Shown here piece after piece: positions 1-64,000 of a stretch of DNA of 64,000 nt. Numbering within the stretch: position 1 is the first letter of the stretch; each line of letters opens with the position of its first letter. Where the stretch lies: contig SJRY01000275.1 of the NCBI GenBank assembly GCA_011319805.1, positions 124,001-188,000 of the forward strand, read 5' to 3'. The notes under the pieces were generated by a model. The model did no database searches. It worked only from the letters and a program-made list of their open reading frames with translations, and had not been told where the DNA came from. A program made the position numbers and the translations under genes. This stretch comes from Macrocybe gigantea. Lineage: Eukaryota > Basidiomycota > Agaricomycetes > Agaricales > Callistosporiaceae.

Positions 1-1522
1 TGGGAACAGCACACTGCCGTTCACATAGGCAATGGCGGAATTCACAAAGGACAGGAACTCGGCTTGTTTCTAAAAATGGCATGATCAGATACAATATTGT
101 TTAGCGATACAGTCGCAACATACGGAGACGTCTGAGCCTGAGGATTGTACATCTCCAGCTGTCTCGACCTTGGCTTGCCAAGCAACAGGAGCGGCCTGAC
201 ATATCTTAGACCAAGTATGTCATGCAAATGAGCGACCATGGACGTACCAGATGATCCTGCAGATGCTGCCCGACGCCAGGCAGCTCGACCGTCACAGGCA
301 CGCCGGCGGCATCTAGGACGTCCTTGGGGCCGACACCGCTCAGCATCAAAATTTGCGGACTGCCAAGCGCGCCGCCCGCCAAGATCACCTCTTTCTTGAC
401 ATTGACGACCTTCTTTGGTCCAGACGCGGACCCGGCGAACTCAACGCCGGTTGCCACCTGATCGCCGGAGCTCGACTTGTCAGATCCAAAGACAATGCGA
501 GTGACGGTCGAGGAGACGAGGATGTCCAAGTTGCTCCTTGGAGGGAGGGGATCGATGTAGGCGGATTTAGAGTACGAACGTGTCCAGTTTGAAGGATTGA
601 TGGAAAGCGCGGCTACGAATCCTCCATAATTGTTCCCACCGTACGCGTCGGGCGTCGAGGAAATGCCGGCAGCTTCCAAGGAAGGTGTCCAGTCTCCCAC
701 GACGGGGAACATGCTATAAGCTTATTAATTATCGTAACAATGTAAGTATAATACCACTCACAATCCAGGATACGTGACATGCAGGGGTCCACCGGACCCA
801 AAACTCAACGGATTGAACTGTATGTTCCCCGTGGACTGGATGTCGGATTTTGGAGGCGTAAAGGTCTCGCTTTTCTTCATAGAACCAAAGAAATTGCTCC
901 AATTCCATGCATCGGCTGATGCGGAGTCGTCAGAGCCAAGCAGGCCCCGCCATGCGTTGACTTCAAGCTCCGATGGTCGGACGAAGTACATGCCGTTGAT
1001 GGCAGAGGAGCCACCTAGAACCTGATGGGAAACAATAAGGCATAGGTGGTCTAGAAGACACATTCGATATCACCTTTCCACGAGCCCATGGCATGACACG
1101 GTTATTAGCTTTCGGTTGAGAGACTGTCTTGTAGGCCCAGTCGTTGGCTGTCCCGACCAAAGAGTGGTAGTATGTGCCATCAGGAGGATCTGCGATATCG
1201 GATGCGTTAGACTGGGCGCAATAACTCGTTTCCAATACGCACTGATGGAATCGGAGACGGCATCACCGCTATCGCCAGCTTCAATAACGAGGACTGTGAC
1301 ATTTTGGTCCTCCGACAGTCGAGAAGCCAGAACGAGACCCGCTAGTCCACCACCGGCGATGATAAAATCGTAAGAGTCGGCAACGTTAGAGCTCGTCACG
1401 TAATTTCGTCTATGTAGGCTTTGCTCGAAGTGATGGGGGTGACCATAAGTCGAGGGTATAGAGGCTGCGATAAAGGAGAGGAAGGGGAGGATGGTCAGTC
1501 TTGACCAAACCTGGTATACCAT
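1..1522 (-). CDS. GMC-family FAD oxidoreductase (aryl-alcohol oxidase-like), 3' part outside window
   Basis: Flavin oxidase or dehydrogenase of the glucose-methanol-choline family. Secreted fungal members oxidise aryl alcohols or sugars and supply hydrogen peroxide for lignocellulose decay. The protein starts at 1522 with a hydrophobic signal-like segment ([12 protein letters not shown]), then the Rossmann FAD motif [21 protein letters not shown] signature 1 is [13 protein letters not shown] near 1000, and signature 2 is [16 protein letters not shown] near 340-380. Short introns interrupt it, for example before [10 protein letters not shown] and near 720-770. The gene runs off the left edge at about [18 protein letters not shown], so the C-terminal catalytic His-His/Asn pair is not visible. 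An in-frame Met lies further upstream at 1618, but 1522 puts the signal peptide at the N terminus. The exact substrate cannot be read. Three laccases lie in the same window, which fits a decay function. Confidence 0.9.
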
Positions 1523-2229
1523 TATGGTGTGGAAGTTCAAGAATTGTTGAGGAGAATACGTACAGACTGGTCGGTGTGGTTTATAAGACAGCTCTACGGG
1601 GCAACGTTTCCGAGGCATGCCGCATCATCTGGGATTGATGTCAGAAGGCAATGACTCCTGAATGGAGCTGAGAACATGAAGCAAAAGGTCCTAGAAGGCC
1701 GCGGTCTTGCCGACCGAAGTCCGTGCTGGTCGAAAATGGCGGATCTGGGCTCGGGGGCACTGAAGCGTGGCCAGTACCTGGTTCCCAAGGTGCATAACAG
1801 CCATCTATTTCAACTCACGACGACCAGGTAAGCCTCGGCCACGCCTAGAAGAAAAGAGTAACGTTTGCAATCAGCCATGTGTTGTGTGTCATGGATACGG
1901 TGAAATGAGTGTTTTATTTTTCTGTTGGTTCATGTTTTTTCCTTTGATAAAAACTCATTTCTTTTACCCAAAGTGGCCTTACAACGCCGACGATGAAGCA
2001 ATGCTTTGATGGCACGCACTTTATCGATTTGGCGGAAGCGTATCATGCAGATTATCCAGGACTCGCTGTCAGCGTCTCCGAACCTCGATGCCTCCCAGCC
2101 TTCCCGTACGCGGGCCGAAGGATCATGAGCCCGACCTCGAGATCGCACCATAGAAGGATATGTCATGTACACGGCTCCAGTGATTCTCGATAGTGATGCA
2201 GCGGCCCGTCGTTCCACCTTCAACAACCA
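1523..2229. other. Intergenic region between divergent GMC and S28 peptidase genes
   Basis: About 700 bases separate the start codons of two divergently transcribed secreted-enzyme genes, so this stretch must hold both promoters. Short open frames exist on both strands, but none has a recognisable motif. No RNA gene or repeat is seen. Confidence 0.5.
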
Positions 2230-4447
2230 ATGTTATCATCACTGCTGGCTTGTATCCTCTGCACAGCTCTGTGGACGTACCGAGCTGCTGTAGCTACGAC
2301 TTCTCGCGATCAGAACCCCGTTTTCCGAAGTTCGGCGCTGTCGAACGGTGCTACTAGGTTCAGAAGTCGCGGAACTGGAGAGAAACCCAGCGCTGTTTAT
2401 TGATGTGGGTTTAGGCGCTACGTCTCAATAGTGCGAGCCAACTAAGTCGTGATCAGGTCCCCATTGATCATTTCAGCAACTCGACGGGGGCTACCTTCCG
2501 AAATCGGTATTGGGTCAATGCGACGTACTACAAGCCAGGCGGACCAGTCTTTTGTATGTGAATAATATTCACCCTTCGGATTACTTGACAAGAGGCTGGG
2601 CAGTGTTTGATTCGGGCGAACAAGACGCCGCGCCTCTCTTGCCCTACTACCTTCAGGTTTGGCTGCAAGTTCTTGCGACTGAAGAATTACGTTCTAATCT
2701 GAATCAGGAATACCATGGCTTTTCCGCTGTCATGCGTCTAGCGAAGCGATACAATGGACTAGCCATCCTGTGGGAACATCGGTATTATGGTGACTCTCAG
2801 CCCTTCCCTGTCAATGTAAAGTTCCCGCATCTTTGGCGTATGTTACTAAAAGCTTACTATTGACTCAGAGGAACACTACAGCAGAACAATGGAGGTTCCT
2901 CACGACAGAGCAGGCCTTGGAAGATGTCATCTTTTTCGCTAACTCGTTTTCTCGGTCTCAGAATCTCGGCGGCGTCAAGCCTTCTGATCCTCTGACCCTT
3001 CCGGTCCACCCGTCGAACACTCCTTGGGTTGCGTTAGGGGGCTCGTATCCTGGAATACGGTCCGCTTTTCTTCGTTTGCGTAATCCGGAAATCATATTCG
3101 CGAGTTGGGCATCCTCTGCACCCGTACAGGCGCAGGTGGACATGGCGAGCTATTACAAGGCGGCTGAACGCAGTTTGACGAGGAACTGTTCGGCTGATTG
3201 GGTTGCGGTGACTCGGTAGGGCACTTGCACCGCTTGGCACCTTGCCTTTCTCTGATCTTCCTGACACACAGTTTCGTGGATGATACATTGAAGGGTGATA
3301 ATGAGACGGCAAAGATTGACATGAAGTTCGCCCTGCTCAAGGCACGACTGAGCGGTCCAGGAGGAAACACGACAGGCGCCGCTAATCTGACACGAGAACG
3401 AGCTAACGCTACGAGCAATGTGAACGCGGCCTCCATCTTGATGGACCCTCTCAACTTCTATCAGGTCCGTAGGCATTTTGTTTCATCAAGGTGTTGAGTC
3501 AAGTCCTGACGATTTCGAGATGACTAGTATTATGGATTCGCCGCATCGCTTCTGCCTTTCTGCAACATTCTCGAAACGCAGAACTTCACGAGTCGTGCTC
3601 TGGAATTTGGGCTTGTTTCGGAGGTTGGAGTGCAAGAAACGTTCAAAGCCTTCCTAGTCGGTCTATCCGAAGTAGATTATGATTCTATCCCTGGTGTGCC
3701 CGACGATCCCGTCCAAGATAGGTCTTGGATGTGGCAGTACTGCTCGGAATACGGTACGATTTATTTGTCACGTCCTGTCCACATGTAACTCGTCTGAATA
3801 AATCGCTGATAGGGTTCTATCAACGAGGCGACCGCGAAAATCCATTATCCATCGAAACGTCCTTCTTGTCTCTCGATCTTTTTCAACAACAATGTAACGA
3901 GACATTTCCCCGCGGCCTTCCTCCATCCCCAAAGGTCGAAAACGTCAACAAATACGGTGGATGGAATATGAATCCCTCAAACGTGATGTTCACGAATGGC
4001 GAATGTGAGAGCGAGCTCCATCGTTTCTATCCATTCACTCCCTTATTGAACTATGAATGTTCTCCTTGATCCTTCAGTTGATCCCTGGCGGACAATGAGT
4101 TTAGCGTCGATTGAATCAAACTCCCCGAAGCGCTCGCCTTCGCCTGTCATACCACCGTAAGTCACGTCCAAGTCTCGCCTTCCTTCTGACCATGCATTTC
4201 TTTTACCTCGTCCGACTCCATCAGATGCAACCAATCTCCTTCTGGCAATGCGTTCTTTGGGCTAACCTATGCCAATATGGTCCATGCTTCGGACATGCGT
4301 GTCCTCCTCACGCCAGACGCAAACCATTCCGACTTCAAGACAGTCGGTTTTTACAGCCCAATATCACAGGAACCCTTCTTCACCGGACTTGGATTGTTTC
4401 AACTCGCTCTCGACGAGTGGTTCCCTTGTTTTGAAGCAAGGAAATAG
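2230..4447 (+). CDS. Secreted serine peptidase, family S28 (prolyl carboxypeptidase-like)
   Basis: Predicted extracellular or vacuolar serine peptidase cleaving next to proline. The start at 2230 gives a signal peptide (LLACILCTALWTYRAAVA). After an intron the S28 core begins: IDHFSN, then NRYWVNATYYKPGGPVF, LFDSGEQDA, WEHRYYGDSQPFPVN. The nucleophile motif is GGSYPG near 3045-3060, inside WVALGGSYPGIRSAFLRL. Downstream are VDPWRTMSL (family Asp region, about 4080-4100) and the His region YANMVHASDMR near 4270-4300. The C terminus is ALDEWFPCFEARK, with the stop at 4445-4447. At least six introns of 50-60 nt have clear GT...AG ends, for example after PGGPVF and after SQPFPVN. Many N-glycosylation sequons (NAT, NTT, NET) fit secretion. 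The extent of exon 1 before VPIDHF is uncertain. No frame break was found in the conserved part. Confidence 0.88.
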
Positions 4448-4587
4448 TCGTTGGATGTTCACGGACTTCAGATCTCCCTATGTACATCAAGGCATGCCAT
4501 GTTTTATTTTTGCTTATGGAGTCTTGGTTATGATCAACCGTATATGACATTGATGACACTTTACATGCTATGGCATTCGCCGCCGAT

Positions 4588-7334
4588 CTACCCATAAACC
4601 ATATCTTTGACAGGAAGACCTGTCAGACCTGTCAAAGAGAGATTCTCACTGCATTTCCGGGGGAGATTTTTGTAGATCGAACACAGATCCAACCATTCCT
4701 GCTTGATAATTTGTGACTTGGACCCACTGATCTGATCTTGCGGTGCTTCGCTGAAGACTACGGCAAGGCCAGCTTCCAAATGCCAGTCTACATGGAATTG
4801 AATTAGTGGGTGACGCTGTGAGCAAACGACAAGGGTTCCTACCGATATCTGTATTAAAGTTTGAAGCCAATGAACATCGTTCAGTGGTTGAACTAGGCGA
4901 CTTCAAGGTATACTCATACTCACGGCAGTGCAGGAACCTGATGGCCTTGATGAGCTTGGTTCGTACGTTAAGGACACATTCTGACTCACCAAGGTCCTGG
5001 GTTATCGGTCTTGAACCGGATGATGACGGTGGAGCCTAAGATAAAGAATTGGAAACCATTCAAAAGCTTGAGGGACGTTTGGCTCACCTCCGACTCCGAC
5101 AACGTCACGTCGAGGAGGATTGGCGTAGTTGACTCCACCGTCCCGGCCTTGGATGATATCGAAAACGTGGCCGTGAAGACTGGATGCACACTAAGCAGAG
5201 ACTGAGAGGGATGCAGAACTTGACTCACTGGAAGGGACTGTAGGTACCCAGTAATCATTCGTCAACTTTATGAATTTAACGCGTTCAGACTTACTGCACA
5301 TGACCTGAAAGTACGTCGGAAACATCAGCGTCGAACGCCTCGTAACTAAGAATCAGGCCCACCATTCGCAGAACCATGAATCTGCAGTTCTATAATCTTG
5401 TCGCGCTCCAAGACAAAAGTGTTCTCAGATGGCTGGAAGTCGCTCTCGTCCATGAACCCGTTGGCAATGACATTCAGCAAGGTCGGCAGGCTGGGTGACT
5501 CGTACGCATGACCATTGACTGTCCACTGTAAATCCGAGGTCAAGAAAACTTTAGAACCATTTCTGACGAGCACATACTTCCAGACGGTTAGTGAAGTCCC
5601 GCGTGAACTGTAAGTCGATGACTCTATCAGCAGGTGCACTGCCTCCAGGAGCACCGGGGTTCTCAAGCGGCACCAGGGAGGACTCTTGAAGTAGGGTTCC
5701 GTTCCCCGAACCTGCAGACGTAGTGGGTTCGCCAGAAGGTGCTCCTTCGTAGTGAAGAACGGCGTAGACATTTTCGGTATTAACTTGATTGTTTCGTTAG
5801 ATGGTTCGCGCTGGAAGATCTGATGCAAAGCGTACGGTTGTCGTTATCGGAAGAGTGTTGGAGCTTCATCGGGGCCCGGATCCAGTAATTGCGGACGGGT
5901 TGATTGGCATTGAGGATAACTGAGTACCGCTGCCCGGCATATATCTCGAATCCATCTACAATCAGTGGCTGATGGTTGATGCCGTCTACCTAGACGTAGA
6001 ACGTGAGTAGGGCTGTGACAATAGTAATAGTGCATACGCTTACCTCGATAATGGTTAGGCTGTGACCTTCGATAGAGAACGTGTATCCCGAGTATCCGGA
6101 TATGTTGATGACACGGAAGCGATATCGCTTCCCGGAAACTACATTGACACGCGCTCGGGTGACAGAGGGGCCACCCTCATACCTACCTATCCCATTGATC
6201 AACCCAGAATCTGGGATCTGCGACACGAACCTCAGCCACGATCGCAAACTGAAAATCTCAAGCGCTTACTGGTTCATGGTTTCCCCCGCCGTCCTCGAAG
6301 AGGTACTTGTGTCCTAGGCCATCTGCAGGCTAAAGCGACGACATGAATACCTAGAATATCAGCCATAAATATACTGACTAGATGATACCAGTCCGCAAGC
6401 GTGATAACCGTCCCCGCATTATCGACATCATAAAGGCCAAGATGAGGATCATCCGGGTCTCCAGAAATATCAGATGTGCTGTAAGGACAATATTCCTACG
6501 TCTTACCGTATACTACCAGAGCACTGTTTGAGTCCATGTCAAGACGCATGCTAGGTGGAGCGCGTCAGAACTCGAAGACTTACCCTCGTAAACCATCCAC
6601 ATATTGAGATGACAAGTGGCTACGTTACTACAATGAGCAATGGGGGCAGCTGCGATAGCGAGGCATTGGTACCTATGATACCTTTGAATTACATACTAGT
6701 CAGCGTGCTGCAGACGAAGTCGTCGCAAAAGTTTCTCACCAGAATGTCCCTGATTGACCATTCAGAGGGACTGAAAAATCGCGTCAGTTGAACGAAGAAG
6801 ACAGGAAATGTCGATGACGCCTACTATCATATGTGTAGGTATGATTTGGAGCGATGGGGCACTGGTTAACGAATGCAGCTATTTATTGATGCGGTTTGAG
6901 TGTTTGGCAGGAGGCGGGAGAATCGAGCAGACTCACGCCCATCCTCCGATGCTGTCCTGAGTTGGAACTGAACGAGATGAATGAACCGACAGAGACGTAA
7001 CCAATATTCTCCTTACCAGGCCGTGCCAGTGGATACTCGTGCTGCGCCTGTAAAAATGGGGGTGAATCAGCATCGATCAGGTAAAATTTGATCATTCACA
7101 CCTCATGGTTGGATTTGTGAGTTGATTATTGACATGAATATGAAGAACATCATTCTTCTGTGCTTGGATGAGCGTGCCTGGATAGATGCCATTGACGAGA
7201 ATGGCGGCTCGCGAGTAACCATCTGGAGCGATGTTAGCATTAACAATGTTGAAGTTAATGTCAACATCTGCCCCCAGCGCGACTGCAGGCAACAGGAAGA
7301 GCAGAGCAAGAACGGTTTCGAGAGAGGAAGTCAT
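4588..7334 (-). CDS. Laccase 1 (multicopper oxidase), microexon-rich
   Basis: Secreted laccase that oxidises phenols using four copper atoms and reduces oxygen to water. The start at 7334 gives a signal peptide ([13 protein letters not shown]) and then [17 protein letters not shown]. All four copper regions can be assembled from exons: [58 protein letters not shown]. The residue ten after the T1 cysteine is Leu, as in medium or high potential laccases. Three of the four motifs are split by very small exons: 9 nt at 6673-6681, 10 nt at 5295-5304, 9 nt at 5229-5237, 14 nt at 4924-4937 and 6 nt at 4843-4848. There are also 17-nt (6507-6523) and 31-nt (6937-6967) exons. Flanking introns are 48-75 nt with GT...AG. 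Near the end a five-base C run (4659-4663) shifts frame: six would end the protein at LPPEMQ, whereas as written it runs about 15 residues further to 4588. It is most similar in this window to laccase 3. Confidence 0.92.
4843..4848 (-). other. Laccase 1 microexon, 6 nt (HI of HCHIDWH)
   Basis: Minus-strand taatacag / ATATCG / gtaggaac. Joined between ...TGCC and ACTGGC (4787) it rebuilds C-H-I-D-W-H. Introns on either side are 75 and 55 nt. Without these six bases the frame is kept, but His and Ile are lost. Confidence 0.8.
4924..4937 (-). other. Laccase 1 microexon, 14 nt (FLHC)
   Basis: Minus-strand ggccatcag / GTTCCTGCACTGCC / gtgagtat. It encodes Phe-Leu-His-Cys, including the T1 cysteine. 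Upstream intron 52 nt, downstream intron 75 nt. Confidence 0.82.
5229..5237 (-). other. Laccase 1 microexon, 9 nt (PF of HPFHLHGH)
   Basis: Minus-strand cctacag / TCCCTTCCA / gtgagtca. It finishes the first His, encodes Pro-Phe and starts the second His of HPFHLHGH. The next exon begins T-CTT-CAC-GGC at 5179. The downstream intron is 49 nt. Confidence 0.8.
5295..5304 (-). other. Laccase 1 microexon, 10 nt (HV and first two bases of His in HPFHLHGH)
   Basis: Minus-strand tactttcag / GTCATGTGCA / gtaagtctg. It completes Gly from the previous exon (GSANG), encodes His-Val and starts the first copper-ligand histidine. Introns are 58 nt upstream and 57 nt downstream. Confidence 0.8.
6507..6523 (-). 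other. Laccase 1 microexon, 17 nt (ALVVY)
   Basis: Minus-strand ...ctcaaacag / 17 nt / gtaagac. It bridges GLRG to [13 protein letters not shown] in frame. Flanking introns are about 70 and 48 nt. The same-length exon occurs in laccase 3 at 50719-50735. Confidence 0.75.
6673..6681 (-). other. Laccase 1 microexon, 9 nt (tyrosine and histidine of WYHSH)
   Basis: Minus-strand ttcaaag / GTATCATAG / gtacca. It joins an exon ending TTCTG (edge 6741) to one starting CCACTTG (6619), giving W-Y-H-S-H-L. Flanking introns are 59 and 53 nt. The histidine is a copper ligand in this family. Confidence 0.8.
6937..6967 (-). other. Laccase 1 exon of 31 nt ([10 protein letters not shown])
   Basis: On the minus strand the exon follows ...ctcgttcag and is followed by gtgagt. 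It encodes the segment joining HWHGL to PAFVNQCPI. Laccase 3 has an exon of the same length at 51151-51181. Confidence 0.75.
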
Positions 7335-7374
7335 CTTGAATGACTGCTGGGCGATATGGGTTGAGACGGACAGC

Positions 7375-7381
7375 TTTTATA
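7375..7381 (-). promoter_or_regulatory. TATA box of laccase 1
   Basis: TATAAAA reads on the minus strand about 41 nt upstream of the laccase 1 start codon, inside CTATAAAAGCT. Laccase 3 has the same element at 51601-51607, 43 nt from its start, which supports both start choices. Confidence 0.65.
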
Positions 7382-9680
7382 GGCCAAAAAATGCCTCAGG
7401 CAGTACTTTTTGGAGGTATTCCCGTACCCACAGTCAGACATGCGCCAAGAGCATTATTTGAGAGGTTTGCATCTCTACGGAGAACGAAGAGAAATCAAGA
7501 ATTCTGAAATGTTCCCCACGAAAGATTTCGGTTAACCTGTTCCTTGCGGCGCTCGGGACGAGTTTGCCCTCTTTCGAAGCCGTCTTTTTCCCCGTGATAC
7601 CACTGTATACTTTGTCCTGGTTTTCAAAGCAAACTACTTACAATTTTTGACCTGGCGCTGCTAATGGATTTAGTCGAAACAGTCAACTGAATCCGGATAT
7701 ATCTAAGCTAGAGTGACCAGCAAGAAGCTGGTTTTGGTTGGCGAAAGGCTCAGCACATACCCTTTCTGTTCCAAAGCAAAAAGGATCAAAGACAGAAATG
7801 CGGTCTCAGTATTGTGATGGCTGACAAAGAGTCATTCTTTGGCACATTCGGCGTACTGAAGAATAGCGAGGTTGTGTGGTAACGAGACATACGCGCGCTC
7901 CACTTGTAAATGATGTTCGATAGACCTGACACCGAAGCAAAACGCCGTCTAGATTGACTATGACATTCCGCACTGATCGCGCTGCGTCCTGAAGGTCATT
8001 CCCTGCACGCAGGCGAGACCTACTGCCACAATGATTGAGCAGATCATCAGGTCCTGCGTAGAGAAATTTCAAACCGAGTTTGCGATTGACTTGGCGAACC
8101 TGAGCATATCCCATACCTTGGGCTTCTCCACACCAGGTACCATGTGTGTGGATAACCCATGACAGGATCGAATGCAAGTTACCATCAGGTGTTCTCCAAG
8201 AATGTAAAGTCGAAATGAGACGAGCACCCCGGTCCCTGGGGAACGTCAAATCATAAGATTGTTTTGTTAGCTTGGCAAGTAATCCACAACTGGAAGTCTG
8301 CCGGGCATGTTTGACTACAGGCCGATTTCCAATCGGCTTCGACCCACAGAAAGTGAAGGACAAATGGTTCAAGGTGTTGAATTGCCTAATATGGACACCG
8401 AGGACACCAAATAATAATAAAAAACACATGTATCCAAAGTGTAAACACCGGCGATATCATGCCAAGAGCCTTCGGAGCCTGTTTTCTGCTCAACGTCCAC
8501 TCCAATTTTCTATGAACCTGCCCGCTTGAAGAAAAAATAATGTTTCAAGTCCATGACAAATGTCAACGCCGAACCCCGCACCTTTTTGGTCGCCATCTCG
8601 AACCTGAATTGGCTCCTCTGCTTGAACCTTTTGGAGGCAAATCGCTCGACGTGGAAACTTCCGTGCTGTAATGATCTTTTGTGGAACTCGTTTCTTTACA
8701 GTTTTAGGTTTTCAACCATTTTTGGCGCCGACAGATGATACACTGCCTTTGTTGCGTCCGCAACAAGCAAGGATTGACACTGTCGTAGAATGCCTTAATG
8801 AAATGTTTGACCGAGGTCGCTTAGTACCCTTTAGTACCACTCTGCCGTCAAACTATCGAACCCCTTGGGTCGGTATCATTGGCACCCATAGATCTGGCTA
8901 TTGTTGCGTTACCGCGGGATCGGGCCATGGCTTATCTTCCCCGCCTTCACTCGCCAAGAACACTGGCATATGGATGTCTCCCAAATAAGGACATACCGGC
9001 TATTTCGCCTGGACTGTGCGAGCTTCACGGTGTCTGTGGTATTTTGTCTGTCAGACTGGCCAGCTCGCCGTGGCAACCGAATGTCAATGTCATGGACATA
9101 GCTAATAGTTCGTACATCACAGCTCTAGACGATGTCGAATCTCCCACGACGTGCAAATATTAGTCGATGATTCCTCGCCGGATTATAATCTTGGCTAGAG
9201 TGCTTTCCACGGTTCCGTCGCCCTCGATGCTTGCTATAAATCATGGTCAGTAGACACGACGGAGTTCACCCAATGGGGTACGGTTCCTATCATAATCTTC
9301 CAAGTCTCGACCTGAGATGTATTGTACGGTCAAGATGCATGCCGTTCGTAATCCTAAGGTCAGAACGCATTTCGCCCCATTATAGTCGTAGTCCATTACT
9401 TAGTATATGTCAGTGTATTCAACGCTCGACGCACCGTCGAATTACCCCATCAATCAAGTTTTGATTTCGAGACGTCAATCTTTCAAGGCTCAGACGAATC
9501 ATATGCTAATCATGTCAAATGACTGATAGCCAGTATTGATACTGATCGTGCTATATCTTCTGCACATCGCTCTTCGTTCCACGCTCCATTCTATTGCCTT
9601 GCTCGTCCAGTTCAAGCCGGGATTCTGTGAGTCCCGACCAAGTTTTCCATTTCCCGCATTCCACTTTCTCTTCAACCATT
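7382..9680. other. 2.3 kb region without a recognised gene
   Basis: The longest frame is 207 codons on the minus strand (7806-8429). It begins with a hydrophobic stretch but has no motif I recognise and no clear intron pattern. On the plus strand a run at 8671-8988 (WVGIIGT, FLAPTDDTLPLL) is likewise unplaceable. These could be decayed gene pieces. Base composition is more AT-rich than in the neighbouring genes. No RNA gene or repeat is seen. Confidence 0.4.
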
Positions 9681-10277
9681 ATGTCGCGTCTCGTTTCCAT
9701 TCTCTACGGCACCCTCACGTTCTTCGTGATATTCGCCCTCGCCCTGCCAGCATCGAACCAATACAGTGGACGCTCCCTCACGCTCAACCATCGTCTATCT
9801 CGCCAACTTTCCAACACCACGAATTCCATCTGCAGCAGCCCTCCGCGGGACAGTTGCGCGTTCTACTCCGACTGTCTCGAGTCGCGCTTCCATTGTGGCC
9901 CAGATGGGTATCCGATTGGCTACGGCCAGAACTTCTGCCAAAGATTCAGCGACCAACGCGATTTGCTGAGTGCCGAAGGGCAAACGTGGATGCTGGACAC
10001 GATGCAGTGCCTTCAGAGGTTCCTCGTCCCAGACGCGACCGATCCTGCACTCGCCAACGAAACCTGCGATGCGCTTTCAAAGAAGGCGTTCGCCTCTCAC
10101 TCAGACTGCTACGTCAATAGCGGTCTTTGCACTCTTCCCCCTTCCGACTGGTTGGCTATCGTCAAGATTGTGCAACTGAAAACTCTGTTCGCGAGTTTTG
10201 ATGCGTTCATGGCGACATTAAAGGCTCAGGAAGGGTGTTTGGAATTTTATCTCTTCATGTTGAAGAACTTGCTTTAA
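9681..10277 (+). CDS. Small secreted cysteine-rich protein, stanniocalcin-like
   Basis: Single-exon gene of 198 residues. The start at 9681 gives a strong signal peptide (ILYGTLTFFVIFALALPAS). The mature part has ten cysteines. Spacing and surrounding residues resemble the conserved core of animal stanniocalcins: a Cys followed by FYSDC, then NFCQRF, then SAEGQTWMLDTMQCLQRFL, then a Cys, a second CY (SHSDCYVNSGLC) and IVKIVQL ahead of a last Cys (QEGCLEF). In stanniocalcins the equivalent segments are an ICKSF-type motif, an xxQGKxFVKESLKC motif, ECYxKLxVC and a VVQL motif. The match was recalled from family knowledge, not computed. The family acts as secreted disulfide-linked glycoprotein hormones in animals; a role in fungi is unknown to me. 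One sequon (NTT) and one NET are present. Alternative: an unrelated cysteine-rich effector-like protein. Confidence 0.75.
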   Translation: MSRLVSILYGTLTFFVIFALALPASNQYSGRSLTLNHRLSRQLSNTTNSICSSPPRDSCAFYSDCLESRFHCGPDGYPIGYGQNFCQRFSDQRDLLSAEGQTWMLDTMQCLQRFLVPDATDPALANETCDALSKKAFASHSDCYVNSGLCTLPPSDWLAIVKIVQLKTLFASFDAFMATLKAQEGCLEFYLFMLKNLL

Positions 10278-11029
10278 GCCACGGTCCGGATTGCTCCAGC
10301 TTGTTTTCCTTGACTGAAGATTGATATATCTTTATAATTGTCTTGTTCGGACTGGACTCTCTTTATCGAGCTTCAAATCGTCGTTGTTCTGGTTACAGTC
10401 CTTGAATACAGACAGTCGTTGAGATTGGCATCGACAAAAGTCATCCGGAAGCTGTGCTAGGCGGAATGATGTTGTTTTAACTTGTTTGGATCTGAAGATG
10501 TTGTGTGGAGCAAAGAGAAAAAACATACTTTCACGCCGACAACAGTGAGAATGCTTTTTATTAAGCGTGATTCGACGAGTGGAGCGGATGGCCTCGAAAG
10601 TAGCTGCTGTACACGTGTAGTTGACGAAAGTAGACGGTGAGTGTACGCCTGAAAGTGGGGCGATTCTCTCTTATTCTCACGGCGGTTTTCGCCGGTCTCT
10701 TTTGTACAGGTCGCGTATTTGAAACTACTATTTACTCTCGCGTCCTCCGAGTCCTATGCTCGGTTTGCCCCCATTTCCAATACTTTTTTCGTTTCCTTTT
10801 GTGCGTTTTAGCTGAAGGATCCGACAGTGTGTATCTTGAAAGTGTTTATATAATAGAGAGCGCGCCGATCGAAGAAAATCGCTCAACGGTCGGTCAGGGT
10901 GTACATTGTCTCAAACAGCTGACGTCGATCACGACGTTAGACTCCAACTGAACCCCTCCTGTATAAAAATGAGCCTAGTCGCTCGACCTCATGTAAGACA
11001 TTCCTCGTTACTCAACATAACTACCAAGC
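10278..11029. other. Intergenic region, no gene seen
   Basis: It contains AT-rich sequence downstream of the secreted protein gene and the presumed promoter of the oxidoreductase at 11030. Open frames here are short and lack motifs. Confidence 0.4.
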
Positions 11030-12506
11030 ATGGCGCTCGCACTTCAGACGTGCACCTACTTGCAGCAATATGTATATTCGTGGCTCCGTTCCGTCCCTAA
11101 AAAAGCGGAGAACGCCTTGAAGCTCGGAGTCCTCTCCTCCGGGTCCATCAATGCCGCGAGCAGTGAGTCTTTACCTATCATTTTTTTTCAGGCGTGGAGG
11201 CCCCTATTGCCTTGTCTGTCAGGAGAGCTCACCGCCATTCTTCAGTCATTCATCCTGCCGAGACTCATCCTGATGTCATTCTATACGCCATCGCGTGTCG
11301 CGACCTTTCCACCGCCAAGTCTCAAGCTAGGAAATATAATTTCTTGAAGGCGTACGGATCATACGAGGAGATGCTTCAGGACCAAGCCATCGACATTGTT
11401 TATATCTCTCTTCCGAACGGAATGCACTACGACTGGGCGGCAAAGGCTCTCGGAGCCGGCAAACACGTCCTGCTTGAGAAACCATTTACCTCTAACGCTG
11501 CCGAAGCAAAGAAGCTCGTCAGCCACTCTGAACAGTCGGGAAAGATCCTCATGGAGGCATTCCATTGGCAGTTTCACCCGGCCGCCCAACTCTTTAAGGA
11601 AATATTGGAAGACAGCCTCACTTCAGAGACGGAAGAAAGTGGGCCGCCTCCGGCAGAAGGAGAAGAACGCTCGGGAAAGGAACTCGTGGGGAAGGCGGAG
11701 GCGCTGGCGTAACGAAGCTGAAACTCGGCAAGATTTTGAAGACGCATTCCATCATGACGAGCACTCCGGAGCTTCCCGCAGGCGATATCAGATGGCAATA
11801 CGACTTGGCTGGCGGAAGTCTTATGGACATGGCCTACGTGATCTCCTTCACACGTTACATCCTCAAGGCTGGCAGTCCCGTACAGATCCTCTCCGCCAAG
11901 GCCGTTCCGTCTGCCCACGATGCGAGAGTAGACAAATCCATGGATGCCTCCATGCTGTTCCGCACTAACAGCACTAAAAGCCCGGATGTAACCTCCGGTG
12001 CCGAGGCTGCCAGCACCTCCAAGACTTCGCCTGCTACGAATCTGCCTTCGTATACTGTCCACAGCGAGATATACACTGACATGAAGCGGTCGTGGGCATT
12101 CCACATCATCCCGAGGCTTTGGGAGGTTCCTTCGATACAGGTTGAAACCGACAAAGCCACCGTCTACTTCTACAACGCTTTGATGCCGCATCTCTATCAC
12201 TACATCTCCGTCAAGGATAAGAAAACCGGGAAGACGTCATATTACAAGCGGTACGTACGGCCCAAAGAAGAACAAGTTGAAGGAGGCCCATCGACAAGCC
12301 AAAGTAAGAAGGGCGAGTCTGAGGTCGGAGAACCTCACTGGTCGACGTACAGATATCAACTTGAAGCCTTTGTAGATCGAGTGCGGGGTAGGAAACTGGT
12401 ACACTGGGTCACTCTTGAGGATAGCGTCGAACAGATGCAGACGATTGATGACATCTACACCGCTAGTGGCCTGCCTATTCGGCCGACGAGCATCTCTGCA
12501 GTTTGA
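11030..12506 (+). CDS. Gfo/Idh/MocA-family NAD(P)-dependent oxidoreductase, with one frame break
   Basis: Related to dimeric dihydrodiol dehydrogenase / NADP D-xylose dehydrogenase. The first exon has the Rossmann start LKLGVLSSGSINAAS, where GxxSxG replaces the usual GxGxxA-type loop. An intron (gtgagt...ttttcag, about 11163-11191) follows. Then come HPDVILYAIACRD, DIVYISLPNGMHYDWA and the family signature HVLLEKPFTSNAAEAKKL. HWQFHPAAQLFKEIL leads into the C-terminal alpha/beta domain: RWQYDLAGGSLMDMAYVI, YTDMKRSWAFHIIPR and YRYQLEAFVDRVRGRKL. The stop is at 12504-12506. The frame changes by one base (equivalent to a missing base) between about 11600 and 11710, in a purine-rich stretch. No intron with acceptable ends explains it. 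Both halves match the family, so this is either a sequence error or a lesion. Confidence 0.85.
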
Positions 12507-12640
12507 AGCACATGTCGTGTACCTCTTCCTCATAATATTGTATTTGTACGAATAAAATAACCGCTATGGTTAGTTGTATGTTGGGCCTAAGTGAGACGAA
12601 TTATCGAAGTCGTGGTGCGTAATCGCCCTAGAAAAAATTT

Positions 12641-12746
12641 GACAAGAGTGGGACTTGAACCCACGCCATCATACGATGATGAGAAACCCGCGATTGCAGG
12701 TAAGCTACGCTTGAGTCACACGCCTTAACCGCTCGGCCATCTTGCC
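12641..12746 (-). tRNA. tRNA-Leu (anticodon CAA) with intron
   Basis: Acceptor arms GGCAAGA and TCTTGTC pair, with one G-U. The D arm is GCCGAGCGGTTAAGGC, there is a long variable arm with stem CATC/GATG, and the T arm is GTGGGTTCAAGTCCCAC. The anticodon loop CTCAAG is followed by about 23 nt that fit the usual position of a nuclear tRNA intron (after base 37). The anticodon stem then has one U-U mismatch. The long variable arm supports Leu. Confidence 0.88.
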
Positions 12747-12804
12747 ATACTCCGGCATGCAATATTTAAATATATTACCTGTGTCAGGAAGAAGGCTGCC
12801 GCAG

Positions 12805-13900
12805 TTACACATTCCTCATAGTGTTCGTACACGTCCCAACATTCTCCAACCCCACTTCGACAACGTCACCGTCGACCAGCCAATCGGGATTTTCCTTGCC
12901 AAGGTTAACTCCGTTCGGGCTAGGAGTGACATCAATCGAGATTTTTTCTGGAAAGGAAGCATGTAGGAGATGTGGCAGCTCACGTTCCAGTGAAGATTAT
13001 ATCGCCTGGCAACAGGGTTGTTCCCATAGAGAAGAAAGAAACAAGTTTCTTGACACCGAATATCATATTTGCCGTGCTTGAATTCTGCATTGTAACGCCG
13101 TTCACCTTCGTCCAGATATTCAGGACTTGCGGGTCTGGGATCACGTCTGTCGTCACGATCGCAGGACCCCACGGCGCCCACCCATCAGGTCCCTTGCCCA
13201 TGCTGAATTGGGGCTGCGGCAGGCCTCCTCGTTGAATTTGCCATCCGCGGTGAGAGACGTCGTTTCCGACGGAGTATCCGAGGACATGCGAAAGCGCCTC
13301 GTCTTCCGAAATGTTGAACGCGCGGCGTTTCATGATGATGACCAGTTCTGTCTCGTAGTCGAGCGTCGAGAGGAAATCGCCTTGGGTTTGGTAACCCTCG
13401 GAGATGGGAATCGGGTCAATCGGAGAATTGAGCGCCGTAAAGGGTTTGTAAAAAAGGATAGGCCATTGAGGTATGGTTTGGTTTGTCTGCGACGTCCAGC
13501 ATTGTAGAAGACGATAGACAAGCCGAGATATCAGAAACGGACCTCATTAATATGCGCTACATAATTCAGTCCGACGCATCGAACAGTGCGTACGCGTTCG
13601 CTCGGAAGCGGTGCGAGTAGCATTATAATTTCCTAATAAACCAAGTTGTAGTACAAACGGTAGGCGGATGCTGCCTGACAGGAAACTCACTCTGACTTGA
13701 CCAGTCACTTCAAAATTTCCGAGAATATCCCCTTTGACAACTCTTGCGCGCGTGCTCTTGGCGGCGTCAGTCGTATTTGCAGGCAGAATAGCGTCCCCAT
13801 AATATTCTTTCCCATCCGTCGAGATGAAACGGAGGAAACGGTGGGCGCTCGCTATCACTGTCGAGGCACATAGGAAGGCCAGGATCGAAAAGGCCCGCAT
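12805..13900 (-). CDS. Fumarylacetoacetate hydrolase-family protein with predicted signal peptide
   Basis: FAH-fold enzymes cleave or isomerise diketo acids such as fumarylpyruvate or oxaloacetate, and most are cytosolic or mitochondrial. The start at 13900 gives MRAFSILAFLCASTVIASA, a good secretion signal, followed by RFLRFISTDGKEYYGDAIL. Then come LLAPLPSERVRTVRCVGLNY, PILFYKPFTALNSP and DYETELVIIMKRRAFN (acidic metal-binding region). Next are GYSVGNDVSHRGWQ and LLPGDIIFTGT, and the last exon PNGVNLGKENPDWL and GDVVEVGLENVGTCTNTM. Introns interrupt after GNFEVTGQ, after YVAHINE and after FTGT. The stop is at 12805-12807. No frame break was noticed. What is odd is the apparent targeting to the secretory pathway. 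Alternatively the hydrophobic N terminus could be a mitochondrial or membrane anchor. Confidence 0.87.
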
Positions 13901-15530
13901 CGCAATTCCGGATGTTGTTTGAGGCAGCCTCCAGTGATGGATAGATTGGAGGGAGTAAAAAGGATGTCGAAAGGGTGACGAGAATCTAGGCTCGGTTTAT
14001 ATGTGTCTGCCCAGTGAGGCGGCTCGGGAAATATTTGCCCATTTCCTTCTGACCGTCGCCTTCGATGCTTAGCCTGGAATGAGTTCTGCCTTGGCGTGGT
14101 ACTGCTGGCCTCCCAGATTTTCATATCGTACGGCCGTATTGAATAACCGTGCGAGATCAGCAGCAAGACGAAGAACTGGTGATTCGGATTTCGTGTCTGT
14201 CTATGAAGAAGTCATTTGTCTGGATTGCAGAACCTGTCCCCGTGACAGTGTGTAAATCTCACGGAATTTCCTTGGCATGGCTTTACAATGTTGGTGAAGC
14301 GTATGGTGAACAGTGTAATGCTGATCTAGAGGAAGGCAAACGTGGACCTGACATCGTCATCAGATTCCCCGAGGAAATGCGTTTCGTGTGTACGGCCTTT
14401 GGCCATTCCATCATAAGTTTAAATCTGCCATCGAAAAAGCGGAGCGAGGGGTGGTTGAGAGTGAGGGATACTTCGTGGTGCAAATAGTGCGGTGGGCGGT
14501 AGAGTACAGCATATGTGGCTGATTCCATATCATCTGAACCATACGCTGCTTGCTGGTGTGTTTGGGTAACATTGGAAATAAATCGCCAACAGCCCTACGA
14601 CAATTAAAGGTAACATTCAATGAAAGGTGGCAAGATAGAACTTACTGTATGTTATGATATGCAGGCTCCCTCGCCACGGGATTCAGAAAGTTCCTTCTCG
14701 GTCTATATTCATCGTGAGATTGTGATTTTGTTGCGGGGCAAGATTCCGCACTACTTCTTGACCCGTGCGGATATGTCGGATATACGGGAAGCAAACTCTG
14801 CTCACCAAAGAAAGTGTTGTATGTAAGTTACAACGGTTGTCCTGGCCATGTAAAAGAGGAGAAATTTTGCCCCATAAATTAAACGAAGCGATGATCAATG
14901 CGCCAACGAGAACTATCGCCCACACTTTGACCAGGGTACATATTAAGTCCGTGGCATGGTCATAGCAGACATAATCCTCTTCAACGGCCCGGATGTGCGC
15001 TACGGTATGATGATTGTCAAAGTTGTCTGTAGCTCGTCCGATAAGGGAGTCGGGGGCGCCGGTCAGCCGCATCCGACTGATACTTGCTCGTTCAGGTGAG
15101 CATACACTGGACCACTACATTACTTCCGTTTTGACAGGCTGCTTCTTGATGAGTCGCATCTCTTGCATCGTCGCCTTTCGCATAATAGTTTACAAAGGCC
15201 AGGGGAGTTAGTCCTGGACAATTAGTTGTGTCGATGGTTTAAACCCTAGAATGATGCCACTGAGTGACTTTTTGGATGCGTCGAGATGGAGAAATGAGAT
15301 AGCAAGAAGTGTCGTTGAATGATGACGGACTGAGCAGATATACTCCGGTTGAGATTATCGCTATATTATGGGCAGTTTCGAAGCCAATAATTTATGAAAC
15401 GAAAGCAAACTCGACATCGTCGTTCCAAGCGTCGCGAACACGTGACAATCGTGGCGAACGAACACGTGATTTGCGTTCCTTGGTTCTAGTTCCTGTCACG
15501 GTCCAGGTCCTTGTTTACTCTCGCTGTCGT
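13901..15530. other. 1.6 kb region without a confident gene
   Basis: A 129-codon minus-strand frame (14683-15072) contains one hydrophobic segment (VKVWAIVLVGALIIASFNLWG) that could be a membrane span. There is no family match and no supporting intron structure. The rest holds only short frames. The left end must carry the promoter of the FAH-family gene and the right end that of the Ctp1-like gene. Confidence 0.35.
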
Positions 15531-17958
15531 ATGGACAACAATGCTCGTCCAACCTATACCAGTGCTCACCTTATAGCACGGGATAAGATTGTCTTGGACA
15601 AACATCAGAAGGAACTTGGCGGCGAAGGATCGTAGAATTCAACGGCTGAAGTATGCGAACGACGAGACGCTCAAACAGCTATACGACGCGCAAATACGCG
15701 GTAATCGACTAGCGGAATCTCTTGGATTTACAAGCATATATGAGGCACAAGTTTGCATCGACACGGCGGACCATGATACGTCTTACCGAGATTGCTTTGA
15801 GCGAGTGGGCAAGTTGGAAGACGAGCTGGCAACGCAGAAGACCGAGAATGAGCGACTCAGTGGACATCTAGCCCTCGTCGAGAAGGAGCGGGTCCATTCT
15901 AAAAGTGCTGCAGAGGCAGCTCCAGGTGAAATATGCTTTCTCGTTTTCGTCTCTATATTCCTCGTAGACTGACGAAATTATGCAGCTCGGACGGTTATCA
16001 GTCCCTTTATGAAAGCGCTTGCGAAGAGCTGTCCCAGGTTAAATTCGTTTGAATAATCTGACCCAAGAGAAAGACCGCCTTGTCGCTGAACATGCCGTTG
16101 ATTACAACAAGTGGAAGAAGTTCAGGATCTGGCTGTTTTCCGAAGATGATGCGTACAAGGGGTTGAAAAGAGAAGAGCTAAGTGCAGAAGAAAAGAAAAG
16201 GTTGATGAACGCCGCCGCGCTCAAGAAACGTAAGACCGTACAGAGGTTTGGAATCGAAAAGGCGGAACAAGACCTGAAGGACAGTAAGTGAAATAATAGA
16301 GAGTTCCCACATCACATTTTCCTTCATGCTTTGCTATTAGGACCTCCCTCTATTTTCCCGCCCATCGGTCGAGTCTCGACGGATGAAGGCGACAAAGAAA
16401 ACAGAACAATGTCTCCTCCAGAAAGGAAAAAGAGGCGTATATCTGAGGTTTCCATATCTTCGGATGACGCCCTGGATGCTTCGTTTGCAGCGATGCCTTC
16501 TTCTCCTCTGTTCTCCTTCAGTTATCAGCACTCGCGACCGTCCGCTGTCAAGTCATCTTCCACCGCTATTCAGATTGCTCCTTCAGCATCTCCAAACATG
16601 TTCATGGATCCTCATCCGACTACACGGCCTCGCGCACCTCTAACGTCTCAAACAAACAGACAACCGCTGAATACTGAGTTTTCGTGAGCCCCCGACGCAC
16701 CTGCACGTCAACATTACATAGACAACTTATACACGTATTACAGGTCGCCACCATATAAGGCGTTCAATACACGATCGAAGAAACTCAAACTGAGGACAGT
16801 CTAATTCCTGGCTCATCTGACACGGAGGCAGATTCTCAAGGCAAATGATCTTTGTCGGCCTGCATATTCACCGCTGACGTCCTCGCTCGTTCCAGCCGAT
16901 GGACTTTTCCCCATTCTGACGCCGGGTTTCAAGCTCCCCGCTTTACCTATGTCGGTCAACAGGCATCAGCAAAACGACAACAGTACGCGCTGTCTTCACT
17001 AGGTCTGCCATGCTCACCCTTATTTCTTCCGTAACGCCAGCCAAGGCTTTCACGACTCCTCGCGAGAATGCCAATGCTGCACTGCCGTTTGGATTGCCGA
17101 CACCTGCGGCAGATATGCCCTTATCGAAATTGCAAGATAGACGCCGCGCCAATTCCGATGCCGCGCAGACTTTTCCACCGTCAAGTAAGGAGAACGCAGC
17201 AAAGACGGAGACTCTGGATTCCTCGTCCGCTGCATCCCAGGCGAAGGAAAGTAGCTCAATGCTGACCTTGACACCGGCGAATCCAGGTGGCAGCTCAAAA
17301 GGCCAGAAACAGTTAGACGACTACTCGGCCTACAAAGGGCGCGGTCGTTATGCGAAGAACGTCCAGTCGTAAGTTCTTTGCCTTACAGACCTTTCGATTC
17401 TCACGAATGCTGGCAGGACTCGAAAGTCCATTAACTCTACCTTCGTCATTGATCCCAGCAAGAATGGTGGAGTCGCTTTCAATATGACGAGGTAGTCAGG
17501 ACGAGGGACGATCGCAAGAAAATGGAAGCTGGCGATTGCGAATGTTGTAGCGAGGTAAGAAGGTTGTTCCTGCCATCCTTGTCCAAATTCAAGTATCTGC
17601 CTTAGTACTACAAAGCCGTGGGGCCTCTTCCTCCACGACTGCAGCAGCCTCTTTGGCGTTCGCCCAAGAAACCCCGGCCAATCCCTGCGCGACGCATGGG
17701 CAGGCACACAAGAGCGATAGCGCTAACGAATTGGATGATGATCGGAAAGCCATTGACGCCCATAAGAAGGCGATATCGAGGCATAGGCATCACTGGGCCC
17801 GTGGCAATACACCCCCAGCGTATTGGAACATTGGATTTCCCGATACCCAAGAAGCAGAGGAAATTAATGCGCAGGCTATGGAAATGCATAAACAGAAACA
17901 GGCCAGGATTGAGGAGGCCGTCAACAGAGGTGATGGCAAGTATATTAAACAGACTTAG
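15531..17958 (+). CDS. Ctp1/Sae2/CtIP-like DNA endonuclease activator, reading frame repeatedly broken
   Basis: The family activates the Mre11-Rad50 nuclease to start resection of DNA double-strand breaks. The N-terminal part is coiled-coil-like (KDRRIQRLKYANDETLKQLY, FERVGKLEDELATQKTENER). The middle is basic and Ser/Pro-rich (SPPERKKRRISEVSISSDD). The C-terminal Sae2 domain is clear: EAGDCECCSE (CxxC), then after an intron YYKAVGPLPPRLQQPLW, and KKAISRHRHHWARGNTPP with YWNIGFPDTQE. The stop is at 17956-17958. The frame has to change by single bases at least four or five times: near 15610, 16045, 16790, 16845 and 17490. None of these is explained by an intron. Introns with good ends do exist, for example 16284-16340 and 17360-17415. 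The conserved C-terminal motifs argue that the coding content is recent, so these are either sequence errors or very young lesions. The true start is uncertain; the ATG at 15531 was chosen because it begins the only open lead-in. Confidence 0.75.
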
Positions 17959-18787
17959 CTAGTTGGTTGTTTTGTTTTCGATATCTGGTACTTACGGCGG
18001 ATTAAAGGACAAAGGACATCTTATAATTCTGGTTTCAATGGATCAAGTTCAAATGCATACTACACGTTATGTGCTCTGCTTTCCATTCCCGTTCCTGTCC
18101 ACTGAACAAAACGTCCCTGTACCAAAAGACGCGTCACGCGTTGTTTGGCGCTGTGTTCGCATGTTGGTGGCAGCTATGCAATCCATTATCAAGTCCTTGA
18201 CTTCACCGACAACGTAGCACCACTGGCCAAGTGCCCTAAAAAGAGTCAGCGAGGATTTCACATATTCGCCCACTGTGCTCTGCTTTTCTCTACCCGGTGT
18301 CACATTCGACACCGGCGTCGTTGACCCTCTCGCCGATCAATCAAAAGCTATCTGCCGGCGAGAAGGGCGGGTTTCCTTGGATTAGGCCGCTGTTATCTTT
18401 AGAAGAAGATATAGTTCGGCGTTTTGGCTTCTGCATTCGAGAAGTTGAGGCCGAAATGAACCGTCTCACTCGACCCGGCGCGAACAGATCGAATTTTCTT
18501 CATAATTCCACTCGACGTTGATGATCACGTCCGAAACGACCTTCTCAACCACCCCTTCCCGTTTCCGTACGAGTTCGCTTTTCTTGCGCTTTGCCGACTA
18601 GGAATGGAACCATCAAGACGAAACTTGACCTTTCTTGGAACGGTAAGTTTGCTATCACACAGACGCTGATGTTAGTCACAGAGCGGCCATTCGTGGATGA
18701 GTGATGCATGGAATGCCGTAATTCAAACAAGGGCATTTAAACGCTTTTGAAGCATTGACTCGTCTCCCCCCTTTGACATTGCTAACT
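17959..18787. other. Intergenic region, no gene seen
   Basis: About 830 bases between two plus-strand genes. Only short frames are present, with no motif, RNA gene or repeat. It must contain the promoter of laccase 2. Confidence 0.45.
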
Positions 18788-20993
18788 ATGATCGGTACAG
18801 CCGGTTTGCTGTACGCTTGCGCCCTACTGGTTGCAGCCCGCGCCATTGCGATCGGTCCAACCGCTGAGTTGAAGATTGTCAATGCGAACATCAGCCCTGA
18901 TGGCTTTGAGAGAGGGTTCGCATTCATTTACGAAGAAAAGCGTACCTCGTTAACGACGCTAACTTGTTCGTAGAGCCGTTCTCGCAGGTGGGACGTTTCC
19001 CGGGCCAGTGATTCGGGGCACCAAGGTATCTCAATGCCCTGTATGAGCCATGGATTGTTTTGATGCGGATCCACTTTTTTCAGGGAAGTAGTTTTCGGCT
19101 TAACGTCGTCAACGCCCTTACGGATAATAGGATGCGCCGTAGCACCAGCATCGTAAGTTTCCCGCTTGCATGGATTATACAAGGCCAACCTGATTTTCGT
19201 GAACAGCACTGGCACGGCATTCATCAGCGTGGCAGCAGCTGGGCAGACGGGCCCAGCTTCGTGACTCAGTGCCCCATTGGTCCCGGCGATTCGTTCCTCT
19301 ACGATTTTACGGTTGCGGATCAAGCTGGTACCTTCTGGTACCATTCACATACGTGTGCGTTCAATTCTCCTTCATTCAGCTGATGTATCTGAGGCCCCCT
19401 CTATAGCTACTCAATATTGTGATGGATTACGTGGGGCGTTTATCGTCTATGATCCACATGACCCTTATAAGCATCTGTACGATGTGGACGATGGTATATT
19501 ACTTCAATCTATCTGATTCATCTTCCTGCAGCATTCTGACTCATCCATGCCGCAGAATCGACCATCATTACATTGGCAGATTGGTACAGTTGCCCGGTGG
19601 AGTTAAACGATTTGACGCTAAATTTATTCGTTTTCAGGTTTCATGTTTATGCGAAAGACGCCTTGGTTGTCGGCAACCCACCTCCTGAGGCCGCTTCCAT
19701 TTTGATCAATGGAAAAGGACGGTACAGAGGCGGTCCTTTAGTCCCGCTTTCGGTCGTCAATGTCAAGCGCTCCAAGAGATACCGATTCCGAATCATAGCA
19801 ATGACCTGCGATCCCAGCCTCATCTTTTCGATTGATCAACACAAACTGACCATAATCGAAGCAGATGGCGTCAACACTGAACCTCTTGAAGTCGACTCTA
19901 TCCAGATTTTCGCAGCCCAGCGCTATTCAGTAGTCTTCAACGCCAATCAAGCGGTCGGGAACTACTGGATCCGCGCGAGCACCAGCGAGCTCGATGGCGT
20001 CTCTGATTTTGCCAATGCGACCAACTCGGCGATCCTTCGTTACGCGGGCGCTCCAAATGCTGACCCAACTACACCTGAACGGGCAAGCACAAAGCCTCTG
20101 AAGGAGACAGATCTCCATCCATTGACCAACCCAAAACCACCCGGATTACCTGTTCCAGGCGGAGCTGATGTGGTGATCAACCTGAAGCAAGGCTTCAACT
20201 CCGAGACGTGGAAGTATGAGATGAACGGAGTGCCGTTCATTGCTCCAACTGTTCCCGTCTTACTCCAGATCCTTAGCGGCGCTGGATCTGCCCAAGATCT
20301 GTTGCCTCCTGGGAGCATCTATGAACTTCCACGCAACAAAACGATCGAGATTTCACTGCCTGGAACCAGTGCCGAACTTGATGGACCAGTGAGTTCCTTT
20401 CGTGACCAAAGCACGTCAGCGACTCAAACAGTGTTTTTTAATAGCACCCTTTCCATCTCCACGGAGTACGTGATCGTGGCGTTGATGGGATTGCAAAGCT
20501 CTTGATAAATGTTGTAGCACGAGTTCTATGTGGTCAGGAGCGCGAACTCCACGGCATACAATTTCGTAAACCCTGTTCGGCGTGACACCGTCTCGACAGG
20601 TCTTGCTGACAGCAACACGACCATCCGCTTTGTGACCGACAACAACGGGCCATGGTTTCTACATTGGTATGTGACTATCGTACAAGGCATATCGTTTCAC
20701 CAATCGACTCTTCTCAGTCACATTGATTGGCACTTGGAACTGTACGTGTATTCTTCTTTCTCTTTTTCTTTGTCGTTTTTATTTATTTGTTCTGTGCTGC
20801 TGTGTATGCTAACCTTTTCCTTTTGCCAGGGGTCTCGCCGTCGTCTTCGCCGAGAATATTCCAGGAATCAAGCAAAGCAACCATCCAAGTGAGTAAGCTA
20901 TCTTCGGTGGTTGGACCTCTACCTGAAGACTTTGCAGAATCCTGGGACGAGCTTTGCCCTAAGTATGAGAAATTGCCTCCTGAACTGCAGTGA
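18788..20993 (+). CDS. Laccase 2 (multicopper oxidase)
   Basis: Secreted laccase with a signal peptide ([21 protein letters not shown]) and then [17 protein letters not shown]. Copper regions are [49 protein letters not shown] and [18 protein letters not shown]. The residue ten after the T1 cysteine is Leu. Exons assemble without any frame break, ending [10 protein letters not shown] at 20991-20993. The motif HPFHLHG is encoded by exactly one 21-nt exon (20445-20465). The HCHIDWH motif is cut once, inside the Cys codon, rather than into microexons as in laccases 1 and 3. The last intron is 51 nt, with donor gtgagt and acceptor tttgcag. It is transcribed opposite to the other two laccases and more divergent from them (HQRG instead of FQxRTASEDG; GPHPFHLHGHEF). 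Low in-exon polymorphism signs and intact motifs indicate a working gene. Confidence 0.93.
20445..20465 (+). other. Laccase 2 exon of 21 nt encoding exactly HPFHLHG
   Basis: Preceded by tttttaatag and followed by gtacgtgatc. The seven codons are the T1/T3 copper motif itself, in phase 0 at both ends. Introns are 56 nt (20389-20444) and 52 nt (20466-20517). Confidence 0.85.
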
Positions 20994-21322
20994 AGCAATC
21001 ACAGGAGACGTGGACAATCTTGAGTGTTACATTTAAAACAGCGCTTGTGTTGATTTACAATACATTCCGCGTCATCAAAACGTTAAAAAAGTAGTAGTTA
21101 ACCCTTCACTTTTGCGTGTCCTGGTTTGGAAGCTGTCTTGGATTTCATGGATACCAGCCTCGATCCTCGGATCCTTCATGCCGCCTTTTGCAATCACACG
21201 TCGTCATAGCTTTCAGACAAATCTGCAACTCAATGCACCTCTCAAGTCAATCAAGCATGAAAGAGCCATTTTGGTTATAGTACATTGGAGGAACTCATTG
21301 CAGGCGCCCGAGCGTCTCAGGA
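20994..21322. other. Convergent intergenic region
   Basis: About 330 bases between the 3' ends of laccase 2 and the minus-strand membrane protein gene. No gene is seen. It probably holds the two 3' untranslated regions. Confidence 0.45.
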
Positions 21323-22732
21323 TTATCTAAGGGCATCAGAACTGTTGTGATTGACTTCCATAATACCCCTGCCCGTCTTATCCTCCCCCGAGGTTTCGGC
21401 ATCTCTTTCACGTTGTGGAACAGCACACGACGAGCTGGTGGTGCGCTCCTTGTTAGCACCTTCACCCAGACCACTAGACCCATTCCAGTGATCGGATATG
21501 TCCTGTGTGTCGCTGCCCTCTTCCTTCGAATACGATCCATGGGTGCGCGCCCAGTTGAATGAGACGCGTCCTGCCCATGTTGTTTCGGGTCTCGCCATCC
21601 CAAGGTGAATTCTAACGACCAGCAACAGAGGGGCAAGTCCCTGAGATCGGCAGCCGTGCTGTGTTCAAATACCAAGAAACAATATCGCAGATCGCACCGC
21701 TTACCACCATGATCCGGATGAACCCGTTGAGAATCGCAAACGTAGCATCCACGGCACCATCTGGAGTTACTACGTTCCATATGCCAAGTGCCAGAAACGG
21801 GACAGAGTACAGAATCGCCGACTCGATGACAAGTTCGAGGACAAGCTTGTACTTGCGGACGCCTTGCTTTCGACCGACAGCAACATATATCCGTACCAGA
21901 ATAAGTATGGACGCGATGATTGTGATGCCGGCCCCGAGAAAATTGACCGTGGTTCCTATGATCATGTCTAGCTCCAACACTCGGTCAGAGTCTGTTGAAG
22001 GGCGTATGGCCGTTAGATATATACCATAGGCATATAAGCCTTTTGCGTTATTCGAGAAGGTGCTGCTAGTCAGGTAGAGAGACATGTAGGTCGACAAAGC
22101 AAGACCCACCAACGGCGACGATTGACAGGAAAGCGAGGGGCACGCCAATCCACATATTGCGGTTCCAGATCTTCCAGCATCTCCACACCTTGAAAATTGT
22201 TTTCCTTTCAGCCGGTTATCGAAAGCGGAGCAAGTGACAAGCTCACAATCAAACCGTCGGCGATGGCTATCGACGCCCAAATATTGGTGTTTATCCACAC
22301 CGTAGTCGCCATTGATGGGCTGTACAGGTCGAAGGCGATTTCTTCAATGGAGTCGTATTTCATAGATTGGCCGAAGCGATACCAGGAGCCAATGCTCGAG
22401 GACATTAGCAACCCGTATTGCAGCGAAACTATGGTCGTTATTATCGATCGTGTCATAGATTTGTTCTTGTGGCGGGTGACTAGGACAACGCGTTTGAAAG
22501 TGAAGCGTGGATGAGAAGGATGGAACACACTTAAGGCATGCACAATAAAGAATATAAAGACAGCGGTATAAATGCCTAGAAAGAACGCGGGCGAGAAGTC
22601 TTAGCACGTTTGATGGTGAACACAGTATGGCGGCGGCATACCAGCTAAGAAGCAAGTGAAAAGCTCATAATGAAGATAAAAATCGACAGCCGCCTGTAGC
22701 TCAGAGAAGGACGGTGATGTTTCATCGGACAT
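21323..22732 (-). CDS. Multi-span membrane protein, Agaricomycete orphan family (member 1)
   Basis: Function not recognised. The start at 22732 (MSDETSPSFSELQAAVD) leads to several hydrophobic spans separated by introns. Spans include LFTCFLAGM, IAIADGLIVS, IIGTTVNFLGAGITIIASILILVRIY and KLVLELVIESAILYSVPFLALGI. The C-terminal tail is hydrophilic (RPETTWAGRVSFNW, then Ser/Glu-rich), with the stop at 21323-21325. The motif ADGLI followed by an intron, the basic loop after ILILVRIYVAVG, and LVIESAILYS recur in the gene at 24830-26152, so the two are paralogues in divergent arrangement. Such proteins, with about seven spans and no assigned role, are common in mushrooms. Exon borders between 22040 and 22200 are uncertain. 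Confidence 0.65.
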
Positions 22733-24829
22733 TCCAAGGGGTTTGAACGTCTTGATAGATTGTGCCGTGTTTTATATGTTCGCTTAAAGTGAAGGGCAGA
22801 GTAGTCCGTCACGGGTGTAGGTCCAATGAAGGCCTCCTCGCACCAGGCCCTTTCATATTCTGCGACAGGTTCCATTGCCTGGCGTAGTAAATGGCTGGGT
22901 GCCTCTGCGCCGACCCTGCCATCAATCATGAGCTTGCACGTGGGGTAGGAGGGCTGATTGGAGTAGCTCGGTCGATAAGAATTCGGACCATCAGCTGGCC
23001 TCTCCATTTAGATACGCAGATCTACGCCTTGCAGAGACCGCCGGTAGAAGGAAGTCGTGTGTCTATCATAGTTCCTTGTCATTTCAGGCGCGGTTTATAC
23101 TATGACAGTGCTATGTACCTACTAGTCACTTGAGGAACTTGAAGTTGAGTTGTGCGTCACGCTGAAGTTCTGGGTGCAGGATTGATGGCCGAGAGCGTGT
23201 GTGGGCCTCAATCCTGTGCCATCGTCTTGCCAAGGCCAGTACATATATCCTCGGGGTATTTCTGAAAATCATTGTTCGTGCAGGCACAACATAAACTGTG
23301 GCTGTGGAGTCGCCGTTCGTAGTAAATGGACAGGCCTTGTTTGTCCACGACCTTGGCAACGTTTTCATCATCCATCATCCATCCATCTGAGCTCAAGCGA
23401 CCTCGAGGCCAGCTTTTGGGATTGACAAACATCAAAACGTTTTGTATCCCATCCAGTTCCAGTTCACCCTCGCGTTTCTCCCCGTAGGCGTAGCCCTGCT
23501 CAAACTCGACACTTTTGCGGTATTCAGCATGATGAATGCTTGAAACCATTCATTATTTGGTTCTATGTGATTTTTATTGCTCACTGCGGCACCGTCCAAA
23601 GGTCTCATCTGCTCCCGTCCCAATTCAGAAAGGTTTGCCGTTCATCTCTCGATAGGCATTAGCGTCACTACGGGCAAATCAGTCGACAGCATCTCCCATA
23701 GGACCGAATTCAGAGCCTTCCAGACAACATTAACTTCTCAAATATTATTTCGAACGCCTTTGGTCTCGAAGTATGCCACATCGCCGTTTCCAGGACGGGG
23801 CGATGACCAAACCGACATAGTTGCTCCTGGTCTGCTCGCGAAGCAACCATACAGAAAAAGTAGCGTTAATGCAACGGCACGTAGGTGACATCATCATGAT
23901 CCTGGACTCGGCATGCCATCTGCAAGGCGGAAGCAATTAATGTCTTCCGTAGCGGAAGATTGACGGCATATTGGCCCTACAACTGCGGGTGAGAACAGAA
24001 GGCGAAGTTAACTCCTTAGCATTCATGACGCGCTTATTCCGCTTATTCCGCTTATTATTATAGACGGGGTATTTCGTAGCAAGACTCGTCAAGATGCAAG
24101 ACACCCCGGGCATTCCGCGGAAAAGTTTTTGGTTTGAGGTACATCATTTGTCACCCTATGATCCCAAGGAAGAATACTCAATTTCGTTGTGAAAGGCGCC
24201 AGACTGGTACGTTTAATATATGTTTGGGCGGCAATATCGAAAAGCTGTTCTCTTGCGTTTCGATGATAGCTTTTGTATCGCATCCCGATGAATATGGGGC
24301 TGTGTCAGCTATAGGTGTTGGGCGTATCTGAGAACTGCTTCTGGATCACGTTTCGTTGCCTAACTGTCCCCGTTCTTTCCTCGTGGGCCGTTCGCTCCTT
24401 TCACATTTAATTCGAGCTGTGTATGCCATTCCCGTGTGTACACCTCGTGATGCGCGGCTTCTTGCAATCAGAATGCCCCCCCAGAAGATGATTGCGGGGT
24501 AGTTCTCCATTAGACATAATAGGTTTAGTCGCGAAGGTACGTCCAGGCGCTTCAAGTGTCTTGCAGCATCATAGTTAATGAAATCACAGAATCGATTGCC
24601 AAATCGGCGCTAGCTCGGACTTCCTAACCCACCAAATTAGACCATGTCCGAGGTTCAAAATCACTCCGTCTTCTGGTTTCATGATGATGCTATGTCTCAA
24701 TGGAAAGGCAGTTCTTCTGTCAGACTTGTACGAGAACGAATGAATAATGCCACTATCTGCAAGCGAACAAACCACGTTGTACCCAAGACATAAATACGAT
24801 TCCAAGTAATCGATCTGGACGTCAAGCAA
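22733..24829. other. 2.1 kb between divergent membrane-protein paralogues, no confident gene
   Basis: Short frames occur on both strands. The best is 113 codons on the minus strand at 23208-23549 (LELDGIQNVLMFVNPKSWPR), without a known motif. A short direct repeat of about 9 bases (cgcttattc) occurs three times near 24030-24056. No RNA gene is seen. The ends must hold the promoters of both membrane protein genes. Confidence 0.4.
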
Positions 24830-26152
24830 ATGTCTGCTGATTCTCCTCCCCAACCTTTACCTCCTGAGCCTGAAGATGCGGTTCACTTACTCGGACAGTT
24901 TCATACTCCAATTATTCAGAGCTTCTTGATAGGTAACGTCTTCTGACATCTAAGAAGGCGGAAGAGCAAATGACGGTGCGATCTCAAGGTGCAGCCACTC
25001 CTGTCGTGGCTTTCATAGTCTTCAAAGCCTGTAAGAGCTCTGGACCATTCTCAAACCGAAGAACTGTTAACATTTTTTTTCCAGACAGGCGACGCCAACA
25101 TAGGACGTCCGTAATAGCATACGTCATATCTGTGCAATACGCCCTGGTCTTGCTGGCTGTTGGCGTCTATGACCGTCAATTGGTCCAAAATTTTATGTCT
25201 CAATCCCTTCGGGCTGTCGAAGAGAATTTTTTCTATCCATCCGTTGCAAGCGTTGCATTGCTTGACGTCTGTCAGTACATCGCGATGATCATGGCAGACG
25301 GCCTGATTGTGAGTGTCTGTTTCATATTTGATCTTGATTCAGACCTTGAATTGGACGAGATCTGGCGAGCGTCGAATGTGTGGACGCGCAATATGTTTAT
25401 CATTGTACCGCTCACTCTGCTTACGTTGACTGAGGCTGGTGAGTATTTTACCTGATATTCAAGCTTGACGCTCAGGTTTATGGCGCAAGTATTGCTCTTC
25501 TATTGTTTGCATCTCGACATTGTTCTTGCTCCATTGCCTTCGAATGACACGTCTAAGCGGATACAAAAGATCGATGAAAGGCTATACAACGTGGCAATGT
25601 CTTTCGGGGTAGTCATCACAATGACAGCTTCTTCCCTGATCGTCGCACGGATCTACGCCCTCGGCAAGATGAGAAGCATCCGGAAATTCAGAACGATTGT
25701 TGAAGTCATAATCGAGTCGGCACTGCTGTACTCCATGCCGCTGCTTATAGGTCTGATTGACGGATTCACTGGATCTCTTTCACTGGCTGGATTCATCATC
25801 GACGGAATGGTGTTGGTCATGACGGTAGGTGATGCACCGAGATTCCAGATTCCTCTGAGCTGATTACTGTCTGATCACACAGGTGCTTGCACCGTCCTTG
25901 CTTGTCGCAAGACTATTATTTTCACATTCTCCCTCATGGGCGGACTCCTCTTATCTCAGATTAGAACGGCTCGCCAATGCAGCGCCACAGTCGAGGAATG
26001 CTAATGCTGGCCCGCTGAAGAGTCCCAAGGAAACAAACGAAGAGTCTGCAGAGACGCTGTTTCACCCAGAGATGCCTGTCCGAAACGTGGAGGGCGCCAA
26101 CCACGTTGGAACGATGTGGCGCCATGATGATACCATAGTGGCCATGCCCTGA
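24830..26152 (+). CDS. Multi-span membrane protein, Agaricomycete orphan family (member 2)
   Basis: Function not recognised. The start at 24830 (MSADSPPQPLPPEPED) is followed by hydrophobic segments over several exons: VVAFIVFKA, SVIAYVISVQYALVLLAVGV, YIAMIMADGLI, MFIIVPLTLLTLTEA, VVITMTASSLIVARIYALG and VEVIIESALLYSMPLLIGLI. The tail is hydrophilic (SAETLFHPEMPVRNVEGANH), with the stop at about 26150-26152. It shares with the gene at 21323-22732 the ADGLI-intron junction, LIVARIY with a basic loop, and the VIIESALLYSMP segment. The order of spans is also the same. The pair is likely an inverted duplication that has since diverged. Confidence 0.62.
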
Positions 26153-26438
26153 TGTACGGATGTTACGATTATCATGTCGTTGGCTTTCCTTGGTATGTTT
26201 TCTCAACTGATGCCTGAAATAATCTTGTAATATGCAATACAGGTATATATGTACTTCAGAATCTGCACTATAATTATTCAAACACCGTTACAGACTCTTT
26301 GAAGTACCCCGTCCAGTCTGTGTCTGCGCCCGTAGTGATTGAACCACGGTCTCAAGTGCCCATTTGCCCGGCCAGGGTTCCGATAAGTCGTTAGAGTCTA
26401 GCATTACTGCTGTATGCCGAGTGCACATTTCTGCATGT

Positions 26439-27297
26439 CTACATGATATTGCAACCTGTGCAGCACCTTCTGCTGTCTCCAGCATGCTCGTCAAACTTCT
26501 GAACGCTCTTGACCGTCAGGGTTCCGAGACCGCTTTTGCCGATGAATGCCCCCTGCCAGACCATCTTTCCCTCTGGGTCGACATAGGGCCGCTGTGCCGG
26601 CCCGCCTGCGAATAATCGCTATTGAGGAAATGCTGAAAATGGAATAACATCTGACTCACTCCCTACGGAGATCGGACCTTCAACAATGTCGAAATGTTCG
26701 CCCTTGCCATCATAACACTTATTCACAAACTAAAGGGGTTGCAGTTGCTTATCACAGGAATTGTTGCTTGGATCAGATGGACTTACCGCCTTCCAAGTCT
26801 GATCGCCGCTCGGAAAACTGTAGATTGCATCAGGAAGGCGCATCACAAGAACCGAACTTCGCGACTCACGTCTTCTTTGATACGTGCGAGTTGGGCGTAT
26901 ACTGAAATGTGACGAGATACCAGTACTTCTGTGGTAGAATTTTGGCTCGGGAGCTACCCCAGGCCTTCGCCATATCGATATCCTTGAGTTGGCAATGTCA
27001 GCGACATATTATATAGTGAGTAAATGAACGCGTTACAGCGAAGACATATAATCCGCCGTGGGATGCAAAATCGCCAGCATCCTGCTTGTGACCGGTCGGA
27101 TGTCCAGTTTCAGGATATCTTGATGCGATGACCTGCAACTCGGGACCATAAACAGCGCGGTAGAACAAGGTTGTATGTCCCAGATGTGATGGAAGTGGTG
27201 CAGGTGAGCGGGCAACAAGCGGGTACGCCGGCCCTGCCAGCACAGAAACAAAGGAGATGGAAGCGGCGAGCACGGTGAAGACGGAGGCGAATTTCAT
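26439..27297 (-). CDS. Small secreted protein with C-terminal CCTGCN motif (paralogue 1)
   Basis: The start at 27297 gives a signal peptide (FASVFTVLAASISFVSVLA). The mature protein begins GPAYPLVARS, then TLFYRAVYGPEL, a Gly/His-rich part, and GDFASHGGLYVF. After introns come DIDMAKAWGSSRAKILP, KYWYLVTFQYTPNSH and LTVKSVQKFDEHAGDSRRCC, ending CCTGCNIM at 26439. The FYRA...GG-Y-F...A-W layout recalls the fold signature of some ADP-ribosyltransferase-like proteins, but the match is weak and I do not assign an activity. It is similar over its whole length and exon order to the gene at 28491-29361, 1.2 kb away in the same orientation, so the two are tandem duplicates. A TATA-like TTTATA reads upstream at 27369-27375 (minus). 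Confidence 0.7.
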
Positions 27298-28490
27298 TTT
27301 GTTTGAAGGCGATGAAGAATTGGAGGGAGAGGCCAGCTCTGAGGAGAACGATATAGCGAATGCACTTCTTTTATATCGCGAGCCGATCGACGGTCCATGC
27401 TTGTCCGCTACGGAAGAGGAACGCCTCAGTTTGTTTAGCCCCATTCAGATATGTTTCATCTGAGCGTAAAGGAAATTGGGCTAATATCAGATGCACAGCC
27501 CGTCAAGAGCGCCCATCTTCCACATCTCACAATGAACATACCGATCAATGCCGTGGGGGCCTTGAACAGGAGGCTGATGAGCTACGTCTATATAGCTGCC
27601 TGTACCGTAGTTCAAAGATGCTCAGCCGGTTCTGCGCTGCGATCTCGGAGGTAACCTTATCTTTGTTCATCCACGCAAACCAAACGGGATCGTCGCGGAT
27701 CGACCGGAACAGAATTCGTTCATATTATGCCGCTTGCAAGCGATGGCTCCTTGTTTCGATGTTCAGAAGAGCACATCAACGTACGACGCGATCGAAACCA
27801 GGACGTGTTTCGGTTGCAAATGGCGTACTCGTAAACGTCCAACTAGAGGAGAACAGGGTGCCGACTCACTTGGCGTAACGGGTCAAAGAACAAAAACAGG
27901 GCATTTCAAATCACAGCGCTTAGCATTGTGTGTACCCACGTTCACGTTCATCAGAAAAGTTTGCTTCCGGGTTTGCGCATCGGTCGGGAGTCTGGACTTG
28001 TTTAAGCACATGTTTATCAACCCTGTGTGCTATGAGAGATCTTCCGATGTTGAACATGTCCTCCGATAATGCGATCGGACTAGTTCAGCGCACACAATCC
28101 ACAAGCAAGACAGGTCCTCAAGTATGAGAAACGCACTTTGCCGTGCTTGACGTAGTTAACATCAGGGAAAATCGGCGTGCATGGTGTGGTTGGAAGGAAA
28201 CTAACGCTTTTCGAATAAAAGGAGGGGCACAGTTTTAGCGTGAATTTGACGAGGGCTCATGGGATGGAACATTCACTTCCTTGTAAGCTGCGATGCGTGC
28301 GAATGCTGAATTATCATATACGGCAGACGATCCCTGTGAACTGCAAATGGGAGAGAATTCAGTTGCCCCGCTCATGAAGTAGTGACCTTGAAACTCTAAA
28401 GCCGCCATGGGTCACTCGTCAGTAAAATATAATAAATTCATTAGATTTATACAATAATGTCATATGTGTATGTGGTGCACGCGTCCTACC
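27298..28490. other. Spacer between the two secreted paralogues
   Basis: About 1.2 kb with only short open frames and no recognisable motif. It includes the promoter of the left-hand copy and the 3' flank of the right-hand copy. Confidence 0.4.
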
Positions 28491-29361
28491 CTATATTACA
28501 GCCAGTGCAGCATTGCCTGGTGTTTGCGGCACCTTCGTCGAACTTTTGAATGTTTGTAATCGTCAAAGTAGCGAGTGCACCGGGACTATTGAAGGACGCT
28601 TGCCAGAGCATATGTCCTGCCGTGTTAAGATAGGGTTGCATTCTTGCTCCGTCTGTACCCTTTTAAGTAGAAACCTCAGTCGAGAAGAGAGATGCTCAAT
28701 ACGTACGTCCGACCGAAACTGGACCCTCGACGATATCATAATTGGTCGCCGTGCCACGATAGCAGCCGTCAACAAACTTAGCAATGTTTAGAACAGACAT
28801 TGATCGGTTTATGGAATCATCTCACTGTGTGCCATGCTGTACTGCCAGTAGTGAAACTGCGTGGTTGATCAGCATGAACAAGACTTATTTTTATAGATTA
28901 AAAAGGGAAAGGCTCACCTCTTCTTTGTCAACGAATTGTTTGGCGTGTAGTGGAATGTGATGAGGTACCAATACCGCTTCTCCTTCTTTGGTTGCACTTT
29001 GGCCCAGCAGCTTCCCCAAGTCTTTGCTTCATTGATATCCTTGCATTGCAAGCACATCAGTAAAGGGTCATTAGGCACGAAAAATATAGCGGCTCACTTC
29101 GAAGACGTATAATCCGCCATGAGGAGAGAAATCACCTGGAGTGGGGCTGTGACTCGCCGGGTGTCTGCCCACGTGGTAGATGTCATTCAGGTGTGCCAAT
29201 TCTGCGCCAGTGACGGCACGATAGAACGTCCCGGAGTTCTGCAAATGGCTTGGAAGGGCACTGGATGCGCGAGCCTCGAGAGGGAATGCCGGCCTTGCTA
29301 ATGCAGAGAGAAAAGAGACAAAAGTAGCGGCAAGCGCAACGAAGAGTGTAGCCAATTTCAT
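28491..29361 (-). CDS. Small secreted protein with C-terminal CCTGCN motif (paralogue 2)
   Basis: The start at 29361 gives a signal peptide (LATLFVALAATFVSFLSALA). The following parts match the neighbour at 26439-27297 segment by segment: RPAFPLEARASSALPSHLQ, GTFYRAVTGAELAHL, GDFSPHGGLYVF, then EAKTWGSCWAKVQPKKEKR, YWYLITFHYTPNN, FVDGCYRGTATNYDIVEGP and NIQKFDEGAANTRQCCTGCN, with the stop at 28491-28493. Introns are about 50-80 nt with GT...AG ends. It keeps a basic block (PKKEK) that the paralogue lacks. The role is unknown; a secreted protein of the fungal surface or of interaction with other organisms is possible. Alternative: a diverged ADP-ribosyltransferase-like fold, not supported strongly. 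Confidence 0.72.
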
Positions 29362-29992
29362 TTTCTTGCGGAGGCACTGAAGACGGAGAAGAAGAGACCA
29401 GCTCTGAGGAAAACGGCCGGGTGAAGGCGTTCCATTTATACCAACAGCCTACCGTTGGATGCTGTCATCTCCTGCTACACCGAAGTGAAGAAAATGCGCG
29501 ATTCGCCAGATATGGATGTGTTTCGGCATATTTGTTTTTCTTGCAAAAAGGAACAGGGTTATAGTCGTTTCGCATGGGCGCCCGCTCGGATGAGCTTATC
29601 GCCCGACACATGGCTGACATGGGCTTTCAGCGTCTGGAGTGATAGGGAAGCGATCAGCTTTCTTAGGAACCAAGAAATTCGGAGCCATAAGGTAGAGAGA
29701 TACCCCACAGAGTTGCATTTCCGGTCCTGGATCAATCCCAGTGACGTTTTCTGTCAAGAGGATCATCAGGGATTGACGTTCAACCAGAACAGAGTAAGTA
29801 AAGCCAGATCGTCGCACGTAAGGCACCCTGCCTCGGAAGCATGCGGTTACCAATGGGAAAGCATGGGTCTGCACAGGTTGTGCGGACGTAACCGCTGCTT
29901 TGGGAACTCCATCGCCCGGATCAGGAAACGATACGGCCTTCTTTTGTTCTGAATGGGGATTTGCTAACATGGGCGTGTTTATCACGATGCGG

Positions 29993-30295
29993 TCAACGCC
30001 CTGGCACATGCACGTCTTGAAGCCCGAGTTCTTGCGCTAACTTGAAGTACATTGAGGAGCATAGCACGGAAAGGAAAGCTGGATAAATCCATGGTGCAAA
30101 TCCTGTGGCGAAGCGCAGACAATATAGCATATGCAAGGTGATCAACCACAAGAAGAAGAGCCTGATCGACGAGCGAACTTCATTTTCCAGCGCCTGAGAG
30201 GTATCAGAGGGGAGAGTGGGAACGGGATAGAAGTTAATGCAATGAGTATAATTAGCGGGCATTAATGGGGTAGTGGTAACCTGGGTCGTTGCCAT
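29993..30295 (-). CDS. Possible small membrane protein overlapping tRNA-Gly (low confidence)
   Basis: A 100-codon frame with two hydrophobic segments (LFFLWLITLHMLYCL and WIYPAFLSVLCSSMYF). Its first 12 codons lie inside the tRNA-Gly on the other strand, which makes the start doubtful. No intron or family support. It may be part of a longer gene with an unrecognised start or a chance frame. The stretch 29362-29992 to its left has no recognised gene. Confidence 0.25.
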   Translation of the reverse strand: MATTQVTTTPLMPANYTHCINFYPVPTLPSDTSQALENEVRSSIRLFFLWLITLHMLYCLRFATGFAPWIYPAFLSVLCSSMYFKLAQELGLQDVHVPGR

Positions 30296-30339
30296 TTGAC
30301 GAGCTCGACCCGCCGGGGGTTCGATTCCCCCTTAATGCA
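30259..30339 (+). tRNA. tRNA-Gly (anticodon GCC) with short intron
   Basis: Acceptor arms GCATTAA and TTAATGC pair perfectly, with discriminator A. The D arm contains GTAGTGGTAA, and the T arm is GGGGG-TTCGATT-CCCCC. The anticodon stem GGTCG/CGACC encloses TTGCCA plus about 10 extra bases, consistent with a short intron after position 37 and anticodon GCC. The four-base variable loop and overall sequence fit fungal tRNA-Gly. Confidence 0.85.
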
Positions 30340-30575
30340 TTACATTTTTTGAATTATTTGTATTCAGTTTTTCTTCGTGGCCTAGCGAAAAGGCGTGTTT
30401 TCAATCCGTATGTGCATACAACCTCTTCGAGGATGATCCAAGGTTCAAGGTCTTCGTGGATAAATACAATACAATAACAGTGATAGTACAGCGTTTCAAA
30501 CAAGCTGCAAGAGCCACTGGAAGGCTATGATCAGAAATTTGTTAGACGAGTCGCCTCTTAGAGGGTCAGTCGAGA

Positions 30576-31356
30576 CTACCAACCTTGGTCAATCGTCTCC
30601 CGTTGAGCTAAATTATACGTGAAGAATGAGATTCGTCCTCCTGGCTGATGGAAAGTTAGATGCTATCCGTCTCCAACGCGCAAGCATGACACTCACCTTC
30701 GAGAGGGCCGCTTGCAAACCCAGTTGATCGGCCAAGCCTCCCTCGCTAGAGGCGGAACTCAGAACAAGGATAGGCTTCGCGATGGAGTCGTCATTCAAAA
30801 GATCGTCGAGCTCATTCTTGGATTGCTCGAGTCCTGTGCTTTCCTTGGCGTCAATTAAGTACACGATGCCGTCGAAGTCAGGCAGGCTCGCGCGCCACGA
30901 ACGACGCGCTGTCGCGAAGAGAAGTCAGAATCATGTATAGAAGTCAGTGGGACTACAGATGGAAGACGTACATCCTTCGTTGGCGCTCGGGATGACAACA
31001 GATAGTGTTATGTCACCGATCTTGAGCTCTTCCGAGCCTGAGAAGTAAAATGTTAGCATCTGTCATTTGAGGACGTAGATGCATAGTGACTAACTGGGGT
31101 GGATGGATACTTCATGCGGGGTATATTGGCCAGCCTTAAGTGAGTGGACCAAGGCCTAGCGTCGTTTATTCTTTGAAAAATGCAGGCGCAAATCTAGCCC
31201 GAAGAAACACACGGTTATTTCTGCGACATCGGGGCCCCAGAAACTGATGTTTGCTCTTTTGTTCATGATTCCTATTTGTACTGTGTTTAGGTTCGGAGAT
31301 TGGAAGAGATGGTCCATCTAAAGCTCACCAAGTCGCGATAGGATGGCGCTAAGCAT
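30576..31356 (-). CDS. Divergent SAR1-like protein lacking GTP-binding motifs
   Basis: SAR1 is the small GTPase that starts COPII coat assembly at the ER. This gene aligns with SAR1 from end to end but has lost every nucleotide motif. The short N terminus MLSAILSRLG corresponds to the helix before NK.AK, then IMNKRANISFWGPD-VAEIT stands where SAR1 has FLGLDNAGKT (P-loop). SEELKIGDITLSV corresponds to SEEL..G...F. SANEGSRRSWRASLPDFDGI replaces DLGGHxxARRxWxDYFPEVDGI. YLIDAKES matches FLVDSxD. LVLSSASSEGG replaces LGNKID. Last, RISFFTYNLAQRETIDQGW matches the C-terminal strand and helix. Four or five introns have good ends and the frame is open to a stop at 30576-30578, so this does not look like a random pseudogene. 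It could be a pseudo-GTPase or a late-stage relic. Confidence 0.72.
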
Positions 31357-31771
31357 TCAAAGGTGATCTTACAAGATGAGGTATTGGTAGAAGGTGCTCA
31401 GAGCTTGGGCCTTTTAATACGAATTTGGCGCGCTGACACAGGATGGAGGATACTCTGACGAGACGTGGCAGTGAGGTGGCAACAGGAATGATGATCGCCC
31501 CGTCTCATGTATATCAAGATGCTTCCTCCGCCTGTGCGATCAGCGCTGGAAAAATCAAATTAGTATCGAATAGCTGAATTGGGTCAGAAACGCGCACGCA
31601 CTTCCAGTCGTAAATTTCTAGCCTCGAAGCACAGGAGATAATGGTACGAAATCCGAGATGCTGTGTCTGATCTCGGGGATGTGTTCAATCGTGTCCTTTA
31701 CGGCGTGAGAAACAAATACCAAATTAACGTTCTTTGTCTCCTCGACCATCTTCGGAGACGACTACAAAGCC
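31357..31771. other. Divergent promoter region between SAR1-like and UTP16 genes
   Basis: About 415 bases between two start codons on opposite strands. No gene or repeat is seen. It includes presumed 5' untranslated parts of both. Confidence 0.45.
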
Positions 31772-32907
31772 ATGGCGCAGTCTGGCTACACGTCGGACGT
31801 CTCCTCCAACTTCAATGTCGAAGATTCGGAGGCACCTGAGAGCGTCACCCTGACCCAGTCCAAGCTCGCGGTACAGAAGCACGACGCAAGCGTGAGACAG
31901 GCTCATGCGGCGGAGCGAGGGAAGAGGAAGGAGCGGAACAGAGAGAGGGACAGGCGGTTGAAAGAACAGGCTCTAGGCAGGAAGCAGAAGAAGAGAGTTG
32001 CGGAACTCGGGGAAGAGGAGGGAGGCGAGGCAGGAGGTGATGACGTGCGTTTGGAGGACAAAGTCGAGGAAGAGGAGGACGGGGATGGGACAAGCGAGTT
32101 GGGAGACAGCGATGCTGTGGATCCGGTTTTGAAGGCACGAATGGATAGAGCAATGCAAGAAGCTATGGCAGAAGACGAGATCGGCGCGTCGGGCATGGTG
32201 TCTGACGTCGAAGAGGACGCCGTGGACGACACGGATGGAGACGCAGAGGAGGGTGGAGACGATGAATGGGGAAGGGTGGGCTCAGACCCGAACGAAGCCT
32301 TTGACGACTCAGAAGACTGTTCAAATGAAGAGGAACATCGCTCAAGTCCGAAAGTCAATGCGTCGGACAAGACGAACCCGTATCACCTTCCAGACCACAT
32401 ATTCAAGGAAGCGTTCAGCAATGCGTCCTCGAAAAAGTCTGCCAAACGCAAAGCAGCCGAGGACGAGGACGACGAGGACAACGGCGGTCAGCACAAGAAA
32501 AAGCGGATAGCTAAAAAGCGGAGCAGGAGAAACGACGAGAAGAAGGACATCGTCGTCGGGTATGTCTTCTCCACATGTCGTTGCTGGAGGTCTCATTGAC
32601 CTCGAAATGGGCTTGTGCAGATCTAAAACGATCCGCGTCCTGGACCCAAACGGTCCTCTTTCGTCTTCAACCAGAAGCGTCCTCCCATCCAAAAAGATAA
32701 AAAAGTTCCTGGACAGGACTCTAGCCTTAAAATCCGGGAATGCGAGAACGAGAGGGTGGGAACGGAGACCAGGTTAGCCACTGTCTTTGTCCTGTCCTGT
32801 GACAAGATTCTGAAGGCGCACTTCCACCTCCGTCCTTCACAGCCCATTTAGGTGTCATGAAATGCACAAGCGCTGGCCCTGCGTCCAACTTCGTCCGCAA
32901 CCGTTAA
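31772..32907 (+). CDS. Utp16/Bud21-type U3 snoRNP-associated ribosome biogenesis protein
   Basis: Nucleolar factor of the small-subunit processome. The start ATG at 31772 begins MAQSGYTSDVSSNFNVEDSE. Residues 50-250 are charged, with basic (RKERNRERDRRLKEQALG) and long acidic stretches. The family signature follows: NPYHLPDHIFKEAFS, then a Lys/Arg nuclear-localisation stretch. After an intron (near 32560-32620) comes SKTIRVLDPNGPL and PSKKIKKFLDRTLALKSGN with GWERRPA. The last intron (gttagcc...ttcacag, to about 32845) joins to HLGVMKCTSAG, and the stop is at 32905-32907. The GWERRPxxLGVM ending and the LPSKKxKKFLDRSLALK motif are what identify the family. Long antisense frames inside it are a by-product of the Glu/Asp-rich repeats. 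Confidence 0.83.
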
Positions 32908-33182
32908 GCAAAAATGCACCGCCACGCCGCCTAGGATATCCTGTTGTCTTCTTATCCGCGATGGCTCCCACCAGAAAAAAAGCGAGCCGGAGCACCAGCT
33001 ACTGAACTTTTAATATAGATGATTCGTATCTATCGTGACATCGTTCTCCTCAAAGGATCCTGACCAGAAAATGCATAGTAGTTGAGAGCAAGATGAGATA
33101 CGGGTATGGTGGTCTTGAAATACACATCTACATTGTACAGTAAGATAGGATGGATATCATGAGCGCAGAAAATTAGACCGCG

Positions 33183-35256
33183 TCATTTGCGAAGAACGTG
33201 AGGCTCGACAGCGGGAGACAAGATCAGGGCCTTCCACAATTGTCTCCACGATATCGGGTTTCCCTGAACCAAAATGCCATATAAAAAGGGACCTCTAGAT
33301 GAGCAACGAGAAGTGACAACTCACCACGTCGCGCCGCATGACGATAAAGCTCCACTCGCTGCCCTGTACACAAACTTCTCGACGTCGACCCAGCCCTTGA
33401 ACATCTGTTTTCGTTTGTCGTACCCGCCGATCCGGATCCTGAACGTCGCATCTGCGGCGGACCCGTTTGTCCCGTTTGTTTCGCCTGATTCGTCTGTCGG
33501 CGGCGCTGGCGCGGGCTTGCATCGCACGTCAAGTGATTCCAGGGATTCTTGGACGATCGGTGCGAAGAGGGAGGGAGAGAGGGAGGCGTAAAAGCGGGTC
33601 AGATGCGGCGTGTATCGGCTCCCCGATTGAGTCTGGGACTATACGCAAGCGCCCTTCAGAATTGCGGCAAGAAACAGCAATTAGATCCGACTTACGAAAA
33701 GCATCAGTGATTGTGTGAACTGGGAGTTGTGTGTCGCGGTGAGCATGATTTGATCACCGTCTTCATCGAGGTCCATGTTCTCATCCTCCCTAAAAGAGAC
33801 AAACAAGTCTTGAAAAGACGATTCCACAGAAGCAAAAACGGAGTTAACATACTCTGCCAATTTGGGCGCAGCCAAGCCGAGATCGCCATTGAGTCGCAAG
33901 GATTCGGTCAGCCTGTCTGCGAGCTCGATAGGGCTTTGCTCCGCCAGTTGACTTGGCCTACATATGCGTCTCGGGATCAGTCGAATAAAAGAGAGGCAAA
34001 GTAATCACGTACCGCATAACCCACGGATGCTGGAAAACATCGGCGAGTGACATCCGTTCCTGCGGGTCAATAGTGAGCATTCCTTGAAGGAGGGCTAGGA
34101 GAAAACTGAGAATGAGCCGTTTCATAAGTGTATTGGCCAACTTACATAGGGCATTCAAGCCAAACCGACACCATGGCTCTTCTTGAAATATCGTACCAGC
34201 GACGTAGCGTCGGAATTCGGGACTGCGTTTTGTAGGTTCGTCCCATGGCGTATCTGGGGCCAGCAGAAAATTGCTTTTAGCACCACGAAACACAGCGGAT
34301 TCTAAACCCACTCACTGCCACCTAGGAGTGTGAACAAAATGACGCCACATCCCCAGACATCGACAGGTTCTGCCTGATAAGGCTCGTCCGAGTTCAACTG
34401 TACGTCTCCGTTACTTCTAATTTTTGACAAGGGCAATAGGAGTGTAAATGATCACCTCTGGAGCAATGTACGGCAAGCTCCCGCATCTTTCGGACAAGAG
34501 CCGAGTACGACCCGACTCCTTGAGCTTGTAGACCGCTGAAAGGCCGAAATCGGATATTTTCAGCGTCCCCGTAATATCGAGAAGAAGGTTTTCGGGTTTC
34601 AAGTCGCGGTGGCAGACACCTTGGTTATGTATAAACTCCTGTTCATTTTGATGAGTCGGGTTGTCAAGGTGGCGCAATGTTAACACACCATGCCATCGAG
34701 AAGTTGTCTGAAATAATAATGAGCAACTTCTTCGCCTACACCAACATCAGGAGCTGAACAAAGAATGCAAGCGTGAACAAAGCGTCCATTAGATTGGAAT
34801 GAAAAGCCGACTTGCCGATCTTGTCAAACAAGTCCCCACCAGCGGCCAACTCCATGAGCATGTAGATCCCTGGGACATAAAGATGCTTATGCTTGAGCTC
34901 CACAACGACCGCATTGATGAATTCGAGCACGTTTACGTGCTTGAGAGCTGCGTGAATGCGCATCTCCTTTTCGATCGTCTTGCGTTCCTTTTCCGTCGTT
35001 TTTTCGGTTAGGGAGATGAGCTTGCATGCTGCGACGCGGTGGTCTTCGAAGTGAACGGCTCGGAAGACGCTGAGTCGTGTGTTTCGTGATCCAGGTAATA
35101 CGATATTTTGCTAATGTGACTCACGTCGAGAAACCGCCTCCGCCGATCTGTTGCACAAGTTCGTAGCCTGAGAAACCAAGGTCGTTGATCCAGGAAGCGT
35201 GACTTTTGATATGTTCACAGATACTCACCGACAACCTTAGGATATTTTGGTCCCAT
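33183..35256 (-). CDS. CHK1: Checkpoint kinase CHK1
   Basis: Serine/threonine kinase of the DNA-damage and replication checkpoint, in the nucleus. The start at 35256 reads [10 protein letters not shown], followed by the Gly-rich loop exon. The VAxK-type lysine lies in [10 protein letters not shown], and [15 protein letters not shown] and [16 protein letters not shown] follow. The catalytic loop is [12 protein letters not shown], the Mg motif SDFGLSAVY, then [11 protein letters not shown] and [17 protein letters not shown] sequence on the next exon. [16 protein letters not shown] closes the kinase domain. The C-terminal KA1-like regulatory region ends with [19 protein letters not shown] and, after an intron, [15 protein letters not shown], with the stop at 33183-33185. 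About ten introns are present and no frame break was found. The organisation (kinase domain followed by a ~200-residue regulatory tail with an FKGWV motif) is typical of CHK1 rather than CDS1/CHK2, which carries FHA. Confidence 0.93.
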
Positions 35257-35744
35257 GTATCTCAACTTTTTTCAAAGTGAAAATGAGAAAGTTGACGGTG
35301 AAAGGCTGTTCCTCTGAACGACGCGTGGTTAACTCGAAATTATTAAGCGCGTGACTCTTGCACGTGATCATGTGATCCATCGTGATTATTCTTTCTTTCG
35401 GCGACATTTACTATGATTTAGGGTTTCGTCCTTGCGACGGGAAATGGCGTACATGACATGGATTTCGTATAGGAACAGTCATAAGCTCTAGTTCAACTTA
35501 TCGTGACATTTGATTTTGACTTTAGTGGAAGGAGCACTTGGAGTCACTGATCTGAAGATGTAGTAAAACTCCTGGTTTGGGACTCAATCCACGAATCGTA
35601 TGAGCACGCCGATTGTCGAAGCTCATGTGTTGCTCAAGTGAACGCGGGTATCCAGCATTAATCTTTTCCTTACGATGCACGGTAACGCGAAGGCTAAAAA
35701 CCAAACTCACGCAATTCTGCTTTGCCTCGGGTTATTCGGGTTAT
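35257..35744. other. Spacer between CHK1 and RPC25
   Basis: About 490 bases containing the CHK1 promoter and the 3' end of the RPC25 gene. No further gene is seen. Confidence 0.45.
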
Positions 35745-36745
35745 TCAGTCTTGCTCCATAGTCGCGTCCTCTCCAACCTCTTGTTCCCCCGCATTGCTCC
35801 ACCATGCGACGGGACCGAGACCTTGCTCCGCGATAGAACACTGTTGAAAGAGAAACACGTAAGCTCAAATAACGTAGAACCGGGTGAGAGAAGAGCAAAG
35901 GCCGACGCACGATCAGGTTATAGGGCGCTCTTCCCGTCTTGGCCGTCCCCGATGCCGATGTGACCGCAACGCCCTCGCTGTACTTGATCGGGCCCGGCTC
36001 GTCGTCGTAAAACTCCTCGGACTCGACGCGCACGCGGACGATCTCTCCCTGGTCGATGTACATGCGCTCCGCGGTCGGCGTGTCTAGCATCTCGTGCGCA
36101 GAGGTAAGCTCAGAGTCGGGCAACCAAAAGTGCGCGCGCTCGTTTGGGTCGCTAGAGGGCGCGTTGTGACCGCTGGTGAGTCATTGGTGTGAGTGGGAAG
36201 GGGGGACGACGCACAATGCGGAGGGTTGAGGAAGGTATGCGGCGGGATGTATATGTCGTCAAGAAGCCGACGCTTACTGCGAAAATATGTCAGAGAAGGT
36301 TTGCATGATATGGCCCAGAGACGCACGCCTGATGCCTTCATCATCGGAGGTCTTGACCTTTGCAATGATCACCTCGGACGTGAAAGGCCTGAACACGACG
36401 AGACGGAACACGACTTTTGGACGCAAGCGGTTTCAGACAAAACTAAACAAACGGCCATAGTGTGGGGCGCTACCTCTGTACCATAGGCACCCGTCTCCGT
36501 ATCGCACTTTCCCTCGCCGACCTCGGCGAGATCAAATACGGAGATGCAGAGGCCGACGTCGTGCAAGACCCTGTTTGCGTATTTCTTGTTCAATTCAGAT
36601 ATGATCGCCTGATCCGCTGGGACGCCAAAATACGCAGGTTGGATGGACACGGTGTCCTGAGTCGATGTGCCCAGTATTAAAGAAGAGATTTACAATTTGA
36701 CGTTGAGGAGAGTATGCTTGCCTTGATGACGGCCAGATTAAACAT
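35745..36745 (-). CDS. RPC25: RNA polymerase III subunit Rpc25 (RPC8)
   Basis: Stalk subunit of RNA polymerase III, Rpb7 family, needed for initiation on tRNA and 5S genes. The start at 36745 gives MFNLAVIK. After an intron comes the Rpb7 N domain: ADQAIISELNKKYANRVLHD, VGLCISVFDLAEVGEG. Next comes FRPFTSEVI-type sequence around 36370-36400, then RRLLDDIYIPPHTF, which is the family VxFFDDIFVPxH region. The C-terminal OB domain holds YIDQGEIVRVRVESEEFYDD and GRAPYNLI, and the last exon reads CSIAEQGLGPVAWW, with the stop at 35745-35747. It is divergently transcribed from the mitochondrial carrier, sharing a 515-base upstream region. Confidence 0.9.
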
Positions 36746-37260
36746 GAGTCTATATCATGAAGAACTCTTTGTAGGTCTCTGTCTGCTGTCAGAATAACTT
36801 TCAATCACGGACGAACATGTCCCACAATCACAACGATCGAGTCTGTCAACGACTAAATTTTTGTTGAAGCTTGTTGTGCTATCAATCTTATCTTATCTTT
36901 TATCCCCTTCTGGAAAGCTTAGCTAATCGAATCACGGACTTCATTTTTTTTTTGTGGACATGTTTTCCGCTCAACTGTTCCTCGACTACGCTCCCTTCGA
37001 TTTCTGGCAGTCGACGCCCTCGGTTACGGAAAGGCTGACGACGATAACACTTAGAGCCCTCCTTTCCTAGACCCTTTCTCTGACTCGTGCCTTTCTGGTT
37101 TTCTGCGGATTCTTTTTTTTTTCCTCGTTGGTTCTTTGGAGCGACTCATTTGTATGATCGACGTGGCTCGTGAACGAAGGGAAGGAATAAATTTGTTATT
37201 GCATTCGGCGTCGACAAGATCAGCACAAGAGTGGAAACCTACGAGAAGGAGCGCGAGGGC
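36746..37260. promoter_or_regulatory. Shared upstream region of RPC25 and RIM2-type carrier
   Basis: About 515 bases between divergent start codons, with several T-rich runs (8-10 T at 36945-36955 and 37110-37120) on the carrier side. T-rich tracts near starts are common in fungal promoters. No discrete factor site was identified. Confidence 0.5.
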
Positions 37261-38539
37261 ATGACTGACACTGAAGCTGGAGCCGAATCGCCCTCGAGTT
37301 CGACTATTCCCTCTTCGCGGGCAAAAGTGGTCAGCTCTCTTCTGCCTGCAAAGTCATGGCAGCATTTCATTGGCGGAGGGTACGTCTACCGTTATCAATG
37401 TCCAGTGACTACTTTCAGGCTGATGTGTGATGTCTAAATGCTTGTCTTTCCTCTGACCCCTTTTTCCGTCTTGGTGATTCGGCAGACTTGGTGGCATGTG
37501 TGGCGCCGTCGTCACGTCTCCGTTTGATGTCGTCAAGACGAGGCTGCAGTCGAGTTTCTTCAGGGAAAAGGCTGTCGGAACGGTGGGCATTGGCGGTGGA
37601 GGCGCAGGGCACGTTGTTGTGAGTGCCAGACCAGGAGGAGGCGGCCTGCTCTGGAATTTTATCGAGACAGGGCACATCCTACGGTGAGCAGACATGTTTA
37701 GCCTCTCCATACGTGAGCTGGATTTTGCCTATGCCTTTTTCAGGGACATTTATCGCGAAGAGTCGCCGAAAGCGCTGTTCAAAGGCCTCGGGCCGACGCT
37801 GGTCGGCGTAGTTCCCGCACGGTCGATCAATTTTTACACGTACGGCACGGGCAAGCACGTCATTGCACACGCGTTCAATGAGGGCGAGGAGAACTCGTAC
37901 GTGCACCTCACTGCCGCGGCTGTCGCGGGGATCATGACTGGCACGGCGACGAACCCGATATGGGTCGTAAAGACGCGGTTGCAGCTCTCAGCGTCCCAGG
38001 AGATGTGTGGTGCGGCGGGGATGCGCGGGCAGGAGAAGATGCTGGGCAGCAGCTGGGCGGTGATCAAGCAGATCATGCGCGAGGAGGGCATCAGAGGTTT
38101 CTACAAAGGTCTCAGCGCGAGCTATTTGGGCGTCACGGAGGGGACCATACAGTGGGTGTTGTATGAGCGACTGAAGAAGCTTAGCCAGAATAGGGACGGA
38201 AGGGGAGGCGTGATGGAGTGGCTTGGCATGCTCGGCAGCTCCGGGACGGCCAAGTTTGTGGCGAGTCTGATCACTTACCCCCACGAGGTGCGTATTTTTC
38301 TTTTCGTTCCGTTTTGTCACTCACCGGTTCGCTAGGTGCTGCGAACGCGATTGAGACAACCAAGCGTGAACGGCGTCATAAAGTATACCGGGCTTTGGCA
38401 GACTCTGCGGCTAGTTATCGCAGAGGAGGGCGTCAAGTCGCTGTACGGTGGCCTGAGCGCGCATCTGATGCGCGTCGTGCCCAACGCGGCTGTGATGTAC
38501 TCGATATACGAGGGCATCCTCAGGTGGGGCGCGTCATGA
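37261..38539 (+). CDS. RIM2: Mitochondrial pyrimidine-nucleotide carrier (RIM2/PNC type)
   Basis: Inner-membrane carrier of the SLC25 family exchanging pyrimidine nucleotides. The start at 37261 (MTDTEAGAESPSS) was chosen as the first ATG; an earlier in-frame codon at 37231 is GTG. Three repeats each carry the signature: PFDVVKTRLQS, PIWVVKTRLQL and YPHEVLRTRLRQ. Other segments are SWQHFIGGG with LGGMCGAVVTS, ALFKGLGPTLVGVVPARSIN, GIRGFYKGLSASYLGVTEGT and SLYGGLSAHLMRVVPNAAVM. The insert between the first signature and the second helix (about 30 residues, Gly-rich) is typical of the RIM2 subgroup. Three introns (37381-37487, 37684-37742, 38288-38335) have GT...AG ends. The stop is at 38537-38539. 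No frame break. Confidence 0.9.
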
Positions 38540-38987
38540 TTGACAAGGTGCCTGTTTTCGTGTCCTTTTGCCCCTGCGATTTCCTTTCATTTTAGAGAAG
38601 AGGATCTATTTTTCCATCTGCGGGAACATTTTTTGCCCTTGTTAATCGGAGCGCCCTCCTACCCCCTTCTTATGCCATGACATGCCTCTCGTTTCACCCC
38701 ACCACACGGACCTACCGACCACCCAAAAATGCCCATGCAAATATGCTTCGCAATCCCATACCACATATTTACCATCATCATATCATCGGTATCAATCTTT
38801 GCTCTCCCAATTCAAGTACCATAATCCATTTTATTCCGCTTCACACCCCCTAATTGTACAGCTGCTTTTTCTGTCTTTATACTTAACAGTATACAGCCCT
38901 CCTGCTCAACTAGCCAATATACACATGAATTTCTGCACCATGAAGGTCTACTCGTGGTTAGTGCACAGCCACAGATTTACTCTTTTC
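38540..38987. other. Spacer between carrier and CDC4-type gene
   Basis: About 450 bases of pyrimidine-rich sequence. Open frames on the plus strand run into the next gene without a stop, so an extra upstream exon of that gene is possible. No other gene is seen. Confidence 0.4.
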
Positions 38988-41900
38988 ATGCAACCCGTCC
39001 TCGACCCGGCGACTCAGACGCTCTACATCCCTGTCGAATCGCCGCCAACGCCGTCGCCGTCGCCACGCCTTCCCTCTCCAGAACGACCTGCGTCGTCATG
39101 GGCGGCGGCGAGCTTATCGCTCTCGACATCGCCCTCATCGACGGTACGCGAACTAATCAAATCGCCCACGCCACCACCACCACCATTATCGCCACATCCG
39201 CCTCAGTCCGAAGCGGGCCTGATCGACTCTGCGTCGGCGTCGACTGCACACGTTGACAGCGCCCTCGTCGCTCGCACCGCGGATGCCGCCCTGGTGCCGA
39301 CGCTGCCCGCCGGGCCGTCGCATGTCCGGCTAGCACACCTCACCGCACTCCTGCAGAGCTGCACGCCATCAGAGCTGCTGCACGCCTCCGCGCTCATCCC
39401 CTCGCTTCTCAGCGCCCACGACGCCTCCGCGCGGCGGGCACATCTCGCCGCGGTGCTGAGCGCATGCACGCCTCAAGAGCTGCAGTACGTCGCTTCTGCG
39501 ATCGCGCCGCTCCTCCGGCGCGACGTGTTCGCGAGTCTGCCTGTCGAGCTCGGGCTGCATGTCGTGAGCTTTGTGAGCGACGTGCGGACGGCGCTGAGCT
39601 TGGGGATGGTGAACCACGCGTGGAGGGCGATTTGTCGGGACGAGGGGTGTGGAGGATGATGTGCTTTGAGTATCGGTTTTTGGGCGGCGTGGAGGAGTGG
39701 GTGCAGGAAAGTGGGAGAGGGGGGAGAAAGAAGAGGTACAGGTGCAGCGAAGGGAGGAGGGCGGTGTAGCAGTGATGAATGCAGGAGACGGCGGGAAGTG
39801 GATATATGCGGACGATAGACGCGCGTCGGAGCATAGAGCACAGCTCTGTGATTATAGACGACATGCGGAAGAAGGTTCACCAGGGCTGAACGATGAAGAC
39901 GACGATCAGGAGCCCTTGGAGGAGATGGAGCGATTCGCAGAGTTCCCCATGGACCCTGCGCTAGAATGGCTGACGGCTCGAAACCGCAAGGCGAAGAAGG
40001 AGCGCGCCACTTCGAGCAGCAGCTGTACCACCACATGCAGCTCCAGCAGCGGCGGCGGCGATGGGCGTTCGTCCAACAGCACGTCTTCCAGGAGAAGCAA
40101 CAAGATGTTTCTCACATCTCATCGCGCATATTTCAAACAGTCCTATATTACCAGTGCGTACTGCTCCCTCTGTACCCATCGAATAAACTGTTCTGAGCTG
40201 CCTAGTGATGAACTGGAGGCGCGGCGGACACCTCATCCGCACGCATTTTCTCCCCGCACTATCCACCGCACCACCCAACACTCGGCTGGAGAAACGCCGC
40301 CCCCTGGCAGTAGCAGAGGGACACCAGAGCCCGCTCCAAATCGAAGAAGTCACGCACACAACGGTCGCAGACACAGGCCTCCACATCTTCAGCCAGTGCA
40401 CCATCGGCTTCCGCCGCAGCGTCTGCTCCGCCTGACCACGGCATCGTGACGTCCCTCGCGCTCGACGCGGACTGGATCGTCGTTGGGCTCGCAAGCTCAA
40501 AGATACACGTGTTCAGCGCGAACACGGGCGTCCTTGCACGCACGCTTGTCGGGCACGAGTCCGGGGTTTGGGGCGTCTGTCTCGTCAGTCGCACGAGCAC
40601 GAGTGCTAGGCGCGGAAGGAGTGGTGAGAACGGGGAACGGAGCGACGCATCTGCTGATTTCGATATTGTTGGGGGGCTTCATTCTGAACGGGAAGGCAGC
40701 AGCATGCGGCGGCTGCTGGTCCGGACACGAGTACGGCATGGATCCTACGGGGAGGGTGAGGTTGAATTTATGGCAAAGAAATTATCAAAGGGGAAGGGAA
40801 AGCCGAACCTACTAGGAGTGAAACGATAGAGAAATCGAAAGGGAAGCAGAAAAGAAGGGTGGAAAGAAAGGCAGCGGAGGCGGCGAATTTCGCTGCGAAC
40901 GCGAACATGCCGACAGGTCGGCCCTTGGACCATCTTGTCCCGCCCAGTCTGAGAGTGGCACTGGGGCTACCTGGCATCGTAAAGAGGAAGAAGTGGAAAC
41001 AGAAAGTGGGCGTTGGCGGCGATGGATCAGAACAAGATAGAGATGTCGCTGGGCCTAGCGGTGTGGACCCAGAGACGGATGATGGTAGACGGTGGTCATC
41101 AGAGAGCTCAAGTGAGGACGACGATGGAGGCGAGTGGTCGTCAAGCAGTGCGGAAGAATCCGAACGCAACCCAACTTGGTTCACTCCAACGGGGCCTATA
41201 CACCTGAGAAGCTGAGTGATCCATGCCAGTCATCCGACGGTTGGGGGAATCCGAATGCGCTCGTCGTGAGCGGCGGATGCGACAAGGTCATCAAAGTCTG
41301 GGACGTCGTCACCGGGTGAGTTCTACGCCATCTTTGTCTCTCTCAATTCAAAGGAAAGAAGAAAAGTCCTCAATCCAAGCGCCTTCTTGTTGGTTTGGCT
41401 TCCTTTTCCGTTTTTCCCTTTCCCTTGTTCTGTACAGGCATTGCATATACACGCTGGCGGGGCACACGTCGACGATCCGCTGCATGCGGATGCTGCATGG
41501 CCGGCCGATTGCCGTGACGGGTTCGAGGGACGCGACGCTGCGCGTGTGGGACGTCCAGCGGGGGATACTGCTTAGAGTTCTTGCGGAACACGAGATGAGC
41601 GTGAGGTGTCTGGACGTCAACGGGCGAAGGTGTGTTAGCGGGAGTTATGACGCCACCTGTCGGGTGAGTGGCGCATATTCAAAAAAGTAATGGAATATCG
41701 GGCTTGATGCATTTCTTTAGCTCTGGGATATCGACACCGGGCAGTGCCTGCATGTCTTTAGGGGACATCGTAGTCAGATTACAGCGTCGCTTTTGACGGG
41801 ATAAGGATTGTCTCTGGCGGATTGGACACGACGGTTCGGATTTGGGATCCAGAAACAGGGCAAGCCCCCTTTCTCCAACAACATTCCTCATGATGCATAT

Positions 41901-42401
41901 CCAACTTTTCTACACAGGCATTGCATTGCGCTCCTGCAAGGCCACACGGCGCTCGTCTGCCAGCTCCAGCTCTCGCCTTCGCAGTCACTCCTCGCAACAG
42001 GCGGGTCCGACGGCCGCGTCATCACGTTCTCACTGCAGACGTACGAAGCGCTGCACAAGCTCGCGGCGCACGACTCGAGCGTCACCGCGATGCAGTTTGA
42101 CGGGCGCTGGCTCGTCACGGGCGGCAACGACGGGCGGGTGCGGCTCTGGGAGGTAGAGAGCGGTGCATACGTCCGGGAGCTGTGCGAGCCCGGTGAGTCG
42201 GTTTGGAAGGTCGGTTTTGTTGGAGTTGAGAAGAGGGGCGGGTTGCTGGTCGGCGATGGGCGGACGTCAGGCGCATGTGGAGAGGGAGAGGAAGTGGTGA
42301 AGGGCGACGGAGGGGGCGCGCCGACGTGTGCGATACTGGGCAAGAGGGCTGGGAAGACGTACATGGAGATTTGGAACTTTCGGCCGTTGAATGGGCAGTG
42401 A
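38988..42401 (+). CDS. CDC4: CDC4-type F-box/WD40 substrate receptor of SCF ubiquitin ligase, with frame breaks
   Basis: Recognises phosphorylated cell-cycle proteins for ubiquitination. The start at 38988 (MQPVLDPATQTLYIPVESPP) is followed by a Ser/Pro-rich part, the dimerisation region (LTALLQSCTPSELLHASALI) and the F-box (FASLPVELGLHVVSFVSDVR). A linker follows (YITMMNWRRGGHL). The WD repeats are LDADWIVVGLASSKIHVFSA, LVVSGGCDKVIKVWDVVTG, AVTGSRDATLRVWDVQRG, CVSGSYDATCR-LWDIDTG, RIVSGGLDTTVRIWDPETG, LLATGGSDGRVITFS and WLVTGGNDGRVRLWEVESG. The stop is at 42399-42401. The frame breaks where a four-G run (39644-39647) follows the F-box, where five would read EGVWRMMCFEYRF. It also breaks near 40430 and at 41779, where one missing T would restore QIYSVAFDG. 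One intron has GC-AG ends (41860-41917). A charged insert lies between WD repeats 1 and 2. Confidence 0.85.
41860..41917 (+). other. GC-AG intron in the CDC4-type gene
   Basis: The exon ends ...GAA ACA GG and the intron begins gcaagcccc, running to ctacacag (58 nt). The join gives DPETG-HCIALLQGH in frame. No GT nearby keeps the WD repeat intact. Confidence 0.75.
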
Positions 42402-43631
42402 TGCGTTTGGCGTTTCCTTACACTTGGTTCGGTCGATTGGTGTCTTTACGTGGAGATCTAATGATTCAGTTGGCACGGATCTTGCTAAGATTATCTGAAC
42501 ACGATCCAGGCATGCCTGCAACATAAAATGTCGAGTTTCACTACACAAGAAACCTTCCACGCCAGATTGATCGAGGCGGACGCAGATCCCTCGTGGGCCC
42601 ATCGCAGATCCTCACGTCAGACTCTGCATCATCTGTGGCATTCCCGACTCCCTGGGACTGGGTATCGGCCAAAATGCCCACGTCAAGCGGAGGCTACCAT
42701 GGGTCTGGATAAGCAGGTACCGACGCGACGTAAGCTCGCACCGAAGATCTGGATACCAGTACCGAGGACAGAGAAACTTCTGATCCGTCTACTCGAGCCT
42801 TTTTCTCCAAAGTTTTGCGACTTGCTGTGTGTGTTCGTGTCCTGGGAGTGCCAATCTGCCAATCTCCTTTAGCCGGGACGGGAAGAGTAGTTTGGCGTGT
42901 CCGCTTCGTGCCTGTGGTTGGGACTTTTGAATCCGAGGTATTTCCTCCAATCGTCCGAGGGTTCTTCATAGCAATGCTCCCGCATGAACTAGGAAATCTT
43001 GCCGCTATGGCTACCGCCAGAGAAGACATGGCGAGGGTACTCGCGTTGAATCAACTTGACATATACAAATGTTCAACGTTGCGATTGAGAAGGTACGGAT
43101 CCGAGTTCGCCTTGCCTTCCGAGGAATCCAGAACTGCGAACAGCTTACGGACGGGACGCACGCATTGGGTTTCGTTTTGAATTCCGGTAAGATGTCTCGA
43201 GTTAGTTTATATTCCATAGATCATCTATCCCAGACGGCTAAGCAGACAGTGTGTTGATGATTTCTGACGCAACTCTGCACCAAGGTGCCGCAAATGAGAA
43301 AGCTGGTTTCGTTGGATGTGGTATTGCACGCCCGACGTCATGAAACGCATCTTATAGAAAAAAAACGAGATGTGAAGTCATTGTCAGTTCTGAAAGAAAT
43401 GTGTGCTCAAACACGTGGGCAATAGTTTTCTTTCGGATTCGAGGCAATTTGAGATTTCCCCTGATACTAGCTATATGTAGTAAGCCGTGCAAACCACAAA
43501 CTCTGCCAAAAAGACGTAAATACCGAAAATCGTGCAAAAAGAAAAGGATGCTCTGAGCCCCTCCTTATCCTCATCCCGAGCCTCTACAAGTCCGCGTTCC
43601 TATACCCGCCGTAGAGCGACGACGACAAGGA
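42402..43631. other. 1.2 kb region without a recognised gene
   Basis: A 114-codon plus-strand frame starts at an ATG (42528; MSSFTTQETFHARLIEADAD) and another frame overlaps it at 42815-43180 (PHELGNLAAMATAREDMARV). Neither has a motif I recognise. They might be exons of one hypothetical gene, but no convincing intron joins them. The right end carries the promoter of the co-chaperone gene. Confidence 0.35.
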
Positions 43632-45747
43632 ATGGTGAACAAGAAGTCGAAAGCAAAGAAAGCTACTGCAGGTGCTGTCAACGGCGTCAATGGCGTAGCA
43701 AGGTGGGCGAAATGAACTTGTTTTTTTTTTTCCTTCGAGGGAAAATGAACGAAAGCTTGTTTACTTGTAGCCCGAGCGTTGGTGCTCCTTCGACGTCGGA
43801 AGCGCCGCAGATGCCGCAGCCATCTTCATCTACTGAGTCGCCTGCGCAGAAGACATCTGAAAGGCCTACGGAATCGCAGGAGCCTGAAGAGGGCCCCAAG
43901 GCGCAAGCGGAGAAAATCAAAGAGGGAGGAAACGTCGCTTTCAAGGCAGGGAAATATAGAGACGCCATCGACCTTTACTCGAGAGCTATCGGTACGTCAC
44001 TGACCGTCTTATTTTGTCCCAAGCGAGAGAAAAGGCGTTAGGCGCTCAAACATTTTCTCCCCATACATTTAGAGCTGAACCCCTCGGAACCATCATATCT
44101 GACGAACCGCGCAGCATCGTACATGGCGATAAAGAAATTTCGCCTGGCGTTGGACGACTGCCAGCAAGCAGCTGCATTGCAGTCAGCATCCCCATCGCCT
44201 AAAACGCTTCTCCGCCTAGGTCGATGTCAGCTTGCTCTAGGATCATCCGCCGCGCGTTGTCCACCGTGCGCACCGTTCTCACCATCGAACCCAAAAACGC
44301 GGCAGCTGTCCAACTGCGGGACAAGGTACACGTTCTGGAGGGTCACATGCGGAATTTCGACGGGGCGAAGAAGAGGAGGGATTGGGGTCTTGCGAGGCTG
44401 GCGCTGGACAAGTGTTTTGAAACGATCGAGGCGGAGGGCGAGGAGATCCCTGCGGAATGGAGGACGTGGAAGGTGGAACTCGAGCTTTGTCGGCGGAACT
44501 GGGATGCCGCAAACATTGCTGCCAAGTACGTCCCCATTAAATGGACACCCTCCTTGATCATAGCAGTATTTTTGACCACTCTCCTCTTTGACCCTTTCAG
44601 CGACGCACTCAGATTGAATCCTCATTCGCCCGACATCCTCGCCGCTCGAGGTCTCGTGCTATTCCTTGGAGGCAAACTGCCACAAGCTTTACAGCATTTG
44701 GCTTCTGCTCTTCGTCTGGATCCAGGCCACGAAGGCGCCCGGTTGTTGCGGATACGAGTAAAGGATATTGAGAAGCTGAAAGAGGAGGGTAACATCGCAT
44801 TCAAGTCTGGCAGGTTGCAAGAGGCGGTGGATAAATACACAGAGGCATTGGACGTAAGGCATAGCATGCGACTCGTCATCCCTTTTGATGTCTAAATGGT
44901 TCTTGTCGTAGAAAATAGGCGATGCCGAAGAAGAGGGAGGCGGAGGTCAGATTCGTGCGACGCTGCTTTCGAATAGGGCAACGACGTCGGTCAAGGTGAA
45001 TTTAAGCGATTTATGGTATTCACACCGGCTCTTGCTCAAGCTTTTATATCAAGCTTGGCCGACACGAAGAAGCGCTAACGGATACAGAAGCTTCTTTGGC
45101 GCTTGTCCCGACGTCCTTCAAGGCTTTGAGGACGCGTGCGCGGATCAATCTACATTTGGAAAAGTTCGATGCGGCTGTGGCGGACTTCCATTCCGCGATA
45201 GAGCAAGCCGGCGTCGAAGGGAGCGACGCAGACGTCCGCGCTTTGAAGGGCGAGCTCAAAAAGGCGGAGGTGGCGTTGAAGAGGAGCAAGGCGAAAGACT
45301 ATTACAAGATCCTCGGCGTGTCGCGGGAATGCACGGAGTTGGAGATCAAGAAGGCGTACAGACGGGAGAGTCTGAAGCACCATCCGGACAAGGTAGCGTC
45401 GATTTCATTCGATTTCGTGTTTTGCGCCGTTATTTTGGCCTGACGTATACGCAAATCTGCAGGGCGGTGACGAGGAGAAGTTCAAGCTGGTGGTGGAGGC
45501 CCACGCGGTGCTGTCGGATCCGCAGCGTCGGTCGCGGTACGACATGGGCGAGGACGAGGACGGCTCTTCGTCCGGCATGGGTGGCATGGGCGGCATGGGA
45601 GGCATGAACCAGGCGGACCTAGCGGAACTCTTTGCGCAGTTCAATGGCGGAGGGTTTGGCGGATTCGGTGGCGGATTCCCTGGAGGCGCGTATTCGTCTC
45701 GTGGCGGCGGCGGTCGCCGTGGTTTCTCGCATGACTTTGCGTTCTGA
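43632..45747 (+). CDS. TPR and J-domain co-chaperone (DNAJC7 type), with one frame break
   Basis: Co-chaperone bridging Hsp70 and Hsp90 via TPR repeats, cytosolic. The start at 43632 reads [18 protein letters not shown], with a Ser/Pro-rich lead, then the first TPR ([40 protein letters not shown]). Further repeats follow ([71 protein letters not shown]). The J domain is [33 protein letters not shown] (HPD motif), then after an intron [20 protein letters not shown]. It ends in a Gly/Met- and Gly/Phe-rich tail, with the stop at 45745-45747. Near 44245-44256 the frame slips by one base between [12 protein letters not shown] and [13 protein letters not shown]. Otherwise exons join cleanly. The order TPR then J distinguishes it from type I/II DnaJ proteins. 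Confidence 0.87.
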
Positions 45748-46124
45748 GCGTTGCCCTCAACCGTTTTCTTTACGTGTTCCATTCGTCCCCCCATTCATCT
45801 GTTCCAGACATCCATCCCTTTGCGTTTCGATTTCCTGCCCCGTTGCTCCACCTGTGTAAAGGACCGCTGACCTGCATCGCTTTATGGAACGTCCGTTCTT
45901 GTCATCCCGCTTTCATTTTGCATATATTGTATCTCAGTTCGTGAATTAAGAATTCACCAGACTCCAGAGACTGCCTCGTTGCTTTTGCAGAATGATGCTT
46001 TCCGCCTGTTTGTCAAATGCGTAGGAGCGATATGTAGTCACATTAAATTATCACAAGCAGATTACAAAAATATAGATGCCATGCGCAAGGTGCGATGGGC
46101 TTGAATTATCTATTATGAACGCCG
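45748..46124. other. Convergent intergenic region
   Basis: About 380 bases between the 3' ends of the co-chaperone and lipase genes. No gene or repeat is seen. Confidence 0.45.
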
Positions 46125-47564
46125 TCAGACGGTGCAGGACAAGGCGCCGATGGTGATGTTTTGGAAATAGGGTCCTGACGGAAAATGAGAAACGCCCTCA
46201 GAAAAAGAGATTTGAGCGTGCCTGCATGATCGTTCACGTTGAGGTCATCAATGGTGTTTGCGTCCGAGCATTTCTTCAGGATCATGAGCATTGAGGTTTA
46301 CGCAAATGAGGAAATAATTACGGTGTTCTCTTCTCCCTGGCATGCAACAACATCGGTGGCGTTTCCGTTAGAGTCGACCGCATTGATGTGCACTTCCCCA
46401 GCGGGATGCTTGTACCCCAAGCGTCGAGGGGGAACGTTCGGGACCGGGTCGTGCTGGTTCGTGATATAGGTAAAGTTTTTGCCCATCTGGCATATGACGA
46501 GACATGCGGTCAGTTCTGAAAACTGCAAAGTGCTGGGGAGAAGGACAGGTACCAGCTTTTCTACGTAATTGGCCCACGCTTGGTCGCCAACCCGAGGGAG
46601 GCCAAAGACGGTTGCGGTGATGGAATAGATCTGTTGAGCGCTGCGCGAGGTACATCGTGTCCAAACTCGCCACCGCGGCACCTGAATTGGTGCAAATGTT
46701 AGTTCTTATTGGGATAAGTATCAAGGCTTATGACCTAAAGAATGGCCCACGACTAATACCTTGCTGGCATTTTTACTCTGGAGTCCTGAATGGACTGTCG
46801 AAAGGACGATGTCGGCCGTCTGTTCAAAGGTCTTCTGGAAGCCCTTGTGCACCTGGATACGTGTTCCTGTCAAAAAAAAAGAAAGAAAAAGAGAACTAGA
46901 ACGGAAATTCAAATTCCTCATAGAAATACGATGCGGTACCGTTCGTGTTGTTGAAACGGGTGGTATTCAAATCTACGAGTTCGAGTTGTACATCGTTCAG
47001 GAGTGACACGCTAAAGCAGTGATCAGGATCTGCTATCAGAATACAGTTCTGTGACAACTGACAGGTTGCTCGTATTCGTCCCTTGGTGAGCGACGACGAT
47101 CGACTGGCTGCTGTTGTCATAGGCAATATAGACTTGAAAATACAATCAATAAGTCTATTCCAGATGGCATCGAGGGAAAGAGTTACAATTTGGTATGGCG
47201 GCATTGTCTGGAATACGAGTGTCATGGATACGTCTGACCATGATAAGGCTTTACACTTACTTCCGCCGGCGACGAAGACCTCGACTTGTCCTCCCAGCGC
47301 GTCGCAAGGTGCTCCACATTGCATGCTTTTGACCGCTGCATTCGAGCAAAAAGACACTCGAACCAGCTCCAGAGGGCGGACATAGTGGGCCGTTATGTTA
47401 TCCTGAGACACAGGAAATGTCGTCGAATTTTGTGGTCCCTGATCGGCAGAGTGCGGCATGTCGAAAGCCTCGGGGGGCAGGGCATCGACGAGCGCAAGCA
47501 AGGTCGAAATTAAGAAGACCGTGAAGACGAAGTTCCTGGTCCACATTGGTCCAAACATTGTCAT
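46125..47564 (-). CDS. Secreted class 3 lipase
   Basis: Alpha/beta-hydrolase of the fungal triacylglycerol lipase family. The start at 47564 gives a signal peptide (NFVFTVFLISTLLALVDA); a second Met two codons later is equally possible. The mature N-terminal part contains ITAHYVRPLELVRVSFCSNA. Later exons encode VLNDVQLELVDLN, GTRIQVHKGFQKTFEQTADI and VHSGLQSKNASKVLVVGHSL with the nucleophile serine in GHSLG split by an intron before AAVASLDTMYL. The acid region is ITNQHDPVPNVPPRRLGYKH and the histidine region NVNDHAGPYFQN, ending TIGALSCTV at 46125-46127. Five or six introns have GT...AG ends. N-glycosylation sequons are present. No frame break was seen in the catalytic part. Confidence 0.88.
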
Positions 47565-48859
47565 GTCAGAGCTTGGCCTTTATCCTGTGCGGATGTATTG
47601 ACGCTGACGAAAACCGAGTCGAGTAACAAAAATGCGGAAGCGAGGCAATCCGGCTCTGTTGACCACCAAGACGGGACGGAAAGCGGAGCAATGGTTCTGT
47701 AATCGGAAGTACCTCAAACTTCTCAGCGCCCTAGTGTTGCCGAGTCTGACCTTGCCTTTATTTTTTGGTATCGATGGCTTTGAGCGAGCTGCAATGTGCC
47801 GGCCAGTTGACAAGAACAATCCGCAGCGTCGCAGGATGGCACTGTCGCGAGAAAGTATGACGAAAACAATTCAATTGGTCATGCGAGGGTTCGGCTGTCT
47901 GACCAGGATTTCAAATTCCACCTAAAAGTCGATCTAATGGCGAAAGACCGCCGAAGAGGGAATCCTGACCAAGCCTTCGAGTCCAATCCGACGTAATAAA
48001 CGTACTGTACAGTTTGAAATACAGCTTATCCAGTGCTGCGCGTCATGCTCCTTTTTATGGCCATAACCTCGAAGATCAGTATTAGTCCTGCCGGAGTCAG
48101 GACCTAGAACAGAAGAACGGAGTGCGTTGCGTACCTTGTCATTGAGATTTGGATTGTTGACAATGCCTCTGATCAGAACGGAGGAGATTCGCATAGCAAA
48201 AGGAAGCGTCGCAACAAATCCGACAAGACACGGAAGGGAGAGGCAATAACCGATGGTGCACAGCCACTCGGGATCCCGAAGTTCAGTGACATTCTGTAGC
48301 GACGAAAGGCATACATCAGATATCGTATGTTGCGGAATGGGTTATCAACGAGCGTAGTTGAATTAACTAAACGACTCGTTCAATGGTGATGTGTGTGACA
48401 TATTTTGACATTGAAGATGGCTGACCTGAATAAAAGGAACCGGAGCTCGCAAAACTGCTGACGAGCAGATGGTCGAGGTCGTCGGATGCTCCAATCACTC
48501 GGGCATGACAGCATTTTCGCACTTTCGTGTACAATAATAAAAGCTGAGGCGCAGTGAGTACCAAGCCGCTAACCCTGACGGAGTCAAAGGACGCTTGAGG
48601 AAATGTTAAAATGCCGTTTCCCTGTTCCGGAATGTGGAGTGGCGTCTACGCGGTGCCTGCAGCCTGAATTGAAAGAAGAAAATTGCCATGCTAATGATGG
48701 TGGACAATATGCATGGAACAGACATATTTCGTGATTTTGAATGGTAATTTACATTGAAGAGACAGACCTTCACTGCTCGACAGATAGAGAATAAAAATGC
48801 ACTGAAAATAAGTCCAACCAGGTTCTACTCGGCAGTTGTCGCGAATGAGGGGTAGACGT
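47565..48859. other. 1.3 kb region with possible short membrane-protein exons (minus strand)
   Basis: On the minus strand a frame from 48564 (MVLTAPQLLLLYTKVRKCCH) and a second at about 48155-48295 (WLCTIGYCLSLPCLVGFVAT) have intron-like edges and one clear hydrophobic segment. They could be two exons of a small membrane protein, but I do not recognise it. Downstream of it sits the 3' end of laccase 3; upstream of the lipase start lies its promoter. Confidence 0.35.
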
Positions 48860-51558
48860 TCACTGCTGGTCTGGAGGAAGGCTTTGATAGATCGGGCACA
48901 GATCTAACCACGACTGTTTGATGATCACGGATTGAGGCCCGCTGATCTGATCAGTCGGTGCTTCGCTGAACACGACAGCTAAGCCGGCCTCGAGATGCCA
49001 ATCTGTCAACGGTCGGTCAATTTCGCCTAGAACGTGAGCGTGAGATCGAGAATACAAGCGCACCGATGTCTGACATTGGGATAATCACGACAATGATCAG
49101 AGAGTTGCTCGAAGATTTAGCTCTACGACGTACGACAATGCAAGAACCTGGTGGATGATTGTGAATGACTTGGGAGGAAAGCGAGGAATTACGCTAAGCT
49201 CACCATGGGCCGGGATTATCCGTCTTGAAGCGAATGATTACCGTGGAACCTGGCTGAGGTCAGAGAAGCCCTAAGTCGGTAGAGTGCTCATCTATACCTC
49301 CCACGCCAACGACGTCCCGACGTGGCGGATTAGCATAGTTGACACCGCCACTCATTCCTTGGATAATGTCGAATGCATGGCCGTGGAGACTATCACATAA
49401 TGAGTGACAACGGCGAGTAACGAAGCGACACGAAAACTCACTGGAATGGGCTACGAAAAAGGCCGGAAATATCAGCGTCCCTTTTTGCATAAAGAATTTC
49501 CTTGGTCTACACACTGCACATGTCCTACGAAACCGTTGAGCTAAAGAGATACAAAAATGAGGATGGGTATATCCTACCATTGGCGGAGCCATGAATCTGG
49601 AGCTCTATGACCTTGTTCTTCTCCAGGACGAAGGTATGTTCTGACGGAGTGAAGTCGCTTTCAGTCAAGAAGCTGTTAGCGATGACATTGAGCAAAGTAG
49701 GCAGATCAGGAGGTTCATAGCGAATTCCATTTATAGTCCACTGCACTCGCATCAGGCATGCACCATGGTTATCTTAAGGGACGTACCTCTGTTTGGCCGT
49801 TGAAACCATGACCGAATTGCAAATCTATCACTCTATCAGCAGGAGCGCTGCCCCAGGTGCGCCAGGGTTTTCAAGAGGATGAAGGAGAGATTCATCGAGT
49901 AGTATTCCACCAGACGATGGGGCGAGGCTCGAGCTCGGTTCCCCAGACGAGGCTCCTTCGTAATGCAATACTGCGAAAACATTCTGCGTATCCACTGGTA
50001 AATGAGGGTCAGCATGCGAACAGACGACACCTTGAAACACGAACAGTTCGTATTATCCGAAGAATGCTGTAGTTCCATTGGCGCTCGAACCCAGTAATTG
50101 TCGACTGGCTGGTTAGCCGCGACAACAACCGAGTAACGTTGAGCAGCATAGATGTCGAATTGATCAACAGTCAAAGGGACGTGGTTGATACCGTCGACCT
50201 ATAAACGCCAAAGGAGTTGGATTACTGACGGCCGTCTGTAGAAGTGAACAACAACATACCTCAATTATCGTCATTCTATGGCCATCGATGGAGAATCTAA
50301 ACCCTGAGCAGGCGGAGAGGTTGACAACGCGGAAGCGGTAGCGTTTTCCTTGAACCACGTTGATGCGAGCACGGGCCACGGCGGGGCCGCCGTTGTACCT
50401 GCCGATGCCATTGATCAATCCTGAGTCAGGAACCTTGGCTCATAAGTTCAGATTTGGCCTGCAATGCTCAACAAGGATGCTTACCGGCTCAGCCGTGGTT
50501 CCATTCAGGAATTTTTCTCCGAGGATAGGAGCAGCCTTTGTCGAACGTCAGCGTTGCGCGATCGCGACGAAGCAAGTATGGGCATACTTGGTGGTACCAG
50601 TCCGCCAGTGTAATGACGGTATTCGCATCATCGACGTCGTACAAGCTCTTGTGAGGATCGTTCGGATCTAAGGCTTTGTCAGTTCTGGGAAAAAATTAGC
50701 GGCAAATAGTTTGCATACCGTAAACCACAAGGGCTCTATAGCGACATACAGTAAGTCAAAAGGCACGATTTTAACGCTTGACTTTCACACTCACCCACGA
50801 AGACCATCGACATACTGCGAAGAAAGATGACTACGAAAAAAGACGATTAAAAATCCTGCAAGCGGAACATAAATACGTTCCTACCTGTGGTACCTGTAAT
50901 CGAATGCTCAGTCAGTCAACCGTTCCAATAGAAACGAGTAAACTGGACATTATTACCAGAAAGTACCAGCCTGACCATTGAGCGGTACTGCGGAACATGT
51001 TAGTCATTTATCATAAGAAGAGAGAATGGTACTCCTTACTGTCATATGTATATGAATGGCCCGGAGAAATGGGACACTGGTTGACGAAGGCAGCTGATCT
51101 AGTCCAGAATAAGTTCGAGTGCATTCGGAATATGAGTCAGGAACACGTACGCCCATCTTCAGATGCGGTTCTGGCTTGGAACTGCCAAGATGGTGTCAGA
51201 TCTGCTAGAATCCACGAAACTGGAATGACGGACGAACCAATCCGTGCCAATGGATGCTGGTGCTCCGCCTGCAGAACCGAAACCATGTTAGACCTAATAT
51301 GCGAGTATGGCAGAGTCGCTACCTCATTGTCGGATCGGTTAGCTGGTTGTTGGCGGTGATATGGAGAGTATCCGTCTTCTGGGCTTGGATCAGCGTTCCT
51401 GGGTATATTCCATTGACTAGTATGCTAGAACGCGTGAAGCCATCCGGTGCAATGTTCGAATTGGCAATGTTGAAATTGATATTAACGTCAGCCCCACTGA
51501 CGAGCCACGGTACTAGGACCAAGAAAGAGCAGAGAGATCGAAAAGCAGGTCGAATCAT
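48860..51558 (-). CDS. Laccase 3 (multicopper oxidase), microexon-rich
   Basis: Close paralogue of laccase 1. The start at 51558 gives a signal peptide ([17 protein letters not shown]) and [18 protein letters not shown]. Copper regions after splicing are [38 protein letters not shown] and [20 protein letters not shown]. They are cut at the same places as in laccase 1 by exons of 9 nt (50885-50893), 10 nt (49515-49524), 9 nt (49442-49450), 14 nt (49134-49147) and 6 nt (49064-49069). Shared 17-nt (50719-50735) and 31-nt (51151-51181) exons are also present. The C terminus is [21 protein letters not shown] four-C run on the plus strand (49851-49854) shifts frame in the segment corresponding to [12 protein letters not shown] of laccase 1; a fifth base restores it. 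Leu at the T1 axial position. Confidence 0.9.
49064..49069 (-). other. Laccase 3 microexon, 6 nt (HI of HCHIDWH)
   Basis: Minus-strand caatgtcag / ACATCG / gtgcgctt. Joined between ...TGTC and ATTGGC (49002) it rebuilds C-H-I-D-W-H. The downstream intron is 61 nt. Confidence 0.8.
49134..49147 (-). other. Laccase 3 microexon, 14 nt (FLHC)
   Basis: Minus-strand tccaccag / GTTCTTGCATTGTC / gtacgtcg. It carries the T1 cysteine codon. Introns are 56 and 64 nt. Confidence 0.82.
49442..49450 (-). other. Laccase 3 microexon, 9 nt (PF of HPFHLHGH)
   Basis: Minus-strand tttttcgtag / CCCATTCCA / gtgagttt. The following exon starts T-CTC-CAC-GGC at 49389 after a 52-nt intron. Confidence 0.8.
49515..49524 (-). 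other. Laccase 3 microexon, 10 nt (HV and start of HPFHLHGH)
   Basis: Minus-strand gtttcgtag / GACATGTGCA / gtgtgtag. Preceded by a 53-nt intron after GSANG and followed by a 64-nt intron. Confidence 0.78.
50719..50735 (-). other. Laccase 3 microexon, 17 nt (ALVVY)
   Basis: Minus-strand gtcgctatag / 17 nt / gtatgcaaa. Bridges GLRG and [13 protein letters not shown]. Introns 59 and 51 nt. Confidence 0.75.
50885..50893 (-). other. Laccase 3 microexon, 9 nt (tyrosine and histidine of WYHSH)
   Basis: Minus-strand cgattacag / GTACCACAG / gtaggaac. Joined to TTTCTG (edge 50957) and TCATCTT (50831) it gives W-Y-H-S-H. Introns are 63 and 53 nt. Confidence 0.8.
51151..51181 (-). other. Laccase 3 exon of 31 nt ([10 protein letters not shown])
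   Basis: Minus-strand ttggcag-type acceptor context before TTCCAAGCC and donor gtacgtg after GATGGGC. Same length and phase as the laccase 1 exon at 6937-6967. Confidence 0.7.
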
Positions 51559-51600
51559 CCCGTAAGCAAGATGCTGAGCTGTGGAAGAATTGGAGTGAGC

Positions 51601-51607
51601 TTTTATA
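51601..51607 (-). promoter_or_regulatory. TATA box of laccase 3
   Basis: TATAAAA on the minus strand, 43 nt upstream of the start codon, within CTATAAAAGCTC. The same core and distance are seen at laccase 1. Confidence 0.65.
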
Positions 51608-54273
51608 GCAGAAATACCCTGAATTTTTATCACTTAAGGATGGTCACCATTGGGCACTCACTCGACAAGAATGACATATCGCCATTAGGACCGCATTGAA
51701 ACTCGAGTGGAGTGGGGAAAGAAATAGAATCTGAAATTTCACAAAAATGCTGCCGGCCTGTTACGACCGCCGACAGACCCCATCAGTAAGATGCCCGAGC
51801 AAAGAACATTTGCGCCCGTGATTGTAACGGATGGGACTTCATGCCTTATCCATCGTTGAGCCTTTTGTTCCCTCCCAATCTCATTAGTTCAAGATTGACC
51901 TTAAAAAGGTGAAAGATTTGCTGTAAAATTTTTCATGGAAAGGTGTATAAATGGCCCAGAAACTTGCTAATTGACATCCGTAAATGGGGGAGAGAAAGAG
52001 CTGCCAAAAGGCGAAAGAACGGCTCACCAGTTACTAAGGTATACTCAAATCTATTGCGTTAACTACCCCAGTGACCCGGAATTGACACCTAGGCCCAAAG
52101 ATCAGGACTGTCTGAGAGTTCTAATGGCACACATGGTTGTTGCAGTCTGGTATCGACAGGAAGCAGGTCTCAGATGCATCCCAGAAGGAAAAAAAAGCAG
52201 GAACAGAGAAATTCCGTGAACCCCGGAGCGAAAAGAAAGCCAATTATCGCCCAAAATGTAGCCGCGCACATCTTGTGATCAAGCAGAAAAGGCAAGAAGA
52301 GGTTGAGCAAGTGCGGCACTGTCTTCCATAAGTCCGCGCCAAATGTGCGGCGACTCCTTGAAATGTGTGTGGCAATGTGGCAACCACGACTAAAAGCCTC
52401 CGAGGACCAAGAGTAAATCCCACAGAACCAATACCCTCACCAAGGGTCAAGTAGATTAAGCTGCGACTTCACGTTGTCAGACTTTGGGCAAGCGGTAGAT
52501 GTTGGAAAAGAAGAAATGCTACATTTGGCAGTTGTATTGACGGCGTAGTCAACAACACCAAAGTGCAAACCATCCAAACTCCAATGATTTCAGCTATTGG
52601 CTACGGTATGGCCATCCTATTATCGCCGGATTCATGATTGACAAACATGATCACAGATAGCACCTCCACCCAATGATAACCGGTGCATTGTCGCATCAGT
52701 CTTCTCATGTCAAGTGGCTAACATCGACTATAATGTCATTTAATTTGAACCCAGGTTGATAATGTCTATTCCTCAATTCGCGTTTCCGAGGCAAATTTGC
52801 CATGCGGTCTGTTTATGGGGCTTCTTGCCAAGCCAAGCCTGACCCCTCAAGGTCCGTTCAGGTTTTGTAGCTGATAACATTGACGGTTCTTTCAATCAAG
52901 GGCCTCTTTGATCGAATTCTGTCCAGACAAGGCGATACCCATCCTTATAACCCCATAATGACGGGAAATGCCAAGAAATGAAGCTCGATTGTCATGAGGT
53001 TGCCTCGGTGACTTTGCGTATCTTCAAAGACAATCCTCGGTCGATTCCCCTGACTGCTTGCGAAAATTGGTTCAAATACTTACAGCTCATAGAAAAGTCG
53101 CTGCATATTTGGCCTATTCGATCTTTTTTTTTCTATGTCTTCCCTTGCTTTCACCAATTGAACGTCTGGGACTCAGGGCAGCACCATGGACTTCTACGAA
53201 AGACCCTGTCTTGGCCATCATCAGAATGGCAACTAGGAAGCCAGAACCTGTGGAGGGGGTTGAGCAACTCTGCGAAGGAATCGGTGCTACAGATGATTGA
53301 CAGTTCTATAGTCTTTTGAAATAAGCATGTCAGCGCCGACTGGTTGGCACATCTGTTCTTGGTCTGTACCTTCTGTACATTGCCCCAACGATGTACCTCG
53401 GTCATGGGCCGCAGATCGTATGGTATGCATGTGCATTAGTTACTCTTCCATATGGTCGGTACTGACATTCATCTATCATGCCTCAGGCTTGGGCCATCCA
53501 AGCTCTCATACCATTGAACTTTCGTGAGGTACCAAGACTAATGGGAGAACACAGTGCCAAGACTTCATTTGGCTTGGACTCTTTGTGCCGTCGCTGTGGA
53601 ACTTCTCCCATTTAGAAACCAGCAGGGTGCACAAGGACCATGACTTTTGCTCCACAGAAACTGTCTTCATCCTTCTCGCTTCCAGAAATCTTTGAAAGCA
53701 TTAAAGCCCAAAAGGAGAGCATGTCAAAAAAAAAATGGTCAGGAAGAAAACACATTGCCCAATTGAAATGTCAGAGGATGCGGCTTCCGGTATGCATTTT
53801 GTCACCTAGCTACAAACCCAAGTCTACGACCACTTTGACCATATATTTCCAGAAACCGTGAAAGGACGCAACAAGAAAACGCTACAAGGGCCGGTAGACA
53901 TACAGCAAGCATCCCCCAACGCATCTCAACATCCCAGACAAAGAAGTCATGGAAGTTCTCGGAAAGCTGCGTTCTTGTCGGTAGTAAACTAGTTGTCTTT
54001 CAACATGTGACAAATAGAAACAATGGCAAGGTTTGCACTATTGGAGCCCGCATTTACAGCCAGGTTTGAATCTTGCTTGCCAGTGTTCATCCCACAGATA
54101 AAATAATTTGTCTGTGGCATTCAACCACTCATCGCTACGAAGCAATGCAGCTTTGCATGCAAGCCTCGGTCCATGGCATTAGCCGAGCAATGCTGCGCTC
54201 CAAGAAATAGCTGCAGATATCCCACCCATATCATCAGCCAGCTTGCTGCTATACTCTTCTAGAGGGTGAGTGG
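51608..54273. other. 2.7 kb gene-poor region left of the retrotransposon
   Basis: Many stops in all frames. The longest pieces (for example 52978-53319 and a run near 53330-53530 with hydrophobic stretches such as GLYLLYIAPTMYL) do not join into a recognisable gene. They may be decayed coding sequence. The right end includes the promoter of laccase 3 only at its left border. No tRNA and no terminal repeats were found. Confidence 0.4.
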
Positions 54274-54278
54274 TTCAC

Positions 54279-54598
54279 TGTTACAGACATCGCTCAAAGG
54301 ACCATTCATTTTTCTATCTTATCTTTCCCACATCCCTTATCTCCCCCATCATGCTGCGCAGCGTGCAGCCATCGAGTCATCCCACTTCCCTAGTCATTCT
54401 GAGTCATCTCCTTCCAGTCTTACTCATCCGCAGTTCACAGCATTGCGCAGTCCATGGTCCGTGCTCGAGTACTGTAGTGTATATAAGGACTCCCAGATGT
54501 ACCAGTAATGCTAGGCTTAATATTCCTTTTGCCATCATCTCAAGACCACTCTCGCACTTAGTCTGCCCGAGTCCTTCTGAGATTCGTCTAGCCTAACA
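54279..54598 (+). repeat. 5' LTR
   Basis: 320 bp, TGTTACAG...CCTAACA. Contains a TATA box (tatataagg, about 54479-54487). The predicted transcript start falls about 30 nt downstream, close to AGGCTTAATAT (54513-54523). Pairs with the 3' LTR at 60784-61103. Confidence 0.95.
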
Positions 54599-54600
54599 AG

Positions 54601-54611
54601 ATATTAAGCCT
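54601..54611 (+). other. Primer-binding site, self-priming type
   Basis: ATATTAAGCCT begins two bases after the 5' LTR. It is the exact reverse complement of AGGCTTAATAT at 54513-54523 in the LTR, near the expected 5' end of the transcript. No tRNA 3' end match (such as TGGTATCAGAGC) was seen. This layout matches Tf1/sushi-type self-priming, where the first 11 nt of the RNA anneal to this site. Confidence 0.75.
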
Positions 54612-54643
54612 CGTCAAGACTCACTCAGACTCACACACACACT

Positions 54644-55261
54644 ATGTCACGCTTTATCAAAGACTTGATCAACATTCGACGACAAGCGGTCGCCGACCCA
54701 ACGAGCACTAGCACGAGCAACGAGAGCACTTGGCTCAGAGAAGTAGACCAGACATTGCAGTCCACGCCATTTGCAGAGACAGTCCATGCCACCCGCAGAG
54801 ACACTAGCAATCCAAACAAATGAAAGAGAGAGCGCACGCCTACACCAAGTAGCGACGACGAAGAGCAGGCATTTCTGAGAGAGTTTGCCTTCACCACCAC
54901 AGACGAGCCCACTGAGATCCTCAGCGAAGGAGCAGCACAACTCATTGCAGAACTCTTCCTAGAAGGAGAATATGGGATAAGCCCAGAAGAGCTGTGGTCA
55001 GACCAGAATCTTCTTGCTGAAGAAGAGGACGAACCCATCTGCAAGAAAACGAGAGAAGAACGAACACAAGCCCGAGACTTTAGGTGACAACAGATTGAGA
55101 ACTATAATCGCCGAACACAGGAGGAAGACATACTGATACAGAGAGGGCACAATGCACAGAGCATACGACAGAACCAACGAGAACGACACCAGAGTCAAGG
55201 ACACACAGGAACGAAACCGCCGAACCCCTTCAGAGGACCAATCTGTCGAAGCACTGCATAA
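54644..55261 (+). pseudogene. Retrotransposon 5' ORF (gag N-terminal part), interrupted
   Basis: Frame from the ATG at 54644 (MSRFIKDLINIRRQAVADPT) to TAA at 55259-55261, with two in-frame TGA codons at 54821-54823 and 55085-55087. Both sit in Arg-rich context (NK-stop-KRERTPTPSS; RDFR-stop-QQIENYNRR), consistent with former CGA. Acidic and Gln/Arg-rich, as gag leaders often are. A single-base slip near 55260 separates it from the capsid-like frame that follows. Confidence 0.7.
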
Positions 55262-55279
55262 GGAAAGAATCGCACCACC

Positions 55280-56375
55280 GTGGCGAAAGTAAGCAACAGC
55301 GACTGGGACGAATACTATCAGTGGAGGGAGCGAAAAGGACTACCAAAGACAAATGGACCGACCACTGCAGAGTGGGCCGATTTTGAACAAGCTTGTAGAA
55401 TCGCAGGAGTCGACCTAGACTACTGGAAAGAACAGAGAGAGGAGCGAAGACAGAAACAGCTCCAAGAACAGCAAGCCCAAGTACAAGCACAGCAGACCCA
55501 AGAACAACAGATCCAGGAACAGAAAAACCAAGACCAAGAGAACGACGAAGAAACCCCCCAGAGGATGATGACAGAATACAAGGGAATCATCGCCGATCCG
55601 AAATCCTTTACAGGAGATCGAACGTCCTTCAATATTTGGTGGAGGAAGATGAAACTTTACATAACTGCACATGGAGACCTCACGGATACACAGAAGATTG
55701 GAGCGGTCCTGTCTAGAATGACCGACAGACCCGGAGCCCACTGGGCGTCAAAGAAGATCGACACCACTACCAACCAGAGCACATGGGCCGACTTCATAAC
55801 CGAGATAGAGATACGATTCAGCAATGTCATGTCGCCATCACAAGCAGGAAGCAAACTATTCAATATCAGACAGGGAAACCGACCTATCGACGAATTTCTG
55901 GATGAATTCATAGACCTTGCAGGGAAAGTAGGAATGAGAGGAACAGCCCCTCGTTTCCTACTCGAAAAGAGCTTAAACCGAAGGACAGCAGAAGCGTACA
56001 CTTGATCTCCACACTTCCAACAGATGGAGATGAATATATCAAGACAGTTCAAGCGATTGGACGAAACATCGACGAACACAGAAATGTGATGAGAGGAGAA
56101 TTCACAACAATCAGCGCAGGATCGGAAATCCAAACCAAGGAGCAGGACAGGCCATGGAAGTCGACAAAGTACGAAGCAACAACTGCTTCAACTGCAATAA
56201 ACCAGGACACATCTCACAAAACTGCCCGGAACCACGAAAAGGAGCAGCAAATGTCACATGTTTCAACTGTGGCTTAAAGGGACACTATGCGCGAACTGCA
56301 AGAAGAAGAAGAAAGGAAAATCCGGGTCAGAGAAGTGAAAGAAGAAGAAGGAGAGGACGAAGAAGACAAGGATGA
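55280..56375 (+). pseudogene. Retrotransposon gag: capsid-like domain and zinc knuckles, frame-shifted
   Basis: The capsid-like region has FTGDRTSFNIWWRKMKLYI, IGAVLSRMTDRPGAHWA, WADFITEIEIRF and LFNIRQGNRPIDEFLDEFID. A slip near 55999 (a missing base in a T run) separates it from ISTLPTDGDEYIKTVQAIGR. The nucleocapsid part has a first knuckle CFNCNKPGHISQNC (CX2CX4HX4C). The second, CFNCGLKGHYAR, loses its last Cys to a one-base shortfall in an A run at about 56293-56296. Confidence 0.8.
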
Positions 56376-57061
56376 AGAAAGCTCTGACAAAGAGGGTTTT
56401 GCCGAAGGGTCCGACTAAGAGGTGCTAAATCGCGACCCATACAACTGAAACAGACTCACTTCGATACCGGATGTAGATCATCCCATACTCTGAAATACAC
56501 CATTCCCGCCAAGCGATCTGAAGCACCAAGGAAAACCATCCAAGGGGACAAACCACCAAAGAGGAAAGAACTCGCAGTACCAGCAAGAATACGAACGCGA
56601 AAAGGAATCACAACATAACGCCGGAAGTCGATAGCGGAGCGGATAGGACCTGCATCAACACTGCGATAGTAGCAAAAACAGGACTGAAGATACGACGAAT
56701 CAAGAAGATTCCATCATAAATGCGGACGGATCACCCAACTGCCAGAAAACAGCAGACCGAGTAGCGGAGGTCCACATCGACATTAAAGGACACAAGAGCA
56801 CATAGAAGCCATCATACTCGACATCGGAAAAACGACATGCTACTAGGACATGACTGGCTTGTCTACTACAACCCAACAATCAAATGGAGGACAGGAGAAG
56901 TTGTCTTCGACAGATGCCCTAAAACGTGCAAAATAAACCACCAACGATTAAGATACAGAAGGTGGCCAAATCAGCGAAAACCACAGCCAGCGACAAGACA
57001 GGAACCAGATACCCCCATATCTGATCAGATTCAAACACCTCTTCAAGGAGAAGAACTTTGA

Positions 57062-58380
57062 TCGCTTACCAGACCACAAAGAATGGGACCATGAAATAAA
57101 CTTAACAAAGGATGCACCCAAAACGATACTGAGCAAGGTTTATCCAATGACACAGAAAGAACTAGAGGAACTAGATGCCTTCGTCGAAGAAGGATTATGA
57201 ACAGGAAAAATACACCCATCGAAATCGCCTTATGCAGCACCCTGCTTCTTTCGCAACAAGAAGGATGGAAGCAAACGACTCATCCAAGACTACTGGGAGA
57301 TAAACAAATATACGGTCAAGGACAAGTTCCCACTACCATGCATCAGCGAGCTCCTTGACATATTACAAGGAGCAAAGTACTTTAGCAAGATCGATATTAT
57401 CTGGGGATACAATAATGTGCGCATCCGGAAAGGGGACGAATGGAAGGCAGCCTTCCTAACAGCAAGAGGACTCTTCGAACCAATGGTCATGTATTTTGGG
57501 CAGTGCAACGTACCAGGCACTTTTAGCCGAATGATGGCAAGCCTCTTCCAAGACCAAATATGAAGAAGAGTGTGCATAATCTATATGGACAACATCATAA
57601 TCATCAGACGAACACGAGAGGAACTCCAAAAGAACACCATAGAAGTCATGGAAATACTGAACAAGAATGACCTGTTCATCAAAGGACCGAAATGCGTCTG
57701 GGAATCGTTGAAAGTCCCAGTACTAGGATACATCGTAGGAGAAGGGAAGGTAGAAATGGAACCAGAAAAGATCACAGCCGTACAATCCTGGCCAACCCCA
57801 AAGACGAAGAAAGAACTACAAAAGTTCTTGGGATTCATGAACTTTTACCGACGATTCATCAAGGGATATGCAAAGGTCGCTAAACCCCTGACGGAGTTGA
57901 CTGGAAACAAAACATTCCAGTGGACAGACAAGCAAAAGGCGCTTTCAAAGAACTGATCTGACACATAACCTCAGCATCCATTCTAGCACTACCACAGACA
58001 GAAGGAAAATTCTGAGTCGAAACGGATGCCTCAGGATATGCCATTGGAGCGGTACTATCACAACAGCAGAAAGGACTATGGCATCTGATCGCATTCATTT
58101 CGAGATGCATGACCCCAGCGGAACAAAACTATGAAATCTACGACAAGGAACTTCTTGCGATAATGGTCGCACTAAAGACATGGAGACAATACCTCCTCGA
58201 AGCCCAAGAAAAGTTCGAAATATTGACGGATCACAAAAACCTATCATACTTCCGGAAGCCGCAGCGACTCAATTCGAGACAGATTGGCTGGTACCTGAAA
58301 TTACAAGAATATGACTACGAACTATGACACGTACCAGGAAAGGCGAATGGAAAAGCGGATGTCCTGTCACGGATGGCAGG
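57062..58380 (+). pseudogene. Retrotransposon reverse transcriptase and RNase H, inactivated
   Basis: RT motifs are PYAAPCFFRNKKDGSKRLIQ, KFPLPCISELLDILQGAKYF, SKIDI and CIIYMDNIIII. The usual YxDD is YMDN here (57582-57593), so a catalytic aspartate is missing. KKELQKFLGFMNFYRRFIKG and the RNase H start ETDASGYAIGAVLSQ with LTDHKNLSYF follow. In-frame stops lie at 57198-57200, 57561-57563, 57959-57961, 58013-58015 and 58325-58327; all are TGA. The protease lies upstream in badly broken sequence (HFDTGCRSSH near 56458-56490). Confidence 0.85.
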
Positions 58381-58720
58381 ATATGAAGAAACCTAGCAGA
58401 GAAGGACGACATACAAATGATCAAAGAAGCAGCATTCATTCGACATCTGGAAGAGAATAATAAACGAGACTTCAATTTATGATGTTCGAGGATGAACACC
58501 CACGGAAAGAAGAAGCAGAAAATAACGAAATAATACAAACAAGAGGAATCATGATGATCGAATCCTCAAGATAGAACAAATTCGACAATGCACACGAAGG
58601 GAGACAATCGTAACAACAGGACTGAAGGAAAAACCACACTGGTTCACAGAAGATGACCACATCGTATACGTAGGAGGAAAAATCTACATTCCTCCAGACA
58701 ACAAACTGAAGGAAAACATC

Positions 58721-59745
58721 ATGTTTGAACACTACGATACACCCATCGGAGGACACCCAGGGCAATATCGCATGCACGAGCTCATAAGCTGCACCTACTG
58801 GTGGCCATCAATGCTAACAGACATCAAGAAGTATGTCAATGGATGTGAAACATGTCAGCGAAACAAAATCATCCGACAAAAGAAACATGCACCCCTGCAC
58901 CCGCACGAAGTCCCACAGCAACCATGGGAAGATATCGGAGTAGATCTCATAGGACCGCTACCCAGCTCGAATGGCTTTAATGCCATCGCCGCAGTCACAG
59001 ACCGCCTGACCAAGATGATCCACCTAGTTCCCACAAAGACCGAACTCACAGCAGAAGGTCTCGCACGACTATACCGAGACAATGTGTGGCGGCTTCATGG
59101 AATCCCATGAAAGATCATCAGTGATTGAGGACCCCAGTTCGCAGCACGATTCATGACAGCACTTCTAAAATTACTCGAAACAAAGCAAAATCTATCAACG
59201 GCCTATCACCCACAGACAGATGGACAGGCGGAGCGATCCCACTAAGAAACGGAAGCCTTCTCAGAAGCTTCACAAACAACTTACAGGACGATTGGGCAGA
59301 ATGGATAGCAATCGCAGAGTACCAATATAATGACAAAGCACACCAGGGAACGAAGAAACACCATTCTACCTCAACTATGGAATGCACCCCTGGAAGGGAG
59401 AGCCACAGATGACAGAAGGGAATAACCCCGCAGCAAAAGACTTCGTCAAAAGAATGAACCAAATATGAAAGGAAGCAAATGCCGCGCTGCAATATGCACA
59501 AATACGAGCCAAAGACAATTATGATGCAAGACGAAAACCCGCCTGTGAATACAAGAAAGGGGATAGAGTATGGCTAGAAGCCACCAATATCACAGTCAAT
59601 CGACCATCAAAGATGTTATCGGCACTCCGATACGGACCATTCAAGGTGGTTGAAAAGAAAGGAGCCTCAGCATATCACCTGGAACTCCCAGCATCATGGC
59701 AGCTGATACACCCCGTGTTCAATGAAACACTGCTCATGCCTTACA
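58721..59745 (+). pseudogene. Retrotransposon integrase, inactivated
   Basis: Zinc-binding part GGHPGQYRMHELISCTYWWP with CETCQRNK, then the catalytic core: DLIGPLPSSNGFNAIAAVTD, a stop-interrupted IISD-stop-GPQF and the [14 protein letters not shown] region. Stops at 59108-59110, 59126-59128 and 59466-59468 are TGA at predicted Arg; 59243-59245 is TAA at predicted Gln. A frame slip lies near 59350. The C-terminal part (WLEATNITVNRPSK, LRYGPFKVVEKKGASAYHLE) runs up to the nested solo LTR. Confidence 0.85.
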
Positions 59746-60064
59746 TGTTAGGCTAGACGAATCTCAGAAGGACTCGGGCAGACTAAGTGCGAGAGTGGTC
59801 TTGAGATGATGGCAAAAGGAATATTAAGCCTAGCGTTACTGGTACATCTGGGAGTCCTTATATACACTACAGTACTCGAGCACGGACCATGGGCTGCGCA
59901 ATGCTGTGGACTGCGGATGAGTAAGACTGGAAGGAGATGACTCAGAATGACTAGGGAAGTGGATGACTCGATGGCTGCGCGCTGCGCAGCATGACGGGGG
60001 AGATAAGGGATGTGGGAAAGATAAGATAGGAAAATGAATGGTCCTTTGAGCGACGTCTGTAACA
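59746..60064 (-). repeat. Nested solo LTR, inverted
   Basis: About 319 bp, reverse complement of the element's own LTR, starting TGTTAGG and ending TAACA on the plus strand. It is flanked by its own target duplication TTACA (59741-59745 and 60065-60069). No internal sequence remains, so it is the product of LTR-LTR recombination after a second insertion of the family. Confidence 0.92.
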
Positions 60065-60089
60065 TTACAAAGGACCCCGTTTCAAGATA

Positions 60090-60320
60090 CAAGAGCGACC
60101 ATCACCACCACCCCCTGAAATCATAAATGATGAAGAAGAGTACGAGATAGAAGAGATCCTAAAAAGGAAGAAACAAGGGAGGGAACACTATTCCTGGTCA
60201 AATGGAAAGGATACGGACACGAAGAGAACACATGGATCAAAGAGAAGGAACTGGGAAATGCGCAGCAAGCTCTAGACTACTTCCTAAAGAAACTGCGAAC
60301 CAGGATAAAAGGATCATGAC
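60090..60320 (+). pseudogene. Retrotransposon chromodomain
   Basis: EEYEIEEILKRKKQGRE, then (after a one-base slip) FLVKWKGYGHEENTWIKEKE and ALDYFLKKLRTR. This is a chromodomain at the end of integrase, as in chromoviruses, thought to guide insertion to marked chromatin. It lies beyond the nested LTR. The TGA ending it at 60318-60320 may itself be a changed CGA, because the frame stays open afterwards. Confidence 0.8.
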
Positions 60321-60772
60321 AAGAGGGAAGAAGACCAAAAATCGCACTTCATGACCACCAACACCCCTCAGCATCGACAGCAGCGAGGGCAGCCGCGCAC
60401 CTACCCCCAACCGCCCAAGCGACCTCGAGAATCTGGCAAGGATTATCAATGCTAGCGACTACATGGACCCCTCGCCATCACACTTGGTGCATATATGCGC
60501 TATGTTATGACTGTCCGCACACACCTCTGGACCGGACGAACCCCTAATGGGACCGGCCCCACTACAGCTGAATGTATCGTGCTTCGCGAGGCAATGGAAA
60601 TGCTTCGCACAGAAAACTAGCAACTTAAACTCCTCGCCACCATACTCCATCACATCCGTGCCTATAATGAAGAGCTCATTCATACATGGGCCCCACATGC
60701 CGCGACCACCTGGGAGACCAATACTGGGTGGGGACAGCTGGACTAAGGTTTTTCACGAGGATGTGAACCTAC
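60321..60772 (+). other. Coding-like tail between chromodomain and polypurine tract
   Basis: The frame continues with RRPKIALHDHQHPSASTAAR and later, in another frame, CIVLREAMEMLRTEN, a TAG at 60618-60620 and QLKLLATILHHIRAYNEEL. It is helix-like and could be an additional short ORF of the element. Not assigned. Confidence 0.4.
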
Positions 60773-60783
60773 AGAGAGGGTGA
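60773..60783 (+). other. Polypurine tract
   Basis: AGAGAGGGTGA directly before the 3' LTR, in the position used to prime plus-strand DNA synthesis. Confidence 0.65.
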
Positions 60784-61103
60784 TGTTACAGACATCGCTC
60801 AAAGGACCATTCATTTTCCTATCTTATCTTTCCCACATCCCTTATCTCCCCCATCATGCTGCACAGCGCGCAGCCATCGAGTCATCCCACTTCCCTAGTC
60901 ATTCTGAGTCATCTCCTTCCAGTCTTACTCATCCGCAGTTCACAGCATTGCGCAGTCCATGGTCCGTGCTCGAGTACTGTAGTGTATATAAGGACTCCCA
61001 GATGTACCAGTAATGCTAGGCTTAATATTCCTTTTGCCATCATCTCAAGACCACTCTCGCACTTAGTCTGCCTGAGTCCTTCTGAGATTCATCTAGCCTA
61101 ACA
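60784..61103 (+). repeat. 3' LTR
   Basis: 320 bp, TGTTACAG...CCTAACA, almost identical to the 5' LTR. Differences seen: one T/C, and G/A or C/T changes in CpG-like contexts near GCGCAGCG, TGCCCGAG and ATTCGTCT. Confidence 0.95.
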
Positions 61104-61108
61104 TTCAC

Positions 61109-61848
61109 GGAGGATTGGGTGATACCTGAGCTCCGACTGCCCTTTTCTGTTGGATTCGGGATGATCGCTGCTTGGTCAAGTTGAACCGTATCCTCATATC
61201 CTGATCTCCACAAAAGGTGCTTGGGAAAAGTTCTGATGCTTGGGGCTCAATCTTCATGGGAACGAGAGTAGAACAATAGCGTGGTGTGAGAGCCATCGAG
61301 AGTTGTCCATGACGATGGTGGATATCAAGGCAGTTGCCTTTTTTTTCTTCTTTTTTTTTTCCTGACGGGCTTGATGCTCATATGCATTGTTGTTCTACAT
61401 AATGTGCGGCCTGATGCCCATGTGGGTCGCCAAACATATAGACCATCTTCCAGAGTCCACAACAGCAAATCTGAACAAAGAGAATGAGTAGTTGAAGCTT
61501 CAATTAGTGATGATATTTGTAAATGCAGTGTCGCATATGAAGCAGGACTCATCAAATCAGTGATGAGGGCATTTAAAATGGCAGCAGCGGTGGTCAAATG
61601 TGCTATTCAACTGCTCGTCTCAACATTAGTTCTCCAATGGGCGGCAGAGCAGTACAACGTACAAGCCAAGTGGTTGTAGCAGCGTCGTGCATTCAGGGTG
61701 GGGTTGGGAGCTTCAAAAGAGGCTACGACTTGCCTGCCCGAAGCTAGGAATGAAAATTATTGAAAACAAGATATCGTGAAGGAGCATGTCGAATGAACAA
61801 CAGGTCGAAACAATGCATACATTTTTATCCCTGAAATAGCAATAAAAA
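61109..61848. other. Intergenic region right of the retrotransposon
   Basis: About 740 bases. It has a poly-T tract (about 61339-61361) and a 90-codon minus-strand frame (61325-61597) with no recognised motif. No gene is called. Confidence 0.4.
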
Positions 61849-61922
61849 GGCCGACTAGCTCAGTTGGTTAGAGCGTCGTGCTAATAACGCGAAGGTCTTG
61901 GGTTCGATCCCCACGTTGGCCA
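61849..61922 (+). tRNA. tRNA-Ile (anticodon AAU)
   Basis: 74 nt, no intron. Acceptor GGCCGAC/GTTGGCC, D arm GCTCAGTTGGTTAGAGC, anticodon loop CTAATAA, T arm TTGGGTTCGATCCCCAC. The second copy at 63634-63707 differs by one base in the T loop. Confidence 0.95.
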
Positions 61923-62442
61923 ATGAATTGTTTTTCGAATTCCGTCTTTTTACGTTGGAACGCAATCAGGACATAAACCACACACCGAGCATGTAATGAA
62001 ATCCAGAATAATAGATGGCAGCATCAAGCTTGCATGAGTATTATCGTAGTACATGACATCAATGATGTACGAGTCGTGCACGTGAGTGTAGCGTATGAAC
62101 GGGATCGGGAGAAGCGGATTCAACGTGTAAGTAGAGCGAGACGTAAGACATAAACGTTATGAGCAGCGAAAGAAGGCATCAGTCTATGACGGTAAATGAA
62201 TGAATGGAGCAGGCAACGGCACGATAGCAAGGCACAGCGGTTTTTGAAGAAAATAAAAGGAAACGTAAGGAAAATAGGTCCTAGGTGTTTTCTTTCTTTC
62301 CAGAAGGAAGAGAATGGAAGTATGTTCGGAACAATGTTTATAGTCCAGAGCAGGAAAAGAAAAAAGGAATTAAGACAATCGTGAAAGGAAAAAGGTAAAA
62401 AAAAAAAAAGAGAATGAGTCCACGATGACAAAAGAATCGTCA
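61923..62442. other. Intergenic region
   Basis: About 520 bases with an A-rich tract (62395-62410). No gene or repeat recognised. Presumably holds the 3' untranslated region of the gene at 62443. Confidence 0.4.
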
Positions 62443-63484
62443 TCAATTCTCTTTCATCGCATCATCGTTGAGTTCATGTCCTACGTCCCTTTGTTTCGTC
62501 AGATTCTTGGCGGCCGTATTCACCGTCGATATCAACCCAGATGATGACCGGCTGACGAGCGGAGGTCGAGAAGGGACCTGGAAGGAACCGGCCAGCGGCG
62601 CGCTCAGAGGCGCAGATGTGAATTTGGACGCAGAGCCCGGGCTCAGGACAAACGTAGGGAGGGCCGGAAGGGGCGCAGTTGGAGGAGGCGCGGTGGGCGC
62701 GGGAACGGAGACTAGCCTTCTGGGGCCTCGTCTAGGCCTGTAGACAGACGCGGTAAACATGAAGTTCAAATTATAAGAAACGTAAAAGTTTACCTGGACA
62801 AAAATCCGCCAACGCTCCCACTCCTCAACCTGCCCAATAGACCCTTCTTTTCGCCGACGACGGCATTCGTGGCCTGCGCAAGCGGCGCCGTGCCAAGACC
62901 GAAAGCCTGGCTGGTGCTCGTCAAAGCATTTGCGGCGGCAGACTGGTGGCCTGCTGCGCCTGTGCCTGTTCCGCGACAGCGCCCATGCTCGCCAAGTTCA
63001 TCACGGCACTAAGACTGCCGCTCCTGCTCCTAGAAAGCGACGCGGGCGGGGACGCCGTGAGGTGCATCTGGAGCTGCAACGCGTTGCCGGCGCTGCGCGC
63101 TGGAGACCGGATGGAGTTCATAGGCGAGGTACCCACGGTGAGGCTCGAGCGGCGCTTGCGCAGGCGCGGGCGCGGTTGTGCCACGGCCGTCGAGGGGCTC
63201 GTCGCCCCCTGTGTGGTGGCGTTCGAGGTCGGCCCGGTGGCACTGGCATTCGTGCTCAGCGAAGGCGCTTCGGGCGTGGGCGTCTGCTCTCTTTCCGTGT
63301 CGAGCTCGATGTCGCTGTCGTCTGAAATAGGCACGGGCGAAGACGGCGAGATGGGGGAGGGCAGGTCAAAGTAGTCATAGTTGGGGTCGTTTATGGACGT
63401 CACCGAGGAATTAGGATGGTTGATGAAAGCGTGTTGTGGAGCCAAGAGTCCCGAAGAAAAAAAAGCAGAATATGCGGCCGTCAT
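62443..63484 (-). CDS. Hypothetical low-complexity protein
   Basis: Not recognised. From the Met at 63484 the protein reads MTAAYSAFFSSGLLAPQHAF, then DPNYDYFDLPSPISPSSPVP, an acidic DDSDIELDTE, Ser/Thr/Ala-rich parts, LRKRRSSLTVGTSPMNSIRS and SRSRSGSLSAVMNLASMG. After KKGLLGRLRSGSVGGFLSR an intron (gtaaac...ctacag, about 62740-62796) joins PRRGPRRLVSVPAPTAPP, and it ends at 62443-62445. Basic and Ser-rich stretches suggest phosphorylation and disorder. The open frame extends upstream (RRRRTALKEQAKAI) into the neighbouring tRNA, so an upstream exon is likely and the start is uncertain. Confidence 0.6.
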
Positions 63485-63633
63485 TATGGCTTTTGCCTGC
63501 TCTTTCAGGGCTGTTCGTCGACGTCGGAGGTGGAAGTGGATTAAGGGAGAAAGAAGTTCGAGTGAAACCAAGTTGAACCTGGTTACCAAGATAATCTTTG
63601 TAGCCAAACAACGCGTACACAAAAAGACAAACA

Positions 63634-63707
63634 TGGCCAACGTGGGTATCGAACCCAAGACCTTCGCGTTATTAGCACGACGCTCTAACCAACTGAGCTA
63701 GTCGGCC
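63634..63707 (-). tRNA. tRNA-Ile (anticodon AAU)
   Basis: Reverse-strand copy of the tRNA at 61849-61922, 74 nt, with T arm TTGGGTTCGATACCCAC. Anticodon loop CTAATAA. The two genes converge on the gene between them. Confidence 0.95.
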
Positions 63708-63949
63708 ATATATGGACTTATTTTCTTATCTTCAAATGTGATAGAATAAGGGAAACAAGAAAAATCAATAAATAGCGGCGTATGTATATTGCCAAATTGA
63801 CGCATAGGTAGTTTACACCCAAAAACCCAACTGTCCCCTATCCGAATACCGCGGCGCCATCTGCAACGCAACCGCGGTGGTCAACTAACTCACAAGTATT
63901 ATGTATGTTATTTTGTCCTATCCCTCCGTAGCCCCAAAACAGCCGAGAC

Positions 63950-64000
63950 CTACTCCTCGTCCTCGAATCGGAGTATCTGCGCGTCTTCGTCCACAGGCAA
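63950..64000 (-). CDS. C-terminal end of a gene continuing past the window
   Basis: Minus-strand codons read LPVDEDAQILRFEDEE followed by TAG (63950-63952). The frame is open to the window edge and acidic, like a real protein tail. The product is not recognisable from 16 residues. It could be chance. Confidence 0.45.
   Translation of the reverse strand: MPVDEDAQILRFEDEE

Follow-up and report, generated by a model that had tools for sequence, protein, structure and literature searches.

The DNA analysed here (hereafter the window) is a stretch of 64,000 nucleotides, contig C274:124001-188000 of the 41.2-Mb Macrocybe gigantea assembly, which consists of 333 contigs. On its minus strand the window carries a laccase gene with 21 exons, and the gene and those of its parts that are discussed below are as follows.

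4588..7334, minus strand: laccase gene of putative lcc16/lcc17 (subfamily 2) type, 21 exons, 551 aa (spliced model, Pfam domains, homologue identity)
6673..6681, minus strand: exon 6, 9 nt, GTATCATAG, within WYHSH (gene model and spliced aligner)
6507..6523, minus strand: exon 8, 17 nt, encoding G-A-L-V-V-Y (gene model and spliced aligner)
5295..5304, minus strand: exon 15, 10 nt, GTCATGTGCA, encoding G-H-V and the first two bases of H (gene model and spliced aligner)
5229..5237, minus strand: exon 16, 9 nt, TCCCTTCCA, within HPFHLHGH (gene model and spliced aligner)
4938..4989, minus strand: intron 18, 52 nt (gene model)
4924..4937, minus strand: exon 19, 14 nt, GTTCCTGCACTGCC, encoding the end of W, F-L-H-C and the first base of H (gene model and spliced aligner)
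4849..4923, minus strand: intron 19, 75 nt, the longest of the 20, free of in-frame stops, divisible by three in length and with no CTNAY branch-site match (gene model, splice-site scan)
4843..4848, minus strand: exon 20, 6 nt, ATATCG, completing His484 and supplying Ile485 plus the initial base of Asp486 in HCHIDWH (gene model, spliced aligner, enumeration)
4788..4842, minus strand: intron 20, 55 nt, GTAGGA...TAG, with CTAAT 16 nt from the 3' splice site (gene model, splice-site scan)
4588..4787, minus strand: exon 21, encoding D-W-H-L-E-A... through the stop (gene model)

The exons were linked via conserved motifs, and this motif-guided joining gave 551 codons free of internal stop across the 21 exons, with introns that are all GT-AG and 48-75 nt long (n = 20). 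A spliced aligner written for the present analysis returned the same internal splice boundaries from the gene's own protein and from all five foreign templates (P0001, P0003, P0012, P0031, and P0033); the template affected only where exon 1 begins and exon 21 ends. The protein matched PF07732, PF00394, and PF07731 (Cu-oxidase_3, Cu-oxidase, and Cu-oxidase_2) above cut-off, giving three cupredoxin domains, and its ligand regions L1-L4 were complete (HWH, WYHSH, HPFHLHGH, and HCHIDWH). The gene product is predicted to be an ordinary secreted laccase whose T1/T3 motif is intact. A homologue search gave 3,948 matches, and among the best 120, which were examined, the top named relatives were agarics, the first being laccase 16 of Crucibulum laeve at 76% identity, which is also the value reached by matches labelled laccase 16 or 17; C. 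cinerea Lcc16 and Lcc17 (P0042 and P0033) showed 65% identity. The 7334-4588 gene thus appears to group with Lcc16/Lcc17, subfamily 2, rather than with subfamily 1. For the subfamily 2 of C. cinerea Lcc16/Lcc17, the source named by a review is reportedly Kilaru et al. 2006. A comparison with a plasmid collection gave no match.

The first-pass annotation of this DNA had claimed that HCHIDWH forms only if a 14-nt and a 6-nt exon are both spliced in, and enumeration of the possible joins confirmed this. On the minus strand, CCAGGACCTTG is followed by an intron of 52 nt (gtgagt...cag), GTTCCTGCACTGCC, an intron of 75 nt (gtgagt...cag), ATATCG, an intron of 55 nt (gtagga...tag) and ACTGGCATTTGG, and removal of the three introns yields PGPWFLHCHIDWH. 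The exon and intron lengths agree with those claimed, and the splice sites are canonical as stated there, except that three introns have six sites and not four, all six being canonical. When joins from exon 18 to exon 21 were allowed no more than four GT/GC-AG introns, with the minimum intron set to 12, 20, 30 or 40 nt, we found exactly one splice solution for GPWFLHCH[ILVM][DEN]WHL, the same path with introns of 52, 75, and 55 nt each time. With 6 nt between canonical sites (AG/ATATCG/GT), exon 20 fits the size of a microexon (15 nt or less). A chance origin of the 6-mer was rejected: when the 136-nt composite intron was shuffled base by base 300,000 times, only 77 shuffles gave an in-phase 6-nt His-Ile exon with both introns at least 40 nt long, and a paralogue repeats the exon (see below).

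The splice sites flanking exon 20 are of middling to weak score. Ranked against 96 introns of other laccases of the same genome, the donor and acceptor of intron 19 fall at the 29th and 66th percentiles and those of intron 20 at the 14th and 24th. The lack of a CTNAY match in intron 19 is shared with seven further introns of the gene's 20. Introns beside microexons are longer than the others (median 56.5 vs. 52 nt; 16 vs. 24 introns, one-sided P 0.006, with two paralogues pooled and therefore non-independent). The first-pass annotation had described only part of the fragmentation of this gene: its exons of 14 and 6 nt are borne out, and exons of 9, 10, 9, and 17 nt have to be added, of which those of 9, 10, and 9 nt sit at two other copper motifs, WYHSH and HPFHLHGH.

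The window contains a second gene of the same kind.

48864..51546, minus strand: second subfamily-2 laccase, microexons of 9, 17, 10, 9, 14, and 6 nt, outer ends approximate (spliced models)
49064..49069, minus strand: 6-nt microexon ACATCG of the second subfamily-2 laccase, at the same position and phase as ATATCG (spliced models, alignment)

A haplotig copy of this second gene lies on the 31-kb contig C93, with 39 differing columns of 2,692 aligned, and it also carries microexons of 9, 17, 10, 9, 14, and 6 nt, the last again being ACATCG. Exons 2-20 of the C93 copy match those of the 7334-4588 gene in length save exon 10 (51 for 60 nt), exon 13 (209 for 206) and exon 17 (89 for 92); in the window copy (51,546-48,864), exon 17 is 92 nt and exon 13 is broken. 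All 20 intron positions of the 7334-4588 gene are common to the C93 copy, and 19 of them to the window copy. Aligned with the C93 copy, the 7334-4588 gene is identical in 858 of 1233 columns of exons 2-20 and in 629 of 1242 intron columns (50.6%), where shuffled introns give a mean of 45.3%. The microexon has been kept while its introns diverged close to the shuffled background. Compared with C93, the exon 13 region of the window copy (about 49,994-49,745) has small indels and no single open frame, a defect that may reflect either allele damage or an assembly error.

The remaining laccases of the genome have another exon-intron layout. Nineteen of the 20 intron positions of the 7334-4588 gene are absent from all 10 other laccase models, and the last one, that of intron 13, matches an intron of model C113_58k in a stretch where that model is doubtful. 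In eight of the 10 models HP-F/I-HLHG lies on an exon of 21 nt and CHI-D/N-WHLE on one of 24 nt, the exceptions being the ragged models on C212 and C269. The window also contains a third laccase (18734-20990, plus strand), which is of the subfamily-1 type and likewise has a 21-nt exon for HPFHLHG and a 24-nt exon for CHIDWHLE. The two ragged models (L022 and L023), one of which has an in-frame stop, seem to be one locus on two contigs, possibly a decaying gene.

We then compared the site in homologous proteins. Among the best 120 of the 3,948 matches, 108 had an intact HCH-x-x-W/F-H and 12 did not match; the latter comprised two with HCHWH, three with HCHI and five with HC followed by foreign sequence, and two without the site. 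The foreign stretches start about at the positions expected of intron 19 or 20. A search with the C-terminal part gave 115 proteins, of which 103 matched the motif, 12 had other sequences and none had the skip form, HCHWH. Querying with the skip form itself gave 234 matches, and of the 43 new ones among the best 120 listed, 37 were intact, five were other forms and one was a skip form (P0236). Skip forms were thus seen in three of the 278 homologue proteins examined (P0022, P0035, and P0236, from three species). In the best 120 homologues (residues 30-530), 27 of 68 insertions of 6 aa or more lay within 3 aa of junctions of the 7334-4588 gene, a zone that takes up 22% of positions. Two of the proteins come from unbroken ORFs with HCHIDWH, of 565 aa for P0002 (longest contig 2,206 nt) and 164 aa for P0121 (contig of 1,010 nt); the small size of these contigs suggests that they represent spliced mRNA, and as such they would lend indirect support to a microexon present in mature RNA. 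One match, P0199, is labelled Homo sapiens 'MY 01 protein' (Q6XKX7) and shows 61% identity to the laccase of the 7334-4588 gene across half the C-terminal query; this entry looks contaminated or mislabelled.

The C. cinerea proteins belong to the same sequence family as the 7334-4588 gene product, and their gene models are damaged at corresponding places. Lcc17 (P0033) reads HCHIDWH where model P0236, a second record of that protein, reads HCH--WH between identical neighbouring residues; P0236 is identical to P0033 in 465 of 514 aligned residues, is also without PFHLHGHAFS, and is misread over a further stretch. Likewise, P0046 is identical to Lcc16 (P0042) in 521 of 523 residues, and has THCH where Lcc16 reads THWYHSH, losing part of WYHSH. 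The loss of Ile-Asp and the THCH are what would be expected if a 6-nt and a 9-nt exon were missed at the positions that they occupy in the 7334-4588 gene. C. cinerea lcc16/lcc17 therefore probably share the 6- and 9-nt exons, a reading drawn from the proteins on the assumption that the models are automatic.

Could exon 20 be a cassette whose skipping switches the enzyme off, as the first-pass annotation had proposed? Skipping in silico is frame-neutral, as claimed there, and preserves the downstream protein with HCHWH in place of HCHIDWH. The accompanying claim that a ligand His and an Ile are removed holds for the Ile only; Asp is lost with it, and the split codon C/AT becomes C/AC, still His, so that all ligand His and Cys letters are kept. 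The last His moves two residues closer, and PS00080, whose pattern is H-C-H-x(3)-H as quoted in PMC3129051, is broken, as would be the T1 site. Precedent exists in a microexon switch of Trichoderma Xlr2, presented in an abstract that calls functional microexons previously undescribed in filamentous fungi (PMC11121469), and the three skip-form models could be taken to favor such a switch. However, each of the three is an NCBI genome gene model whose HPFHLHGH site is broken as well, which points to annotation error and leaves regulated skipping without support. One paper gives two figures for Schizophyllum commune: its main analysis puts skipping at 1% of coding-region events, and its count by junctions finds 1,527 skipping events inside coding regions vs. 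7,851 alternative sites (PMC5034255); given this second count, the 1% is no decisive argument against skipping. Taking into account that none of the 115 proteins of the C-terminal search was a skip form, we consider regulated skipping improbable.

Retention of intron 19 as a real alternative form is in our judgement still less probable. This intron is 75 nt long, in frame and stop-free, and in silico its retention inserts 25 residues that replace the second His of HCH (HC-REYEYTL...NT-DIDWH), whereas retention of intron 20 or skipping of exon 19 shifts the frame. Two relatives' models (P0032 and P0044) appear to enter the same intron, intron retention is described as the commonest coding event in S. 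commune (PMC5034255), and introns upstream of plant microexons are reported to be often detained (PMC8831610). The open frame is nevertheless not conserved, since intron 19 of the paralogue is 64 nt and not divisible by three, and retention destroys a ligand motif that is intact in 108 of the best 120 homologues. As for HCHIDWH arising by another join without any 6-nt exon, a well-placed AG-N6-GT is frequent by chance (2,593 of 20,000 shuffles), yet the enumeration, which covered GT/GC-AG introns, gave no other solution at any minimum intron length tried, and the paralogue repeats the 6-nt exon. Alternative GT/GC-AG joins were accordingly rejected, and we give this explanation next to no weight.

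We therefore favor, with a probability of about 0.9, that ATATCG is a constitutive 6-nt coding microexon and belongs to an old and highly fragmented exon layout of laccases of the lcc16/lcc17 type (subfamily 2). The anatomy, the single splice solution and the conservation in paralogue and haplotig are observed directly, and the inclusion of ATATCG in the mRNA is inferred from the genomic sequence. Under constitutive inclusion, both short flanking introns would be recognised by intron definition, and as 6 nt would be too short for two complexes at once, the introns would be removed one after the other, as has been proposed for plant microexons (PMC8831610). Whichever intron left first, the microexon would by then have merged into an exon of 20 or 206 nt, and the junction still to be made would be a more ordinary one. 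Splicing slips would then mainly be retention of intron 19 or intron 20, and any skipping would yield a probably inactive protein with HCHWH. The gene is a compact test case for short-intron splicing around a 6-nt exon.

Parts of this picture are already in print, namely 6-bp fungal exons and the unusual introns of subfamily 2. The P450 genes of Phanerochaete chrysosporium, likewise a basidiomycete with small introns, have a shortest exon of 6 bp, although they are another gene family and their microexons encode 2-10 aa (PMC1184071). Intron distribution is stated to separate C. cinerea Lcc16/Lcc17 from the other 15 laccases (PMC3129051); the statements taken from that paper do not mention microexons, and our comparison was made through proteins. 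PoLac2 of Pleurotus ostreatus is given 21 introns, the most of the 12 laccase genes in that genome (PMC6017272). In 2015, 6 nt still stood as the smallest constitutive exon on record according to the abstract announcing a 1-nt exon, with RNA support, in Arabidopsis APC11 (PMC4674806), and the ultra-small exon of Fusarium CYP621A is also given as 1 nt (PMC12940212); the earlier remark that 6 nt is at the lower limit of known exons is therefore outdated. The CYP621A exon was, by that account, inferred from conserved protein sequence and then confirmed by reads (PMC12940212), whereas the 6-nt exon described here is read from genomic DNA. Conserved plant microexons are described as likewise old and often misannotated, in work on plants that is RNA-seq based (PMC8831610). 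In the titles and abstract openings listed for open-licence PMC papers, we found no microexon in a laccase copper motif. To these published findings the present analysis adds the precise set of microexons that the 7334-4588 gene has at its copper motifs, the conservation of that set in the paralogue and the signs of the misannotation that it causes in relatives. Broken copper motifs in some public laccase models are most likely due to such tiny exons, and sequences taken from broken records would bring a wrong active site into enzyme work or trees.

The microexons prompted the question of where introns lie relative to the copper ligands. In the 7334-4588 gene, nine of the 20 introns fall within 12 nt (four codons) of the ligand spans, which make up 51 of 551 residues; the random mean was 1.90, and none of 20,000 placements had as many. 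The subfamily-1 genes of the genome have six of 14 shared intron positions within four codons of the spans, and in three of these genes 6/12, 6/14, and 6/10 introns were near ligands (as many in 2, 4, and 1 of 5,000 random placements, respectively); the ligand-proximal introns of the two subfamilies are at different positions. Conserved stretches are favored by introns generally (mean percentile 0.68; 68 of 20,000), as judged from an alignment of this protein, 89 of the best 120 homologues (selected by length and intact motifs) and eight genes of the genome. Compared with other top-quartile stretches, the ligand spans have 17.6 vs. 4.3 introns per 100 residues in the 7334-4588 gene and 11.8 vs. 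2.1 in subfamily 1, with conservation matched by quartile only. It is possible, though we hold the idea tentatively and would not bet on it, that copper-ligand codons are hot spots where introns arise or persist in sensu stricto laccases; the test was devised after the data had been seen, and subfamily 1 is a partly independent check. If true, the 6-nt exon would mark the far end of a process in which introns were inserted again and again into a single motif.

The idea that such a hot spot holds for multicopper oxidases in general was rejected. Five other loci of the genome had 2/18, 2/19, 0/21, 3/20, and 3/8 introns near ligand spans, where 1.08, 0.99, 0.56, 2.00, and 0.75 were expected at random, and as many or more were obtained in 1194, 1054, 4000, 1282, and 122 of 4000 placements. 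Of these five results the final one alone is suggestive, in what is a weak test with one or two of four motifs found at three of the loci and models from distant templates. A hidden 9-nt HWH exon in genes of the type on C327 and C244 was also looked for and not found in the seven loci scanned, where the models read NFDG or DFDG. The multicopper oxidase-like genes L015 and L016 (C327) and L018 (C244) have NFDG or DFDG in place of HWHG and HSQ or HSE for HSH, and by their sequences possibly lack some copper ligands; L014 and L019 are probable haplotigs of these genes.
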